Below are positions 1 through 58,220 of a DNA stretch of 58,220 bases, one piece after another; position 1 is the first letter of the stretch; each line of letters opens with the position of its first letter. This stretch comes from Bacteroidales bacterium. GTDB lineage: Bacteria; Bacteroidota; Bacteroidia; Bacteroidales; F082. The translations under genes and the position numbers were made by a program. The notes under the pieces were generated by a model. It made no database searches. It had not been told where the DNA came from and saw only the letters and a list, made by a program, of their open reading frames with translations. The stretch covers positions 1-58,220 of the forward strand of contig JAGCPH010000004.1 of assembly GCA_017645275.1 (NCBI GenBank), given 5' to 3'.

Positions 1-1
1 C

Positions 2-592
2 GAGAACGTAGGGAAAAAAGATGCTAAAGCATTGCGCGCAAAAGGTCTCGTACCATGCGTCATTTACGGTAACAACATCGAACAGGTGAAGTTTGCAACA
101 GATGCAAGAAGCTTCAAGAAGATTCTTTACACACCTGAGACCTTGATCATCGACTTCGAAATCAACGGTAAAGTTTACCACACCATCCTCCAAGACATTC
201 AGTATCACCCAATTACCGACGAGGTTCTTCACGCTGACTTCCTCGATGTCAACGAAGACAACCCAATCACTGTCATGCTTCCTATCCGCACACAGGGTAC
301 ATGCCCAGGCGTTATGCGTGGTGGCCGCATGAACATGAACCTCTCGAAACTCAAAGTCCGTGGCTATGTCAACGACCTTCCAGATAACATCATCGTCGAC
401 GTGACAAAGCTCCAGATGAACCAAGCAATTAAGGTGAAAGACCTCAACCTCGAAAAGATGACCGTCCTCGTGGCAGAAAACACCATCGTTGTCGACGTCA
501 AAGCTCCTCGTAACGCAGCAGCAGAGGAAGAGACTGAAGAAGCAGCTCCAGCAGCAGAAGGCGCAGCAGCACCTGCAGCAGAAGCAAAATAA
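2..592 (+). CDS. rplY: 50S ribosomal protein L25 (CTC form), 5' end cut off
   Basis: The frame is open from base 2, so the true start lies upstream of the window and roughly the first 15-25 residues are missing. The visible part reads KKDAKALRAKGLVPCVIYG, the typical opening of the L25 domain that binds 5S rRNA, followed by the long C-terminal beta domain of the CTC/TL5 form (HADFLDV, RGYVNDLPDNI). The last 25 or so residues are an Ala/Glu/Pro-rich acidic tail, common in Bacteroidota L25. It ends at TAA 590-592 and is followed by a strong terminator and then pth, the same rplY-pth order as in many bacteria, though here the two are separately transcribed. Confidence 0.95.
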   Translation, partial: ENVGKKDAKALRAKGLVPCVIYGNNIEQVKFATDARSFKKILYTPETLIIDFEINGKVYHTILQDIQYHPITDEVLHADFLDVNEDNPITVMLPIRTQGTCPGVMRGGRMNMNLSKLKVRGYVNDLPDNIIVDVTKLQMNQAIKVKDLNLEKMTVLVAENTIVVDVKAPRNAAAEEETEEAAPAAEGAAAPAAEAK

Positions 593-617
593 TGTAAATT
601 TTAAGAAATTTATATGG

Positions 618-646
618 AAAAAGCCTTCGTTTGAAGGCTTTTTTTT
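618..646 (+). terminator. Rho-independent terminator of rplY
   Basis: A GAAGGCTT/AAGCCTTC stem with a four-base loop is followed by a run of eight T. The T run ends at the first base of the -7 promoter box of pth, so terminator and next promoter are fused end to end. Confidence 0.9.
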
Positions 647-653
647 ATTTTTG
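646..653 (+). promoter_or_regulatory. -7 promoter box TATTTTTG of pth
   Basis: This matches the Bacteroidota consensus TAnnTTTG exactly. Only four bases separate it from the pth ATG at 658, so the expected transcription start falls on or next to the start codon, which implies a leaderless mRNA. Confidence 0.75.
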
Positions 654-657
654 CAGC

Positions 658-1221
658 ATGAAATACTTGATTGCTTGTCTGGGAAACATCGGTGCCGAGT
701 ACGCCAACACGCGGCATAACATCGGCTTTATGGTAGCCGACCATCTGGCAAAAGACCTCGAAAACACATTCACCACCAACCGCTTAGCCATGGTGTCGGA
801 GATGAAATACAAAGGCCGCCAGCTGATTGTCATCAAGCCCACGACATATATGAACCTCTCCGGAAAAGCCATAAAATACTGGGCGACACAGGAGAAAATC
901 CCGATCGAAAACATCCTCGTGGTGTGCGACGACCTCGCCCTGCCGACCGGAACGTTGAGAATGAAGAAAAAAGGCAGCGACGGAGGCCATAACGGACTGA
1001 AAAACATCATCGAAGCACTCGGAAGCAACGAGTTCTGCCGCCTGCGCATCGGCATCGGCAACGACTTCGCCAAAGGCAAACAGGTCGACTACGTCATCGG
1101 CGAGTGGAAACAGTCGGAAATCGATGAGATACAGCCACGCCTCGATATCGCGGTAGAAATGATAAAAAGCTTTGTAGCAATTGGTCCGGATTTAACAATG
1201 AATCAATATAATAATAAATAG
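658..1221 (+). CDS. pth: Peptidyl-tRNA hydrolase
   Basis: A cytosolic enzyme of 187 residues that cleaves peptidyl-tRNA released from stalled ribosomes. The family residues are all visible: Asn10 and the catalytic His20 (TRHNIGF), Asn66 (KPTTYMNLSG), the Asp91/92 pair (VVCDDL) and Asn112 (GGHNGLK). I chose ATG 658 because the protein then begins MKYLIACLGN, placing Asn10 and His20 at their usual numbers; an earlier in-frame ATG at 631 lies inside the upstream terminator. The gene has its own promoter directly in front of the start codon and no room for a ribosome-binding site. The stop codon touches a family B repeat. Confidence 0.96.
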   Translation: MKYLIACLGNIGAEYANTRHNIGFMVADHLAKDLENTFTTNRLAMVSEMKYKGRQLIVIKPTTYMNLSGKAIKYWATQEKIPIENILVVCDDLALPTGTLRMKKKGSDGGHNGLKNIIEALGSNEFCRLRIGIGNDFAKGKQVDYVIGEWKQSEIDEIQPRLDIAVEMIKSFVAIGPDLTMNQYNNK

Positions 1222-1290
1222 TTGAAAGTTTAAAGTTGAGAGTTTAGAGTAGTTTATAAGTTTAGAGTTTAGAGTTTAAAGTATAAAGTT
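1222..1290. repeat. Family B repeat (AGTTTAGAGTTTA units)
   Basis: The whole pth-sirtuin spacer consists of degenerate AGTTTAGAGT/AGTTTAAAGT units of about 7-10 bases, reaching from the pth stop to the next ATG. Related tracts occur at 26836, 34563, 36437, 48833, 49265, 52466 and 57775. Confidence 0.85.
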
Positions 1291-1995
1291 ATGAAAAAGT
1301 TAGTAATTCTCTCAGGCGCAGGTATCAGCGCAGAATCAGGAATCTCAACATTCAGAGACGCAGGCGGACTGTGGGACAAATACCCGGTGATGCAAGTCGC
1401 CTCGATCGAGGGCTATGAGGCTAACCCCGAATTGGTTATCAACTTCTACAACGAACGCCGCAAACAGCTGCTCGAAGTCGAACCTAACCAAGGTCACATC
1501 CTCTGCGCCGAACTGGAAAAATACTTCGATGTCACCGTAGTGACGCAAAACGTCGACAATCTTCACGAAAGAGCGGGCAGCCACCATATCATACATCTCC
1601 ATGGCGAGCTCACAAAGGTGTGCTCCAGCTACAACCCTAACGACCCACGTTACATCCGCGAGCTGAAACCCGAGGAATTTGAGGTGAAAATGGGCGACAA
1701 AGCTGGTGACGGCAGCCAATTAAGACCATTTATCGTGTGGTTCGGCGAGGCAGTTCCAGAAATAGAGACAGCCGTCAACTACGTTGAGAAAGCTGACATC
1801 TTTGTCATCATCGGCACCTCAATGAACGTGTATCCTGCCGCGAGCCTATTATATTACGTCCCATCCAATGCCGATGTCTATCTCATTGATCCTAAAGACG
1901 TTAATATCAACACACGCCGCCCTATCACCCATATCAAAAAAGGTGCCGGCGAAGGAATGAAGGAGCTTTTACAGTCGCTAGTCACTAGTCTTTAG
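1291..1995 (+). CDS. SIR2-family NAD-dependent protein deacylase
   Basis: The 234-residue protein shows the Rossmann NAD site GAGISAESG (residues 9-17) with TFRD, the TQNVDN motif (85-90), the catalytic His104 in HLHGEL, the GTSMNVYPA motif, and RPFIVWFGE, so it should remove acyl groups from lysine using NAD, like CobB. The zinc ribbon is degenerate: only one Cys (111) remains of the usual four, replaced by a short insert CSSYNPNDPRY. It begins directly after a family B repeat, and its last residues (LVTSL and the stop) are encoded by a family C repeat, so the native C-terminus may have been altered. It is convergent with the helicase gene. Deacetylase versus desuccinylase activity cannot be decided from this sequence alone. 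Confidence 0.9.
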   Translation: MKKLVILSGAGISAESGISTFRDAGGLWDKYPVMQVASIEGYEANPELVINFYNERRKQLLEVEPNQGHILCAELEKYFDVTVVTQNVDNLHERAGSHHIIHLHGELTKVCSSYNPNDPRYIRELKPEEFEVKMGDKAGDGSQLRPFIVWFGEAVPEIETAVNYVEKADIFVIIGTSMNVYPAASLLYYVPSNADVYLIDPKDVNINTRRPITHIKKGAGEGMKELLQSLVTSL

Positions 1996-2048
1996 TCGCT
2001 AGTCATTAGTTCAGATTACTAAAGACTAAAGACTAAAAACTAAAAACT
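1972..2048. repeat. Family C inverted repeat (CTAGTCTTTAGTC)
   Basis: The left arm carries tandem GTCACTAGTCTTTAGTCGCTAG units and the right arm the complement ACTAAAGACTAAAGACTAAA, so the RNA can fold into a hairpin. It lies between convergent genes and supplies the stop codons of both: TAG 1993-1995 of the sirtuin and the helicase stop at 2040. A second copy is at 19904-19977. Confidence 0.85.
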
Positions 2049-4256
2049 TCGCTTCATCTCATTAAGCACGATCCTCAGTTCTCCCCACGAGTACTCCTCG
2101 CCGAGCACGTCTCTCGCCGCTCCAAGCGACGGATCCTGCGTCTCGGTGAAGTATTCCACTATGTTTTCGTAGTGTTCCTCGCTCATGAAATCCTTGGCGT
2201 CGGCGTAGCCTTTCAACACGAGCTCCGCCACGTGCTGCTCAATCGTTGACCTAGCCATGCTGCGTCTCTCAGCGATGTCGTCGATTGAGAGCCCCTCCTC
2301 TATCAATGCTTTCGTACGTTCTATGGTGGCACTCAGATCGCTCTCGCTCTTGGGCTCGCGCTTTTTCTTTTCCTTCTTCTCCCTCTTCGGTTTTTTCTTG
2401 CTAAGTCCCTCAGCCTCAACGATTTCCCTGTTTTTAGTTTTTAGATATTTCTTTATCTCGAAGCCCATCTGACAGCTTACGAGACATGCTTTTTTCACAT
2501 ATAAATCCGACTTCAAAAGCTCCATGGCGTTCTTGAACTCAGTCTTGATGTCTTTGCTTTCAATCTCAACATTCAACTCTGCGATTTCATCCAATTCCGT
2601 TACCTTATCCAAGAAGTACGAGCATCCTTTCTTGATTCGTTCCTGAAGCTGTAAATTATTGTCAATCTGGAAGTTATCTTTCAATATACCACCTATCTGA
2701 CGCTTGAATTTCTCGGACACCTCGACCACTTCCTCATGGAATTTCTGTCCTTTCGACGAAATTTTTTCTCTGAGATCATCCTCAAATGTGCGTTTGTGAG
2801 TGAAAACAACCTTACGGAGTCCGTTCAAATCGCTCTCAAGGTCAAGAAAATCAATGAGTTCGAACAGCATCTGCGACTCGTACAGCTTCTTGTTGTATTC
2901 AAACTGCTCCTCATTAGGCTCCCTCAATGGTAACGTCTCCACAAACTGATTGATTGTCAAGTCGTTAAACAAGCCACTCTGCGACAGTTTCGCCCTCAAA
3001 ACGAGTCCTTCGAGCGAGGTGCAGCGGCTCAGCGCCACGTAAATCTGTCCGTGCGCGAAGGCCAGACTCGCATCCAAAATCAGCTTGTCGAAGGTAAGCC
3101 CCTGGCTCTTGTGAATTGTTATCGCCCAGGCTAGCTTAAGCGGTATCTGAGTGAAGCTTCCCACCTCTTTCTCCTCTATTTCCTTGGTCTCCTCGTTGAT
3201 GTTGTACTCGAAATTCTGCCATGTCACCAGATTCACTTCAATCACCTCGTCGCCACACTTCACCTCAAGGCCGTCATCCTTGTCGTAACCCACGATTCGC
3301 CCTATTTTTCCGTTGAAATAAGCCTTTTCCGGCGACGGGTCGTTCTTCACGAACATCACCTGCGCCCCAATCTTCAGTTCAAGCTCGAATTTTGTGGGAT
3401 ATGAGGTCTCCGGGAAGTTGCCAAACACCTTTGCGGTAAACTTCAACGGTTTGGTTTTCAACGCATTAAGCTTACTCTCATTTATCTCATCCACCTGACG
3501 GTTATGCGTCATCAAGGTGATGTAACCGGCATCCTCATCGGGCTCAAAATCAGGATGATAGTGGCTGTTCAAGATGTTCAGGCTCTCTGTATCGAGGCGA
3601 TTGTTGCGCACCTTATTTAATATGTCGATAAATTGGCGATCCTCCTGCCGATAGATATGTTCCAGCTCGATGCAACAGTAAGGCGTCTTCGTAAGCACAT
3701 GACTGTCAAAGAAATACACCGATTTGTAATAGTCCTGCAGCAGAGCCCATTCCTCTTGTTTCGCCACTGGTGCCAGCTGGTGGATGTCGCCTATCATCAG
3801 CACCTGCACGCCACCGAAAGGCTTGTCGTTACGTCGCACACGTCTCATCATCGCATCGACGGCATCGAGGAGGTCGGCGCGCACCATCGAGATCTCGTCA
3901 ATCACCAGCAGTTCCAGCGAACGGATGATTTTCAGTTTCTGGGCAGAAAATTTTTGGTATTGCACTGCCGAACGACGCATGATGTCGGCACCGCCAGCAA
4001 TCACTGCGTCATCAGGTATTTGCGGCCCGAACTCCAATTGGAAAAACGAATGTATCGTCTGCCCGCCAGCGTTAATGGCGGCGACTCCTGTAGGTGCCAA
4101 AATCACCATCCGTTTAGTCGGATTCTCAGCCAGGCCGCGCAAAAACGTGGTCTTTCCAGTGCCGGCCTTGCCCGTCAGAAATATATTCATATTGGTATAA
4201 CGGACGAATTTATCGACCATCTCCAACTTCGCGTTCTCTATCTTATTCGTCTGCAT
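2040..4256 (-). CDS. PIF1-like superfamily 1 helicase with C-terminal HTH domain
   Basis: This 738-residue ATP-dependent DNA helicase has Walker A GKAGTGKT (29-36), LAPTGVAA, the DE box in LLVIDEISMV (about 117-124), GDIHQLAPV and the late motif ITIHKSQGLTFD, which together are typical of PIF1/RRM3-type helicases. The last 100 residues follow a Lys/Glu-rich linker and form a helix-turn-helix domain (IEEGLSIDDIAERRSMARSTIEQHV) of the kind attached to Bacteroidota helicases. I start at ATG 4256 (MQTNKIENAK); a longer frame to 4322 would overlap the end of hemW and adds no conserved sequence. It lies 13 bases downstream of hemW on the same strand and is probably cotranscribed with it. The stop TAG is formed by the family C repeat. 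Confidence 0.9.
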   Translation of the reverse strand: MQTNKIENAKLEMVDKFVRYTNMNIFLTGKAGTGKTTFLRGLAENPTKRMVILAPTGVAAINAGGQTIHSFFQLEFGPQIPDDAVIAGGADIMRRSAVQYQKFSAQKLKIIRSLELLVIDEISMVRADLLDAVDAMMRRVRRNDKPFGGVQVLMIGDIHQLAPVAKQEEWALLQDYYKSVYFFDSHVLTKTPYCCIELEHIYRQEDRQFIDILNKVRNNRLDTESLNILNSHYHPDFEPDEDAGYITLMTHNRQVDEINESKLNALKTKPLKFTAKVFGNFPETSYPTKFELELKIGAQVMFVKNDPSPEKAYFNGKIGRIVGYDKDDGLEVKCGDEVIEVNLVTWQNFEYNINEETKEIEEKEVGSFTQIPLKLAWAITIHKSQGLTFDKLILDASLAFAHGQIYVALSRCTSLEGLVLRAKLSQSGLFNDLTINQFVETLPLREPNEEQFEYNKKLYESQMLFELIDFLDLESDLNGLRKVVFTHKRTFEDDLREKISSKGQKFHEEVVEVSEKFKRQIGGILKDNFQIDNNLQLQERIKKGCSYFLDKVTELDEIAELNVEIESKDIKTEFKNAMELLKSDLYVKKACLVSCQMGFEIKKYLKTKNREIVEAEGLSKKKPKREKKEKKKREPKSESDLSATIERTKALIEEGLSIDDIAERRSMARSTIEQHVAELVLKGYADAKDFMSEEHYENIVEYFTETQDPSLGAARDVLGEEYSWGELRIVLNEMKRSF

Positions 4257-4269
4257 ATCAATTATCTTT

Positions 4270-5379
4270 TTAAATAAATAATTCCGCCGCAATGCCGTCA
4301 GCAAAAAGCATGCCATCGTCATTTAGGACGAATTTTTGGTCTTTTTGATATATTTTACCTTCAAAAATATACTTTTTTATCGCTTTTTTAAACCTTTCGG
4401 AATAATTTTCACCAAACTCTTTCCGAATGTGTTCCAAATCGACGCCCCACATGGTGCGCAACGAGGTCATGATATATTCATTATAGCGGTCATTAAGCGT
4501 AAGTTCCTCTCTTTCAAACGAGTAGCTCTCACAATAATCCTTCACGCTCGCCACATTCCACTGTCTCGAAACGCCGTCAAACGAGTGTGCCGAAGGCCCC
4601 AAACCGAGGTATTTCTCGCCTTTCCAATAGATGGTGTTATGCTTCGAATAATGTCCAGGACGTGCGAAATTGCTTATTTCGTAATGCTCAAATCCTTGAT
4701 TTTCAGTCATTTCGACAAGAATCTGATACTGTCGAATCATAGCATCCTCATCGACAGGAGCCGCCACACCTTTATTAATACGCTGTCCGAGGGTCGTCTT
4801 CTCCTCCACCGTCAAAGCATAGGCCGACAAATGGTTTATGCCCGTCGCAAAGAAAGTCTCAAGATTCCGATGCCATTTCTCGTCGGTCAATGTCGGGATG
4901 CCGTAAATCAAATCCATCGTAACCTCTTGGAAACCAACCTCTTGTGCCCAGTCAAGCACCTGTCTTGCATGTCTTGAGTCGTGTTTTCGGCTCAGATATT
5001 GCAAATCGTCATCGCAAAAACTCTGTATTCCAACACTTAACCTATTGACTCCAAGCGACTTATATTCCGAAAGCGATTCTCTCGAAACGGTGTCAGGATT
5101 CGCCTCCAACGTGATTTCAGGATTTTCGATAATCTTATAATTTTTGTATAAAACCTCTAAAATGCCAGCAATCTCTGATGGTTTCAGCAGCGACGGCGTG
5201 CCTCCGCCGAAATAAACAGTCCGAACCACTTCACCGCCAAGATAGTCTTTCCGCTCGATAGCCTCTTTCTTCAAAGCCTCAATAAAATCAATGCGTTGCT
5301 TCTCCGAAACGACCGAGAAGAAGTTGCAGTAAGCGCATTTCGACTTACAAAACGGAATATGGAGATAAATACCTGCCAT
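4270..5379 (-). CDS. hemW: Radical SAM heme chaperone HemW
   Basis: The 369-residue cytosolic protein carries the radical SAM [4Fe-4S] motif CxxxCxxC at Cys11, Cys15 and Cys18, with the HemW-type CxxCxF ending (CAYCNF), followed by YFGGGTPS and EANPDT. It was long annotated as oxygen-independent coproporphyrinogen III oxidase, but proteins with this motif and length are now assigned to heme delivery. The ATG at 5379 lies four bases after a perfect TATCTTTG promoter box, so translation is probably leaderless. The helicase gene follows in the same direction. Confidence 0.9.
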   Translation of the reverse strand: MAGIYLHIPFCKSKCAYCNFFSVVSEKQRIDFIEALKKEAIERKDYLGGEVVRTVYFGGGTPSLLKPSEIAGILEVLYKNYKIIENPEITLEANPDTVSRESLSEYKSLGVNRLSVGIQSFCDDDLQYLSRKHDSRHARQVLDWAQEVGFQEVTMDLIYGIPTLTDEKWHRNLETFFATGINHLSAYALTVEEKTTLGQRINKGVAAPVDEDAMIRQYQILVEMTENQGFEHYEISNFARPGHYSKHNTIYWKGEKYLGLGPSAHSFDGVSRQWNVASVKDYCESYSFEREELTLNDRYNEYIMTSLRTMWGVDLEHIRKEFGENYSERFKKAIKKYIFEGKIYQKDQKFVLNDDGMLFADGIAAELFI

Positions 5380-5383
5380 GGTG

Positions 5384-5391
5384 CAAAGATA
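5384..5391 (-). promoter_or_regulatory. -7 promoter box TATCTTTG of hemW
   Basis: On the minus strand TATCTTTG is followed by CACC and then the hemW ATG. The spacing (four bases) is the same as in pth, so the mRNA should start at or within a base or two of the initiation codon. Confidence 0.75.
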
Positions 5392-5444
5392 CTAATTTTT
5401 CTCACAGATTTTAAAAACCAAATAAAAATCAGGCCATTGTTTCC

Positions 5445-5553
5445 GTCATTTCGAGCGAAGTCGAGAAATCACAGCCATTTGAATCCTTAAGAAATTTTAT
5501 GCCGGAGATTTCTCCATTACACTCCATTTTATTTCGTTTCAGTCGAAATGACG
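5445..5553. repeat. Family A palindromic element, copy 1
   Basis: The copy begins GTCATTTCGAGCGAAGTCGAG and ends AGTCGAAATGACG, the inverse complement, with inner arms GAGAAATC and GATTTCTCC. It lies between the divergent hemW and cytidylate-kinase-like genes. Other copies are at 22621, 24235, 27899, 29401 and 50070. Confidence 0.9.
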
Positions 5554-5584
5554 ATTTTTTCTTGTTTTTTTCAAAAATATCATT

Positions 5585-5592
5585 TAATTTTG
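5585..5592 (+). promoter_or_regulatory. -7 promoter box TAATTTTG
   Basis: An exact TAnnTTTG match 29 bases before the ATG at 5622, giving a leader of about 25 bases. Confidence 0.7.
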
Positions 5593-5621
5593 CAGGTGAT
5601 AATCATTAAAATAACTTTACC

Positions 5622-6152
5622 ATGAAGAAAGACGACAAACTTATTATCACCATCAACCGCGAATTCGGCTCAGGAGGAAGAGAAATAGCCTACAAACTCG
5701 GGGCATTGCTCGATATCAAAGTCTATGACAAACAAGCACTTGAAGCCATCGAAGAGGATCTTGGCGTGGCCAATGAGCTGCCTGAAAAAATTTATGACAT
5801 CCAGAAAGACATTTTGCTGAACATCGCCTCGAAGGAATCGTGTATCATAGTGGGCCGCACAGGCTTCCACATCTTCCGCAACCATCCGAATGTGGTGCGA
5901 GTGCTGCTCATCGCCGACTACAACGCTCGAGTGAACCACGTCAGCGAGAAACACGGCATCACCAAGATGAACGCCCGCAAGCGCATCGATAACGTTGACC
6001 GTGAACGCGAAGAATACACCAAGAAATACACGGGAGTGTCGCGCTACGACGCCCGCAACTACGACTTCGTGCTCAACGTCACCAATATCCCGGGCTACCA
6101 CGTGGCGGCGTTCCTTGCACAAAACGTGAGAATGAAATTCATGAATAAATAA
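5622..6152 (+). CDS. Cytidylate kinase-like family protein
   Basis: The 176-residue protein begins with a nucleotide-binding loop INREFGSGGREIAYKLG (P-loop-like GSGGRE at 16-21) and continues with CIIVGRTGFHIFRNHPNVVRVLLIAD and an Arg-rich lid region (NARKRIDNVDREREEY). This is the Cytidylate_kin2 family, which resembles CMP kinase but whose substrate is not settled. It is a little shorter than the usual 200 or so residues. It has its own promoter and no obvious operon partner. Confidence 0.85.
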   Translation: MKKDDKLIITINREFGSGGREIAYKLGALLDIKVYDKQALEAIEEDLGVANELPEKIYDIQKDILLNIASKESCIIVGRTGFHIFRNHPNVVRVLLIADYNARVNHVSEKHGITKMNARKRIDNVDREREEYTKKYTGVSRYDARNYDFVLNVTNIPGYHVAAFLAQNVRMKFMNK

Positions 6153-6183
6153 TACATTTTTCTTGTATTTCACAAAAATTTTG

Positions 6184-6191
6184 TAATTTTG
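6184..6191 (+). promoter_or_regulatory. -7 promoter box TAATTTTG
   Basis: An exact TAnnTTTG match 24 bases before the ATG at 6216. It may drive the three tightly spaced genes from 6216 to 10994. Confidence 0.7.
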
Positions 6192-6215
6192 TAGCTTGAT
6201 TTAATTTGTATAATT

Positions 6216-7079
6216 ATGGCTACACGTTTACAAAATTTGAAGAAAATAGCCGCTCTGACAGTGGCTTTGCTAGCAATTTCATTGGGCTTGAACGCCCAGA
6301 CATGGTACATCATGGGTGAGTACATCTGGAGCCCTCCGCATCCACAGGGAACCTACGAGATGACTCATTATACTGCAGATGACACCGAAATCAACGGGGT
6401 GACATACCATACCATCTACGTCCAAGAGACCAGCGCACTGGTAGGTGCCTACCGCAACGAAGACAACCAGGTTTATTACTGCAAATGGAACGGCTCGTCA
6501 TACGACGAGGAAATTATGCTTTACGACTATGACCTCGAAGTCGGCGAATACTTCAACGACGAGAGCGAGCACCCGATGCAGGTCACCGCAGTATCAACAA
6601 TCATTGACCATAACGGCATGGAGAGAAAGAGAATCGACTTCCGCTTCATCGGCCTCGACAACGAGTCGGAATACTGGATCGAAGGTGTGGGAAGCAACCG
6701 CGGATTCGTCTTCATGGGCCAGTACGCCCCAGATCCGTCAGGCGACGGCGACATCTTCCACCTGCTATGCTACCATATCGGTGAAAACCTCATCTACACC
6801 AACCCGGAATACAACACCTGCGACGTGGATGAGATTGCAGAAAACCTCGCAAACAACAACGTCAGCATCTATCCTAACCCAGCAAAAGATATCGTTAAGA
6901 TATTGAACGACAACAACTTAAATATCACCAACGTCGAAATCGTCGACCTCACAGGCCGCGTCGTGCTGAGCACCGACAAAACCGACGGCATCGACATCAG
7001 CGAGCTCGCCGAAGGCCAGTATTTCGTGAAGATCTACGGCGAATCGACTATAGTGAAGAAACTGTTTATTGCAAAATAA
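6216..7079 (+). CDS. Secreted protein with T9SS type A sorting domain
   Basis: A 287-residue exported protein of unknown function. A signal peptide (hydrophobic stretch about 12-25, ending LNAQ) is followed by a beta-rich body with many Tyr and Trp, and then a C-terminal domain of about 75 residues beginning NVSIYPNPAKD with DLTGRVVL and ending GQYFVKIYGESTIVKKLFIAK-like sequence. That last part is the type IX secretion sorting signal, so the protein should cross the outer membrane and be cell-attached or released. The next gene (M49-like lipoprotein) starts 14 bases downstream, suggesting cotranscription. Confidence 0.85.
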   Translation: MATRLQNLKKIAALTVALLAISLGLNAQTWYIMGEYIWSPPHPQGTYEMTHYTADDTEINGVTYHTIYVQETSALVGAYRNEDNQVYYCKWNGSSYDEEIMLYDYDLEVGEYFNDESEHPMQVTAVSTIIDHNGMERKRIDFRFIGLDNESEYWIEGVGSNRGFVFMGQYAPDPSGDGDIFHLLCYHIGENLIYTNPEYNTCDVDEIAENLANNNVSIYPNPAKDIVKILNDNNLNITNVEIVDLTGRVVLSTDKTDGIDISELAEGQYFVKIYGESTIVKKLFIAK

Positions 7080-7093
7080 ATAATCACAATTAT

Positions 7094-8746
7094 ATGAAAA
7101 TCAGACATTTAGCTATGACATTAGCACTCGCGACAGCTCTCGTAAGCTGCGGAGAAAAGCAGGAAAACAAATCTTGCTGCGAACAGAACTGCAAGGAAGA
7201 CTACGCCGCCCTCGCCAACCAGTATGCGAAGGTGACATTGACAACCGACATTAGCCATCTTTCCCAAAATGAGGTGAAGATGCTCGACCTCCTTTTCAGG
7301 GCAGGAACATACATGGATGACATCTATTGGCATGAGAATCTCGGCGGATGCAAAAACGAGTTTTTGAATAAAATCGAAGACACCAACGCCCGTAAATACG
7401 CTGAAATCAACTATGGTCCGTGGGATCAGCTCGACAACCGCCGTGTCTTCATCCCGGGTTACGGCCCTAAACCGGAAGGCGCAGGCTTCTATCCTACCGA
7501 CATGACAAAAGAAGAGTTTGAGGCATGGGATAACCCTGACAAGACCAGCCAATACACCATCGTTTACCGTGACGACAACGGTCAGCTTCAGACCATGTGG
7601 TATCATGAGGCTTTCGCAAACAAAATCAACAAGACAGCCGCTTTGCTCATGGAGGCTTCAGAGCTCGCAGCTGACAAAGAGTTTGCCAACTACTTGAAAC
7701 TCAGAGCCCAAGCGCTCCTCACCGATGATTATTTCGCATCCGACATGGCTTGGATGGACGTCCGCAACAACAACGTCGACTTCGTCGTGGGTCCTATCGA
7801 GAACTACACCGACGGCTTGTTCGGCTACAAAGCAGCTCACGAGTCATTCATCTTGATAAAAGACCAGGAATGGACAAAGAAACTGTCACGTTACGTGTCA
7901 TTACTGCCTGAGCTTCAGACCAAGCTCCCTGTCGATGCAAAATACAAACAGGAGAAACCTGGTAGCGACGCTGACCTCGCCGCATACGACGTGATATTCT
8001 ACGGTGGCGACTGCAACATGGCATCGAAGACCATCGCCATCAACCTGCCTAACGACGAGAGAGTGCAGCTCCAGAAAGGCACACGCAAGCTCCAGCTCAA
8101 GAACGCTATGCAGGCCAAGTTCGACAAGATCGTGGTCCCGATTTCAGAAGTCTTAGTCGCTCCTGAGGCACGTCAAAACATCAAATTCGAGGCTTTCTTC
8201 TCAAACGTGATGTTCCACGAGGTGGCACACGGTCTGGGCATCAAGAACACCCTCGACGGCAAAGGCACTGTGCGTCATGCACTTAAAGAGCAGTATTCAG
8301 CCCTTGAAGAGGCCAAGGCCGACATCCTCGGCTTGTTCCTCGTCACCAAGCTCAGCGAAATGGGCGAGTACAAAAACTCAACACTTGAGGAGAACTACAC
8401 CACTTTCATGGCTGGCATCTTCCGCTCGGTGCGTTTCGGCGCAGCATCAGCCCACGGCAAGGCTAACATGATAGAATTCAACTACTTAGCCAACGAAGGC
8501 GCCTTCACACGCGACGCTAACGGCTTGTACAACATCGACTTCCCGAAGATGAAGCTCGCAGTCGAGAAACTCGGCGGCGCCATCCTCGTGGCACAAGGCA
8601 ACGGCGACTATGAGTTCGTAAAGAACTGGATCGCCACCGACGGCGTCATCAAGCCGGAACTCCAGAAAGACCTCGACAAGATCGCCGGCAGCGGCATCCC
8701 GAAGGACATCTGGTACGAAATGGGAATAGAATACCTTAAGAGGTAA
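7094..8746 (+). CDS. M49-like (dipeptidyl-peptidase III family) zinc metallopeptidase lipoprotein
   Basis: A 550-residue lipoprotein: the signal peptide ends in the lipobox LVSC (Cys20). Zinc site residues appear as HEVAHGLG (about 374-381), a HExxH motif rather than the HExxxH of classical dipeptidyl-peptidase III, and about 30 residues later EEAKADILG, matching the EExxAD glutamate motif of M49 enzymes. The family removes dipeptides or acts as an uncharacterised Zn hydrolase. It sits between a T9SS protein and an S46 dipeptidyl-peptidase with small gaps (14 and 31 bases), consistent with an envelope peptide-degradation operon. Confidence 0.8.
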   Translation: MKIRHLAMTLALATALVSCGEKQENKSCCEQNCKEDYAALANQYAKVTLTTDISHLSQNEVKMLDLLFRAGTYMDDIYWHENLGGCKNEFLNKIEDTNARKYAEINYGPWDQLDNRRVFIPGYGPKPEGAGFYPTDMTKEEFEAWDNPDKTSQYTIVYRDDNGQLQTMWYHEAFANKINKTAALLMEASELAADKEFANYLKLRAQALLTDDYFASDMAWMDVRNNNVDFVVGPIENYTDGLFGYKAAHESFILIKDQEWTKKLSRYVSLLPELQTKLPVDAKYKQEKPGSDADLAAYDVIFYGGDCNMASKTIAINLPNDERVQLQKGTRKLQLKNAMQAKFDKIVVPISEVLVAPEARQNIKFEAFFSNVMFHEVAHGLGIKNTLDGKGTVRHALKEQYSALEEAKADILGLFLVTKLSEMGEYKNSTLEENYTTFMAGIFRSVRFGAASAHGKANMIEFNYLANEGAFTRDANGLYNIDFPKMKLAVEKLGGAILVAQGNGDYEFVKNWIATDGVIKPELQKDLDKIAGSGIPKDIWYEMGIEYLKR

Positions 8747-8777
8747 GAATTATCAACAATAAATCTAATAAATCAAA

Positions 8778-10994
8778 ATGAAAAAATTATCAGTTTTCTT
8801 TGCCATCATCTTCGGTATGATGGGCATCGTGCGCGCTGACGAAGGCATGTGGTTGCCAATGTTCGTCGAGCGTTTGAACTACGTTGACATGCAGAAAATG
8901 GGTCTCCAGCTGACACCAGAGGAGCTCTACAGCATCAACAACAGCAGCCTGAAGGACGCCATCGTCGGTCTTTCAAACGGCGCAAAACCACGCGGTTTCT
9001 TCTGCACAGGCGAGATCGTGTCACAGAACAGCCTGCTCTTCACCAACCATCACTGCGGCTACAGCTCAATAGCAGCCCTTTCGACAGTGGAGCATGACTA
9101 TCTCAACGAAGGCTTCGCAGCCAAGAATTTCAGCGAAGAGCTTCCTGCTGAAGGCGTCTCAGCATCGTTCCTCATCAGAATGGAAGACGTGACAGCCGAA
9201 ATCCTCAGCGTCATCACTGACGACATGGACTACATGGCAAGACAGAAAGCCATCGGCGAAAAAATCAAAGAGTTAGAGGAAGCCGCATCGGAAGACGGCA
9301 AACTCAACCCAGTCATCAAAGGCTTCTTCGAGGGCAACGAATACTACATGTTCGTCTACAAGACCTACACCGACGTGCGTCTTGTGTTCACAGCAGCACA
9401 GTCAATCGGCAAGTTCGGCGGCGACACCGACAACTGGATGTGGCCTCGTCACACCGGCGACTTCAGCGTGTTCCGCGTCTATGCTGACGAAAACGGCGAG
9501 CCAGCTGAGTATTCAGAGAACAACAAGCCTCTCACTCCTAAGTACAACCTCCCAATCAGCCTTGATGGCGTAAAACAGGACGACTTCACCATGATCTGGG
9601 GCTTCCCAGGCTCAACAGAGCGTTACATGTCATCATACGGCATCAACTACAACGTCGACGTTTTCTATCCTATCGTTTACGAAGTGTTCAAAGCTGAAAC
9701 CGACGTCATGGACGAATACATGAAGGTTGACAAAGCCGTCAATATCGCTTACGCTGACAACAAAGCAGGCTTGGCAAACACTTGGAAGAACTTCGAAGGC
9801 CAGATCACTATGCTCCGTAAGAACAAAGTGGCTGAGCGCAAGGCAGCTCTCGAGGCAGAATTCACAGAGTGGGTCAACGCTGACGAAGACCGCAAGGCAG
9901 AATACGGCGACGTGCTCGAGACTCTCGAGGTGATGTACGCACAACTCGCCGAAGTGGCTCCATACCTCTTCTACCCTAACTTCACTGCACAGCTCAGCCC
10001 AATGGCAACAGCAGCTGAATTCTCAGAGTATTATCAGGTTATGACAAGCAAAGAGTCTTCAAAAGAAGACAAGAAAGCAGCAGCCGAGGCATTGAAGGAA
10101 ATCGATGTCGACGCTATGTTCAAAGACCTCGACGCACGCGTTGAGAAAGGCATGCTTATCGCTGTGATGAACATATACGGCAGCAAATTCGAGAACGACG
10201 AGCTCCCTGAAGCTATCCAGAAACTCATGAAGAAATACAAAGGCGACTGGACAGCATTGGCAAACGACATCTGGGACAAATCAATGTTCAGCAATGCCGA
10301 AACAGTGAAGGCCTTCATCGAGAAGCCAAGCGCAAAGAAACTCGAGAAAGACCTCGCTTACGTGATGTACAACGCTTTGATCGAGCAGCTCTACACAGCA
10401 GCACCGGCTTACAGAATCGCCAACATCGCCATCGCTGAGGCCGACCACGAGTTCGTTAAGGGTCTCCGTGAGTTCTACGCAGCCACACAGCCTGACAAGG
10501 TCCTCTATCCTGACGCAAACTCAACATTGAGAATGAGTTACGGCTCAGTGAAAGACTACAGCCCAGCTGACGCTATCACATACGACTATGTGTGCACCGC
10601 CAACGGTATCCTCGAGAAATACATCCCTGGTGACTTCGAGTTCGACGCCCCACAGCGCCTCCTCGACCTCATCGAGACACGTGACTTCGGTCAGTATGCC
10701 GACGACAATGGCGAGCTCATCACCTGCTTCTTGTCGACCAACGACATCACTGGCGGTAACTCAGGCAGCCCTATCATGAATGGCAAGGGCGAACTCATTG
10801 GCTTGGCCTTCGACGGCAACTGGGAAGCTATGAGTGGCGACGTCAACTTCGAGCCTAAACTCCAGCGCACTATCAACGTCGACATCCGTTACGTGCTCTT
10901 CGTCATCGACAAGGTGTACGGAGCCACCAACCTCATCGACGAACTCGACATCCACAAAGCGATGCCGGAACCAATAAGAGTTGAAGAAGAATAA
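8778..10994 (+). CDS. S46 family dipeptidyl-peptidase (DPP7/DPP11 type)
   Basis: The 738-residue protein has a signal peptide ending near VRADEGMW and the three catalytic blocks of the S46 family: His in LLFTNHHCGYS (about 88), Asp in GGDTDNWMWPRHTGDF (about 217), and Ser in TGGNSGSPIMN (about 660). These periplasmic enzymes release dipeptides from oligopeptides for uptake and are typical of peptide-using Bacteroidales. DPP7 (hydrophobic P1) and DPP11 (acidic P1) differ at one residue near the active serine which I cannot place confidently without an alignment. It is followed by a strong palindromic terminator. Confidence 0.93.
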   Translation: MKKLSVFFAIIFGMMGIVRADEGMWLPMFVERLNYVDMQKMGLQLTPEELYSINNSSLKDAIVGLSNGAKPRGFFCTGEIVSQNSLLFTNHHCGYSSIAALSTVEHDYLNEGFAAKNFSEELPAEGVSASFLIRMEDVTAEILSVITDDMDYMARQKAIGEKIKELEEAASEDGKLNPVIKGFFEGNEYYMFVYKTYTDVRLVFTAAQSIGKFGGDTDNWMWPRHTGDFSVFRVYADENGEPAEYSENNKPLTPKYNLPISLDGVKQDDFTMIWGFPGSTERYMSSYGINYNVDVFYPIVYEVFKAETDVMDEYMKVDKAVNIAYADNKAGLANTWKNFEGQITMLRKNKVAERKAALEAEFTEWVNADEDRKAEYGDVLETLEVMYAQLAEVAPYLFYPNFTAQLSPMATAAEFSEYYQVMTSKESSKEDKKAAAEALKEIDVDAMFKDLDARVEKGMLIAVMNIYGSKFENDELPEAIQKLMKKYKGDWTALANDIWDKSMFSNAETVKAFIEKPSAKKLEKDLAYVMYNALIEQLYTAAPAYRIANIAIAEADHEFVKGLREFYAATQPDKVLYPDANSTLRMSYGSVKDYSPADAITYDYVCTANGILEKYIPGDFEFDAPQRLLDLIETRDFGQYADDNGELITCFLSTNDITGGNSGSPIMNGKGELIGLAFDGNWEAMSGDVNFEPKLQRTINVDIRYVLFVIDKVYGATNLIDELDIHKAMPEPIRVEEE

Positions 10995-11025
10995 TTCCTC
11001 ACCCCTCACGGGGTTCGGGATAACA

Positions 11026-11098
11026 AGTGGCGGCTGCCCTAAGGGCTTTAATGGCATTAATGGCGTTAAGGCCCTTAAGGTGGCCGCTGCTATTTTTT
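11026..11098 (+). terminator. Palindromic terminator of family D
   Basis: GGCGGC and GCCGC arms enclose a low-complexity inner hairpin (GGGCTTTAATGGC...GTTAAGGCCC) and are followed by TATTTTTTAT. The same TTAATGGCATTAATGG-type core recurs in the terminator after fba (44442-44509). Confidence 0.75.
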
Positions 11099-11130
11099 AT
11101 CAAAATTTTGATGAAATCATAAAAAATTCC

Positions 11131-11138
11131 TATATTTG
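11131..11138 (+). promoter_or_regulatory. -7 promoter box TATATTTG
   Basis: An exact TAnnTTTG match 20 bases before the ATG at 11159, giving a leader of about 16 bases. Confidence 0.7.
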
Positions 11139-11158
11139 CAGTTTAAATTCATTCTTAA

Positions 11159-12196
11159 ATGAAGAGATTTACTGCAATATTATTTCTGTTTCTCCTCTCG
11201 CTCAGTGCGATGGCGCAGCTGGAGGTAAAACCGGGCTCGTTTAAGGAAGTGGCGGGGTTTGTCAATATAAATATGGACATCCAGACCGACGACAACGACG
11301 TGCCTTTTGCCGTTTTAAAGGTCAAGACCGAGAACATCAACGACAAACAGCGTCGCGAGCTGCTTTTCCAAGGCGATGCCGCCACCTTCATCGAATGCGA
11401 GTACAAGGTCGGAGAGGTGTGGGTATATATCACATACAAAGCCACATATTTGAAGATCTCGCATCCCGACCTGAGCTCCACCGAGTTCTGGTTTCCGTTC
11501 GACATGCAGCCCAAGAAAGGTTACGAGCTCACACTCGTAAACAATGCCGCTCTAGCCACCGACGAAGAGACTCTGGAACGCATCAGGAAGCTGGAAGAAG
11601 CCCTGCGAAACCAGCAGGAGCCGCAAATCATATATGTGGAAAAACCTGCTGAACAGAAGCCTACGACTCCGACAACACCTAGACTGCCTTGGAACACCTT
11701 TGTCACTTTGAATTTGTCGAATAACACATACAACGAAGCCGCTTTCGGTATTACCGCTGGCACCATGAGGAAAGCCGGCTTTTTCGTCACTTTAATGTCG
11801 AATTTCAATCTCAAATATATGGGCGGAGAAAGTTCCTTGAATCATAACAACAGCGAATATATTCAGAATTACATCGACAAAAACGGATATAGTTGTAAGA
11901 GCGAATACATGTCATATTCGGCAATCTTTGGTATGATTTTCAGGGTTTACGGCCCCATTAACATGAAATTTGGAGGTGGTTTCAGTTCCAATTCAATGAT
12001 TGTTACCGTCTATGACAACAGCTTTTTAAACCAGCAATACTGGGTCAGCGATGTTAGCTCCTACGGCTTCGGCGGTCTGGCCGGCATACAGGCGCACTTG
12101 GGCAGGTTTGTCATCTCGCTCGACGGTGCCACAACCAATTTTAAAGTTTATGAAGCCAGAATAGGTATAGGTTACGGATTTGGCAAAAAACAATGA
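11159..12196 (+). CDS. Exported hypothetical envelope protein
   Basis: A 345-residue protein not recognised as a named family. A signal peptide (MKRFTAILFLFLLSLSAMAQ) precedes a beta-rich domain (about 21-125), a short charged coiled-coil (TDEETLERIRKLEEALRNQQ, about 130-150), a Pro/Thr linker, and a C-terminal half rich in Tyr, Phe and Gly (FGGGFSSNS, RIGIGYGFGKKQ) that looks like a small outer-membrane or beta-sandwich domain. It overlaps the next gene by ATGA, so the two are translationally coupled and may act together on the surface. Confidence 0.7.
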   Translation: MKRFTAILFLFLLSLSAMAQLEVKPGSFKEVAGFVNINMDIQTDDNDVPFAVLKVKTENINDKQRRELLFQGDAATFIECEYKVGEVWVYITYKATYLKISHPDLSSTEFWFPFDMQPKKGYELTLVNNAALATDEETLERIRKLEEALRNQQEPQIIYVEKPAEQKPTTPTTPRLPWNTFVTLNLSNNTYNEAAFGITAGTMRKAGFFVTLMSNFNLKYMGGESSLNHNNSEYIQNYIDKNGYSCKSEYMSYSAIFGMIFRVYGPINMKFGGGFSSNSMIVTVYDNSFLNQQYWVSDVSSYGFGGLAGIQAHLGRFVISLDGATTNFKVYEARIGIGYGFGKKQ

Positions 12197-12921
12197 TTAT
12201 GAAAAAGTTAGCGATAATTTTAATAATGGCGGCAACGCTTTTTGCGACAGGATGCAAGAAGTTGCCTGAGTTTACATCAGGAAATGGTAGCAGTGGCGGT
12301 GGCGACACCCCGACAGTGGTAACCCCTACAGTTACAACGGTGGAAGCGACGGAAATCACCGAGACTTTTGCCATGTTGAACGGTGTTATCACAAATTATG
12401 ACGCGAATTACACATACGAAACAGGCTTTTATTTTGGCACCACAGAAGCATTGGACAGTTTTATATCTGCCGATGACTTTGGCCATGGAGCATTCGGTAC
12501 AAAATTCGCCGGATTAACAGCAAACACGACATATTATTACAAGGCCTACGCCATCATCAGCGGTGCAAGCTATGAAAATGCCGGATACGGCGAAGTGATG
12601 AGCTTCACGACACTGGGAGGAAACCAAAACTATTCTGAATTAATAGTTGGAAGATGGAAGACATCTGATGGTGGCCATTATGAAGTATATAATACAGATG
12701 GTACCGGAAAACTGTGGGATCCAGCCGATGACGTACAAGAAGAAGAGGCCGACACATTCGAGTGGACCATTGAAGGAAACCATATGACGCAAATCATTCA
12801 TTTGTATGATGGACAGAGCGTTGTACCGCAGTACTGCAACATCATTGAATTAAGTGAAACAACCTTCAGATACAATAATGATGGTCGGAGAACACAGTAC
12901 GAACTGACACGTGTAGAATAA
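12193..12921 (+). CDS. Lipoprotein with FnIII-like and lipocalin-like domains
   Basis: The 242-residue lipoprotein has a lipobox (LFATGC, Cys about 18-20), a Gly/Ser/Thr linker, then one fibronectin-III-like module (about 45-140; TTYYYKAYAIISG and the closing GEVMSFTTL) typical of Bacteroidota surface lipoproteins. The last 90 residues (GRWKTSDGGHYEVYNTDGTG to QYELTRVE) resemble lipocalin-like C-terminal domains. ATG 12193 overlaps the preceding stop by four bases; ATG 12199 (MKKLAI) is an equally good start. Function unknown. Confidence 0.7.
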   Translation: MIMKKLAIILIMAATLFATGCKKLPEFTSGNGSSGGGDTPTVVTPTVTTVEATEITETFAMLNGVITNYDANYTYETGFYFGTTEALDSFISADDFGHGAFGTKFAGLTANTTYYYKAYAIISGASYENAGYGEVMSFTTLGGNQNYSELIVGRWKTSDGGHYEVYNTDGTGKLWDPADDVQEEEADTFEWTIEGNHMTQIIHLYDGQSVVPQYCNIIELSETTFRYNNDGRRTQYELTRVE

Positions 12922-12940
12922 TCATTTCGTCGGCAATGCC

Positions 12941-12968
12941 GTAGAGACGGATGAAAATCCGTCTCTAC
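12941..12968. terminator. Perfect 12-bp hairpin after the lipoprotein gene
   Basis: GTAGAGACGGAT and ATCCGTCTCTAC are separated by GAAA. There is no clean T run directly after it, so it may act as an mRNA end-protecting hairpin or be another dispersed palindrome rather than a classical terminator. Confidence 0.65.
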
Positions 12969-13021
12969 ACAAGAATTCCGCATTTTTTCTCCCTAAATTT
13001 TGCAATCTCATGATTTTTTCA

Positions 13022-13029
13022 TAATTTTG
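13022..13029 (+). promoter_or_regulatory. -7 promoter box TAATTTTG
   Basis: An exact TAnnTTTG match 20 bases before the ATG at 13050. Confidence 0.7.
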
Positions 13030-13049
13030 CACGATTAATAATTTAAATT

Positions 13050-15335
13050 ATGAAAAAACTCCTTACCATTATCCTGATTTTCACGACATGGTTCGCTACA
13101 GCACAAAACCCAGGCGAAAACATCAATGTCACTCATTATGAAATCCATCTCAACAACATCGATTTCACGAACCATACTTTGGATGCCGTGACGACCGTCA
13201 CGCTGACAACGACAAGTGCTGTCAACTCCATCGAGTTGGAGCTTAAAGCATTGACAGTCAGCGATGTGACATCAAACGACGCCAGCGTCAGCGGCTTTGC
13301 ACAAAACGGCGACGTGCTCACGATAAACCTTGCGACAGCATTGTCTGCAAACACAACAGCCTCATTCACAATATCTTACGGAGGCAGCACCTTCAACGAC
13401 GGATGGGGTGGCATCCTCTGGAGCGGCAATTACATCTGCAACATGGGCGTGGGCTTCACCGAAGTGCCACATAACCTCGGCAAAGCATGGTTCCCTTGCG
13501 TCGACAACTTCACCGACAAAGCCACATACGACGTGTTTGTGACCGTGCCAACTGAGACAACAGCTGTCTGTGGCGGCAACCTCATTAGCAACACCGACAA
13601 CGGCGATGGCACTCACACCGTGCATTACGCTGTAAATCAAGAGATTGCAACATATCATATCTCGTTTGTGGCAGGCGACTACGTCGAATGGACCGACACA
13701 TACCAAGGCATGAACGGCGACATCCCTGTCAACGTGTACGTCAAGCCGGCACAAATCAACAAAGTGGAAGGCACCTTCGTACATGTGAAAGACATAGCGA
13801 GCTATTTTGAGAACGCCTACGGTCCGTATCCATTCAACCGCATAGGCTACTCCATCACCAGCGTGGGCTGCATGGAACACGTTGATAATATAGGCATCAC
13901 CAGCGGCGTGCTCACTGGCAACACCGACGAGGAGAGCTACGTGGCTCACGAGATGTCGCACATGTGGTTCGGCAACAAGGTGACCTGCGCCCGAGCCGAA
14001 GAGATGTGGCTCAACGAGGGCTTCGCACAGTTCTGCGGCATGAGCTACCAGGAAGCCATCTATGATGAAGAAACCTATCTTGATGATATGATAGCCGTCA
14101 TGAACACATCGGTAATTAGTTACGACATAAGTGAAGGCTGGCTGGCACTCAACAACGTGCCGCAAGACAAGACCTACGGCAACACCGTCTACAAAAAAGG
14201 CGCCACCGTCGTCCATACCCTGAGAAACTACCTCGGCAAGGAGCTTTTCAATGAGGCGATGCGCTATTACCTTAACAAACACGCATATCAGTCGGTCACT
14301 TCGGAAGACTTGCGCGACGCCATCACCGAATATACCGGCATCGATATGACAGGCTTCTTCGACACATATGTATTCACCTGCGGCGAGCCTCATTATGTCA
14401 TTGATAATGTTAATGTTACACCCAACGGCAACAGCTTCGATGTGGAGGTCTTCACCAGCCAGACACACCGTCACAGCGACCATATCGGCAACGGCGTCAT
14501 CCTTGAACTCGACTTCATGGACCAGAACTGGAACATCGTCACTGACACCATTCACTGGGACGGCCGCAACGGTCATACCGTCAAAACCATTGATTTTGAA
14601 CCGATTGCCGTGTTTTGCAATTACAAGAAAACATGCCTCGATGCCCGCACAGATCGCAATTCTGTCATAAAAAACACTGGCGATAATATAACTACCTCGT
14701 ATTTCCGCACAAATACCCTAAATATCACCGACTCAACATTCTTGCGCATTGAAAATCATTGGGTTGGACCAGATTATTCATTAAACGCCAACCAATCGGA
14801 ACTCACATTTTCAACCAAAAGATATTACTCCATTTTCCGTGACGACAAAGGCCAAGCCGACATCAACGGAGTGTTTGAATATACAAAAACATACGACAAT
14901 GATATAATCCATACGGCTAACGATTCAACGATACTCCTCTATCGTGAAAATGCCTTAACACCTTGGCGTTCAATACCTTACTCATTTGAAGGAAACTGGA
15001 AGATTGGAGAATTGACAGTCGACAACTTGCTTTCAGGCGACTACACTTTCGCCGTCATCGACAAAAGCACTTTGGGCCTAGAAGAGGTTCCTGCCGACGC
15101 AAAACGACTGATTGTCACGCCAAATCCGGCTGTTGATTATGTAAAAATCAGCACCTGCAATGACAACTCCGAGATTTGCATCATCAACTCATTGGGGCAG
15201 ACAGTGAACACGTTTTCCGTTAAGGAGAAAGAAATAATGATACCCGTAACCGATTATAAATCAGGCGTTTACTACATAAATCTCCTTGACGACAAGAAAA
15301 ATCTCATTTCTACCGAAAAATTGGTCAAGAGATAA
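13050..15335 (+). CDS. M1 family metallo-aminopeptidase with T9SS sorting domain
   Basis: A 761-residue secreted peptidase. The signal peptide is followed by an M1 N-terminal beta domain, GCMEHVDNIG (about 273, the GxMEN-like exopeptidase motif), the zinc motif HEMSHMWFGN (HExxH, about 299) with the third ligand in MWLNEGFAQF 18 residues on, and an NTVYKKGATVVH motif. The C-terminus from about residue 680 (LIVTPNPAVDYVKIS, GVYYINL) is a type A sorting domain for type IX secretion. It should trim N-terminal amino acids from peptides outside the cell, complementing the S46 dipeptidyl-peptidase upstream. Confidence 0.92.
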   Translation: MKKLLTIILIFTTWFATAQNPGENINVTHYEIHLNNIDFTNHTLDAVTTVTLTTTSAVNSIELELKALTVSDVTSNDASVSGFAQNGDVLTINLATALSANTTASFTISYGGSTFNDGWGGILWSGNYICNMGVGFTEVPHNLGKAWFPCVDNFTDKATYDVFVTVPTETTAVCGGNLISNTDNGDGTHTVHYAVNQEIATYHISFVAGDYVEWTDTYQGMNGDIPVNVYVKPAQINKVEGTFVHVKDIASYFENAYGPYPFNRIGYSITSVGCMEHVDNIGITSGVLTGNTDEESYVAHEMSHMWFGNKVTCARAEEMWLNEGFAQFCGMSYQEAIYDEETYLDDMIAVMNTSVISYDISEGWLALNNVPQDKTYGNTVYKKGATVVHTLRNYLGKELFNEAMRYYLNKHAYQSVTSEDLRDAITEYTGIDMTGFFDTYVFTCGEPHYVIDNVNVTPNGNSFDVEVFTSQTHRHSDHIGNGVILELDFMDQNWNIVTDTIHWDGRNGHTVKTIDFEPIAVFCNYKKTCLDARTDRNSVIKNTGDNITTSYFRTNTLNITDSTFLRIENHWVGPDYSLNANQSELTFSTKRYYSIFRDDKGQADINGVFEYTKTYDNDIIHTANDSTILLYRENALTPWRSIPYSFEGNWKIGELTVDNLLSGDYTFAVIDKSTLGLEEVPADAKRLIVTPNPAVDYVKISTCNDNSEICIINSLGQTVNTFSVKEKEIMIPVTDYKSGVYYINLLDDKKNLISTEKLVKR

Positions 15336-15345
15336 GATTTTTTCG

Positions 15346-15353
15346 TAATTTTG
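15346..15353 (+). promoter_or_regulatory. -7 promoter box TAATTTTG of the mce-mmd operon
   Basis: An exact TAnnTTTG match 49 bases before the mce ATG; no other box was seen inside the operon, so it probably drives mce to mmdB. The leader of about 45 bases is very AT-rich. Confidence 0.7.
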
Positions 15354-15402
15354 CATCGAATTCGAATTTTTTTTTATTTATTAATAACGTTATTATCAAA
15401 TT

Positions 15403-15819
15403 ATGAACCCAACTCATATTGAACACATTGGAATTGCTGTCAAAAGCTTAGACGAGTCGATTCCAGTTTTCGAGAAAATGCTCGGAACGAAATGCTACGC
15501 CATCGAAGAAGTCAAGGATCAGAAGGTGAAGACTGCTTTCTTCAAGGTTGGTCAGACCAAGATCGAGCTTCTTGAGCCTACATCACCTGAGAGCACCATC
15601 GCTGCTTTCATCGAGAAAAACGGCGGCAAGGGCGGCATGCACCACATGGCTTTCGCAGTGGAAGGCATTGAAAATCAGTTAGCTGAAGCTAAAGAAGCTG
15701 GTTTCCGTCTCATCGACGAGACACCACGCGGCGGCGCTGAAGGCCTCACCATCGCTTTCCTGCACCCTAAGTCAACAGCAGGCGTCCTCACAGAACTTTG
15801 CGAAAACAAGAACAAATAA
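15403..15819 (+). CDS. mce: Methylmalonyl-CoA epimerase
   Basis: The 138-residue protein belongs to the vicinal-oxygen-chelate fold: [16 protein letters not shown] at the start, [14 protein letters not shown] in the middle, [14 protein letters not shown] and GVLTELCE at the end, giving the metal ligands His, His and Glu. It interconverts (R)- and (S)-methylmalonyl-CoA, delivering the isomer that the decarboxylase encoded next can use. It is the first gene of a five-gene operon for propionate production from succinate. Confidence 0.95.
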
Positions 15820-15833
15820 TAAAATATCAGAAA

Positions 15834-17393
15834 ATGTTAATCGAACAGAAAATTCAGGAGTTGTTGGACAAGCGCGCTCTTGCACGCCAGGGTGGCGGCG
15901 AGAAACGTATCGCTTCACAACATGAAAAAGGAAAGTACACCGCTCGCGAACGCATCGCCATGTTGCTTGACGAGGGCAGCTTCGAGGAGTTCGACATGTT
16001 CCTCACACACCGCACCACCGACTTCGGTCTGGAGAAGCAGGTGTATCTCGGCGACGGCGTCGTGACAGGCTACGGCACCATCGACGGTCGTCTCGTTTAC
16101 GTGTATTCACAGGACTTCACAGTGCTCGGCGGCTCTCTTTCAGAGACCATGTCGAAGAAGATATGCAAGGTGATGGACCAGGCCATGAAGGTCGGTGCCC
16201 CTATCATCGGCATCAACGACTCAGGCGGAGCACGTATCCAGGAAGGTTCACGCTCATTGGCAGGTTTCGCTGAGATTTTCCAGCGTAACATCAACGCATC
16301 AGGCGTGGTGCCACAGATCAGCGCCATCTTCGGTCCTTGCGCAGGCGGCGCAGTGTATTCACCGGCATTGACCGACTTCATCCTCATGACAGAGCAGAAC
16401 AGCTATATGTTCCTCACAGGTCCGAAAGTCGTGAAGACAGTGACAGGTGAAGACGTTGACACTGACCAGCTCGGCGGTGCTTTGGTGCACAACCAGAAGT
16501 CAGGCGTGAGCCAGTTTATGGCAGCCACAGAGGAAGAAGGTCTGCAGCTCATCCGCGAGCTCGTGTCATATCTTCCACAGAACAACCTCGAAGAGGCTCC
16601 GCGCATCGAATGCAACGACCCTATCGACCGTAAGGAAGACTTCCTCAACCAGTTGATTCCTGACAACCCGAACAAGCCATACGACATGCAGCAGATCATC
16701 CACGCCATCGTGGATAACGGCGAGTTCCTCGAGGTCGCAAAAGACTTCGCTAAGAACCTCATCGTCGGTTTCGCTCGTTTCGACGGCAAACCTGTCGGTA
16801 TCGTCGCCAACAACCCTGCATTCTTGGCAGGTGTTCTCGACATCAACTCATCACGTAAGGGTGCTCGTTTCGTCCGCTTCTGCGACGCCTTCAACATCCC
16901 GATTGTGACATTGGTCGACGTCCCTGGCTTCTTGCCTGGCACAGTGCAGGAATACGGTGGTGTCATCACCCACGGCGCCAAGATGCTGTTCGCCTACGGC
17001 GAGGCTACAGTGCCAAAGGTCACCATCACCATCCGCAAGTCATACGGCGGCTCACACCTCGTCATGGGTTGCAAGCAGCTCCGTGCTGACATCAACTACG
17101 CATGGCCTACAGCAGAAATCGCCGTCATGGGTCCTTCAGGCGCTGTCGAGATCCTCAACGGCAAAGAGATCTCAGCCATCACAAATCCTGATGAGAAAGC
17201 CGAATTCGTGGCAAAGAAAGAACAGGAATACCGCGACAAGTTCGCAAATCCTTACGATGCTGCAAAATACGGCTACATCGACGATGTCATCGAGCCACGT
17301 AACACTCGTTTCCGCGTCATCAGAGCCCTCCAGGCACTTGAGACAAAGAAAGACACCAACCCACCTAAGAAACATTGCAATATTCCACTCTAG
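15834..17393 (+). CDS. mmdA: Methylmalonyl-CoA decarboxylase alpha subunit (carboxyltransferase)
   Basis: The 519-residue protein of the acyl-CoA carboxyltransferase family has the N-terminal pattern GKYTARERIAMLLDEGSFEE, the CoA-binding GGARIQEGSRSLAGF and FGPCAGGAVYSPALTDF, and the C-terminal VDVPGFLPGTVQEYGGVITHGAKMLFAYGEAT-like block. It transfers CO2 from methylmalonyl-CoA to biotin on the gamma subunit. I start at ATG 15834 (MLIEQKIQELL), 14 bases after mce; an earlier in-frame ATG would overlap mce. Its context with OadB- and OadG-like membrane subunits argues for decarboxylase rather than propionyl-CoA carboxylase. Confidence 0.94.
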   Translation: MLIEQKIQELLDKRALARQGGGEKRIASQHEKGKYTARERIAMLLDEGSFEEFDMFLTHRTTDFGLEKQVYLGDGVVTGYGTIDGRLVYVYSQDFTVLGGSLSETMSKKICKVMDQAMKVGAPIIGINDSGGARIQEGSRSLAGFAEIFQRNINASGVVPQISAIFGPCAGGAVYSPALTDFILMTEQNSYMFLTGPKVVKTVTGEDVDTDQLGGALVHNQKSGVSQFMAATEEEGLQLIRELVSYLPQNNLEEAPRIECNDPIDRKEDFLNQLIPDNPNKPYDMQQIIHAIVDNGEFLEVAKDFAKNLIVGFARFDGKPVGIVANNPAFLAGVLDINSSRKGARFVRFCDAFNIPIVTLVDVPGFLPGTVQEYGGVITHGAKMLFAYGEATVPKVTITIRKSYGGSHLVMGCKQLRADINYAWPTAEIAVMGPSGAVEILNGKEISAITNPDEKAEFVAKKEQEYRDKFANPYDAAKYGYIDDVIEPRNTRFRVIRALQALETKKDTNPPKKHCNIPL

Positions 17394-17398
17394 GTCAA

Positions 17399-17450
17399 AT
17401 TGACAATTGATAATTGAGAATTGACAATTTATAATTGAAAATTTTAATTG
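17399..17450. repeat. Family G AT-rich repeat (AATTGATAATTGAG)
   Basis: Tandem degenerate units of TTGACAATTGATAATTGAG fill the spacer between mmdA and mmdD. A complementary-strand tract of the same kind follows capF at 56447-56494. Confidence 0.75.
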
Positions 17451-17458
17451 AATAGAAT

Positions 17459-17845
17459 ATGAATGTGTTAGCAATATTATTATCAGCTGTCAGGGAGCCT
17501 ATCGCCACTCACGACTGGGTCGTCACCATCGGTGGATTCTGCATCGTGATCACGGCCTTGGTCATCCTTTTCCTCATCTTCACAGGATTCTCGAAACTCA
17601 TTAACCACGACTTCAAGAAAGCCAAGAAGGAGAAGAAGGTCACCGAGGCTCCGAACACCTCAACAGCAGCGGGCTGGAAGGTCGACGAAGACCTCGCAGT
17701 GGTTATCGGACTTGCTCTGGCATTGTCGAAAGACGTGCACGATGAGGAGTCAGGTTTCGTGACCATCCAGAGAGTCGAGCGTCGTTACTCACCATGGAGC
17801 TCGAAGATTTACGGATTAAATGGTTTAAACAGAAGAAATTACTAA
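17459..17845 (+). CDS. mmdD: OadG-type membrane subunit of the Na+-pumping decarboxylase
   Basis: A 128-residue protein with one N-terminal membrane helix (about 22-45, IGGFCIVITALVILFLIF), followed by a Lys-rich cytosolic stretch and a conserved tail ending RRYSPWSSKIYGLNGLNRR. This is the delta/OadG subunit that anchors and assembles the complex. It lies between the alpha and biotin subunits with only three bases to the next gene. Confidence 0.88.
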   Translation: MNVLAILLSAVREPIATHDWVVTIGGFCIVITALVILFLIFTGFSKLINHDFKKAKKEKKVTEAPNTSTAAGWKVDEDLAVVIGLALALSKDVHDEESGFVTIQRVERRYSPWSSKIYGLNGLNRRNY

Positions 17846-17848
17846 GCA

Positions 17849-18286
17849 ATGAAGAAATTTAAATTCACAGTCAACGGAAAAGAGTACGAAGTCGAAGTGA
17901 AGAGCTACGAAGGCGAGAACGCCGAAGTGGTCGTCGACGGCACTCAATATAATGTAACAGTCCAGCGTGAAGAGGAAGCAGCTCCGGCCTACGTCGCTCC
18001 TAAGCGTCCGGCAGCCAAACCGGCAGCAGCACCTAAGCAGGAGGCAGCACCGGCAGCTTCAACACCAGCCGACGGCTACAAGTCACTGGCACCTCTTCCG
18101 GGCACCGTCATGCAGATCTACGTCAACGTGGGCGACGTCGTGAAACGCGGCGACAAACTCATGATGTACGAGGCAATGAAGATGGAAAACAACTTCCTCG
18201 CCGAGGTCGACGGAACAATCAAAGAAATCAAAGTCAGAGTGGGTGACAACATTCTGCAAGGCGCAGTATTATTTGTAATTGGCTGA
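17849..18286 (+). CDS. mmdC: Biotin carboxyl carrier subunit
   Basis: The 145-residue subunit has a small N-terminal beta domain (FTVNGKEYEVEV), an Ala/Pro-rich flexible linker (about 45-72) and a C-terminal biotinyl domain with the biotinylation site EAMKMEN (Lys about 110). The swinging biotin carries CO2 from MmdA to the membrane subunit MmdB. The gene overlaps nothing but is spaced by three and two bases from its neighbours. Confidence 0.93.
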   Translation: MKKFKFTVNGKEYEVEVKSYEGENAEVVVDGTQYNVTVQREEEAAPAYVAPKRPAAKPAAAPKQEAAPAASTPADGYKSLAPLPGTVMQIYVNVGDVVKRGDKLMMYEAMKMENNFLAEVDGTIKEIKVRVGDNILQGAVLFVIG

Positions 18287-18288
18287 TT

Positions 18289-19902
18289 ATGAAGAAGAGA
18301 CTCAACGTTAAAAAGAAAGCTCTGCTCATCGTGGCGTTGGTGGCCATCCTGCTCGTGCTCCACGGCATCATGACATCGAGCCCGGTGATGGCTGAACACG
18401 TCTTCAGCTCGTCACAGGCAGCAACGACAGAGCTTGCGATGGACACTCAAGACGCTGAAATGCAGACCATTTCGGCAGGCGAGGCCATCAGCGAAGGAAT
18501 GTACTCCTTCTGGCAGTTCACCGGTTTCCGTAACTGCACACGAGGCAACCTCATCATGATTCTGGTCGCCTTCGTGTTCATCTTCCTCGCAGTCAAATAC
18601 GATTTCGAGCCTATGCTGCTCATCCCTATCGGAGTGGGTATCATAGTGGGTAACATCCCGTTCATCCAAGACTCGTATACCTTTGATTTACAAGGCGCTT
18701 TGGCAGCATTGTCGAAGATCGAGATCCAAGGCAACTCCACATTCGACCTCACCGAGGCACAGAAGTTCTTCGTGGGACTCTTCGCAGGGCAAGACACGCT
18801 CAACTGCCAGCAGGCTCTCGACCATTTCCATGAGATGATCAAGACAAACCCTGACCAGCTCGCAGCGTTCCTGCCAGCCGGCATGGACCCGACAGCACCT
18901 AACACAGCCAAGTTCTTCGACAGCCTCATCAGCCAGGTGTTCAACATGAACATCCAGACCGGTGTGTATCAGAAAGGCTCAGTGTTGAACTACCTGTATT
19001 TCGGCGTTCGTCAGGGTATCTATCCTCCATTGATCTTCTTGGGCATCGGTGCAATGACCGACTTCTCTTCACTTATCTCACAGCCACGCTTGATGATCCT
19101 TGGTGCAGCCGCTCAGCTCGGCGTGTTCATCACCTTCATCAGCGCACGTGCTTTGGGCTTTGACCCACATGAGGCAGCCGCTATCGGTATCATCGGCGGC
19201 GCTGACGGTCCTACCGCTATCTTTATCTCGACAAAGATGGCTCCACACCTCCTCGGTGCAATCGCTATCGCGGCATATTCATACATGGCTCTCGTGCCTG
19301 TTATCCAGCCGCCTATCATGCGTTTGCTCACCACCAAGGAAGAGCGCTTGATCAAGATGAAAGAGCCTCGTATGGTCGGCAAGACAGAGAAAGTCATCTT
19401 CCCTATCGTCGGCTTGTTGCTCACCACTTTCATCAGCCCGTCGGCACTTCCACTTTTGGGTATGCTGTTCTTCGGTAACCTGTTGAAAGAGAGCGGTGTC
19501 ACAAAACGTCTCGCCAACACAGCAGCCAACCCGCTCATCGACATCGTGACCATATTGTTAGGTCTCACCGTCGGTGCTTCGACCCAGGCTGACGTGTTCC
19601 TGACAGTCGACTCACTCATCATCTTCGCTTTGGGTGCTTGCTCATTCGCCGTTGCAACATTCGGTGGCGTGTGCGGCGCCAAGCTGATGAACCTCTTCTG
19701 CAAGGAAGGCAACAAGATCAACCCTCTCATCGGTAACGCTGGCGTGTCGGCAGTGCCTGACGCAGCACGTGTTTCCGAGGTCGAAGGTCAGAAATACGAC
19801 CCATCGAACCACCTCCTCATGCACGCCATGGCACCTAACGTCGCTGGTGTTATCGGCTCGGCAGTGGCAGCTGGTATCCTTATGAGCTTTATTGGAATTT
19901 AA
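18289..19902 (+). CDS. mmdB: Na+-translocating decarboxylase beta subunit
   Basis: The 537-residue membrane protein decarboxylates carboxybiotin and exports Na+. The family core is clear: FWQFTGFRNCTRGNLIMI, GIYPPLIFLGIGAMTDFSSLI, the intramembrane IGIIGGADGPTAIFISTKMAPHLLGA block with the key Asp, and AAYSYMALVPVIQPPIMR. It is over 100 residues longer than usual: about 70 extra residues with an additional hydrophobic segment precede the core, and about 80 extra residues (about 130-215) are inserted after the first helices. The stop is followed by a family C palindrome and udk. Confidence 0.94.
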   Translation: MKKRLNVKKKALLIVALVAILLVLHGIMTSSPVMAEHVFSSSQAATTELAMDTQDAEMQTISAGEAISEGMYSFWQFTGFRNCTRGNLIMILVAFVFIFLAVKYDFEPMLLIPIGVGIIVGNIPFIQDSYTFDLQGALAALSKIEIQGNSTFDLTEAQKFFVGLFAGQDTLNCQQALDHFHEMIKTNPDQLAAFLPAGMDPTAPNTAKFFDSLISQVFNMNIQTGVYQKGSVLNYLYFGVRQGIYPPLIFLGIGAMTDFSSLISQPRLMILGAAAQLGVFITFISARALGFDPHEAAAIGIIGGADGPTAIFISTKMAPHLLGAIAIAAYSYMALVPVIQPPIMRLLTTKEERLIKMKEPRMVGKTEKVIFPIVGLLLTTFISPSALPLLGMLFFGNLLKESGVTKRLANTAANPLIDIVTILLGLTVGASTQADVFLTVDSLIIFALGACSFAVATFGGVCGAKLMNLFCKEGNKINPLIGNAGVSAVPDAARVSEVEGQKYDPSNHLLMHAMAPNVAGVIGSAVAAGILMSFIGI

Positions 19903-19903
19903 T

Positions 19904-19977
19904 TAAGTCACTAGTCTTTAGTCTTTAGTCGCTAGTTATTAGTACTAAAGACTAAAGACTAAAAACTAAAGACTAAA
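19904..19977. repeat. Family C inverted repeat, copy 2
   Basis: Tandem GTCACTAGTCTTTAGTC on the left and ACTAAAGACTAAAGACTAAA on the right form an imperfect palindrome that ends directly at the udk ATG, so it forms the entire mmdB-udk spacer and any udk leader. Confidence 0.85.
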
Positions 19978-20604
19978 ATGTTACTAATCGGTATCGCCGG
20001 CGGCTCTGGATCCGGCAAGACAACAGTAGTGAAAAAATTGATGGAGGCACTCCCGGAAGACTCCATCTCTGTGGTGTCGCAGGACGCCTATTATTGGGAC
20101 AACGGCAGCCTTTCGCCTGAGGCCAAGAAAGAGATCAACTTCGACCATCCGGATGCCATCGAATGGGATCTGCTGGTGAAACATCTCGACATGCTCAAGG
20201 AAGGCAAGACCATCCCGATGCCTATCTACACCTACGTCACATGCGCCCGCTCGCAGGAAGTCATCCCAGTGAAACCGACAGAGGTGGTGATAGTGGAAGG
20301 CATCCTCATCATGACATGCCCTGAGCTGGTAAAACGCCTTGATATCAAGATTTTTGTGGATACCGACGGTGACGACCGTCTGATGCGTATTATCCGTCGC
20401 GACATCGAAGAGCGCGGCAGGACCGTGTCGGATGTCTTAAGACATTACGAAACCTTTGTAAAGCCGATGCACAACCAGTTTATCGAGCCGACAAAACGTC
20501 TGGCCGACATCATTATCCCGCAAGGCGGATCAAATCAGGTTGCGATCGATATAGTTGCAAGCCGAATCAGGATGCAACTGAGTCAGATGAAAAACGGTCA
20601 GTAA
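19978..20604 (+). CDS. udk: Uridine kinase
   Basis: The 208-residue P-loop kinase shows GGSGSGKTT (8-16), SQDAYYWD, the substrate-binding NFDHPDAIEWD and the lid RRDIEERGRTVSDVL. It phosphorylates uridine and cytidine for pyrimidine salvage. The start codon directly follows a family C repeat. Its stop codon TAA (20602-20604) abuts the stop of the convergent gene with no base between. Confidence 0.95.
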   Translation: MLLIGIAGGSGSGKTTVVKKLMEALPEDSISVVSQDAYYWDNGSLSPEAKKEINFDHPDAIEWDLLVKHLDMLKEGKTIPMPIYTYVTCARSQEVIPVKPTEVVIVEGILIMTCPELVKRLDIKIFVDTDGDDRLMRIIRRDIEERGRTVSDVLRHYETFVKPMHNQFIEPTKRLADIIIPQGGSNQVAIDIVASRIRMQLSQMKNGQ

Positions 20605-21036
20605 TTATTCTGACAAAACATAAGCATAACCCCTGCCCTGGTATTTCACCTTCTTGAGGTCACCACGGCGGTTGGCGAGTTTCACGAGGCACTGGTTGAT
20701 TTTCGATTTCATCTTCACCTCGTTCATCTCAATACCCATAGCTTTAGCCTTAGCCATAGCTTGGTCGTATATCTCCTTGCTTGTGGTGGGTTTTCCGTTT
20801 TCTTTAATAACATCAATGATAATATTATCCCAGGTTGATAATGGATAAGGCTTGCGCATGTTAGCTGGCCTGTAGTTATCAATTATCAAACTTTCCGACA
20901 CCCCACCGATCATTTTTGTGAGTTCGTCGATTTTTTCGTTAAAAAACTCAATTTTCGCGAGATTCTTTCTCACTTCGGATTTAAACTCCGCAATCAAACC
21001 GATAATTTCTTCTTTCGAGAGTTCTCTAGATTCCAT
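20605..21036 (-). CDS. Small winged-helix-like hypothetical protein
   Basis: A 143-residue protein without a recognised name. The N-terminal 45 residues are predicted coiled-coil (EEIIGLIAEFKSEVRKNLAKIE), and the C-terminal 75 (TWDNIIIDVIKENGKPTTSKEIYDQAM ... GDLKKVKYQGRGYAYVLSE) look like a winged helix with a beta-wing. A role in DNA binding is inference only. It has its own promoter and ends exactly at the udk stop. Confidence 0.65.
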   Translation of the reverse strand: MESRELSKEEIIGLIAEFKSEVRKNLAKIEFFNEKIDELTKMIGGVSESLIIDNYRPANMRKPYPLSTWDNIIIDVIKENGKPTTSKEIYDQAMAKAKAMGIEMNEVKMKSKINQCLVKLANRRGDLKKVKYQGRGYAYVLSE

Positions 21037-21074
21037 TGCCTAAAAATAAATTAAACAGTTATAAAAAAGTATCG

Positions 21075-21082
21075 CAAAAGTA
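21075..21082 (-). promoter_or_regulatory. -7 promoter box TACTTTTG
   Basis: An exact TAnnTTTG match on the minus strand 38 bases before the ATG at 21036; it is divergent from the box at 21106. Confidence 0.6.
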
Positions 21083-21105
21083 GGCAATTATTTCGAATAT
21101 TGTAC

Positions 21106-21113
21106 TATATTTG
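21106..21113 (+). promoter_or_regulatory. -7 promoter box TATATTTG
   Basis: An exact TAnnTTTG match 23 bases before the DUF2461 gene start at 21137. Confidence 0.7.
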
Positions 21114-21136
21114 CAAAAAAAATTTATAAAAATCTT

Positions 21137-21814
21137 ATGAAAGAGATTATCAGCTTCCTGAATCTTATCGTTGAAAACAACAACAGACCCTGGTTTCAGC
21201 AGCATAAAGATTTGTATATCAACGCACAAGGACGTTTCAACGCCATAGCCGAGCAGATACTGGCAGGGGTGCAGAAATTCGACCCTCTGACACGCGGTTT
21301 GACCTTGAAAGACTGCACTTACCGCTTCTACAGGGACACCAGATTCTCTCCTGACAAGTCCCCATACAAGCGACATTTCGGCTTGTTTATCTGTCCGAAC
21401 GGCAAAAAATCGGGCTTGGCGGGCTATTATTTCCACGTCGAGGGCGAGGGAGCCGAGTATCTCGGACATCATGGACTTTACCCCGGGATGTACATGTGCG
21501 AGCCTTATATTACTAGGAGTGTGCGCGAGGACATCAGCACCAAGGGCGACGAGTTTGTGAAAGCCCTGAAGAAAGCCAAGAACTTCGACCTCAGCTTCGC
21601 TGCGGCGTTGAAAAAGGTGCCGAAGGACTACCCTGCCGACCATCCTTACGCCGAATATCTGAAGTTGAAAGACTATTGTCTTTATGAAAATATCCCTGAC
21701 GACATGTTATATTCCGACCACCTGGTGGAATGGGTCGTCGAGGAGTTCAGGAGCTGCTACGACTTCAACTCGTTTTTGAACCGCGCGGCGCTTTTCGCGA
21801 TGGAAAACAAATAA
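21137..21814 (+). CDS. DUF2461 domain protein
   Basis: The 225-residue protein matches the DUF2461 (TIGR02453) family by its N-terminal ISFLNLIVENNNRPWFQQHKD and the core YRFYRDTRFSPDKSPYKRHFG, followed by GYYFHVEGEGAEYLGHHGLY. The family is widespread and of unknown function; the sequence predicts a soluble cytosolic protein. It has its own promoter and precedes the sigma factor gene by 61 bases. Confidence 0.85.
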   Translation: MKEIISFLNLIVENNNRPWFQQHKDLYINAQGRFNAIAEQILAGVQKFDPLTRGLTLKDCTYRFYRDTRFSPDKSPYKRHFGLFICPNGKKSGLAGYYFHVEGEGAEYLGHHGLYPGMYMCEPYITRSVREDISTKGDEFVKALKKAKNFDLSFAAALKKVPKDYPADHPYAEYLKLKDYCLYENIPDDMLYSDHLVEWVVEEFRSCYDFNSFLNRAALFAMENK

Positions 21815-21875
21815 TTTTAATTTTTGATGCAGCAAAACCACCTTCCTTTCGTTAAGAAGATGTAAAACGAACGAA

Positions 21876-22433
21876 ATGTTAGGATTCAACATTGTTTTGG
21901 AAAGGGCAAGAAATGGACGACAGGAGTCGCTAATGAGGTTGTACGACCTCTGTTGCGACACGGTGTTCAACGCCTCATACCGAATAGTGCTGAACGCGCA
22001 GGATGCCGAGGAGATAACTCAGGACGCGTTTCTGAAGACATTCGCCAGTCTTGACAATTTCAGTGGCTCGGAGAGAGATTTCGTCGCTTTTGTGAAGACG
22101 ATAGCCATCAACAAAAGCATAGATTTGTTCAGGAAACACAGCCGCGAGCCGTTTTACGAGGAAATCGACTACAAGACGTCGGATATAGAGGACGACAACG
22201 ACGATTTCGAAGATTATCCGATAGAGAAGATAAAAGAGGCGCTGAACAATCTGCCCGACGGCTACCGCCTGACGATAACGCTGCGCCTGATTGATGGGAT
22301 GGAATTCAGCGACATCGCGAAACGAATGGGAATCAAGGAATCGACAGTGCGGTCGCAGTATGTTAGAGGATTAGAGAAGTTGAGAGTAACAATTAATGGA
22401 TGCCCTAAAGGGCAGAAATCCAACAAAATCTAA
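21876..22433 (+). CDS. ECF RNA polymerase sigma factor
   Basis: The 185-residue sigma-70 family factor has region 2 (about 15-85; QDAEEITQDAFLKTFASLDNF and the Asn-Lys-Ser-Ile-Asp recognition helix) and region 4 (about 125-175; LPDGYRLTITLRLIDGMEFSDIAKRMGIKESTVRSQY, a helix-turn-helix). It should direct transcription in response to an envelope signal. The membrane-anchored partner and a DUF4097-like protein follow in the same direction, a common Bacteroidota arrangement. Confidence 0.9.
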   Translation: MLGFNIVLERARNGRQESLMRLYDLCCDTVFNASYRIVLNAQDAEEITQDAFLKTFASLDNFSGSERDFVAFVKTIAINKSIDLFRKHSREPFYEEIDYKTSDIEDDNDDFEDYPIEKIKEALNNLPDGYRLTITLRLIDGMEFSDIAKRMGIKESTVRSQYVRGLEKLRVTINGCPKGQKSNKI

Positions 22434-22528
22434 TTTAAAATCTAACAAAATATTCTACGAAAAACATTTTGAAAGATTTTTGAAAAGATTTTGATAGATT
22501 TCTCGCCGAAGGCGACCGAAAAATATGA

Positions 22529-23086
22529 ATGAATATGAATATAGAAGAAAAGATTCGGAAAGAAAGAGAGGCATTTGACGACATGAAGATGCCGGCGGGC
22601 AGCCGCGAGAGGTTTGAGATGTCATTTCGAGCGCAACGAAGTGGAGTCGAGAAATCCTCTTCAGATGACACGAACAAAAAGGATTTCTCCATTTCGCTCC
22701 GCTCCAGTCGAAATGACATTTGGTTGACATTCACCACGATCGCAGCGGCGGCGGTAGCCATTTTATTGGTGATTTTCGGTCTGAACCGATATGGACAAAT
22801 GTGGAAGGAATCGCCGCAAGTGGCTGATAATAAAGTAGTTGAGATGCGTCAATTTTACGATGAGAAGGTAGAGGAAGCCATCATCAACCTGGAGGACGTG
22901 ATGGAGAATGTTGACGATTCAACAAAGATGCAAATCAATGCGGTGATACGCGATCTGATGAACATGGGCGACGTATTCGCCGAGATGGCACCACTGCCTG
23001 AAGACCGCCAGATGGCGTTAACCGAACAGATGTACGACAACAAGTTGAGAACTATAGAATTGATTACAGAACAAATTAACAAGTAA
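22529..23086 (+). CDS. Anti-sigma-like single-pass membrane protein carrying a family A repeat insertion
   Basis: A 185-residue protein (ATG 22529; ATG 22535 is also possible). The N-terminus is a short cytosolic helix (IEEKIRKEREAFDDMKMPAGSRERFE), then residues 31-63 are encoded by a complete family A palindromic element (MSFRAQRSGVEKSS ... LRSSRNDIW), then one membrane helix (about 68-86) and an acidic periplasmic domain of about 95 residues with no recognised fold. Position after the ECF sigma gene suggests it binds and holds the sigma factor. The frame is intact through the repeat, so the insertion appears to be tolerated. Confidence 0.75.
   Translation: MNMNIEEKIRKEREAFDDMKMPAGSRERFEMSFRAQRSGVEKSSSDDTNKKDFSISLRSSRNDIWLTFTTIAAAAVAILLVIFGLNRYGQMWKESPQVADNKVVEMRQFYDEKVEEAIINLEDVMENVDDSTKMQINAVIRDLMNMGDVFAEMAPLPEDRQMALTEQMYDNKLRTIELITEQINK
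22621..22717. repeat. Family A palindromic element, copy 2, inside a gene
   Basis: GTCATTTCGAGCGCAACGAA at the left and CCAGTCGAAATGAC at the right are inverted complements with inner GAGAAATCC and GGATTTCTCC arms, as in the intergenic copies. Here the element is read through in frame as residues 31-63 of the anti-sigma-like protein. Confidence 0.9.
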
Positions 23087-23091
23087 AGATT

Positions 23092-24150
23092 ATGAAAAAG
23101 ATTTTGATTTTAACAGTTTTGATGTTTGTGGCATTCTTCGCTTTTGCCAACAAATGGAGCGACAACAATCATTACAACTACAAATTCGAGGAGCAGAAAA
23201 CCATCGAAAAGACTTTCGACGTGGAAGCGCTGCCAAAACTTATAATGGACGGCATCTACAGCGATTTCAACATCACCACATGGGACCAGCCGCAGATCGA
23301 TTTCAAGGTGAAAATCACAGTGAAAAGCGACCGTGAAAGCACAGTGCAAAAACTGATGGAAATCATCGAGGTGGAATTGAGCCAGAGCTCTAACACAGTG
23401 AACGCCAAGACCATATTCAACAACAAGTCAAACAAGTCGTACAATGCCTCTATTTCAATAAAATACAATGTGCGAGTACCGAAAGACGTGCTGTTTGACT
23501 TGAAGACAAGATACGGCGACATCACCATCGACGAGGTGCGCGAGAAGCTGAGAGCCGAAGTGAAATACGGCGATTTCAAGGCCGACAATATTATGATTGA
23601 CACATTATATGACAATTCAATTGAGGTGAAATACGGAAACGTCAACATCGATGTGGTGAAAAAAATCTACTTGGACCTGTCATACGGCGACGCCAAGATC
23701 AACAATTGCGACTACATCGACGCGACTGTGAAATACGGCAAGATTTTCATCACAGATTTGAATAAAGGGATATTGGAAATCAAATATTCGGATGCCAGAA
23801 TCGACCAGGCCAACAAAGTCAAGTTCGCGAATGTGGGTTATTCAGACGTGAAGCTTAGAAACGTCAAAGACAAGCTGATTGCCGACTTGAAATACTCTGA
23901 TATGAGCGCTACAGTGACGTCATTGAAACCCAGAATTGAAATTGACGGCGCATATTCCGACGTGAATTTGTACCTCAATGAGAACGCCTCGTTCAACTAC
24001 AGGATGTCATCATCGTACGGCGACATCACTTTCAAGGGCTTCTTCGACGAGAAAAGCATTGGCAGCAACGGCACGTACGGCGATGGTGAGCCCGGTTATC
24101 TCGACATCTCCACAAAATTCGGCGACGTCGATATCAGAAAGGACAAATAA
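23092..24150 (+). CDS. Exported DUF4097-like repetitive beta protein
   Basis: The 352-residue protein has a signal peptide (ending FFAFA) and then a long series of short beta repeats with the motif (V/A)KYGD or KYSD about every 20 residues: RYGDITI, KYGDFKA, KYGNVNI, SYGDAKI, KYGKIFI, KYSDARI, GYSDVKL, KYSDMSA, AYSDVNL, SYGDITF, KFGDVDI. This resembles the putative-adhesin DUF4097 fold, a probable beta-helix or solenoid. Gene order (sigma, anti-sigma, this gene; gap of five bases) suggests an envelope-stress or surface role. A terminator follows. Confidence 0.75.
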   Translation: MKKILILTVLMFVAFFAFANKWSDNNHYNYKFEEQKTIEKTFDVEALPKLIMDGIYSDFNITTWDQPQIDFKVKITVKSDRESTVQKLMEIIEVELSQSSNTVNAKTIFNNKSNKSYNASISIKYNVRVPKDVLFDLKTRYGDITIDEVREKLRAEVKYGDFKADNIMIDTLYDNSIEVKYGNVNIDVVKKIYLDLSYGDAKINNCDYIDATVKYGKIFITDLNKGILEIKYSDARIDQANKVKFANVGYSDVKLRNVKDKLIADLKYSDMSATVTSLKPRIEIDGAYSDVNLYLNENASFNYRMSSSYGDITFKGFFDEKSIGSNGTYGDGEPGYLDISTKFGDVDIRKDK

Positions 24151-24174
24151 TCTTTTTTTCATACTTTGAATTTT

Positions 24175-24208
24175 TTATGCCGAATTTTTATTTTCGGCAT
24201 AATTTTTA
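24175..24208 (+). terminator. Terminator of the sigma-factor operon
   Basis: The arms TTATGCCGAA and TTCGGCATAA are fully complementary, loop of eight bases, followed by TTTTTATT. Confidence 0.8.
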
Positions 24209-24209
24209 T

Positions 24210-24217
24210 TATTTTTG
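24210..24217 (+). promoter_or_regulatory. -7 promoter box TATTTTTG with a family A element in the leader
   Basis: An exact TAnnTTTG match whose transcript would start near 24222 and include the whole family A palindrome (24235-24342) before the ATG at 24359, a structured leader of about 137 bases. Confidence 0.6.
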
Positions 24218-24234
24218 TAACGTTAAATGACTAC

Positions 24235-24342
24235 GTCATTTCGACCGACCGCAGGGAGTGGAGAAATCACCGGCATTGAAATGATACGAAACAATTAAAA
24301 GGCGGTGATTTCTCCATTTCGCTCCGCTCCAGTCGAAATGAC
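24235..24342. repeat. Family A palindromic element, copy 3, in a 5' leader
   Basis: GTCATTTCGACCGACCGCAG at the left and CTCCAGTCGAAATGAC at the right, with CACCGGCATT and GGCGGTGATTTCTCC inner arms. It lies between the promoter box and the receptor gene. Confidence 0.9.
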
Positions 24343-24358
24343 AAAAAAACATTAAAAA

Positions 24359-26833
24359 ATGAAACGAGCAATATTATTAATAGCTACTATCTTATTGTGT
24401 ATCAACACATTGATAGCGCAGCACACAATCACTGGAACATTGGTCGACGACACCACCAACGATCCATTGATGTTTGTCAACGTCGGCTTGATACGTGCCG
24501 CCGACACCGTTTATGTGAGCGGAACAGCATCCAACGACAAGGGCTTCTTCAAGCTGGAGCACGTCCGCAACGGCCAGTATATCCTACAGATTACTGCTAT
24601 AGGATATGAGAACTACAAGAACGTTCTCGACGTCACCGAAGACATCAATCTTGGCACCATCAAGATGCATGAGGGAGCGGTGCGATTGGACGAGGTAGTG
24701 ATTGTGGAGAGCAAGCCGCTTTTCGCCAACGAGGGCGAGAAAACGCTTTACAACGTGAGCGAGGACCCGTCGATACAGACGGGCACGCTGTCGGACGCTC
24801 TTCAGAACGCCCCGGGTGTGGAAGTCGACGTGGAAGGCAACATCACCTTGCGAGGCGTCTCGTCAGTGGAGATCTGGATCAATGGTAAACCGTCGCATCT
24901 CAACGAGGAGAACCTCAAGACGTATATTCAGCAGCTGCCTGCAAACGCCATCAAGACCATCGAGGTCATCACCAATCCTTCGGCGCGTTATGCCTCGAAG
25001 AGCGACGGCGGCATCATCAACATCGTGACCAACGTCAACGTGCAGAAAAACCAGTTTGTAAGCTTCGGCGTGCGTGGCTCGTCACGTCCCGACGTATCGC
25101 CTTGGGTATCATATGTTTACGCCACCGAGAAGCTGTCGTTCAACCTTTATCTCAACGGAAACTACCGTTACAACAAAAATGAGAACAACGGCTACAGCTA
25201 CTCGTTCATGGACAGCGAAATCAACCCTGGTGCGCTCGACACCACGACAACGACACGCTACTACGGCAAAGGCAAAGAAAACAGCTTTGGCGGCGGTTTC
25301 TTCTTGAATTTCCAGTATAACATCGACACCATGAACAACGTCTCGGTATGGATGGGCGGCTGGCCCAGCTGGAGCAACAGCGACAGCTGGCAGGACTATT
25401 ACCGCAACGAGTACCGCGACAATATGATTCACGAGCGCAACCATTACTACACCCTAAGCGATGCCACTGGCGATTTCATGGGCTTCAACGGAGGCGCGGA
25501 ATACCAGCATCTGTTTAACAATGAAGGACACAACATCACCTTCAGCTTGAACGGAGGCTATTGGGGAGGCCACGATAACAGCACCAATGCGAGGACATAT
25601 TTCAACCCCGACGGCAGCGTGCAGCGACTCTCAGGCTATCGCAACAACTATCGCTTCGGCGATTTCAACTACGATGCCAACATCGACTACAACCTGCCAT
25701 ATATCAAAGGAGGCGAGATAGGACTTGGCGTGTCATATTCGCACGATCCTGACAACTATCACATCATTTACGATACCTTGATAAATGCCTCGACATATGT
25801 CAACGACAATCTGAGGACACTCGACCGACTGAGTTGGAGCAATGAATTCGACGCTTACCTCACCATACAGCAGAAATTCGGCAATTTCACCATCAAACCT
25901 GGTATCAGAATGGAGTTTGCCGACGTGCATTGCAACATGGACGGGTACATGATTGACCACGAATCGAAGCAATACGTCAACTGGAGACCGTCGATTCACA
26001 TGTCATACAGAACCAAATCGATGCACAATTTCAAGCTGAATTATTCCAGACGCATCAATAATCCGAACGCTCGATACCTCACAAACTTCATAGAATACGA
26101 ACAGGAGAGCGTCGATATGGGTAACATGGATTTGAAATCGGTATATACAAATTCTATCGAAGCAGGCTGGACTAAGTTCTTCATGAAATTCGGAAGTGTC
26201 GGATTATCAGCGTATTACAGAGATTCAGACGGTGCCATCAACAATGTGACGGAGAACTATTACGACACTTTGTTCTTCAATCGTTGGGTGCGTGCCACCA
26301 AGCCATATAACGTTGATAATTCGTACAATCTCGGTTTTGAGGCGAACATCATGTACCGTCCAACGGGCTTTTTAAACGTCAGACTTTACGCTAATGTGTA
26401 CGACTCGTACTATTCAACGAAGTTCTATGGACAAAAAGTGGAGAGTGAGATGTGGTCGTATAGTCTGCGTCTGAACGTATGGGCGAAGCTGTGGAACAAG
26501 CTAGAGGTGCATGCCTCAGGTTTCTATCGTTCACCTACGCAGACGCTTTACGCAGAGCGTGAGGCCTCATACGCCATCAACTGCGGCTTGAGAGCCGATT
26601 TCTTCGACAAGAAAATGTCGGTACATCTGAATGTGAACGATATCTTCAACTGGAACAGATGGGACAACAACACCAGCAACCCGTACTACATATCATACAG
26701 CTCGTATAGGTTCAACAGCCGTTCGATCAGTGCAGGCGTGACGTTCCGTTTCGGAAAGATGGAGCTCGAGAGACAAGCACGTGAGGGCGGTGAAGATATG
26801 GGTGGCGATATGCCAACAGGAAGCGGAAAATAA
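24359..26833 (+). CDS. Outer-membrane beta-barrel protein with carboxypeptidase-regulatory domain
   Basis: The 824-residue protein has a signal peptide (ending TLIAQ), a CarboxypepD-regulatory-like domain (about 22-105; ITGTLVDDTTNDPLMFVNV), a plug-like domain (LSDALQNAPGVEVDVEGNITLRG, about 145-220) and an Asn/Tyr-rich barrel to the C-terminus (OMP_b-brl_3 type). Such proteins resemble TonB-dependent receptors but no clear TonB box or SusD partner is present, so the cargo is unknown. It is preceded by a structured leader and followed by a family B repeat. Confidence 0.85.
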   Translation: MKRAILLIATILLCINTLIAQHTITGTLVDDTTNDPLMFVNVGLIRAADTVYVSGTASNDKGFFKLEHVRNGQYILQITAIGYENYKNVLDVTEDINLGTIKMHEGAVRLDEVVIVESKPLFANEGEKTLYNVSEDPSIQTGTLSDALQNAPGVEVDVEGNITLRGVSSVEIWINGKPSHLNEENLKTYIQQLPANAIKTIEVITNPSARYASKSDGGIINIVTNVNVQKNQFVSFGVRGSSRPDVSPWVSYVYATEKLSFNLYLNGNYRYNKNENNGYSYSFMDSEINPGALDTTTTTRYYGKGKENSFGGGFFLNFQYNIDTMNNVSVWMGGWPSWSNSDSWQDYYRNEYRDNMIHERNHYYTLSDATGDFMGFNGGAEYQHLFNNEGHNITFSLNGGYWGGHDNSTNARTYFNPDGSVQRLSGYRNNYRFGDFNYDANIDYNLPYIKGGEIGLGVSYSHDPDNYHIIYDTLINASTYVNDNLRTLDRLSWSNEFDAYLTIQQKFGNFTIKPGIRMEFADVHCNMDGYMIDHESKQYVNWRPSIHMSYRTKSMHNFKLNYSRRINNPNARYLTNFIEYEQESVDMGNMDLKSVYTNSIEAGWTKFFMKFGSVGLSAYYRDSDGAINNVTENYYDTLFFNRWVRATKPYNVDNSYNLGFEANIMYRPTGFLNVRLYANVYDSYYSTKFYGQKVESEMWSYSLRLNVWAKLWNKLEVHASGFYRSPTQTLYAEREASYAINCGLRADFFDKKMSVHLNVNDIFNWNRWDNNTSNPYYISYSSYRFNSRSISAGVTFRFGKMELERQAREGGEDMGGDMPTGSGK

Positions 26834-26835
26834 AG

Positions 26836-26891
26836 TGTAGAGTTTAGAGTTTAAAGTTTAGAGTAGTTTTATAGTTTAGAGTTTTATAGAT
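26836..26891. repeat. Family B repeat tract
   Basis: AGTGTAGAGTTTAGAGTTTA units fill the space between the receptor stop and the next ATG at 26893, without a recognisable promoter box. Confidence 0.8.
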
Positions 26892-26892
26892 A

Positions 26893-27897
26893 ATGAAAAA
26901 ACTATTATTTATATTAGGAATTTTACTCGTTTTTGCGGGATGCGAGAATGAAAAGAAACCGACGCAGACCACGACGCAGAAGCAGGAGAAGAAAAACGTG
27001 GTAGTACCGGCGTTTGTTGGTGACTCGGCATATTATTTTGTAAAACGTCAATGTGATTTCGGGCCACGTGTTCCGGAAAGCGAGGCTCACGAGCTCTGCG
27101 CCATTTGGATGATAGAGACACTGAGAGGCTATGCCGACACGGTGTTTGTGCAGGACTTCAGGACACGCATCTACAATGAGCGCGGCATCGACGGAAAGAA
27201 CATCATAGCCTCGTTCAACCCCAACGCCAAGAAACGTATCATCGTCGCAGCGCATTGGGACTCAAGACCTTACGCTGACAACGACCCTGACGAAAAAAAC
27301 TGGGAGAAGCCCATCGACGGTGCCAACGACGGTGCCTCAGGCTGCGGCGTGATGATGGAGATGGCACGTGTGATGCACTCTCACCGCATAGCCGACAACG
27401 TCGGTATCGACTTGATATTCTTTGACTTGGAAGACTACGGTGCCCCGAAATGGGCCGACGAGAGCCTGCATAACGACTTCTCATGGGGTCTCGGCTCACA
27501 ATATTGGTCGAAGAAGCCTCATGTGGGCGGTTACTCTGCATATTACGGCATACTGCTCGACATGGTTGGGGCAAGCAATCCGCGTTTCCCGAAAGAATAT
27601 TACTCGCAGAGCAACGCCGCATGGGTGGTCAACAAAGTGTGGCGCACCGCACGCGACATGGGATACGACGATTATTTCACCAACGAGCTAGGCGACCCTA
27701 TCAACGATGACCACATCTACATGATGCATTACGCGGGCATCCCGACAGCCGACATGATTCACCTCATCGGTGATGATGACAGGACATCGTGTTTCTTCCC
27801 GTACTGGCACACGATGAAAGACAACATCGAATGCATCGATGTCAAGACGTTGCAGATGGTTGGAAACGTGGTGATGAAAGTCGTATACAACGAGTAA
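26893..27897 (+). CDS. M28-fold lipoprotein, probable glutaminyl-peptide cyclotransferase
   Basis: The 334-residue lipoprotein (lipobox VFAGC, Cys about 17) has the zinc aminopeptidase-like fold: AHWDSRPYADND (about 118), ANDGASGCGVMMEMAR (about 137-152), IFFDLEDYG with the acidic catalytic pair, and HLIGDDDRTSCFFPYWHTMKDN at the end. The insertion and motif pattern fit animal-type glutaminyl cyclases of Bacteroidota, which convert N-terminal Gln of exported proteins to pyroglutamate; an M28 aminopeptidase is the alternative. A family A element begins two bases after the stop. Confidence 0.83.
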   Translation: MKKLLFILGILLVFAGCENEKKPTQTTTQKQEKKNVVVPAFVGDSAYYFVKRQCDFGPRVPESEAHELCAIWMIETLRGYADTVFVQDFRTRIYNERGIDGKNIIASFNPNAKKRIIVAAHWDSRPYADNDPDEKNWEKPIDGANDGASGCGVMMEMARVMHSHRIADNVGIDLIFFDLEDYGAPKWADESLHNDFSWGLGSQYWSKKPHVGGYSAYYGILLDMVGASNPRFPKEYYSQSNAAWVVNKVWRTARDMGYDDYFTNELGDPINDDHIYMMHYAGIPTADMIHLIGDDDRTSCFFPYWHTMKDNIECIDVKTLQMVGNVVMKVVYNE

Positions 27898-27898
27898 C

Positions 27899-28020
27899 GT
27901 CATTTCGAGCGAAACGTAATGAAGTGGAGTGAAGTCGAGAAATCACCGGCATCTAAATGATTCAGAATTAATTGTTTGGCGGTGATTTCTCCATTCCGCT
28001 CCGCTCCAGTCGAAATGACG
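27899..28020. repeat. Family A palindromic element, copy 4
   Basis: GTCATTTCGAGCGAAACG ... CCAGTCGAAATGACG, with the loop TCAGAATTAATTGTTTGGCG that is shared almost exactly with copy 5 at 29401. Copies 4 and 5 have the same orientation and flank the beta-helix gene. Confidence 0.9.
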
Positions 28021-28024
28021 AGTT

Positions 28025-29380
28025 CTATTTCACGAATTTTTTTCCATTAAGGATATAAACTCCTTTATAGTTTTCAGGTAATCTAGTGCCGAGACAACGG
28101 CCTTCTACAGTGTAGAATAGGTTGTCGTTCAACGTATTAGCTTCTACTGGTATCTCCCCTATTCCGTCGTCACCGATGAATGGGATGTATGTGACGAGAC
28201 CGTAACTCGGGTCGTCGACCTGATGGACGATGTGGTTTTCGATGATCTGCTGGTCAGTAAAACCCCAATCGTTGCCAACCGCCATGATAGCGCAGCCAGA
28301 GTTGTTGTAGAGATCATACTCTGCCGACAGGCCATAGTTATAGTTGTTGGTAATCACATTATTACCCCAATCGTCTTCAGTTCCGAGGTCGATATTATGC
28401 ATATAGATAGCGGTGATGCCCCATAAGTTGCCGGTAATCACATTGTTACGGATATATGCCGTATTGTAAACCGCGCTGCCGTTGATAGATATTCCGCTGC
28501 CGCCGTTCATCGGGTTAGACTCACAGAAGTTGTCGACTATCTGGTTGCCCACTATGACCGATGAAATATTAAAACCTTGCTGGTTATAGCCATAACGTCC
28601 GTATGTGATGAGATTGTCTTTCAGCAGGACTTTTGTCGAGCCGGTATTCACGAGGTCGGCGACGGAGACACCTCCCACAAACCAATGGGCGTTTTCACCT
28701 GATATCTCGTTTCCGACTATACGGATGGTGTCGTCGCCACCCGGACCAAGGTTGATCTGCGGCATGTTGAGGCCTTCTGTCGTGACATTGCTGTTGATGA
28801 GGCAGTTCAGTATCTGCACCGATGCCCTTCCGTTGGCTGGAGAGCATACTGCCGGGCCTTCGTTCCAGGTGAAGCTGCAGTTTTTGATGACAGGATCGCA
28901 GTTGAACACGTCCAGCACGCCACTGGCGTATTCCCTTGAGAAAAATATAAACTGCGAGTCGTCGATGGTGACATCCGACTCTATCAGCTTGATGCCTGCG
29001 CCTTCATTGAAATAGATTCTCTTGATGTCGGCTGTAGCATTTTCAAACCTCATGCTGAACTGGCTGCTTTCATTGCCATAAATCCATACTCTGTCATTTC
29101 CGGTATTCTCGCAAATCATTGAGCCCTGGATAGTTATAAGAGCCCCAGATGCTTCTATCATCTTGACTTGGTCGTCGATAAGCAACACGTCATTGGTCGA
29201 GATCGTCAAATCGGCGGTGACAGTAAAACTCTTGGCACTTGCTTCCACCACCGTGCCGTTGGTGACGTTCACCAGATCAGGGAAGGTGTAGGTGGTGCCA
29301 TTGCCTGGACTAATCCACTGAGCGTTAATCGCCGAAACGAGTCCACTGACTAATGCTATTAATAAACATAGTCGTTTCAT
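28025..29380 (-). CDS. Secreted right-handed beta-helix protein
   Basis: A 451-residue protein starting at ATG 29380 (MKRLCLLIALVSG); an ATG three codons earlier is also possible. After the signal peptide (ending INAQ) the sequence has repeated short beta rungs with Asn ladders (IIGN, VIVGNQIVDNF, NNVITGNLWGI, NNVITNNYNYGL), typical of the parallel beta-helix fold of pectin-lyase-like and adhesin proteins. The C-terminus ends GVYILNGKKFVK, which resembles the tail of T9SS sorting domains though the preceding part is short. It is flanked by direct copies of family A elements. Catalytic residues were not identified. Confidence 0.75.
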   Translation of the reverse strand: MKRLCLLIALVSGLVSAINAQWISPGNGTTYTFPDLVNVTNGTVVEASAKSFTVTADLTISTNDVLLIDDQVKMIEASGALITIQGSMICENTGNDRVWIYGNESSQFSMRFENATADIKRIYFNEGAGIKLIESDVTIDDSQFIFFSREYASGVLDVFNCDPVIKNCSFTWNEGPAVCSPANGRASVQILNCLINSNVTTEGLNMPQINLGPGGDDTIRIVGNEISGENAHWFVGGVSVADLVNTGSTKVLLKDNLITYGRYGYNQQGFNISSVIVGNQIVDNFCESNPMNGGSGISINGSAVYNTAYIRNNVITGNLWGITAIYMHNIDLGTEDDWGNNVITNNYNYGLSAEYDLYNNSGCAIMAVGNDWGFTDQQIIENHIVHQVDDPSYGLVTYIPFIGDDGIGEIPVEANTLNDNLFYTVEGRCLGTRLPENYKGVYILNGKKFVK

Positions 29381-29400
29381 AATAAACAAACATTGTTCAC

Positions 29401-29502
29401 GTCATTTCGAGCGAAACGAAGTGTAGTCGAGAAATCACCGGCATCTGAAAGATTCAGAATTAATTATTTGGCGGTGATTTCTCCACTTCGGTCGAAATGA
29501 CG
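29401..29502. repeat. Family A palindromic element, copy 5
   Basis: GTCATTTCGAGCGAAACGAA ... CTTCGGTCGAAATGACG, with the same loop as copy 4. It lies between the beta-helix start and the pgk stop. Confidence 0.9.
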
Positions 29503-29510
29503 ATGGGGTG

Positions 29511-30761
29511 TTATTTCTTAATTGCTGCTATACCTGGTAATTCCTTGCCTTCGATAGCCTCGAGGAGGGCGCCGCCGCCTGTTGAGACGTATGACACCTT
29601 GTCGGCGAGGTTGAACTTGTTGATACAAGCCACTGAGTCGCCGCCACCGATGAGTGAGAAAGCACCGTCTTTTGTAGCCTCAGCTATTGCCATTGCGATA
29701 GCCTTTGAGCCTTCAGCGAATTTGTCGAACTCGAACACGCCGCAAGGGCCGTTCCAGAGTATGGTCTTCGAGCCTTTGATGACCTTTGCGAACATCTCGC
29801 GAGTCTTCGGGCCTATGTCCATGCCTTCCCAGCCGTCAGGGATGTTCATCGGGTCAACGATCTGAGTGTCAGCGTCGTTTGAGAACGCGTTGCCAGCCAC
29901 GGTGTCGATTGAGAGCACGAGGTTGACGCCTTTTTCTTTGGCTTTTGCGATGATATCGAGAGCGAGATCGAGCTTGTCGTCTTCGCAGATTGAGTTACCA
30001 ATCTTACCTCCGAGAGCTTTCTTGAAGGTGTATGTCATGCCGCCGCAGAGGATGAGGTTGTCGACCTTGGTGAGCAGGTTCTCTATGATGTCGATCTTGG
30101 TGGAGACCTTAGAGCCGCCCATGATAGCGGTGAACGGGTGTTTGATGTCGTTCATCACCTTGTCGACGGCAGCCACTTCTTTGCCCATGAGGTAGCCGTA
30201 CATCTTATGGTCAGCGTCGAAATAGTCGGCGATGAGAGCTGTCGAAGCGTGGGCGCGGTGTGCTGTACCGAAGGCGTCGTTGATGTAATAGTCGGCGTAT
30301 GAAGCGAGGGTCTTGGTGAACTCTTTCTGAGCTGCCTTGACCTCTTTTTTAGCCTCGTCGTAACCTGGCTCGCCTTTCTCCACTCCGCGTGGCTTGCCTT
30401 CTTCCTCAGCGTAGAAACGGAGGTTTTCGAGCAACATCACCTCGCCAGGTTTCATGGCATTGACAGGCTCTGCCGCCTTCATGCAGTCGTCGACGAAGAT
30501 GACAGGTTTGCCGATGAGTTCCTCGAGGTGTTTCAAGAGCGGTTTGACCGAATATTTCGGGTCTGGGTTCTTTTTCGGACGGCCGAGGTGCGACATGATG
30601 ATAAGCTTACCATTGTCGTTCAACACCTTTTTCAATGTAGGCATTGCCGCACGCATACGGGTGTCGTCGGTGATGTTGAAATTGTCGTCGAGTGGCACAT
30701 TGAAATCGACGCGCACGATGACGCGTTTGCCTGCGAAGTTAACTTGATCGATGTTTGTCAT
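29511..30761 (-). CDS. pgk: Phosphoglycerate kinase
   Basis: The 416-residue glycolytic enzyme transfers phosphate between 1,3-bisphosphoglycerate and ADP. The N-terminal [26 protein letters not shown], the RAHAST block, the hinge region and the C-terminal nucleotide motif [12 protein letters not shown] and [14 protein letters not shown] are all present at full length. It lies 39 bases downstream of two glycosyltransferase genes on the same strand; no promoter box was seen directly in front of it. Confidence 0.97.
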
Positions 30762-30800
30762 AGTGTAAATTTTTAATTGTTATATATTAAATTTGAATTT

Positions 30801-31700
30801 TTAATTTCCAAAACAAGCGAAGATACGTTTTATTAACTGTTTGATACTGTTTGGCTTAGGCAGATTCTCCTCCTCCACTTCCGAAAAATCGGTATCGCCG
30901 CGGCGGAGATATTGCCGGGTGAAGGTGCCTGAGCTGATGCCCCATTTAAGCTGGAACATCTTCTTACCTTTGTTTTTGCGCATCCTCTTTGTCGATTTGC
31001 TTCCGAAGTGATACACGAGGCTGTTGCCTACGCCAATGAAATCGCGCACTCCGGCGTGCCACAGCTTACGCGAGATGTCGGGGTCGGAGTACCAGCCCGG
31101 GTGGAACTCGACGCTCATGCCGCCGACGAGGTCCCAGCAGTCGAGAGGCATCACGTTGGGTGGCCAGGTGCTTCCACGCCAGTCGCTGCGGGCGAGACCG
31201 GCATATTCTTTCAGCAGGTCTGCCTCACGGAACGACTCTATGTCGGTGCCGTAGTCTTTGACGACCACGCAAGGATTGTCACCAGTCGGCTCGATGAGGG
31301 TGCTGGAAATCATGAAATATTTATGTGTATCACGCTGATTGTCAGTCAGTTGATTGATACGTTCAAGAATCGGTTTGTCCCAGTTCGGCAAGAAATACAT
31401 GTCGTCGTTGGCATAAAACACGAACTTGGTGTCGATGAGGCTGCGGCAGGCGTTGAGGGCGTAGCAAATACCAATGTTTTCTTTGGCATAGATATAATCA
31501 AGTTGTTGATTCTCAACCCATTGCAGCGTACCGTCCACACCTTCGTTGATAGCCACGATGATCTGGTGGTCGTAAGCCGAGTTGCGACGGATGCTGTTCA
31601 CGCAAAGCTCGATATACTTCAGATTGTTCCACGTCGGGATGATTATCGTGAAGCAGTAATCCTTTTTCTCGGCACGTTTATATTTCTCAAAACTTATCAT
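30801..31700 (-). CDS. Family 2 glycosyltransferase
   Basis: The 299-residue GT-A enzyme begins TIIIPTWNNLKYIELCVNSI, with the metal-binding acidic motif in VFYANDDMYFLPNW and a late region (SVEFHPGWYSDPDISRKLW) typical of glycosyltransferases with an acceptor-binding C-terminus. It should transfer a sugar in cell-surface glycan or lipopolysaccharide synthesis. Its start overlaps the preceding glycosyltransferase stop by ATGA, so the two are translationally coupled. Confidence 0.85.
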   Translation of the reverse strand: MISFEKYKRAEKKDYCFTIIIPTWNNLKYIELCVNSIRRNSAYDHQIIVAINEGVDGTLQWVENQQLDYIYAKENIGICYALNACRSLIDTKFVFYANDDMYFLPNWDKPILERINQLTDNQRDTHKYFMISSTLIEPTGDNPCVVVKDYGTDIESFREADLLKEYAGLARSDWRGSTWPPNVMPLDCWDLVGGMSVEFHPGWYSDPDISRKLWHAGVRDFIGVGNSLVYHFGSKSTKRMRKNKGKKMFQLKWGISSGTFTRQYLRRGDTDFSEVEEENLPKPNSIKQLIKRIFACFGN

Positions 31701-32455
31701 AACTTCTTGTCGGTCAATTCTTTAAGTGTTTTATATTTGAGCTTTGTGGCTTTCGCGTTGATGCGGCAGATATGGAATCCGTCGCGGCCGTCGAGGAAGC
31801 CCAGCTGGAAGAAATAATGCTGCACGAAGGCAAAAATCGGTGACACCACCATAAAAAATCCGGCGTGACGTTTCCCTTTCATGAAGTAATGTTGTCCGCG
31901 CATCTTGGCGAACTTAAACATCTGATTCTCATAGTCTTGCGCTGTCGCAAACGAATAATGCAGCAGGTCGCCTTGGAGCACCGTCTCTTTGATTTCCGTA
32001 GAAAACTCTATCGTTTCGTGAATCTCGCCCTGCCACTTCCCCACTGTGCGGTTCCAGATACGTATTTTACGGTCAGGATACCAGCCGCAGTGACGGATCC
32101 AGTGGCCGCAGTAGTTGGTTAGGCGGTTCATGCTGAACACTTCGTCGTCGGAGAGGCGTTGGTTTGTAAGCCCAGAAATTGAGTTTTTCAGCTCTTCTGA
32201 CAGTTCTTCGTCGGCGTCGATGCTTAGAATCCAGTCGTTGGATGCGAGGTTGTTGGCGAAGTTTTTCTGTTCGGAATAGCCCAGCCAGTCTTGTTTTACA
32301 AACTTGACGTTGAACGACTTACAGATTTCTTCGGTGCGGTCGGTTGAGCCAGAGTCGACCACGACAATCTCATCCGCGACATCTTTTATTGATTCGAGGC
32401 ATCGGGCTATGTTACGTTCTTCGTTTTTTGTGATTATGACGGCTGTGAGCAGCAT
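31697..32455 (-). CDS. Family 2 glycosyltransferase (LPS-core type)
   Basis: The 252-residue protein starts MLLTAVIITKNEERNIARCL and has VVDSGSTDRT, the DxD-like SIDADEEL and a HYSFATAQDYENQMFKFAKMRG-like region seen in WaaE/KdtX-type glucosyl or heptosyl transferases. It probably modifies the lipopolysaccharide core. I chose ATG 32455, which lies 14 bases after a TACCTTTG promoter box; a longer frame to 32500 would include the promoter. Confidence 0.85.
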   Translation of the reverse strand: MLLTAVIITKNEERNIARCLESIKDVADEIVVVDSGSTDRTEEICKSFNVKFVKQDWLGYSEQKNFANNLASNDWILSIDADEELSEELKNSISGLTNQRLSDDEVFSMNRLTNYCGHWIRHCGWYPDRKIRIWNRTVGKWQGEIHETIEFSTEIKETVLQGDLLHYSFATAQDYENQMFKFAKMRGQHYFMKGKRHAGFFMVVSPIFAFVQHYFFQLGFLDGRDGFHICRINAKATKLKYKTLKELTDKKL

Positions 32456-32469
32456 TGCACAATTTTTTG

Positions 32470-32477
32470 CAAAGGTA
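32470..32477 (-). promoter_or_regulatory. -7 promoter box TACCTTTG
   Basis: An exact TAnnTTTG match on the minus strand, 14 bases before the glycosyltransferase ATG at 32455. It may drive both glycosyltransferases and pgk. Confidence 0.7.
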
Positions 32478-32507
32478 GTAATTAATTTTAAGATTTGCAA
32501 AAAAAAT

Positions 32508-32577
32508 AATGAGATTCCTCGCCTAACGGCTCGGAATGACAGCCATTGTCATTCCGAACGAAGCGAGGAACCTCATT
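32508..32577. repeat. Nested palindrome (AATGAGATTCCTCGC)
   Basis: Outer arms AATGAGATTCCTCGC and GCGAGGAACCTCATT enclose inner arms GGAATGACA and TGTCATTCC. The thpR stop codon (32573-32575) lies in the right outer arm. Only one copy was seen in the window. Confidence 0.8.
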
Positions 32578-33139
32578 GGAGATTCCACTTCTTCACTATT
32601 TTATACACAGCGCCATCGGGTCTCAAGATACTCTGGAACAGTATTATTTCTTTCACTTCCTGGTGGATGTAGGTCTTCTGCTCGATGGCCTGGACAACCT
32701 TCTGGAAATACTGTTTCTCGCAAAGGTCTTTTATGCGCCCAAGGGTCAGATGCGGCACAAAATTTTGTCTGTCACGTTGATAACCGATGCTATCGAAGGC
32801 GGTCAGCACATCTTCTTCGAGGCTCAACAACTCATCGGGCGTCTGCTGCATGCCGAGCCATAGCACACGTGGGGCGTAACGAGCGCCGAAGATGCCTGTC
32901 CGGTTGAAGTCCATGGTGAAACTATGATGATTTTCAATGACTTTCGTAACTGCCTCGATGATTCTCGGCTCGTCTTGAGGGGGTGTCTCGCCAATAAATT
33001 TCAGGGTGAGATGTATATTTGTAGGTCGCACCCAATTTATCATTTTCTCATGCGACAAACTACGGCGTAAACCGTCAAGCAGCGGTTTAAATCCGTTGTT
33101 TTCGGTATTTATCGGAATTGCAAGAAATAATCTTTTCAT
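32573..33139 (-). CDS. thpR: RNA 2',3'-cyclic phosphodiesterase (2'-5' RNA ligase family)
   Basis: The 188-residue protein has the two HxTx motifs of the 2H phosphoesterase superfamily: HLTLKFIGE (about 47-55) and HLTLGRIK (about 130-137). It opens 2',3'-cyclic phosphate ends in RNA. The reading frame ends inside a palindromic repeat, so the last residues may be repeat-derived. A family F repeat fills the upstream spacer to sdaA. Confidence 0.88.
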   Translation of the reverse strand: MKRLFLAIPINTENNGFKPLLDGLRRSLSHEKMINWVRPTNIHLTLKFIGETPPQDEPRIIEAVTKVIENHHSFTMDFNRTGIFGARYAPRVLWLGMQQTPDELLSLEEDVLTAFDSIGYQRDRQNFVPHLTLGRIKDLCEKQYFQKVVQAIEQKTYIHQEVKEIILFQSILRPDGAVYKIVKKWNLQ

Positions 33140-33152
33140 ATTCTATATTTTC

Positions 33153-33325
33153 TCTCACAGATTTCACAGATAATCACAGATTTTTTATTTCATAATATCT
33201 TCCACAATTTCATTTAGTTCGCTAAAGCGAACAGATTCCACAGATTTTTCTGTGTAATTTCTCGCTTTAGCGAGTAAATAACCGTGAAAGAACTATCTGT
33301 GTTAATCAGTGTAATCTGTGTGAGA
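33153..33325. repeat. Family F element without a gene
   Basis: The left end CTCTCACAGATTTCACAGAT and the right end (complement ATCTCACACAGATTACACTG) are inverted. Inside each arm there is a GC hairpin, GTTCGCTAAAGCGAAC at 33218-33233 and CTCGCTTTAGCGAG at 33261-33274. The same layout, CACAGA tandem plus a GC hairpin, occurs on both sides of the GxxExxY gene at 53791. Confidence 0.75.
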
Positions 33326-33332
33326 TTTTGTT

Positions 33333-34541
33333 CTACATTTGTTTATAGTCTTCAGCGAGACCGCCTTCTGATGTTTCACGATAGAGATATGGGATGTCGC
33401 GACCTGTCTTATTCATTGTGTCCACCACTTTGTCGAATGAGACGCGGTGTCTGCCATCGCTGAATGTCGAGTATATGTTGGCATCCAGGGCGCGTGCTGC
33501 TGCGAAGGCGTTACGTTCGATGCATGGTATCTGGACGAGTCCGCACACTGGGTCGCATGTCATGCCGAGATGATGTTCGAGAGCCATCTCGCAAGCATAT
33601 TCTATCTGTGCCACGCTGCCGCCAAAGATCTGGCAGGCCGCACCAGCCGCCATCGCACATGCCACTCCTACCTCGCCTTGGCAGCCGACTTCGGCACCGG
33701 AGATGGAGGCGTTGGTCTTCACGATATCACCAATAAGACCTGCGGTTATCAGCGCGCGAAGGATACGCATCTCGTCAAACTCATAGCTCTTAGAGATGTG
33801 ATACAGCACCGCAGGCAGCACTCCGCAGGAGCCGCATGTGGGCGCAGTGACGATGAGTCCGCCCGAAGCGTTCTCCTCAGAAACAGCGAGGGCATACGAG
33901 AACACCAGACCACGGTTACGCAAGGTGTGATGCTGATAGCCCATGGCCTTGATATGATATTGCGTGGCTTTTCTGGCCAGATTCAACGGTCCGGGCAGAC
34001 GGCCTTCGGTGGCGAGACCACGCTCCACAGCCTCTTTCATGGCAGCCCAGACGTTTCTCAGATGGTCGATGAGGGTCTCATCATTCTCATTATCAAGCAC
34101 ATACTCCCAGTAAGTCTTACCTTTCTCCTCGCACCATTTCATGATGTCGGTCATCTTCGTGAGCGGATATATATCCGGCAGGTTAGATGGCTTGCCTTCC
34201 TCTTCGAGGGCGCCTCCGCCAACGCTGTAAACCGTCCATTCTTCAAGGACTTTATTCTCTTTATCTAAAGCCTTGAATGTCATTCCGTTAGGATGATAAG
34301 GCAGGAATATCTTCGGCTGCCAAACGATGTTCACCGGTGCATGAGGCTGCAACACCTCAAGGATGGCGACGTCGGTGAAGTGACCTTTGCCGGTGGCGGC
34401 GAGGCTTCCGTAGAGTGTGACCTCAAACGAGGCTGCGTCAGGATGACGCTCAAGGAACTGCTCAGCGGCGAAACGAGGGGCCATAGTGTGGCTCGACGAC
34501 GGGCCGTGACCTATTCTGTAGATTTCTTTAATTGTTTGCAT
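33333..34541 (-). CDS. sdaA: L-serine ammonia-lyase, iron-sulfur type, single chain
   Basis: The 402-residue enzyme deaminates L-serine to pyruvate. It shows the N-terminal GPSSSHTMAP (13-22), and the [4Fe-4S] and catalytic region with TAPTCGSCGVLP and MTCDPVCGLVQIPC, including the three ligand cysteines. It combines both alpha and beta domains in one chain, as in SdaA. Its neighbours, a peptide transporter ATPase and an amino-acid-type carrier, suggest a role in amino acid fermentation. Confidence 0.93.
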   Translation of the reverse strand: MQTIKEIYRIGHGPSSSHTMAPRFAAEQFLERHPDAASFEVTLYGSLAATGKGHFTDVAILEVLQPHAPVNIVWQPKIFLPYHPNGMTFKALDKENKVLEEWTVYSVGGGALEEEGKPSNLPDIYPLTKMTDIMKWCEEKGKTYWEYVLDNENDETLIDHLRNVWAAMKEAVERGLATEGRLPGPLNLARKATQYHIKAMGYQHHTLRNRGLVFSYALAVSEENASGGLIVTAPTCGSCGVLPAVLYHISKSYEFDEMRILRALITAGLIGDIVKTNASISGAEVGCQGEVGVACAMAAGAACQIFGGSVAQIEYACEMALEHHLGMTCDPVCGLVQIPCIERNAFAAARALDANIYSTFSDGRHRVSFDKVVDTMNKTGRDIPYLYRETSEGGLAEDYKQM

Positions 34542-34562
34542 TGTTTTTCTTTTTATGTTTTC

Positions 34563-34700
34563 TAGTTTAAAGTTTAGAGTGTAGAGTTTAGAGTAGTTGA
34601 AAAGTGTAAAGTCTTAAAGTTTTTAAGTGTAATGGCCTTTTAAACCATCCACTCTAAACTTTAAAACTGCTTTCAACTCTAAACTCTCAACTCTACACTT
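34563..34700. repeat. Family B palindrome between sdaA and the ABC ATPase
   Basis: The left arm is AGTTTAAAGTTTAGAGTGTA in the plus orientation; the right arm (from about 34650) is the complementary ACTCTAAACTTTAAAACTGC type. The right arm enters the ABC ATPase gene and encodes its last seven residues and its stop codon. Confidence 0.85.
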
Positions 34701-36409
34701 TTAATATTAGGTATTGCGTTTATCAATTTTTTAGTATATTCATTTTTCGGGTTGTTAAAAATCTCATCGGCGTCGCCGAGCTCCACTGGGCGTCCGTTGT
34801 ACATCACGAGGATGCGGTCTGACATGAAGCGGACGACGCTGAGATCGTGGGAGATGAAGATGTAGGTGAATCCGAAGTCTTTCTTGAGGCGGTTCAGCAG
34901 GTTCAGCACCTGAGCCTGCACCGACACGTCGAGAGCCGACACCGACTCGTCGCAGATGATAAGCTTCGGGCGCACCGCGAGGGCTCTTGCTATGCAGATA
35001 CGTTGCCTCTGACCGCCCGAGAACTCATGCGGATAACGCTGATAATGCTCAGGTTTCAGCCCTACCTCGGTGAGCAGCTCGCACACCTTGTCACGACGAC
35101 GTTTGGCGTCAGGTTCGAGGCCATGCACCGACATCGGCTCCGCTATCGCGTCGCCGATGCGCATCTTCGGGTTCAGCGACGAATAAGGGTCCTGGAACAC
35201 TATCTGAGCATGCTTGCGATATTCACGCAAGTCGTTGCCTTTCAGCGACATCACGTCGTTACCTTCGAAGATAATCTTGCCATCGGAAGGCTCCACTAAT
35301 CGCAGGATAGAGCGTCCGAGGGTGGTCTTGCCGCAACCTGATTCGCCAACTAAGCCTAAAGTCTCGCCAGGATACACGTCGAAAGTCACATCATCGACGG
35401 CTTTCACATGATCGTAGACACGGTTGAACACGCCTTTTTTGAGCGGGAACCAAGTCTTCAGGTGCTCGACTTTTAATATAGGCTCGCGGCTGTATATTTC
35501 TTTCAGATGAGAGTCTCTTTCTTGTTGAGTGACAATGAGTTGCTGCTTAAAATCGGCGGTGTCGCTCCAGGTGCCATCAAGGAACTCCTTTACGATGGGG
35601 AGGCGACGCAGGCGAAAATCCATGGGAGGGCGGCAAGCTAACAGCCCCTTAGTGTAGGGGTCGCTAGGGGCGCTAAGGACTTTATAGGAAGGGCCAAATT
35701 CGACGACGCGGCCATCGTGCATAACCATGATATAATCGGAGACCTCAGAGACAACGCCGAGGTCGTGAGAGATGAAAATCATCGAGAGGTTGTCGCTTTT
35801 TTGCAGCTCCTTCAACAGTTTCAGAATCTCTTTTTGGACAGTTACATCGAGGGCGGTGGTTGGCTCGTCGGCGATAAGAACTTCAGGGTTGCATGCCAGC
35901 GCCATCGCTATCATCACACGCTGTTTCTGTCCGCCCGAGAGCTCGTGAGGGTAGCTTTTGTAAATCGCCTCGGGGCGTGGAAGCATCACTTTTTTGAAAA
36001 GGGATATCACTCGTGCCTTCGCCTCTTCTTCGGTGACATTTTCGTGGGCAAGGATGGCTTCGGTAACCTGAAAACCGCACTGGAACACGGGATTGAGCGA
36101 GGTCATCGGCTCCTGAAATATCATGGCGATACGTTTGCCTCGGACGTCGTGCATATCTTTTTCTTCGAGATGCAGAATATCTTGCCCGTCGAGGGTTATC
36201 TCGTCAGCCGAAATCCTTGATTGTCTTTCGTTTAGCAGCCGCATCACTGCGAGGTTGCTCACCGATTTGCCCGAACCCGACTCGCCGACGATTCCCAGCG
36301 TCTTCCCTTTCGGCACCTCAAAACTGACACCATGCACCGCCTCGTTCCATTCACCGTCGCGAAGGAAACTGATTTTCAAGTTCTTTATTTGAAGCAAAGC
36401 CCGAGTCAT
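34679..36409 (-). CDS. Peptide ABC transporter ATP-binding protein, two fused domains
   Basis: The 576-residue protein contains two nucleotide-binding domains in tandem: domain 1 (about 1-265) with [16 protein letters not shown] and [13 protein letters not shown]; domain 2 (about 300-570) with [20 protein letters not shown] and [12 protein letters not shown]. Each ends with an oligopeptide-transporter type C-terminus, so it is an OppD-OppF fusion like YejF or GsiA and would energise peptide uptake. No permease or binding-protein gene is adjacent in the window. The C-terminal KSVELRV and stop are encoded by a family B repeat. Confidence 0.9.
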
Positions 36410-36436
36410 TTTGTTTTGTCCTCCTTTTTGTGTTTT

Positions 36437-36571
36437 AAGTTTAGAGTTTAAAGTGTAGTGTTTAGAGTAGTTTAAAGTTTTTAGTTGAAAGTTTAAAAAG
36501 TTTATACACTTTCCACTTTAAACTCTACACTTTTTCAACTACTCTACACTCTAAACTATCAACTCTACACT
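36437..36571. repeat. Family B palindrome between the ABC ATPase and YfcC genes
   Basis: Left arm AGTTTAGAGTTTAAAGTGTA, right arm the complementary TACACTTTCCACTTTAAACT type, separated by a few bases. It ends at the stop codon of the YfcC-like gene. Confidence 0.85.
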
Positions 36572-38158
36572 TTAAAATCCCTCTAATGGAATCAGTACCG
36601 TTGGTATTAGCAATATTCCTCCTATTATTATAAGCATCAAAATAAATTTCCACACCCATTTGAACCATTTCTGGTACGGGATTTTCGCCACTCCCAATGC
36701 TCCAATTAAGACACCGGAGGTAGGCGTTATCATGTTGGTGAAGCCGTCGCCAAACTGGAACGCCATCACCGTGGCTTGACGGCACACCCCGATGAGGTCG
36801 CCAAACGGAGCCATGATAGGCATGGTGATTGCGGCTTTCGCCGAACCCGACGGAATCACAATGTTGATAAGCGTCTGGATGCCATACATTATCTCGACCG
36901 ACGCCACCTTGCCGAAGTCGGACATCGATTTCGACAAGCCGTAAAGGATAGTGTCGATGATGCCGCCGTCCTGAAGGATTATCACAATTCCGCCCGCCAA
37001 GCCGACAACTACTGCCGCAGACAAAATATCCTGCATTCCCTCGATGAAAAGTCGGGCTATGTCGCTGGCGCTCTTGCCGATAGCCACGCCGCTGCAGATG
37101 CCCATGGCGAGGAACAGCGACGCGATCTCCATCACATACCAGCCGTAGCCCATCACGCCGACGATGAGGTAAACTATGGTGTAAAGCAGCATCACCAAGA
37201 TGAAGCTGTGCACCGTTTTCCGTAAGGATAGGAAACCTAAAATGGCGAAAAGACCAGTCAAAATCGGGATGATTGGCATGGTTAAAGCTCTTTTGCCTAC
37301 CGTCAAGGTCGTTTCAGGGTTTAAAACCGAGAAAACCACCATCGCGACAAGCAGGAAAGCATAGACAAACCAAGCCTGTCGTGGCACATAACGCTCAAAC
37401 TCCTGTCCTTGCGCCTCAGTGTGCTGCCGCCAGTAAGCGTCATCGTCGTACATGATTGACGAAGTTGGATTTTTCTTGACTTTATGCGCATAATGCAACA
37501 CGAAGGCGATGCCGAAGATGTTGATAATCACCCAACAGAAGATGCGGTAGCCTATGCCCGAAAACAGCGGCACGCCCGCGATGCCTTGCGCGATACCTAT
37601 TGTAAACGGATTCAAAATAGCTCCAGCAAAGCCTATATGTGCCGCCACATACACCATGCAGAGACCAACAATACTGTCGTAACCCATTGATATTGCTAAT
37701 GGTATCACGATAATCACAAAGGCGATACACTCCTCGCTCATGCCAAAAACGGCTCCGAAGAGGCTAAAGAGCAGCATTATCAGCACAATGATGATGTTGT
37801 CGATGCCCAAAAATCGTATAAACTTATGATTTTCAAGTCGTTGCGTAAATCTTAAAAAAGAAAAGATTCCCATGTCGATGGCTCGGCTTTTGTTCATAAT
37901 CCAGAACGCGCCTCCAATCATCAGGATGAAAACGATGATTTTCGATTGTTGCACAAATCCGTTGAAAAGTGCCGAAAACACCTGCCACGTCTGCGCCTCA
38001 GGATGGAAATCCTGCTGATATTCAACAGGTAGCTCGTTTTCATAATAGAACTGCCCGTCCACGTACATCCCCGGCTTGATGAACCAGGTCATGATGGCGG
38101 CAACCACTATTATGCAGAAAACGATGACGTAGGTATGCGGTACTTTTCGCTGTGACAT
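36572..38158 (-). CDS. YfcC family (DcuC-like) membrane transporter
   Basis: The 528-residue protein has about 12 membrane helices. VPHTYVIVFCIIVVAAIMTWFIKPG at the start, MIGGAFWIMNKSRAIDMGI, GIDNIIIVLIMLLFSLFGAVFGMSEE-type sequence and the conserved IVIPSGSAKAAITMPIMAPFGDLIGV loop near the C-terminus are typical of YfcC proteins. These are thought to carry amino acids or dicarboxylates, sometimes as basic amino acid antiporters; the substrate is not decided here. Neighbouring sdaA suggests amino acid use. Confidence 0.87.
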   Translation of the reverse strand: MSQRKVPHTYVIVFCIIVVAAIMTWFIKPGMYVDGQFYYENELPVEYQQDFHPEAQTWQVFSALFNGFVQQSKIIVFILMIGGAFWIMNKSRAIDMGIFSFLRFTQRLENHKFIRFLGIDNIIIVLIMLLFSLFGAVFGMSEECIAFVIIVIPLAISMGYDSIVGLCMVYVAAHIGFAGAILNPFTIGIAQGIAGVPLFSGIGYRIFCWVIINIFGIAFVLHYAHKVKKNPTSSIMYDDDAYWRQHTEAQGQEFERYVPRQAWFVYAFLLVAMVVFSVLNPETTLTVGKRALTMPIIPILTGLFAILGFLSLRKTVHSFILVMLLYTIVYLIVGVMGYGWYVMEIASLFLAMGICSGVAIGKSASDIARLFIEGMQDILSAAVVVGLAGGIVIILQDGGIIDTILYGLSKSMSDFGKVASVEIMYGIQTLINIVIPSGSAKAAITMPIMAPFGDLIGVCRQATVMAFQFGDGFTNMITPTSGVLIGALGVAKIPYQKWFKWVWKFILMLIIIGGILLIPTVLIPLEGF

Positions 38159-38175
38159 AAAAGAGTTTCCAAAAG

Positions 38176-38409
38176 TTATGCTAAATTCACCAAATCTAGA
38201 ACTGAATAAACACGTGTTAAATGCTCGAAAGTGAAATACTGTTCATCAAGAATCATCCAATGGTTTCTTTCTTTTACAGGAAGGTTTTTGATGTCAGGAA
38301 AAAAAGAAACCGGAACGACAATCTCGCGACCGTCGGTCAAACGTGCTATCATCATTCCTCGGCGGGCAGTGAAATTCAAATCCTTTATACCCACTTTAAT
38401 ATTTTCCAT
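38176..38409 (-). CDS. DUF2442 domain protein
   Basis: A 77-residue protein from ATG 38409 (MENIKVGIKDLNFTARRG); ATG 38418 is possible. It contains the DUF2442 pattern LTDGREIVVPVSFFPDIKNLPVKERNHWMILDEQY. It is 22 bases downstream of the DUF4160 gene. The two families very often occur together and have been listed among toxin-antitoxin-like pairs, but no activity can be read from the sequence. Confidence 0.8.
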   Translation of the reverse strand: MENIKVGIKDLNFTARRGMMIARLTDGREIVVPVSFFPDIKNLPVKERNHWMILDEQYFTFEHLTRVYSVLDLVNLA

Positions 38410-38430
38410 TTTGCACATTTTATTATCTCC

Positions 38431-38727
38431 TTATATTTCAATGTCTTTAAATTCAGTTTTTTCTCCTTTAAATGTTTTTGTTATTTGGTCGTTAATAAAC
38501 TCCCAATGGCGGTCAATAGCATCCACAAGCATTTTATTATCTTTTGCAGATAATTGTGATTCAGCGATTTCCACACATTTTACGCCATTTGATTCTATCC
38601 AAATTTTTGCCACAGAATTTAAATGACGTCCTCCTTTTTTGAATACATGCACATGTCTGCGGTTATCTTTAACATCAACAGATATCGACACCAAAATAAA
38701 CATTTTCAAGAACGCTAACTGTCCCAT
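38431..38727 (-). CDS. DUF4160 domain protein
   Basis: The 98-residue protein shows the DUF4160 features VDVKDNRRHVHVFKKGGRH followed by AKIWIESNG. It precedes the DUF2442 gene and has its own promoter box at 38753. Probably the first gene of a two-gene module; function unknown. Confidence 0.8.
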   Translation of the reverse strand: MGQLAFLKMFILVSISVDVKDNRRHVHVFKKGGRHLNSVAKIWIESNGVKCVEIAESQLSAKDNKMLVDAIDRHWEFINDQITKTFKGEKTEFKDIEI

Positions 38728-38752
38728 AACTTTTAATTTTTAATTCCAATTG

Positions 38753-38760
38753 CAAAAATA
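38753..38760 (-). promoter_or_regulatory. -7 promoter box TATTTTTG of the DUF4160/DUF2442 pair
   Basis: An exact TAnnTTTG match on the minus strand 25 bases before the ATG at 38727. Confidence 0.65.
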
Positions 38761-38970
38761 ACAAAAGTTTTAATTATTGTTTCTTTTTTTAATAATTTTT
38801 CGGCAAAAATACAACTGGCGGTTTGAATTAGTCGTATGAAAAATGACTAATTTTTGAATGGTTTTGCAAATTATTGATTGTCAATTTGTTACAATAGCAA
38901 CAATGACAGTTTTAAGGCTTTTTAATTGTTAAAAAATTTTAACATTTCGATGTAAATTGTTTATTATCAA
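38761..38970. other. AT-rich intergenic stretch with no recognised content
   Basis: This is the longest gene-free gap of the window (38728-39045 in all). Apart from the promoter box and the terminator at its ends I see only A/T-rich sequence without a clear repeat, RNA or reading frame. Confidence 0.6.
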
Positions 38971-38997
38971 CAAAAAAGCCGCCACAGTGTGACGGCT
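38971..38997 (-). terminator. Terminator of the 39046-41235 gene
   Basis: On the minus strand AGCCGTCAC and GTGGCGGCT pair (one G-U), followed by TTTTTTG. Confidence 0.75.
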
Positions 38998-39045
38998 CTA
39001 CAGGATGCCCACCGAAAAATATCGGATGGTTAGGGTTTATTTGAA

Positions 39046-41235
39046 TTAGTTCTTTGGCATATAGATGAACTGTTGTGCGGTCTCAGGACAGCCAAACTTA
39101 ACATCATCATAGTTATTCACCCAAAAGCCGACATCTAACATTATAGTGGAGCCCGGATTATTTGTTACCATGGGGAAAATGATTTTTTCATCAGTATCTA
39201 CAAAGGATCTTAGCCTAACAGATGAGCCGCTATTATTAGGGTTGTTGAGCGTAATAGTTGGGGCTGCTGTGAATTCAATATCACCGCAGACGCTTTTTGT
39301 ACTGCTTTTGCCAATTGTAGAAACAGCGTAAGTGCCACAGGTTGCCGTTACGGTTCCACCACTGATGGTGATATTGCCTACTGCGTTGGTAGAAGTGGCA
39401 TAATTGCTTGGCCCGGCGCCGATGGCAGTGCCGCCCGGGTTTCCACCATCATTAACACCGCCTGTTACAGTAACACTTCCGCCAGTAATAGTAATATTAC
39501 CTACACGATTCGTACAAGTAGAATAGCAAAATCCTGTTCCGATTCCGGCTCCGGCTTTGGAGCCATATGCAATTACAGTTCCTCCGTTGATGGTTATGTC
39601 ACCCATAATAACTGAACTACTTGAATCAACTGGGCCGACACACCCTGTACCAATTCCGCTGGTGAACGTTCCTGAACTATTGGCAGTAATGGTACCGCCG
39701 TTAATGACTATGTTACCTCCGGAATAGCTGGTTCCGCTACACTGGCTGAGCCCAATGCCGGGCGACTGCGTACTTCCAGTTGCTGAAAGAGACCCAGGAC
39801 CGTTGATCGTGAGCGTAGTCCCACTTTCGCCGATTTGAATGCCAGCTTTAGAGGATCCCCCATTTGTGGTATTATTCCCCACTAGATTGATGGTTGCACT
39901 TCCCAGACAGGTAAGACCAGGATAGCTGCTGGATGTTCTATTGATTGTTGCATTCTCCAACGTGATGGTGGCACCATTGGCAATGGAAATCTGAACATCG
40001 CGGCTGAGCGTACCTATTACTGTTTGGCCGTCTGTAATTGTTTTATTTGCAGTAACATCACCAAGATCAACAATGTCGGTAGGGGTATTTACAGTCATAG
40101 AAATCACATCGCCACTTTCGTGGTAATATTTATTGGATTCTATAGCATGAATAAGAGGACGAGAACCTGTATATGTAGTGTATGTGCCGTTATTTGCATA
40201 AATCGAGCCAGCCGACCCAGCTGACAATTGTCCCTGCGGAAGCACGATAGCCCATTTTGTTGCAGGAGAGCCACTGCCGCCTCTCATTTTAATTAAGCCA
40301 CCATCTTCCGAATTGACACTGTAGCTGAAACCATTATCAGAACCAGTTGGAGTGGCAAAATTAACAGATACCTTGTTGTTCATTCCTGTTATGCAGATAG
40401 CAGCAGAAGAAGGTGTTGTTACGTTGAACTTCATTATGGAGCATTTGCATATCAGCTTGGCTGAATAGCTGCCTGCGCCGTCGTATGGTCTAGTGGAATG
40501 ATTGTAGGAAATGACAGGATAACTGGTTGTTTGATCAGAAATATTGACTGTAGCGGTGTTTCCGACGATAGTTGGAGTGAAACCTTTGCCTCCGAGAAAA
40601 TAGAAATGCAGCGGTTGTTTACCGACAACTGATTCGATGTTTACTGAGCCGCTGAAATAGCCAGTGTTTTCGCCTGTTGAAGTGTAAGATAGCGAGCCGA
40701 CATAGGCGTTGTTATAGCCGACATATACGATGTCACCTGTTTCAAATTTAACAGAAGCCATGTCGTTTTGCCCATTGTTTGTAGGATCAACAATGACTTT
40801 TGAATTGCCGCCATCGACATTTAATGTGATACTAACGCTGTTTGATGAGGTTGGGGTGACGGGTTCGATCATTTTCTTTTTGCAGTTTGTCAGGCAAAGA
40901 AGCATAACTAGAGCTAAAAACAAAGCAGCGCCATTATTATGGGACTTATGAGTCGCATGGGTCTTATAAGAGTTTCTGCGACGATAAATAGCGTAGCCTG
41001 CGCCAGCGGCTGTAAGAATCAAAAGTCCGCTGCCCAGCGGCACGGTTTCGCCAATGCCCCAGTTTGAAATGCCGCCTTCATCGGTGATGTCGATGCCATC
41101 AGTGCGGTTTTGATAGTTGTCGTAGTTGCCTTTGAAAAAGCCGTCGTTTCTTTGGGCTAAAGCTGTTGATGGGGCGATAATGCCGAGCAACATCAGCAGG
41201 CAAAAAAGCAGAACTTGAAGTTTTGGTGTTTTCAT
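39046..41235 (-). CDS. Surface lipoprotein with double N-terminal signal and beta-helix repeats, paralog 1
   Basis: A 729-residue protein of unknown function. Its N-terminus has three hydrophobic parts: a signal peptide (1-28, ending ALAQ), then after DGFF and a Gly/Asp-rich stretch the segment PLGSGLLILTAAGAGYA plus YRRRN (about 66-89), and then GAALFLALVMLLCLTNC with a perfect lipobox (Cys about 118). The body begins with beta-sandwich-like sequence (about 130-390) and continues with repeated GNITI(T/S)GGTVT-type rungs (about 400-690), a probable beta-helix. The downstream paralog repeats the same N-terminal plan with a different body. It is followed by a terminator and preceded by a long leader. 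Confidence 0.75.
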   Translation of the reverse strand: MKTPKLQVLLFCLLMLLGIIAPSTALAQRNDGFFKGNYDNYQNRTDGIDITDEGGISNWGIGETVPLGSGLLILTAAGAGYAIYRRRNSYKTHATHKSHNNGAALFLALVMLLCLTNCKKKMIEPVTPTSSNSVSITLNVDGGNSKVIVDPTNNGQNDMASVKFETGDIVYVGYNNAYVGSLSYTSTGENTGYFSGSVNIESVVGKQPLHFYFLGGKGFTPTIVGNTATVNISDQTTSYPVISYNHSTRPYDGAGSYSAKLICKCSIMKFNVTTPSSAAICITGMNNKVSVNFATPTGSDNGFSYSVNSEDGGLIKMRGGSGSPATKWAIVLPQGQLSAGSAGSIYANNGTYTTYTGSRPLIHAIESNKYYHESGDVISMTVNTPTDIVDLGDVTANKTITDGQTVIGTLSRDVQISIANGATITLENATINRTSSSYPGLTCLGSATINLVGNNTTNGGSSKAGIQIGESGTTLTINGPGSLSATGSTQSPGIGLSQCSGTSYSGGNIVINGGTITANSSGTFTSGIGTGCVGPVDSSSSVIMGDITINGGTVIAYGSKAGAGIGTGFCYSTCTNRVGNITITGGSVTVTGGVNDGGNPGGTAIGAGPSNYATSTNAVGNITISGGTVTATCGTYAVSTIGKSSTKSVCGDIEFTAAPTITLNNPNNSGSSVRLRSFVDTDEKIIFPMVTNNPGSTIMLDVGFWVNNYDDVKFGCPETAQQFIYMPKN

Positions 41236-41281
41236 TTTTATTTGTTAGTTAGTTATAATGTTATCATTCTATCATAAAGCG

Positions 41282-41317
41282 ACACCCTTAATGCAGCCGC
41301 TTAAGGCAGCCAAGGCC
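41282..41317. repeat. Hairpin of family D type in the 5' leader
   Basis: CCTTAATGCAGCCGCTTAAGG has complementary ends (CCTTAA and TTAAGG) and continues GCAGCCAAGGCC. It lies between the promoter box at 41367 and the gene start at 41235 on the minus strand, so it is transcribed. Confidence 0.5.
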
Positions 41318-41366
41318 ACCATAATTTCTCTAAATTGTTGATTATTAGTGAATTGTATAGGGGGCG

Positions 41367-41374
41367 CAAAATTA
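41367..41374 (-). promoter_or_regulatory. -7 promoter box TAATTTTG with long leader
   Basis: An exact TAnnTTTG match on the minus strand 131 bases before the ATG at 41235. The leader of about 127 bases includes the hairpin at 41282-41317. Confidence 0.6.
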
Positions 41375-41429
41375 CAAAAAAAATGCAAAAAACTTATAAT
41401 TTTTTTAAAAATGTAATAATTCCTAATAC

Positions 41430-43259
41430 TTAACGAACAAGGCGCACACTATACCCCATGTTGCGATTGACATCGCTTATTTCCGTTTCTCCTTGCCATC
41501 CATCCAAGCGATACGCTGTAGTGCTAGTGCATTCGCTACTCGACCAGTATAGGCACTCACTTCCGTTACCATAATCCACATACACACCGGTGCGGAAGTC
41601 CGCAGCCGGCAAGAACACAGCGCCTTTGGATTCCAATTTTTCAGCCCATTGGCTCTCTGAGTATTTATTATCATCCCAGTTACTATGTCTTACATTAAAC
41701 ATTAATGACTCATCTGTATAATAGTATGGCCACGACATCTCATATAAAACGAAATTATCAGGGAGAATAATCATACCGTGAATGTTATTACCACCAACTG
41801 TTATCGTGGCCAAACCATAGTAACTGTGCTCTATAATGTATTGCCATTGATCACGTGAAAGAGTGAACCAACCAGTCGCGGTATGATTTGTTAATGTTCC
41901 ATGAAAATACACATCACCATAATCACCATTCCATGAATACCCATGGTTATTATTTGACGTGTTGGTAGGATTCCATTGTTCTGACGTACCTGACCATGTA
42001 CCCCAACCGAAGAGATCGACCCAACCGCTGGTGTTCCAGGTGCCATTTGTTGTCTGGCAAACATCGTACTGATTCTCGGCAAAACGCCATTGGCTCGTGG
42101 AACAATTATACTGCAAGTTGCCCGGGGAAAAACGGACTTTTTGGGCGGGATAGTCGCTCACCGTGAACACATAAGAGTCTGTTCCTGTGATTTCCAACGC
42201 TTCGCCATCGTTTGAGTAATATCTGTTAGCCTGTATGCCTCTGAGGAATGTCATAGTGCCTTCTTTGGTTGCACCTTCGAATATCAGAGTAGTTTCGGTT
42301 GAAACAGAGGGAATCAAAGCGATATATTTGCGGTAAAATGCTAAACCCGTATTAATGCTACCTTTTGTATTCCCAATAATGGTGCCGGCTTTGTAATCGA
42401 TGGTTGCAGTTGAATAAACATCATTGCCACGAAGATAGACATTATCATATGATGATCCCGTGTAAAACTCATCATCGTTGAAGTAAGCGATGGCGGTCTT
42501 CACTTCCAAATCAGCGGTGGCGGTATAGGTGGTTCCGCTGTTTGTCACTGTACCCTCACCAATAGCAACAACATAATCGGTGACAAAGTCGGTTCCAGCT
42601 GAATCTTCCTGGTTAGAGAAGTCCAATGAAGTGGCTTCATTATGTCGGCCGTTGCCAAGATAGAAGAAATAGAACTTTTCGCCTTCAGTACCAGCGGGCG
42701 CTTGGATTGTTCCGCTGAACGACAATCTGTTTGTAGCCGGAGTGGAGACATTACTTTTACCTGAGAGTTCGCCAAGATAGCCGTTCACACTACTACCAAC
42801 GTAAATGTATTCTTTGGCATCAGCACTCCATCTGATACCAGGCACCGAGGGGTCGAAAATCGTTCTGCCTCCGCCGCAGCTCGCTTCGAGGGTCATGAAA
42901 ACGGTGTCGCCGTCTGGGATTGTAGCGATGTCGTTCTTTTTGCAGTGAGTCAAGCCGAGAAGCATCAAAGCGGCTATCAATAATGTCGCACCATTTTTGA
43001 TATTGCGTTTGCGACGTGTAATAGCGTAGCCTACACCGACTGCTGTCAGAATAAGCAAACCGCTGCCGAGAGGTATAGGATTGTCGTTTTGCATATTACC
43101 GATTGTGATGCCATTTTCGCCGTCGCGGTTTTCATAAATGACCTCGTTATATCGGAAAAACCCGTCGCTTTTCTGGGCTAATGATATTGTTGGGGTGATA
43201 ACGCCAAGCAACATCAGCAGAAAAAGAAGCATCGCGTTAATCTTTATGTTTTTTTTCAT
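41430..43259 (-). CDS. Surface lipoprotein with double N-terminal signal, paralog 2
   Basis: The 609-residue protein repeats the N-terminal plan of its neighbour: signal peptide (ending SLAQ), DGFF, PLGSGLLILTAVGVGYA with RRKRN (about 62-88), then TLLIAALMLLGLTHC with a lipobox (Cys about 106). The body (about 115-360) is beta-rich, and the last 220 residues (KVRFSPGNLQYNCSTSQWRFAENQYDVC ... GWVDLFGWGTWSG ... NMGYSVRLVR) are a domain common in Bacteroidales surface proteins, related to Fibrobacter major paralogous or sulfatase-modifying-factor-like modules. Function unknown; the tandem with paralog 1 suggests duplication. Confidence 0.75.
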   Translation of the reverse strand: MKKNIKINAMLLFLLMLLGVITPTISLAQKSDGFFRYNEVIYENRDGENGITIGNMQNDNPIPLGSGLLILTAVGVGYAITRRKRNIKNGATLLIAALMLLGLTHCKKNDIATIPDGDTVFMTLEASCGGGRTIFDPSVPGIRWSADAKEYIYVGSSVNGYLGELSGKSNVSTPATNRLSFSGTIQAPAGTEGEKFYFFYLGNGRHNEATSLDFSNQEDSAGTDFVTDYVVAIGEGTVTNSGTTYTATADLEVKTAIAYFNDDEFYTGSSYDNVYLRGNDVYSTATIDYKAGTIIGNTKGSINTGLAFYRKYIALIPSVSTETTLIFEGATKEGTMTFLRGIQANRYYSNDGEALEITGTDSYVFTVSDYPAQKVRFSPGNLQYNCSTSQWRFAENQYDVCQTTNGTWNTSGWVDLFGWGTWSGTSEQWNPTNTSNNNHGYSWNGDYGDVYFHGTLTNHTATGWFTLSRDQWQYIIEHSYYGLATITVGGNNIHGMIILPDNFVLYEMSWPYYYTDESLMFNVRHSNWDDNKYSESQWAEKLESKGAVFLPAADFRTGVYVDYGNGSECLYWSSSECTSTTAYRLDGWQGETEISDVNRNMGYSVRLVR

Positions 43260-43286
43260 TATTAGTTAATCAATGTTAAAAATTGG

Positions 43287-43332
43287 ACAAAAATACAAAT
43301 AATATCAATACAAAAATACAAATAATATCAAT
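43287..43332. repeat. 23-bp tandem duplication covering a promoter box
   Basis: ACAAAAATACAAATAATATCAAT occurs twice in a row (unit of 23 bases). Each copy contains CAAAAATA, so on the minus strand the paralog 2 gene has two TATTTTTG boxes (43288-43295 and 43311-43318). Confidence 0.85.
43288..43295 (-). promoter_or_regulatory. -7 promoter box TATTTTTG of paralog 2 (proximal copy)
   Basis: An exact TAnnTTTG match 28 bases before the ATG at 43259; a second identical box lies 23 bases further upstream. Confidence 0.65.
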
Positions 43333-43378
43333 AAGTTAAAAATATTATCAAAAAATTGTGAAATTGAATGAAAAGTTG

Positions 43379-43386
43379 TAATTTTG
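43379..43386 (+). promoter_or_regulatory. -7 promoter box TAATTTTG of fba
   Basis: An exact TAnnTTTG match 30 bases before the fba ATG at 43417. Confidence 0.72.
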
Positions 43387-43416
43387 CGGAAAGAAATTTA
43401 GTAAAAACATCATATT

Positions 43417-44421
43417 ATGGTAAACTACAAAGATTTAGGGCTGGTGAACACCCGTGAAATGTTCGCTAAGGCTGTGGACGGCGGTTATGCCATCCCGGCT
43501 TTCAACTTCAACAATATGGAACAGCTGCAGGCCATCATCATGGCGGCAGTGGAGACGAAATCGCCAGTGATTCTTCAGATTTCGAAAGGCGCACGCCAGT
43601 ATGCCAACCAGACTCTGCTCCGTTACATGGCAGAAGGCGCTGTGGCTTACGCCAAGGAACTCGGCTGCGAGCATCCTGAGATAGTGCTGCACCTCGACCA
43701 CGGCGACTCGTTCGAGCTCTGCAAAAACTGCATCGAGATGGGATTCTCATCGGTGATGATCGACGGCTCGGCATTGCCATACGACGAAAACGTGGCGTTG
43801 ACCCGCAAAGTCGTTGATTTCGCTCACAAATACGATGTGACAGTCGAAGGCGAACTCGGAGTGCTGGCTGGCGTTGAAGACGAGGTGGCAGCTGAAGAGA
43901 GCCACTACACCAAGCCAGAGGAAGTTATCGACTTCGTGACCAAGACTGGTGTCGATTCACTGGCTATCTCCATCGGAACATCACACGGAGCTTACAAATT
44001 CACTCCTGAGCAGTGCACCGTCGACCCGAAGACAGGTCGCTTGGTGCCTCCACCGTTGGCATTCGACGTGCTCGAGGCTATCGAGAAGAAGCTCCCTGGC
44101 TTCCCTATCGTGCTTCACGGCTCATCATCAGTGCCACAGGAAGATGTCGACACCATCAACAAATACGGTGGCGCATTGAAGGCAGCAGTGGGTATCCCTG
44201 AGGAGCAGCTCCGCAAGGCAGCCAAGTCGGCAGTGTGCAAGATCAACATCGACTCCGACAGCCGTCTCGCCATGACAGCGGCAGTACGCAAGGCATTCGC
44301 CGAGAAACCGGCAGAGTTCGACCCTCGCAAGTACCTCGGACCAGCCCGCGAGCACATGAAAGAGCTTTACATGCATAAGATTATCAATGTGCTAGGAAGC
44401 AATGACAAATTAAGCCATTAG
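43417..44421 (+). CDS. fba: Fructose-bisphosphate aldolase, class II
   Basis: The 334-residue zinc enzyme cleaves fructose 1,6-bisphosphate. YAIPAFNFNNMEQLQAI at the start, LHLDHGDSFELC with catalytic Asp and zinc His, VEGELGVLAGVEDEV, ISIGTSHGAYKF and VLHGSSSVP are all present. It has its own promoter and a strong terminator, so it appears monocistronic. Confidence 0.97.
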   Translation: MVNYKDLGLVNTREMFAKAVDGGYAIPAFNFNNMEQLQAIIMAAVETKSPVILQISKGARQYANQTLLRYMAEGAVAYAKELGCEHPEIVLHLDHGDSFELCKNCIEMGFSSVMIDGSALPYDENVALTRKVVDFAHKYDVTVEGELGVLAGVEDEVAAEESHYTKPEEVIDFVTKTGVDSLAISIGTSHGAYKFTPEQCTVDPKTGRLVPPPLAFDVLEAIEKKLPGFPIVLHGSSSVPQEDVDTINKYGGALKAAVGIPEEQLRKAAKSAVCKINIDSDSRLAMTAAVRKAFAEKPAEFDPRKYLGPAREHMKELYMHKIINVLGSNDKLSH

Positions 44422-44441
44422 TTATTAGCCATTAGCTATTA

Positions 44442-44509
44442 GCGGCGGCACTAAGGCCATTAATGCCATTAAGGGCGTTAAGGGCTTTAATGCCGCCGCA
44501 ATTTTTTTT
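44442..44509 (+). terminator. Family D palindromic terminator of fba
   Basis: Perfect 9-bp arms GCGGCGGCA and TGCCGCCGC enclose TAAGGCCATTAATGCC and GGGCGTTAAGGGC units and are followed by AATTTTTTTT. A short family C-like TTAGTTATTAGCCATTAG tract lies between the fba stop and the stem. Confidence 0.85.
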
Positions 44510-44592
44510 GAGTTTTTCGATGTTATTTTTATTATTTTCGCGACCGAAAAATTTTAATTTAAAATTTAAACTATTTAAAACTAATCTATAAA

Positions 44593-45954
44593 ATGAAAAA
44601 ATCTTTATTTTTCAAAAGGGCTTGTTTAGCAGTCCTTTGCGTGCTGTTTTCTTTCGCAGGAATAGCACAAACCACTTTTACCGCTGGTGATTTGAATTAT
44701 AGCGTTAACGCTGACGGCGTTTCAGTGACTTTGACAGGTCATGTCGATGGCTATAACGCCACCGGTCCATTGAACATTCCTGAATCGGTCAGTTATGGGG
44801 GCAATGACTATGCTGTGACAGTCATCGGCAACTCCGCATTTATGTATTGTTTTTATCTGACAAGCTTGTCACTGCCGAATTCAATCATCACCATCGATGA
44901 AGCTGCATTCGCTTATTGCTCAGGTTTTACTGGCGATTTGGTTATTCCAGACTCGGTTGTCACCGTCGGAGCAAGCGCATTCTTCACATGCTATGCTTTT
45001 GATGGGGACTTGGTATTGGGTAGCGGTGTCACCACTATCGGTAGCTGGGCGTTTAATGATTGTGCCGGTATGACTGGCGTGTTGAACATCCCTAGCAACG
45101 TGGAGTCAATCGGTGAAGACGCTTTTGTTTATTGCAATTTCAGCGGAATGGTGGTTGATGCTGACAACCCGAATTATGACTCAAGAAACGACTGCAACGC
45201 CATCATCGTGACAAGCACCAACGAGCTGGCTTTTGGCTGCAAAAACACTGTAATTCCTAATACGGTTATCTCGATTGGCAAAAACGCCTTCAAGGGTATC
45301 ACAGGAATGACAACGCTCAACATCCCGAATTCTGTGGAAACAATTGGCGACAACGCATTTGCTTTTTGCTTTGATTTGACAGGCGATTTGATTATTCCAA
45401 ATTCAGTGAAAACCATTGGCGAAAGCGCATTTTTCCAGTGCGAAGGCTTAAATGGCAAACTTGTCATTGGCGAATCGGTCAATTATATCGGCGACTGGGC
45501 ATTCAGGAAATGCTCACACATCTCGGATGCAGTGTCGTTGGCAACCACACCTGCCGAACTCGGAAACGACTTGGGTGGCATGGTGTTTGGTGAATTCGGC
45601 ATGCCGGTGCTCACCGTTCCATGCGGATGCAGCGAGGCATATCAAAACTCAGCTTGGTACGACCCTATCGGACTGGTCGGTTTCTATGAGTTTGTTGAGG
45701 ATTGCAGCGCAGTTACAGAGGCTGAAAGCATCATTTCAGCGGTTTACCCGAATCCTACTTCAGGCATCGTGAAAATCGAGGCTGAAAATATTCAGAATAT
45801 CAGCATTTTCAATGCTATTGGCGAGAAGATGTTTGAGACAACAGCCAGCGGCGACAACTTTGAATATAACTTCAGCAACAACGCTTCCGGAGTTTATTTC
45901 GTAAAGGTTGAGACCGTCAAAGGCGTTGAGACAAAACAAATTACAGTAAGATAA
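44593..45954 (+). CDS. BspA-type leucine-rich repeat surface protein with T9SS domain
   Basis: The 453-residue protein has a signal peptide (ending GIAQ) and about eight LRR_5 (Treponema/BspA type) repeats of about 23 residues between 50 and 330, with the pattern IGDNAFAFCFDLTGDLIIPNSV-like (as in SIGKNAFKGITGMTTLNIP). The C-terminal 75 residues (AVYPNPTSGIVKIEAENIQN ... GVYFVKVETVKG) are a type A sorting domain for type IX secretion. Such proteins commonly bind host or surface partners; the ligand is unknown. No clear promoter box was seen. Confidence 0.88.
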   Translation: MKKSLFFKRACLAVLCVLFSFAGIAQTTFTAGDLNYSVNADGVSVTLTGHVDGYNATGPLNIPESVSYGGNDYAVTVIGNSAFMYCFYLTSLSLPNSIITIDEAAFAYCSGFTGDLVIPDSVVTVGASAFFTCYAFDGDLVLGSGVTTIGSWAFNDCAGMTGVLNIPSNVESIGEDAFVYCNFSGMVVDADNPNYDSRNDCNAIIVTSTNELAFGCKNTVIPNTVISIGKNAFKGITGMTTLNIPNSVETIGDNAFAFCFDLTGDLIIPNSVKTIGESAFFQCEGLNGKLVIGESVNYIGDWAFRKCSHISDAVSLATTPAELGNDLGGMVFGEFGMPVLTVPCGCSEAYQNSAWYDPIGLVGFYEFVEDCSAVTEAESIISAVYPNPTSGIVKIEAENIQNISIFNAIGEKMFETTASGDNFEYNFSNNASGVYFVKVETVKGVETKQITVR

Positions 45955-45958
45955 TATA

Positions 45959-46139
45959 ACATCGAAAAACACGAAAGACTCGAAACTTATCGTCCTCGGT
46001 TTTTCCAAAAATTATTTGAACACGAATTTTACGAATTGACACGAATTATATCTTCACATGATTATTCGTTAGATTCGTGAAATTCGTGTTCATTATAATT
46101 TGAGGTATAAAAATTAGAGTTTTTCGGGTTTTTCGATGT
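45959..46139. repeat. Family E nested inverted repeats
   Basis: The outer arms are ACATCGAAAAACACGAAAGA and its near-complement ending TTTTTCGATGT. The inner arms are GAACACGAATTTTACGAAT (46018-46046) and ATTCGTGAAATTCGTGTTC (ending 46091). The inner part matches the 60-base insertion inside capF (57291-57350). Confidence 0.85.
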
Positions 46140-46149
46140 GAAATTTATA

Positions 46150-46157
46150 TATCTTTG
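46150..46157 (+). promoter_or_regulatory. -7 promoter box TATCTTTG
   Basis: An exact TAnnTTTG match 19 bases before the ATG at 46177. Confidence 0.7.
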
Positions 46158-46176
46158 CAGTGTAAAACTTAATACT

Positions 46177-46668
46177 ATGAAAAAATTACAATTATTAGCA
46201 TCTCTGGTGCTGATTGTTTTATGCTGTTTTTCCTGTTCTGGACAGGGTGGAATATCAAAATCAGAGAAAGAGCAAATCGCAGAAGTGATTGAAAATCATG
46301 ACAAAACATTGATTTTCGTCGGCGCAAAGTATTGCCATGCATGCAAAAACATGCTTGAAACGAACATCAAACCTTATCTTGAGGGTTTGGAGAAAAACAA
46401 TGTCGGAATTGTCATCATTTATTATGGCGAAAAAGAGGTTGTTGCTGATTTGAAGACAGATAACAGATTGATTCTCAGTCCTAGTTCGCAGTTTGCACTA
46501 TTTATAAAAAAGGATGCCAACAAGACTCTGAAGAGCCTGTTGAAAAACTTCAGGGAGATCAATGCGATGCCGATTCCGCTCCTTGTCGATAAGGATGGCG
46601 TTGTGCTGAATTACGACAAAGAGGATGGGTATCCAAGTTACTCAGCGATTTTTGGGGCGGCGAAATAA
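46177..46668 (+). CDS. Thioredoxin-like lipoprotein
   Basis: The 163-residue protein starts at ATG 46177 (MKKLQLLASLVL), placed 19 bases after the promoter; a longer frame from 46138 would start before the promoter. The lipobox CCFSC (Cys about 20) is followed by a thioredoxin-like domain with the redox motif CHAC in IFVGAKYCHACKNM (about 50-54) and a cis-proline region INAMPIPLLVD. It probably reduces disulfides or delivers reductant in the periplasm. Its 3' end overlaps the convergent rnr gene by 27 bases. Confidence 0.83.
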   Translation: MKKLQLLASLVLIVLCCFSCSGQGGISKSEKEQIAEVIENHDKTLIFVGAKYCHACKNMLETNIKPYLEGLEKNNVGIVIIYYGEKEVVADLKTDNRLILSPSSQFALFIKKDANKTLKSLLKNFREINAMPIPLLVDKDGVVLNYDKEDGYPSYSAIFGAAK

Positions 46669-48822
46669 TTTAGGGCCACTCACGAGCGTGAAATCCATTT
46701 GTTTCTTTATCAAATCGACTGCTTCGATGCGGACTTTCACGGGGTCGCCGAGTTGGAAGATGGTGCCGCGTTCCTGGCCGATGACACGGAAATTCTCCTC
46801 ATCGAGGTAGTAGTAATCATCCTGGAGGGTGTTGTAGCGCACCATGCCCTCGCATTTGTTGTCCTTGAGCTCCACATAGATGCCCCATTTGCTGATGCCG
46901 GAGATGAGTCCGTCGAACACATGACCGATCTTATCCTGCAGATACTCAGCCTGCTTGAACTTCACCGACTCGCGTTCCATCTCGGCAGCCTTGCGCTCCA
47001 TCTCAGAGGCGTGCTGGCACAAAACTTCGTACTCCTCCTGACTCACACTTGGCTGATTTTCAATCATATAACGCTCAATGAGACGATGTACCATCAAATC
47101 AGGATAACGACGGATTGGGGAGGTGAAATGTGTGTAATAAGGGAACGCCAGCCCGTAATGCCCGATGTTGACGGTACTGTAGATAGCCTTCGCCATAGTA
47201 CGAAGTGCCACTGTCTCAACGAGATTCTTCTCTCCCCTGCCCTCAACGGCATCAAAAAGCGCATTGTAAGATTTAACTAAATTCTCGCGTGTGCTGATGT
47301 TCATCGAGAAGCCCAAGCGCGACACGAGAGCTATGAAATTATACAACTTTTCAGGGTTAGGCTCGTCGTGCACACGATATACGAAAGTGTAGCCGTGATA
47401 TTTCGAGTCTTTCTTGCCAATCGACTCGGCTATAGTCTTGTTACTCAACAACATAAAGTCTTCGATGAGCATGTTCGCCTCGTTTTGCACCTTCACGTAG
47501 GTGTCGATGGGATGCATCTTCTCGTCGAGCACAAACTTCACCTCTTCGCTGTGGAAGTTGATGGAGCCTTGAGCCATGCGTTTCTCACGAAGTTTAGTAG
47601 CTAAATCGTTGAGTATCAATATTTCTTCTTTAAAATCACCATCACCGCCCTCAATCATGGTTTGGACCTCTTCGTAGGCAAAGCGGCGGTTCGATTTGAT
47701 GACAGTCTTTCCAATCCAATGGTTGATGATTTCAGCTTTATCGTTCATCTCGAAAACCGTCGAAAACGTCAGCTTTTCCTCATCGGGACGAAGTGAGCAG
47801 ACGTTGTTGCAGAGCTTCTCTGGCAGCATTGGGATGGTTCTATCGACGAGATACACCGAGGTGCCGCGTTCCTGAGCCTCGCGGTCGATGGCAGAGCCAG
47901 GTTTCACATAATGGGAAACGTCGGCAATGTGGACACCGACTTCGTGGTGGCCGTTGGGCAGTTTTCTGTAAGAAATGGCATCATCAAAATCTTTAGCGTC
48001 TTTAGGGTCGATAGTGATGGTGAAGATATCTCTAAAATCTCTTCTTTTTTTGATTTCAGATGATGGAATCTTATCAGAAATTTTGTCTGCTTCTTTCTCC
48101 ACATCTTTCGGGAACTCCAGCGGATACTCGTATTCGAGGAGGATAGACTGCATCTCGACATTGTTCTCGCCTGGGTAACCGAGCACTTTCACGACCTCAC
48201 CGAAGGGGTTACGCGAATTCTCAGGCCAGTCGGTCATTTTCACTATCACTTTCTGTCCGTCTTTGGCACGTTTGTAACTTCCACGTGGTATGTAGAAGTT
48301 GACCGGCATGTTGTCGCTCACCGACACCACGAAAGCGTAACCGTGTGATATTGAGAAGATTCCGACGAATTCGGTGCGGGCACGTTCAAGCACTTCCACT
48401 ATCTCACCCTCGACCTTTTTCGACTTACGTTTCGGGAACATTGCGACCTTAACTTTGTCGCCATGCAGTGCCTTTCCAGTGTTGTTGGAGGCTATCTGTA
48501 TGTCCTCACCACCGTCTTCAGGCACCACGTAAGCCTTGCCGGTGCTCTTCATGTCGACAGTGCCGACCACATACTGCGGCTTCGGTCCGTATTCGCTCAC
48601 CAGCTCAGGGTTTAGGATATAGCTATATGGATGATCCTCAATAAGTTGGCCATCCTTTGCCAGCGTCACGAGGACTTGATATATCACGTCTTTGCCTGCA
48701 GCGTCGCGCACACCCATGATCTTGGCTATCTGCTTGTAATTCATCGGTTTGAAAGGGTGTTCACCGAAGATTCGCAGGATGGTGTTGACAAACGTGCTGA
48801 GGCTATTTCTTTTTTTCTTCAT
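46642..48822 (-). CDS. rnr: Ribonuclease R
   Basis: The 726-residue 3'-5' exoribonuclease degrades structured RNA. Visible are the N-terminal helix-turn-helix and cold-shock domains (1-230), the RNB catalytic block with Asp residues in ITIDPKDAKDFDDAIS (about 270), HIADVSHYV, LPEKLCNNVCSL and the C-terminal S1 domain (about 630-715; FDGLISGISKWGIYVELKD). It is full length for the family. A four-helix-bundle gene flanked by inverted family B repeats lies directly upstream on the same strand. Confidence 0.95.
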   Translation of the reverse strand: MKKKRNSLSTFVNTILRIFGEHPFKPMNYKQIAKIMGVRDAAGKDVIYQVLVTLAKDGQLIEDHPYSYILNPELVSEYGPKPQYVVGTVDMKSTGKAYVVPEDGGEDIQIASNNTGKALHGDKVKVAMFPKRKSKKVEGEIVEVLERARTEFVGIFSISHGYAFVVSVSDNMPVNFYIPRGSYKRAKDGQKVIVKMTDWPENSRNPFGEVVKVLGYPGENNVEMQSILLEYEYPLEFPKDVEKEADKISDKIPSSEIKKRRDFRDIFTITIDPKDAKDFDDAISYRKLPNGHHEVGVHIADVSHYVKPGSAIDREAQERGTSVYLVDRTIPMLPEKLCNNVCSLRPDEEKLTFSTVFEMNDKAEIINHWIGKTVIKSNRRFAYEEVQTMIEGGDGDFKEEILILNDLATKLREKRMAQGSINFHSEEVKFVLDEKMHPIDTYVKVQNEANMLIEDFMLLSNKTIAESIGKKDSKYHGYTFVYRVHDEPNPEKLYNFIALVSRLGFSMNISTRENLVKSYNALFDAVEGRGEKNLVETVALRTMAKAIYSTVNIGHYGLAFPYYTHFTSPIRRYPDLMVHRLIERYMIENQPSVSQEEYEVLCQHASEMERKAAEMERESVKFKQAEYLQDKIGHVFDGLISGISKWGIYVELKDNKCEGMVRYNTLQDDYYYLDEENFRVIGQERGTIFQLGDPVKVRIEAVDLIKKQMDFTLVSGPKLFRRPKNR

Positions 48823-48832
48823 AGTTGAGAGT

Positions 48833-48887
48833 TTAAAGTGTAGAGTTTAGAGACAGTTTTAAAGTTTAGAGTTTTAAGTTTATAGTA
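48833..48887. repeat. Family B repeat, left arm of the four-helix-bundle gene
   Basis: AGTTGAGAGTTTAAAGTGTA and AGTTTAGAG units in plus orientation, opposite in orientation to the arm at 49265-49405. Confidence 0.82.
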
Positions 48888-48893
48888 TTTTGT

Positions 48894-49253
48894 TTAAATT
48901 TTATATGATTTTTGAAGACCTGATAATAGACGAGCAACTTCTTCGATTAATAAATCAAGACTTATTCGATCTTCAGATTTTATATACCCAAGATCTTCAG
49001 CTATTTCGAACTGAGATGACACTTCCATAAGAGAACCATAAGCCATTTCAATGAAATGAGATTTATCTTTTACTGAAAAACGATTAATACCTTCTGCTAT
49101 ATTTGATGTTATAGAGACAGATGCACGTCTAAGCTGATCACACATCGCATATCGTTCATCAGAAGGAAATTTCTTAATATATTTATATGTGACTTTGACC
49201 ACTTCTTTTGCCTTCTGATACGCTATCAATCTCCTGTATCCAAAAATTTCCAT
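48894..49253 (-). CDS. Four-helix-bundle protein (S23/IVP family)
   Basis: The 119-residue protein belongs to the TIGR02436 family: YRRLIAYQKAKEVVKVTYKYI, FPSDERYAMCDQLRRASVSITSNIAEGINRFSVKDKSHFIEMA-type sequence and a leucine-rich final helix. In other bacteria members are encoded in intervening sequences of 23S rRNA, flanked by complementary arms, and the fold is shared with accessory variability determinants (Avd). Here it lies between inverted family B repeats rather than in rRNA. No reverse transcriptase is nearby. Confidence 0.9.
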   Translation of the reverse strand: MEIFGYRRLIAYQKAKEVVKVTYKYIKKFPSDERYAMCDQLRRASVSITSNIAEGINRFSVKDKSHFIEMAYGSLMEVSSQFEIAEDLGYIKSEDRISLDLLIEEVARLLSGLQKSYKI

Positions 49254-49264
49254 ACCAATTACTC

Positions 49265-49405
49265 TTTCAACTTTTAACCAAAAACCACTTTCAACTCTAA
49301 ACTATAAAACTTCTTAACTGACTCTACACTCTAAACTCTACACTCTAAACTATAAAACTTCTTAACTGACTCTCAACTCTAAACTCTACACTCTAAACTA
49401 TAAAC
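49265..49405. repeat. Family B repeat, right arm, with a 48-bp tandem duplication
   Basis: ACTCTAAACTCTACACTCTA units in the orientation opposite to 48833-48887. The segment starting CTCTAAACTATAAAACTTCT recurs after 48 bases (49295 and 49343). Confidence 0.85.
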
Positions 49406-49415
49406 AACAACAATG

Positions 49416-49423
49416 CAAAAATA
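49416..49423 (-). promoter_or_regulatory. -7 promoter box TATTTTTG upstream of the four-helix-bundle gene
   Basis: An exact TAnnTTTG match on the minus strand. A transcript from here would contain the right repeat arm, the gene, the left arm and then rnr. Confidence 0.55.
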
Positions 49424-49453
49424 ATAATAATTTCATTTTTACGTTAACTGAAT

Positions 49454-50065
49454 ATGAAAAATATTCTACTCTCTTTGGCTTTCGTTTTCTGCGTTTTTTC
49501 GGTGGAGGCGCAGGAGGGATATTTTTCTGTGAAAGGCAAGATTTTGTCGGCCGACAGCTTGCAACCGATTCCTAACGTAAACATTGTCAGCGAGTTATCA
49601 CGTTATGGAACGATAACCAATCAGGAGGGTTTTTTCATTATAAAATCAAAAACGATCGATACCTTGTGGGTGAGCTGCGTGGGCTTTGACACGAGGGAGG
49701 TGCCTGTTTGGAGGGATAGTATTCTTAATAATACATTGATTATCAAGTTAATTAGAAGCAACATCATGCTCGATTCGGTGGAGATATATCCGCTTCCTCC
49801 TTATAAAGATTTCATAAAAGACATCGCGAAAATGCCGATGAAGAAGCCGTTTTTTGTGCCTGGGGTGTCGAGGGCGGATGATGCAAAACGCATTTGGAAG
49901 AGGCCCGATATGGAGTCGCCGCCGTCGGTTATCAATCCTATCTCGTTGATTTACAAGAGATTTAACAAGCAAGAGGTTTTTAAAAGGAAACTACAAAGGA
50001 ATAGAAAGAAATTTAATAAAGAAATGGAGAAGATTGGTGCGGATTCGCTGATGATTCCAGAATAA
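49454..50065 (+). CDS. Exported carboxypeptidase-regulatory-like domain protein
   Basis: The 203-residue protein has a signal peptide (ending VEAQEG), then a CarboxypepD-regulatory-like domain (about 22-105; FSVKGKILSADSLQPIPNVNIVSE and VSCVGFDTREV), and a basic C-terminal part (FKRKLQRNRKKFNKEMEKIG) without barrel sequence. It resembles the free-standing N-terminal domain found in front of Bacteroidota TonB-dependent receptors. Function unknown. Confidence 0.8.
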   Translation: MKNILLSLAFVFCVFSVEAQEGYFSVKGKILSADSLQPIPNVNIVSELSRYGTITNQEGFFIIKSKTIDTLWVSCVGFDTREVPVWRDSILNNTLIIKLIRSNIMLDSVEIYPLPPYKDFIKDIAKMPMKKPFFVPGVSRADDAKRIWKRPDMESPPSVINPISLIYKRFNKQEVFKRKLQRNRKKFNKEMEKIGADSLMIPE

Positions 50066-50069
50066 TATC

Positions 50070-50190
50070 GTCATTTCGAGCGAAACGAAGTGAAGTCGAG
50101 AAATCACCGGCATACAATTATTCCGCATCATTCAATTGCCGGAGATTTCTCCGCTACGTTCCATTTCATTTCACTCCGGTCGAAATGACG
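50070..50190. repeat. Family A palindromic element, copy 6
   Basis: GTCATTTCGAGCGAAACGAA ... CTCCGGTCGAAATGACG with CACCGGCAT and TGCCGGAGATTTCTCC inner arms; it lies between convergent genes. Confidence 0.9.
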
Positions 50191-50193
50191 GGG

Positions 50194-50517
50194 TCAAAAA
50201 ATTCTTTCCATTAGCTGCCACTTCTCATCGCTTCTGGCATCAGCGCTACAGCCTTGAAACTGAGCCACATACGCCTCCCATTCGGCTTGTCGAGGGAGGG
50301 TCGCCAGGCGTGCCATGTCGCGCTCGAAATCGAAGTCGTCGATGGTGTCCATTATCATGAAAAGGCTGCGGCCGTAGCGGTAAATTTGCATGTCGAGGAT
50401 ACCTACAGCGCGTTGACCTTCAATAACTTCCGGCCATACATGAGCGTGGGCCTCGACATATTTCGCTATCATTTTTTCGTCATCGACGAGCTGTAAACAC
50501 TGACAGTATCTTTTCAT
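50194..50517 (-). CDS. L-rhamnose/L-fucose mutarotase family protein
   Basis: The 107-residue protein of the COG3254 (DUF718) family has YCQCLQLVDDEKMIAKYVEAHAHVWPEV, IYRYGRSLFMIMDTIDDFDFE and EWEAYVAQFQG. It should interconvert alpha and beta anomers of a 6-deoxy sugar. Being 15 bases downstream of the fucose permease, L-fucose is the more likely substrate. Confidence 0.85.
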   Translation of the reverse strand: MKRYCQCLQLVDDEKMIAKYVEAHAHVWPEVIEGQRAVGILDMQIYRYGRSLFMIMDTIDDFDFERDMARLATLPRQAEWEAYVAQFQGCSADARSDEKWQLMERIF

Positions 50518-50532
50518 TTTAATGTTTATTGG

Positions 50533-52074
50533 TTATAGGTTATTGGTTATTGAGGATTTAGCGCGGTGGCCATATATAGCAACCACAACAAAACATATCA
50601 GCGGTAGAACATAGCTGACGTTGACGGCGGGATGACCGAGGATGGTGCCGCAGTCGATAATCATGCCTTGGAGAGGTGGCATCAAGGCGCCTCCAACGAT
50701 AGCCATCACCAGGAAAGCCGCACCGAGCGAGGCGTCAGCGAAGCCCTCATTGCGGGCTTGACCCCCCTCATTGCGGGCTTGACCCGCAATCTCTTGAGAT
50801 TCCGGCTCGGAGGCCGGAATGAGGGACTGTGCCGCATCAAGTGCGGAATGAGGAGTCTCAATAAGAGCCCCTAACGCGGTACCGTAAATCGTCGGAAACA
50901 TCAGACTCATAAAGAGGCTTATGCCCACCAGACACCACAGTCCGGCTTTGCCAACAATCACAATGGCTCCCAACGAGCAAATAGCAGCGCAAACTCCAAA
51001 GATGGTGAGCAGCTTGCGACCATCGGTGTATTTCATTAGCCAAGTGGAGAGAAAGCGCCCACAAAGGAAGAGGCACATCGCCGCGATGTTGTAGTTTTGT
51101 GCCGTGGCTTTGTTAATTCCAAGATTATCAGCGTATTGGATAACAAATGTCCACACCATGATTTGAGCGGCAACGTAGAATACTTGGGCTATCACGCCTT
51201 CGCGATACACTCGGTTATGCCAAAGACGCTTGAGAGTGTTCTTGACCCCCTCATTGCGGGTTTGTACCTCCTCATTGCGGGCTTGACCCCCCTCATTGCG
51301 GGCTTGACCCCCCTCATTGCGGGTTTGACCCGCAATCTCCTGAGATTCAGGCTCGGAGGCCGGAATGAGAGACTGTACCGGATCAAGTCCGGCATGAGGA
51401 CCTTTCGTTGGCATTTTGACGACTAGGGCAATAATTACGAGCATCACCATCACCACTAGTCCGAGAGCCACATACGGGTCGCGAATCACAGCCAAATCGT
51501 GTAACCTTATTTCTGCTTTCTCAGTTTCCGAAAGCATCGGGAAGATGATGTTGCCAACCGCATCACGTTTGTCGCTCCATAGGTTTGGCAGTACCACCAT
51601 AGAAGCCACCGCCATTCCTGCCAACGAACCCATCGGATTGAAGGCCTGCGAGAGGTTTAGGCGACGAGTAGCGTTTTCTTTCGCGCCAAGCGACAATATG
51701 AAAGGACTTGCTGTGGTTTCCAAAAAAGCGAGTCCAAATGTGAGGATATACAAGGAAAAACAGAAGAAAGTGAAGCTTTGGCGTGCAGCAGCCGGGATGA
51801 ATAAAAACGCACCAACGGCATACAGCGCCAATCCGAGCAAAATGCCTTTTTTATAGCTGAACTTGCGGATAAAAAGTGCTGCCGGTATCGCCATTGTGGC
51901 ATATCCACCATAAAAGGCGAATTGAATCAGACTCGCTTTGGCCGCAGGCAGCTCCATCAGCGTCTGAAACGCCGCCACCATAGGGTTCGTGATGTCATTC
52001 GCGAAGCCCCAAAGCGCAAAGAGGCTTGTGATCACCACAAAAGGCAAAAGATATTTCTTATTTACTAACTTCAT
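50533..52074 (-). CDS. fucP: L-fucose:H+ symporter-like permease with two family P insertions
   Basis: The 513-residue major-facilitator protein has the FucP-type opening KKYLLPFVVITSLFALWGFANDITNPMVAAF and 12 membrane helices. Two stretches do not belong to the family: residues about 226-276, between helices 6 and 7, and about 408-444, between helices 10 and 11. Both are encoded by family P elements (AQSLIPASEPESQEIAGQ and repeated QARNEGG units). Both loops face the cytoplasm in MFS proteins, and the frame stays open, so the transporter may still work. Family members usually have about 430 residues, so the excess matches the insertions. Confidence 0.88.
   Translation of the reverse strand: MKLVNKKYLLPFVVITSLFALWGFANDITNPMVAAFQTLMELPAAKASLIQFAFYGGYATMAIPAALFIRKFSYKKGILLGLALYAVGAFLFIPAAARQSFTFFCFSLYILTFGLAFLETTASPFILSLGAKENATRRLNLSQAFNPMGSLAGMAVASMVVLPNLWSDKRDAVGNIIFPMLSETEKAEIRLHDLAVIRDPYVALGLVVMVMLVIIALVVKMPTKGPHAGLDPVQSLIPASEPESQEIAGQTRNEGGQARNEGGQARNEEVQTRNEGVKNTLKRLWHNRVYREGVIAQVFYVAAQIMVWTFVIQYADNLGINKATAQNYNIAAMCLFLCGRFLSTWLMKYTDGRKLLTIFGVCAAICSLGAIVIVGKAGLWCLVGISLFMSLMFPTIYGTALGALIETPHSALDAAQSLIPASEPESQEIAGQARNEGGQARNEGFADASLGAAFLVMAIVGGALMPPLQGMIIDCGTILGHPAVNVSYVLPLICFVVVAIYGHRAKSSITNNL
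50744..50853. repeat. Family P element inside fucP (copy 1)
   Basis: Two units of CTCATTGCGGGCTTGACCC at 21-base spacing are followed by the palindromic body (ATTCCGGCTCGGAGGCCGGAAT-type hairpin and GCCGCATCAAGTGCGG) and a closing ATGAGG. It is read on the minus strand as fucP residues 408-444. Confidence 0.92.
51248..51399. repeat. Family P element inside fucP (copy 2)
   Basis: Four units beginning CTCATTGCGGG at 51250, 51271, 51292 and 51313 (all 21 bases apart) precede the palindromic body and the closing GGCATGAGG. It is read as fucP residues 226-276. Confidence 0.92.
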
Positions 52075-52100
52075 TTGGTTTACTGTTTATCGTTTACTAT

Positions 52101-52290
52101 CCTCATTGCGGGCTTGACCCCCTCATTGCGGGCTTGACCCCCTCATTGCGGGCTTGACCCCCTCATTGCGGGCTTGACCCCCCTCATTGCGGGCTTGACC
52201 CCCCTCATTGCGGGCTTGACCCGCAATCTCTTGAGATTCCGGCTCGGAGGCCGGAATGAGGGACTGTGCCGGATCAAGTCCGGCATGAGG
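52101..52290. repeat. Family P element between genes, six tandem units
   Basis: Units beginning CTCATTGCGGGCTTGACC at 52102, 52122, 52142, 52162, 52183 and 52204 (spacings 20, 20, 20, 21, 21), then the palindromic body and GGCATGAGGG. It fills the spacer between fucP and the nucleotidyltransferase-GHMP gene. Confidence 0.93.
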
Positions 52291-52308
52291 GTTTAAGGGT
52301 TACATTTC

Positions 52309-53652
52309 TTATCGTCTGATTGTTAGTTTTAAAGCTTCACTATGTTCCTTTGCAAATTTCTCAGCATCCTCCACCACACACGCGAGATATCCGCCGCCGC
52401 CGGCACCAGGCATTTTCCATGCCAACACTCCAGGCACTGCCGACCATTTGTCTATAAAATCTTGTATACTTTCCACTTTTTCAACTGACTCTAAACTCTC
52501 AACTCTACACTCTAAACTAGGATGTATCATCCCCGGAAACATCGCCACTTGTGCTTCAAATGAGGCTTTATATGCTTTTGCAAAAGCATCCAAATCCATG
52601 TGCATGATGGCGTTCCAGCATTCATCGGCGGCTTTAGCCAAGGCCTTGACCTTTGTCTCGGTGATGTCTTTGCCCTCAACGACGCTGCAGCCTGGTTTGC
52701 GAGGCTCCATCGGGATCATAACCAGATGATTTTCAAGCCATTGCAAAATATCCTCGTCATGGCAGCTCTCAAATTTCAGAGGCCAATACCTTTTATCATA
52801 ATAATGGCGCACCAGTCCAGGCATGCAGATACCTATCGCGTCCTGCGCCCCGCTGATGATGCCATCCGAGCGTTCGGGATCGTTTTCGAAGCAAAACATA
52901 AGCTTTGCCAAGAATTCAGGATCCATATTCGGCAGCTTGACTGGCCAAATCTTCTTTATCATGTTACGGGTCGAGGTCGAGAGTCCGCAACGTTCACGGA
53001 TCTCGAAAGTAGGCTCAAGCGAGATAGTTATCGCCCATCCTGGTGCATATTGGCTCACGTAAGGCTGGTCGATCCATGTCCCGGCAAGGTCCAGACGTGT
53101 CGGGATGCGGCAGAGCTGGTTTTTCAAGTCTGTCGAGCTGCGGGCCGGTAACGCAGTACCCTCATTGCGGGCTTGACCCCCCTCATTGCGGGCTTGACCC
53201 GCAATCTCCTGAGATTCCGGCTCGGAGGCCGGAATGAGGGACTGTGCCGCATCAAGTGCGGGATGAGGTGCGGCATGAGGCACCACGTGGGGGGTGCGTT
53301 CCAGCACCACGTATTCGATGCCGCGTTCCTTACAAAACTGGCGTTTTTCCTCCTTATCGCCGTCCTCGTTGACCACCAAGATATCCGGTTTCAGCATGTC
53401 GACTGTCGGGATGAAATCCATGATGCCGCTACCTTTATTAATAAAGGCGTCCTTCACATAGCGTATCGCCTTGACCATGAAGAGGCGCTCGTTTTCATCA
53501 TAAAGCGTGCGGTGGCCTTTGTAATGCAAGATGGTGTCGTCGGAGCCGATTCCAACGTACAGGTCGCCATACTGCGCAGCCTGACGGAAGAACTCGACGT
53601 GACCACTATGGAGCAGGTCGTAACAACCCGAAACAAATACTTTCTTGCTCAT
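52309..53652 (-). CDS. Nucleotidyltransferase-GHMP kinase fusion protein with two repeat insertions
   Basis: A 447-residue two-domain protein. Residues 1-122 form a cytidylyltransferase-like domain with GCYDLLHSGHVEFF (HxGH). Residues about 170-447 form a GHMP kinase domain: RIPTRLDLAGTWID, a substituted GLSTST loop, and GAGGGGYLACVV. The linker (about 125-165) is encoded by a family P element and residues about 378-396 (SLECRVESLESVEKVES) by a family B repeat. The order and context with fucP, mutarotase and GDP-fucose genes suggest phosphorylation and nucleotide activation of L-fucose or a related sugar, but unlike Fkp the transferase is of the HxGH type. Substrate is inference. Confidence 0.72.
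   Translation of the reverse strand: MSKKVFVSGCYDLLHSGHVEFFRQAAQYGDLYVGIGSDDTILHYKGHRTLYDENERLFMVKAIRYVKDAFINKGSGIMDFIPTVDMLKPDILVVNEDGDKEEKRQFCKERGIEYVVLERTPHVVPHAAPHPALDAAQSLIPASEPESQEIAGQARNEGGQARNEGTALPARSSTDLKNQLCRIPTRLDLAGTWIDQPYVSQYAPGWAITISLEPTFEIRERCGLSTSTRNMIKKIWPVKLPNMDPEFLAKLMFCFENDPERSDGIISGAQDAIGICMPGLVRHYYDKRYWPLKFESCHDEDILQWLENHLVMIPMEPRKPGCSVVEGKDITETKVKALAKAADECWNAIMHMDLDAFAKAYKASFEAQVAMFPGMIHPSLECRVESLESVEKVESIQDFIDKWSAVPGVLAWKMPGAGGGGYLACVVEDAEKFAKEHSEALKLTIRR
52466..52519. repeat. Family B repeat inside a gene
   Basis: TACTTTCCACTTTTTCAACT followed by GACTCTAAACTCTCAACTCT matches the intergenic family B tracts closely and is read in frame as residues 378-396 of the GHMP kinase domain. 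Confidence 0.88.
53159..53280. repeat. Family P element inside the nucleotidyltransferase-GHMP gene
   Basis: Two units starting at 53161 and 53182 (21 bases apart), then the palindromic body and GGCATGAGG. It encodes the linker between the two enzyme domains (residues about 125-165). Confidence 0.92.
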
Positions 53653-53677
53653 TATCTCACTGATATTATTTTTTATT

Positions 53678-53741
53678 CACACAGAAAACACGGAAATCAC
53701 AGAAATTTGCTCACCTAAGGTGAGCTGCTACCGCACGCTGG
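53678..53741. repeat. Family F left arm of the GxxExxY gene
   Basis: CACACAGAAAACACGGAAAT and a hairpin GCTCACCTAAGGTGAGC (53709-53725), followed by CACGCTGGG. It is the inverted counterpart of the arm at 54180-54242. Confidence 0.75.
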
Positions 53742-53790
53742 GGGTTCTTCACAATATCCTTTCCGCTCTACCTGTGCATTGCGTGTGACA

Positions 53791-54162
53791 TTAATTTGCT
53801 ATACGTTTCATTGCGGTAAGAATATTGTCAGTGTTAAAATTTACCAGTATTCCCAACCTCTTGTCCATGAGTTTTAAATAAGTCAGAAGCTGCTTGGCAA
53901 ATACTGGTTTCATATCTTCTACAGACTTCAATTCTACAATTACCTTACCCTCCACTAGCACATCAAGCCTCAAGGCTGTCTTGAGTTCGTTGCCTTTATA
54001 TCGGATAGGAACCTCAAGTTGGCGTTCCACCTTCAGGCCTCGTTGTTTAAGTTCATAGCATAATGCCTCCTCGTAGACCGATTCCAACAGCCCGGGACCG
54101 AGTTCTTTATACACATCGTATATAGCTCCTCTAACTTCGTATGTTATCTCATTATCTGTCAT
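53791..54162 (-). CDS. GxxExxY protein (predicted PD-(D/E)XK nuclease-like)
   Basis: The 123-residue protein has the naming motif in GPGLLESVYEEAL (about 23-35) and the nuclease-like residues RLDVLVEGKVIVELKSV (about 76-92: Asp, then Glu-x-Lys). The family (TIGR04256, PDDEXK_3) occurs in scattered copies in many Bacteroidota genomes and has no proven function. It lies between inverted family F arms in the middle of the fucose gene region, with which it has no evident metabolic link. Confidence 0.9.
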   Translation of the reverse strand: MTDNEITYEVRGAIYDVYKELGPGLLESVYEEALCYELKQRGLKVERQLEVPIRYKGNELKTALRLDVLVEGKVIVELKSVEDMKPVFAKQLLTYLKLMDKRLGILVNFNTDNILTAMKRIAN

Positions 54163-54179
54163 AATTTACCTAACCTTGT

Positions 54180-54242
54180 CGTGCGCCAGCCCAGTGTGCC
54201 GAAGGCGCACTATTTTTCTGTGTTTTCTGTGTTTTCTGTGTG
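54180..54242. repeat. Family F right arm of the GxxExxY gene
   Basis: CCAG and a hairpin GTGTGCCGAAGGCGCAC (54194-54210) are followed by TTTTTCTGTGTTTTCTGTGT units, the inverse complement of the left arm layout. Confidence 0.75.
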
Positions 54243-54269
54243 ACAAAACAAATTATATTTCGTGTGAAC

Positions 54270-55211
54270 TTAGCGTTCAGCTCGCATTGGATTGTTCAAG
54301 AAATCTTCGTAGGCTAGCTTGATGCCGTCTTCGAGCTCGGTTTTGTAAGTCCAGCCGAGTTTGGTGGCTTTCGAGACATCGAGAAGCTTGCGAGGGGTGC
54401 CGTTCGGACGAGTGGTGTCCCATTTGATGGTGCCTTTGTAACCGACAACTTTAGCGACTAATTCTGTTAAAGCTTTGATAGTCAATTCTTTGCCAGTGCC
54501 AGCATTGACAGTCTCATTGCCCGAATAGTTGTTCATCAAGAAGACACAGAGATTGGCAAGGTCATCGACATATAAAAATTCGCGTAAAGGAGAGCCGTCG
54601 CCCCAACATGTAACTTCCTGTAAACCATTGACTTTTGCCTCATGGAAACGTCTTATCAAAGCAGGCAAAACGTGTGAATGCTCGGGATGATAGTTGTCAT
54701 TCGGACCATAGAGGTTGGTAGGCATCACCGAGATGTAGTCGGTGCCGTATTGGCGATTTAGATATTCGCAGTATTTCAAACCGCTTATTTTCGCCAAAGC
54801 GTAGGCCTCGTTGGTCTTTTCGAGCTCCGAGGTAAGCAGGCATGACTCCGGCATCGGCTGTGGTGCCATACGAGGGTAGATGCACGAACTTCCAAGAAAT
54901 TCCAGCTTCTTGCAGCCGTTTTTCCAGGCGGCGTGGATGACGTTCATCTCGAGAATCATGTTGTCGTACATGAAATCGGCAAGAGCGCTCTGATTAGCGA
55001 CGATACCGCCAACTTTTGCGGCAGCGAGGAACACATATTCAGGCTTTTCTTTTGCAAAAAACGCCTCGACAGCATCTTGGCGAGTCAAATCGAGCTCTTT
55101 GTGAGTCCTTGTGATTATATTTGTATATCCTTGACGCTGCAGCTCGCGCACAATAGCGCTTCCAACCATCCCGCGGTGTCCCGCAACGTATATTTTTGAA
55201 TGTTTTTCCAT
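54270..55211 (-). CDS. fcl: GDP-L-fucose synthase
   Basis: The 313-residue SDR enzyme converts GDP-4-keto-6-deoxy-mannose to GDP-L-fucose. It has the NADPH site [11 protein letters not shown] (12-22), the [11 protein letters not shown] block, SSCIYP, the catalytic YALAK (about 137-141) and [21 protein letters not shown]. It follows gmd by 57 bases, the usual pair for GDP-fucose synthesis. Confidence 0.96.
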
Positions 55212-55268
55212 TTTTTACTGTCTCTTTGATTAGCGTTTGATCCATCCCGCGATGAGGGATCCACCGTA

Positions 55269-56351
55269 CTAGTCCTCCATCTGTTCTCTGAGGTATATCT
55301 TTTTCACCTTCTTCATATCATGCTCCACCATGATTTTCACCAGTTCTTCGAAGCTGGTCTTCCTCGGGTTCCATCCCAGCTGTGTCTTCGCTTTTGTAGG
55401 ATCGCCGAGTAGTTGCTCGACCTCTGCCGGACGGAAATATTTCGGGTCGACCTCAACCAAAACCTTACCTGTTTTCACATCGACACCTTTTTCATTTACA
55501 CCTTCGCCTTCCCATTTCAGCTCTATTCCGACTTCTTTGAACGCCAGTGTGCAGAACTCACGCACGGTGTGATATTGGCCGGTAGCGACCACGTAATCAT
55601 CGGCTTTCGGCTGCTGGAGGATGAGCCACATGCACTCCACATAATCTTTGGCATAGCCCCAGTCGCGCAATGAGTTAAGGTTGCCAAGGTAGAGCTTATC
55701 CTGAAATCCTTGAGCAATTCTTGCTACAGCAAGAGTGATTTTTCTCGTCACGAAATTCTCGCCACGGCGTTCCGACTCGTGGTTGAACAAGATACCGTTG
55801 CAGCAGTACATTCCGTAGCTCTCGCGGTAGTTTTTCATGATCCAGAAGCCGTATTGCTTGGCCACTCCGTAAGGCGAGCGCGGATAGAACGGCGTGGTCT
55901 CTTTCTGAGGCACCTCCTGCACCATTCCGAAGAGCTCCGACGTTGATGCCTGGTAGATACGACATTTGTCGGCAAGACCAACAATTCTTACTGCTTCGAG
56001 CAGTCTCAAAACGCCCACGGCATCGGCTTCGGCGGTGAATTCAGGCACGTCGAAGCTCACCTTCACATGGCTCTGAGCGGCGAGGTTGTATATCTCATCC
56101 GGCTTGATTTCGCTGATGATTCTGATGAGGCTTGAACTGTCGGTCATGTCGCCCCAATGCAGTTCGATGAGGCGTTTGTGGTGCATATCGCGCACCCATT
56201 CGTCGAGGTAAAGGTGTTCGATACGACCTGTGTTGAAGCTCGAGCTGCGGCGCAGCACGCCATGCACTTCATAGCCTTTTTCAATCAAAAACTCGGCCAG
56301 AAACGAGCCGTCTTGTCCTGTGATACCGGTGATTAGCGCTACTTTTGACAT
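55269..56351 (-). CDS. gmd: GDP-mannose 4,6-dehydratase
   Basis: The 360-residue SDR enzyme starts with the NADP site [18 protein letters not shown], followed by [15 protein letters not shown], the SSTSELFG-equivalent [16 protein letters not shown], the catalytic YGVAKQYG and [17 protein letters not shown]. It makes GDP-4-keto-6-deoxymannose for Fcl. A promoter box and a terminator of the upstream gene separate it from capF. Confidence 0.97.
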
Positions 56352-56375
56352 AGAAATTTCAGTTTAAACCAATTG

Positions 56376-56383
56376 CAAAGATA
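56376..56383 (-). promoter_or_regulatory. -7 promoter box TATCTTTG of gmd-fcl
   Basis: An exact TAnnTTTG match on the minus strand 24 bases before the gmd ATG. Confidence 0.72.
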
Positions 56384-56407
56384 CAAAATTTCTGCAACAA
56401 TGAAGAT

Positions 56408-56448
56408 TTTTAAACAAAAAATGGCCGGACTTCATAAAAATCCGGCCA
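56408..56448 (-). terminator. Terminator of capF
   Basis: On the minus strand TGGCCGGA and TCCGGCCA pair (8 bp, loop of 11) and are followed by TTTTTTGTTT. Confidence 0.8.
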
Positions 56449-56494
56449 ATTATCAATTCTCAATTATCAATTCTCAATTATCAATTCTCAATTA
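56447..56494. repeat. Family G AT-rich repeat
   Basis: Tandem AATTATCAATTCTC units end directly at the capF stop codon; the complementary type lies after mmdA at 17399. Confidence 0.8.
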
Positions 56495-57763
56495 TTATAC
56501 TACCTCAAAGAACGTATCCGGCTTCTCGGGATTGAAAATCTCATTGCAGTACATCACCGTCACCAAATTTTCAGTTTCTGAGAGGTTGATGATGTTGTGC
56601 GTGTAGCCGGGGAGCATGTGTATGCACTGGATGTTGTCGCCAGTGACTTCGAATTCGATGATTTCATCGGTGCCCAGCTTGCGCTCCTGGATAAGGCCGT
56701 GACCGCTGACAACGATGAAGAACTCCCACTTGGTGTTGTGCCAATGCTGACCTTTGGTGATGCCGGGCTTGCTGATATTGATGCTGACCTGACCGCAGTT
56801 GAGAGTATGCACCAGCTCGGTAAATGAGCCGCGGTTATCAACGTTCATCTTCAGCGGGAAGGCTACCTTTTCTTTCGGAAGATAGCTCAGATATGTCGAA
56901 TAGAGCTTCTTGGCGAAGCTGCCAGCCGGAATCTCTGGAATCATCAGGGTTTTAGGCTGTTCGGCGAATGATTTCAGGAGGTCGACGATGCCACCGAGAG
57001 TGATTTTGTGGGTTATCGGGCAGTAGCAATAGCGACCGTCTGTTTTAGGCAGCACTTCTAAGCCCTCAAACTCGCAATGATGCTCTTTGCCTTCGAGACA
57101 GGCCATCATTTCGTCAACGAGGTCGTCGATGTAAAGCAATTCAAGCTCAACCGACGGGTCGTTGACGGTGTATGGGAGGTCGTTTGCGAAGGCGTTGCAG
57201 AATGTGGCAACTGCTGAGTTGTAATTCGGGCGGCACCATTTTCCGAAAAGATTCGGAAAACGATAAATCAGAACACGAGGCTTTTGTTTTGAACACGAAT
57301 CTCTCGAATCCAACGAATCTTTATTCGTGTCATTCGTGCAATTCATGTTCAGAAAATTTCTTTCGTAGTCAAGGAACAAATCTTCTCCAGCTTTCTTGCT
57401 GCGGCCGTATTCACTGTTACCGAAGCGGCCTGTGAGAGAGGCCTGCTGCGATGATGAAAGCATCACTGGACAGCGGTTGCCGTGTTTTTTCAAGGTATCG
57501 AGCAGTGTGGATGCAAAGCCGAAGTTGCCTTGCATGAATTCTTCCTGATTTTGCGGACGGTTGACGCCTGCGAGGTTGAACACAAAGTCGCAGTCTGCGC
57601 ACCAAGCGTCGAGTTCCTCGGGCTTGCTATCGATGTCGTATTCATAAACGGCTTCGATGGTCAATCCAGGATGGGTCTTGTCCTTGCCGTCCTTTATATT
57701 TTTCAATGCAGCGCAAAGGTTTTTACCAACGAAACCCTTCGCTCCAGTCACCAATATCTTCAT
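56495..57763 (-). CDS. capF: CapF-type bifunctional UDP-sugar reductase with a repeat insertion
   Basis: The 422-residue protein has an N-terminal SDR domain (ILVTGAKGFVGKNLC; YGRSKKAGEDLF; YRFPNLFGKWCRPNYN) and a C-terminal cupin domain (about 290-420: ITKGQHWHNTKWEFFIVVSGHG, the zinc-site histidines, and MLPGYTHNI). This pairing is that of CapF/WbjC, which makes the UDP-L-pneumosamine-type intermediate of UDP-N-acetyl-L-fucosamine. About 20 residues (138-157, NMNCTNDTNKDS ... DSCS) are encoded by a family E palindrome of 60 bases, between LFLDYER and PRVLIYRF, and have no counterpart in the family pattern. Confidence 0.9.
   Translation of the reverse strand: MKILVTGAKGFVGKNLCAALKNIKDGKDKTHPGLTIEAVYEYDIDSKPEELDAWCADCDFVFNLAGVNRPQNQEEFMQGNFGFASTLLDTLKKHGNRCPVMLSSSQQASLTGRFGNSEYGRSKKAGEDLFLDYERNFLNMNCTNDTNKDSLDSRDSCSKQKPRVLIYRFPNLFGKWCRPNYNSAVATFCNAFANDLPYTVNDPSVELELLYIDDLVDEMMACLEGKEHHCEFEGLEVLPKTDGRYCYCPITHKITLGGIVDLLKSFAEQPKTLMIPEIPAGSFAKKLYSTYLSYLPKEKVAFPLKMNVDNRGSFTELVHTLNCGQVSINISKPGITKGQHWHNTKWEFFIVVSGHGLIQERKLGTDEIIEFEVTGDNIQCIHMLPGYTHNIINLSETENLVTVMYCNEIFNPEKPDTFFEVV
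57291..57350. repeat. Family E palindrome inside capF (60 bases)
   Basis: GAACACGAATCTCTCGAAT at the left and CATTCGTGCAATTCATGTTC at the right are near complements; the same arms occur at 46018-46091. The length is exactly 20 codons. Confidence 0.88.
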
Positions 57764-57774
57764 ACTTCCAACTC

Positions 57775-57822
57775 TAAACTTTTAAACTACTCTAAACACT
57801 AAACTCTCAACTCTAAACTAAA
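57775..57822. repeat. Family B repeat before capF
   Basis: ACTCTAAACTTTTAAACTAC and ACTCTCAACTCTAAACTA units form the capG-capF spacer; the capG stop codon TAG (57818-57820) is part of the repeat. Confidence 0.82.
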
Positions 57823-58220
57823 ACTTTCTCCATACCATTTTATTTACTACACCAACATAACTTTGGATGATGCGGACCACTTTTGTGCTCACGTTTTCAT
57901 CGACGTAATCCGGCACTGGGATGCCGTGGTGACCGTCTTTGATAAGCTCAACGGCTATGTCTACGCTTTGCAGCAATCCCTTGGTATCGATGCCGCTCAG
58001 CACAAAGCAGCCTTTGTCCAATGCCTCCGGACGCTCAGTAGAGGTGCGGATGCAGACGGCAGGGAACGGATGACCGACGCTGGTGAAGAAACTGCTCTCC
58101 TCCGGCAATGTGCCACTGTCAGATACCACACAGAAGGCGTTCATCTGCAGGCAGTTATAGTCGTGGAAACCGAGTGGCTCATGCTGGATGACACGTTTGT
58201 CAAGCTTAAATCCTGTTGCC
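57818..58220 (-). CDS. capG: UDP-N-acetylglucosamine 2-epimerase family protein (probable CapG), 5' end cut off
   Basis: The C-terminal 133 residues are visible and the frame continues past the window end. LDKRVIQHEPLGFHDYNCLQMNAFCVVSDSGTLPEESSFF and CIRTSTERPEALDKG are typical of the non-hydrolysing UDP-GlcNAc 2-epimerases. Next to capF it most likely is CapG/WbjD, which finishes UDP-L-FucNAc; a WecB-type enzyme is the alternative. Confidence 0.82.
   Translation of the reverse strand, partial: ATGFKLDKRVIQHEPLGFHDYNCLQMNAFCVVSDSGTLPEESSFFTSVGHPFPAVCIRTSTERPEALDKGCFVLSGIDTKGLLQSVDIAVELIKDGHHGIPVPDYVDENVSTKVVRIIQSYVGVVNKMVWRKF

Follow-up and report, generated by a model that had tools for sequence, protein, structure and literature searches.

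Composite REP Elements in Two Neighboring Genes

We found that a palindromic element inserted into two neighboring genes is a composite of REP hairpins and tandem partial units, not a single block, and there are good grounds for regarding its copies as non-autonomous REP elements of the CCTC/CGTC type, which were extended by slippage and kept where they lie in frame in tolerant loops, with a small GIY-YIG nuclease as the inferred mover. In-frame insertion of REPs is itself already known; the link to the GIY-YIG nuclease is what is new.

Recounting in the window (the whole 58,220-nt stretch analyzed) gave three in-frame copies in two genes and one intergenic copy, as claimed in the original prediction; the copies are present, but their exact starts had been placed one base too low. 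Using the unit CCTCATTGCGGGCTTGACCC with at most three mismatches, we located 14 units against 0.00 expected (100 shuffles). One copy in fucP (50745..50853, minus strand, TM10-TM11 loop) has two units at 21 nt (starts 50745 and 50766) and is made up of a REP1 hairpin (50766-50793), an inverted REP2 (50796-50824), and REP3 (50825-50853). The other copy in this gene (51249..51399, minus strand, TM6-TM7 loop) has four units at 21-nt spacing (starts 51249, 51270, 51291, and 51312), followed by REP1, REP2 with an imperfect stem, and REP3. The intergenic copy (52101..52290, plus strand) contains six units (starts 52101, 52121, 52141, 52161, 52182, and 52203), the sixth being REP1, and then REP2 and REP3. 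The last copy (53160..53280, minus strand), in the linker of a nucleotidyltransferase/GHMP-kinase-like gene, has two units at 21 nt (starts 53160 and 53181), REP1 to REP3, and a short extra partial unit.

The four full copies lie within 2.5 kb, and no further full copy was found in the 2.0-Mb assembly. Sequence comparison showed that they differ from one another, and these near-identical copies probably arose locally from each other. No exact match to the 28-nt REP was detected in viral contigs, and an Rfam search of positions 50000-54000 gave nothing above the gathering score and one match below it.

Relationship to the CGTC-Tagged REP Superfamily

REP1 forms a perfect 8-bp stem in all four window copies and REP2 in three of the four; the hairpin scan, which itself imposed a [CG][CTG]TC head and an AT stem start, detected REP3 in none of them. 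Fold z-scores ranged from -3.3 to -6.0 across five folds. The tags of the window REPs are CCTC; among 118 hairpins of relatives, 81 carry CCTC, 34 CGTC, and 3 GGTC. The window loops have 5 nt in REP1 (CTTGA, TTTGA) and 6 nt in REP2 (CTCCGA), and the tails are CTC.

According to the account of Di Nocera, De Gregorio and Rocco (2013, PMC3733652), REPs of the CGTC-tagged superfamily have CGTC, TGTC, or CCTC tags, an 8-9 bp stem starting with AT, a loop of 4-5 nt, and a three-base tail that is mostly CCA; dimers occur, Bacteroidetes are among the host phyla, and clusters inside genes, coding for 43-82 residues, are described there. The element fits this superfamily as an outward-tagged set of CCTC/CGTC-type palindromes, sharing the tag type, the AT-first 8-bp stem, the dimers, and the in-gene copies; its loops are short, within the published range in REP1 and beyond it in REP2. 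It differs from the published members in its tandem partial-unit arrays in genes, the 6-nt loop of REP2, the CTC tail, and the linked GIY-YIG nuclease. The element had been thought undescribed, which does not hold for its kind, in-gene copies included. On the other hand, a likeness to Rickettsia RPE was rightly noted: in-frame insertion into otherwise intact genes is seen here, too, and the account cited above places RPE-4 (CGTC-4) and RPE-6 (CGTC-1) in the same superfamily. The Rickettsia elements belong to another phylum and are likened here by description.

Host Genes and Insertion Sites

Both host genes keep intact frames through their inserts. FucP (50533..52074, minus strand, 513 amino acids) is an L-fucose:H+ symporter whose name was upheld by TIGR00885 (500 bits), and the nucleotidyltransferase-GHMP protein (52309..53652, minus strand, 447 amino acids) contains the expected CTP_transf_like domain and a C-terminus with a weak match to bifunctional fucokinase models. 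Checked translations bore out that the peptides IPASEPESQEIAGQ and QARNEGG are encoded in both ORFs.

By sequence comparison with orthologues, the window copies are insertions: a full REP insert at the window sites was found in 0 of 29 FucP orthologues of the genus, one of which (L105) is truncated before the second site, and in 0 of 29 nucleotidyltransferase-GHMP orthologues. One FucP orthologue (L109) has a unit-like remnant (15/19 bases) in the TM6-TM7 loop. A fusion of genes through an old intergenic spacer was also considered, and it was rejected because the orthologues are fused even though the insert is absent. The inserts occupy two loops of FucP, corresponding to chain residues 232-248 and 372-378 of Escherichia coli FucP (3o7q) and assigned to TM6-TM7 and TM10-TM11 by the MFS topology that we assume for this protein, and one interdomain linker in the nucleotidyltransferase-GHMP protein.

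Unit Spacing and Reading Frame

The unit spacings agree with those claimed earlier, being 21 nt in all five coding cases and 20, 20, 20, 21, and 21 nt in the intergenic copy. The proposal that frame-breaking changes are purged in genes stands insofar as no frame-breaking spacing occurs in the coding copies; the window alone supports it weakly (5/5 vs. 2/5, not significant, one-sided Fisher's test, P about 0.08, treating the spacings of related copies as independent). Other arrays point in the same direction. In five coding arrays, namely three in the window (21 nt five times), one on another contig of the same genome (C26, 18 nt), and one in a reverse transcriptase gene (L154, 21 nt), every spacing is divisible by three, whereas this is true throughout for none of 18 non-coding arrays (17 elsewhere and that of the window), a comparison that is partly circular in that coding status was partly judged by the open frame. 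Many of the non-coding arrays, which were checked for flanking ORFs only, belong to a small number of termite-gut MAGs and are related to each other. This count leaves out a two-unit stretch in L160 that is degenerate (749/773, spacing 24) and whose inclusion would give 1/19, as well as L085 (G059), which has a single unit above the cut.

To some extent the pattern follows from the unit sequence itself: arrays of at least three units at 20-nt spacing always meet a stop, whereas at 21 nt each strand keeps two of its three frames open. Tandem arrays are scarce in the lineage (3/173 genomes of the family and 1/393 of the order); 12 array stretches were obtained from other genomes, mostly labeled Bacteroidales.

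REPs Inside Genes of Other Genomes

A fifth copy in the same genome, on C26, is also in frame inside a gene, where it fills a 15-residue gap in the alignment to 4j2o. Within the genus, such in-gene positions are not typical: in 59 genus loci (L025-L083, sampled by best match or pattern, some of them overlapping), REPs lie mostly outside long ORFs. Clear in-gene cases are DegT genes at two sites (L025-L027 and L041) and hemW at one site (L054, L056, and L066), and two further REPs lie in short ORFs of L039. The orientations of the C26 and hemW copies corroborate the earlier suggestion that the element can be read on either strand; in hemW of L066, the REP is flipped in place between inverted arms. 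Among loci that served as controls for the search for REPs near GIY-YIG genes (below), REPs were found at 7 of 29 for nucleotidyltransferase-GHMP (four in-gene with a perfect stem, one imperfect, and two apparent chance hairpins) and at 1 of 29 for FucP.

Genes of relatives sharing an inserted REP have low dN/dS ratios (about 0.09-0.17). Outside the insert, dN/dS values were 0.086/0.614, 0.084/0.691, and 0.042/0.485 for DegT pairs with a common REP and 0.069/0.679, 0.100/0.583, and 0.092/0.890 for HemW pairs.

A Small GIY-YIG Nuclease Flanked by REPs

A small GIY-YIG nuclease (PF01541, 1.6e-16; invariant positions include Y8, Y19, G21, R28, and E66) is flanked by the same class of REP. In the genus, 16 of 17 genes of one subtype (A) have REPs within 350 nt, 11 of them on both sides (3.35 REPs per kb within 350 nt vs. 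0.19 beyond 900 nt). Genes of subtypes B, C, D, and E, which like A were defined by motif after the REP link had been noticed, are never REP-flanked (0/46); the single occurrence among 48 other rows is the cut end of a subtype-A gene. The domain is shared with other small GIY-YIG nucleases, from which subtype A differs by its REP flanks. Four subtype-A ORFs even end within a REP (with GDCGSSPQ). Shuffled GIY-YIG loci gave no hairpins.

Relatives in named records of a plasmid collection are flanked in 11 of 15 cases, nine on both sides (3.33 vs. 0.11 REPs per kb at the same distances), although this count is partly post hoc, the rule allowing 9-bp stems having been adopted after REPs were seen in two Rhizobiaceae flanks. 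Compared with the first scans, which used 8-bp stems alone or too strict a motif, the named-record count rose from 3 to 11 of 15 with one record added, and those for the genus and the phylum stayed almost the same. All 11 are proteobacterial, and flanked relatives occur in Alpha-, Beta-, and Gammaproteobacteria; REPs beside these proteobacterial genes mostly end in CCA, unlike the CTC of the window. Sampling across the Bacteroidota gave REP flanks for just 12 of 32 GIY-YIG genes, 7 of them with REPs on both sides. The loci were the best-scoring ones and not a random sample (70 of the genus, 30 plus 40 chosen; 30 more; and 16 of 33 records); the 16 records correspond to 15 distinct genes, the duplicate L277 having been dropped, and two Shinella genes (L282 and L289) are orthologous. 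A separate set of 20 loci outside the final count comprised 15 ORFs, 5 with REPs, 2 of these being fragments.

Left and right stems match in 16 of 22 cases, which each genome's own REP family could also explain. In Azospirillum, three species lacking the GIY-YIG gene have sufB-sufC spacers of 91, 87, and 129 nt, against about 0.6 kb in A. lipoferum, the flanks being too diverged for an exact insertion boundary. In the genome of the window (82% complete), subtype A was not found among the matches listed; the one GIY-YIG gene seen there (C24) belongs to subtype D and has no REPs (subtype-A profile match 1.5e-34).

CGTC REPs have been described as seemingly lacking a dedicated transposase, with no RAYT flanked by CGTC units, in an account whose main text does not contain the word GIY-YIG (Di Nocera et al. 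2013, PMC3733652). In the literature searched, GIY-YIG and extragenic palindromes are mentioned together in a single paper, where they have nothing to do with each other. We lean toward the hypothesis that CGTC-type REPs are one half of a two-part mobile system whose other half is a dedicated small GIY-YIG nuclease. The complete element would then be the nuclease gene between outward-tagged REPs, and REP dimers standing alone, as in fucP and its neighbor, would be its non-autonomous offspring. The REP-flanked nuclease is a concrete candidate enzyme for CGTC REPs, and the question of their mobility becomes testable. If this is true, REP spread would have a second enzymatic solution, independent of the RAYT tyrosine transposases and occurring in at least two phyla, and the two-part system would supply proteins with in-frame palindromes.

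Possible Origin and Spread of the Copies

In the explanation we favor, REP hairpins in inverted arrangement with outward tags would be lengthened by slippage of the 20/21-nt partial unit. Copies landing in frame in flexible protein loops may persist because stops are absent from four of the six frames in the 21-nt unit and from three of six in the remainder of the element and the peptide would be tolerated there, and frame-breaking copies or length changes would be lost from genes and kept between genes. The subtype-A nuclease is the candidate enzyme that may move or copy the REPs. The in-gene copies show a route by which bacterial proteins can gain ready-made linkers.

It is possible, if rather unlikely, that no dedicated enzyme is involved, and that slippage and template switching at hairpins suffice, with GIY-YIG genes as merely frequent REP neighbors. 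The clustering of the four copies and their partial-unit arrays are consistent with this, as are the REP flipped in place in hemW, growth by 20/21 nt as in ordinary slippage, and a genome in which subtype A was not seen. However, it leaves unexplained why, within one genus, REPs accompany a single GIY-YIG subtype and not the rest, and why they recur at proteobacterial relatives of three classes.

A beneficial role of the inserts, either as mRNA hairpins slowing ribosomes between domains or as useful linker peptides, seems improbable: the sites are indeed loops or a domain boundary, and both the FucP loop and the nucleotidyltransferase-GHMP site hold different repeats across species, but other species have unrelated repeats or none there.

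GTAG REPs are thought to be moved by RAYT, a Y1 tyrosine transposase, and in REPIN/RAYT and BIME systems an inverted REP pair is the non-autonomous unit and the enzyme gene is REP-flanked. The inverted pair and the REP-flanked enzyme gene are shared with our case, in which the enzyme is a GIY-YIG nuclease, linked by association only. That RAYT moves the present REPs is quite improbable, even though Y1_Tnp genes are present in 42 of 60 genus genomes: none was found in the genome of the window, none of 12 Y1_Tnp loci examined carries a CCTC/CGTC REP, several are flanked by other palindromes (by eye), and no RAYT with CGTC-unit flanks appears in the published account (Di Nocera et al. 2013, PMC3733652). 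Misplacement of repeats by the assembler, conceivable because the draft has 54 contigs and four similar copies lie near one another, is very improbable considering that the copies differ, that all three coding ones are in frame, that the fifth is located inside a gene of a different contig, and that other species have REPs in genes at shared sites.

Other Features of the Locus

A neighboring GxxExxY/PDDEXK_3 nuclease-like gene (53791..54162, minus strand) has no demonstrated link to the REP element. The nucleotidyltransferase-GHMP gene also contains a second, unrelated repeat of the CTCTAAACTCTCAACTCTA type in frame (52480..52525, plus strand), at whose site several relatives have a REP. One FucP loop holds different repeats in different species.

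A Composite REP Element within fucP and Its Neighbor

One palindromic element occurs four times within 2.5 kb of the window: twice in fucP (50533..52074, reverse strand; copies at 50745–50853 and 51249–51399), once between genes (52101–52290) and once in the adjoining nucleotidyltransferase-GHMP (nt-GHMP) gene (52309..53652, reverse strand; copy at 53160–53280). A unit scan of the window placed the units and their spacings within one base of the original prediction, whose overall observation of in-frame copies in fucP and its neighbor, an intergenic copy and the spacings was borne out. The chance expectation of the unit was 0.00 (100 shuffles). The rest of the 2.0-Mb draft genome yielded one more match, on contig C26, in frame within a UDP-GlcNAc 4,6-dehydratase gene; this makes four coding copies among the five seen in this genome. 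Clustering as in the window would have a probability of ~8e-9 under random placement, an approximate value that takes no account of the limits of the assembly.

Every copy consists of a palindromic hairpin unit, REP1 (CCTC-ATTGCGGG-CTTGA-CCCGCAAT-CTC), then an inverted REP2 (CCTC-ATTCCGGC-CTCCGA-GCCGGAAT-CTC) and a third, imperfect hairpin, REP3; the tags of the REPs are directed outward. Left of REP1 lie one to five partial units without the second stem half, spaced by 20 or 21 nt because their C run is five or six long. The element strands fold better than shuffled sequences (z −3.3 to −6.0), and the copies differ in REP3 on both sides of its stem (GGA/TCC and GCA/TGC).

The element had been proposed to be RPE-like and was not known to have been described. 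The first interpretation was correct; as such, however, the element is not of a new kind. Its hairpins have the tag and stem prescribed for the CGTC REP superfamily, which takes in Rickettsia RPE-4, RPE-6 and in-gene clusters, according to Di Nocera, De Gregorio and Rocco 2013 (PMC3733652). We class the element as a variant within this superfamily, from which it differs in the 6-nt loop of REP2 and in its CTC tails. Among 118 hairpins of relatives, found by a scan which itself demanded the tag and AT, the tag was CCTC in 81, CGTC in 34 and GGTC in 3, and the loop was CTTGA in 71.

Reading Frame and Unit Spacing

Units spaced by 21 nt leave two of the three frames on each strand open; at 20 nt, a stop is met in every array of at least three units. 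The suggestion that frame-breaking length changes are removed in genes held in direction: spacings were divisible by three throughout in 5/5 coding arrays versus 0/18 non-coding arrays (1/19 if the degenerate pair of locus L160 is included), a comparison in which coding status is partly defined by frame openness, a few related termite-gut MAGs supply many of the non-coding arrays, and the non-coding class was checked via neighboring ORFs only. The non-coding set comprises the window's own array and 17 from other genomes, with spacings of 19, 20, 22, 23, 24 and once 28. The window alone (21-nt spacings in 5/5 coding versus 2/5 intergenic cases) is not significant. The C26 array has a spacing of 18, also divisible by three, and in another Bacteroidales MAG (JAISIO010000041.1, L154) two REP units at 2232–2268 lie 21 nt apart inside a reverse-transcriptase gene.

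Insertion Sites and State of the Host Genes

Alignment revealed the full REP stretch in none of 29 FucP and 29 nt-GHMP genus orthologues, with the FucP of L105 truncated ahead of the second site. The fucP inserts correspond to residues 232–248 and 372–378 of E. coli FucP (3o7q), which we take to be the TM6–TM7 and TM10–TM11 loops; the nt-GHMP insert sits between the nucleotidyltransferase and kinase-like parts, and the dehydratase insert occupies a 15-residue gap relative to 4j2o. Judged from these alignments, the copies in proteins are insertions located in loops. In FucP of another species (L109), the TM6–TM7 loop contains a one-unit-like in-frame remnant (locus position ~2159), and therefore this loop may have held a REP earlier.

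The same loop carries different repeats in different species: three copies of GGACACGATTAATCGTGTCC, a perfect 20-nt palindrome, in L098, and CTCTAAACTC-type (L103, L104), CCAACAGCC-type (L105, L108) or CACGAAT-type repeats (L095, L097, L102). Matches of the CTCTAAACTC type in the window (1231, 1263, 26845, 34575, 34677, 36549, 49322, 49370, 52489 and 57797) are intergenic in nine of ten cases, that at 52489 being in frame in nt-GHMP. The FucP and nt-GHMP loops seem to take any arriving repeat; in the genus sample, REPs within genes are a minority. A further palindromic family (TCATTTCGAGCG..TCGAGAAATC) occurs at 22622, 29402 and 50071, and a GxxExxY/PDDEXK_3 protein (53791–54162) adjoins the REP-bearing genes.

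The window's fucP and nt-GHMP reading frames are unbroken. Apart from the inserts, both genes show low dN together with a dS that is high or saturated, which mostly records the time before insertion; a better test is offered by genes in which several relatives carry the same inserted REP. Such REPs are present in DegT (L025–L027) and HemW (L054, L056, L066), with dN/dS of ~0.09–0.17, and at a second site of nt-GHMP (perfect stem in L128, L130, L131 and L134, one mismatch in L133, decayed in L127), where pairs show dN/dS of ~0.03–0.13. We infer that these REPs are common to relatives by descent; the REP-bearing genes, those of the window included, still look functional. The HemW REP lies between inverted arms, is flipped in L066 only, and is open either way.

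A Candidate Partner Enzyme

The 2013 paper describes a dedicated transposase as apparently absent for CGTC REPs, and RAYTs (Y1 tyrosine transposases) as lacking CGTC REPs in their flanks (PMC3733652). A search of the genome under study turned up no Y1 transposase, and the element's REP was present at 0/12 genus Y1 loci. By eye, several of these Y1 genes (L166–L177) have palindromes of other kinds, CCCCGTAGGGG among them, in their flanks; thus, two REP–enzyme systems may coexist.

Two unit arrays from other genomes adjoined a small GIY-YIG nuclease gene, which prompted a survey of flanks at best-scoring, not random, GIY-YIG loci. Among genus subtypes defined by motif, 16 of 17 subtype-A genes (..GIVYILTNKNNTTLYTGVT..) had a REP hairpin no more than 350 nt away, 11 of them bilaterally, versus 1 of 48 other rows (Fisher 4e-13); this single row (L207) is itself a truncated end of the L274 subtype-A gene. 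REP density falls from 3.35 per kb close to subtype A to 0.19 per kb more than 900 nt away. A Bacteroidota-wide sample gave 12 of 32 genes flanked (1.45 vs 0.05 per kb). In named plasmid-collection records, 11 of 15 distinct genes were flanked, nine bilaterally (3.33 vs 0.11 per kb), a count that is partly post hoc, 9-bp stems having been allowed after REPs were noticed in two Rhizobiaceae flanks. The flanked records belong to Sinorhizobium, Rhizobium, Neorhizobium, Shinella, Azospirillum, Aeromonas, Photobacterium and Neisseria; those of Planktothrix, Spirosoma, Novosphingobium and Sphingobium had no REP flank. Shuffled loci gave 0 hairpins. Small GIY-YIG genes with CGTC/CCTC REPs nearby (L187, L208, L240, L274, L284 and others) span Bacteroidota and three classes of Proteobacteria.

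The left and the right REP have an identical stem arm in common in 16 of 22 two-sided loci versus 3.24 expected with shuffled partners, an excess that may in part arise if each genome has a single REP family. In 17 of the 22 the outermost REP on the left points outward, and in 20 that on the right. Four subtype-A ORFs (L187, L188, L190, L211) terminate within the downstream REP (..GDCGSSPQ), so that the stop codon comes from the REP. In Azospirillum lipoferum a REP-bearing GIY-YIG gene separates sufB from sufC; in three congeners there is no more than a short spacer at this place.

Following the initial observation has thus yielded a candidate enzyme: the GIY-YIG nuclease is probably the partner of the CGTC REP class. 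On the simplest account, a GIY-YIG gene enclosed by outward REPs would be the complete element, and REP dimers its offspring. REPINs are thought to descend from RAYTs, a relation which the proposed one parallels. The window copies could be relics of a GIY-YIG partner that was lost or unassembled; subtype A was not found in this 82%-complete draft. Alternatively, their latest spread may reflect local slippage and template switching, which is favored because the copies cluster. In one relative (L275, G004:C88), a REP-flanked GIY-YIG gene adjoins the fucP/nt-GHMP locus.
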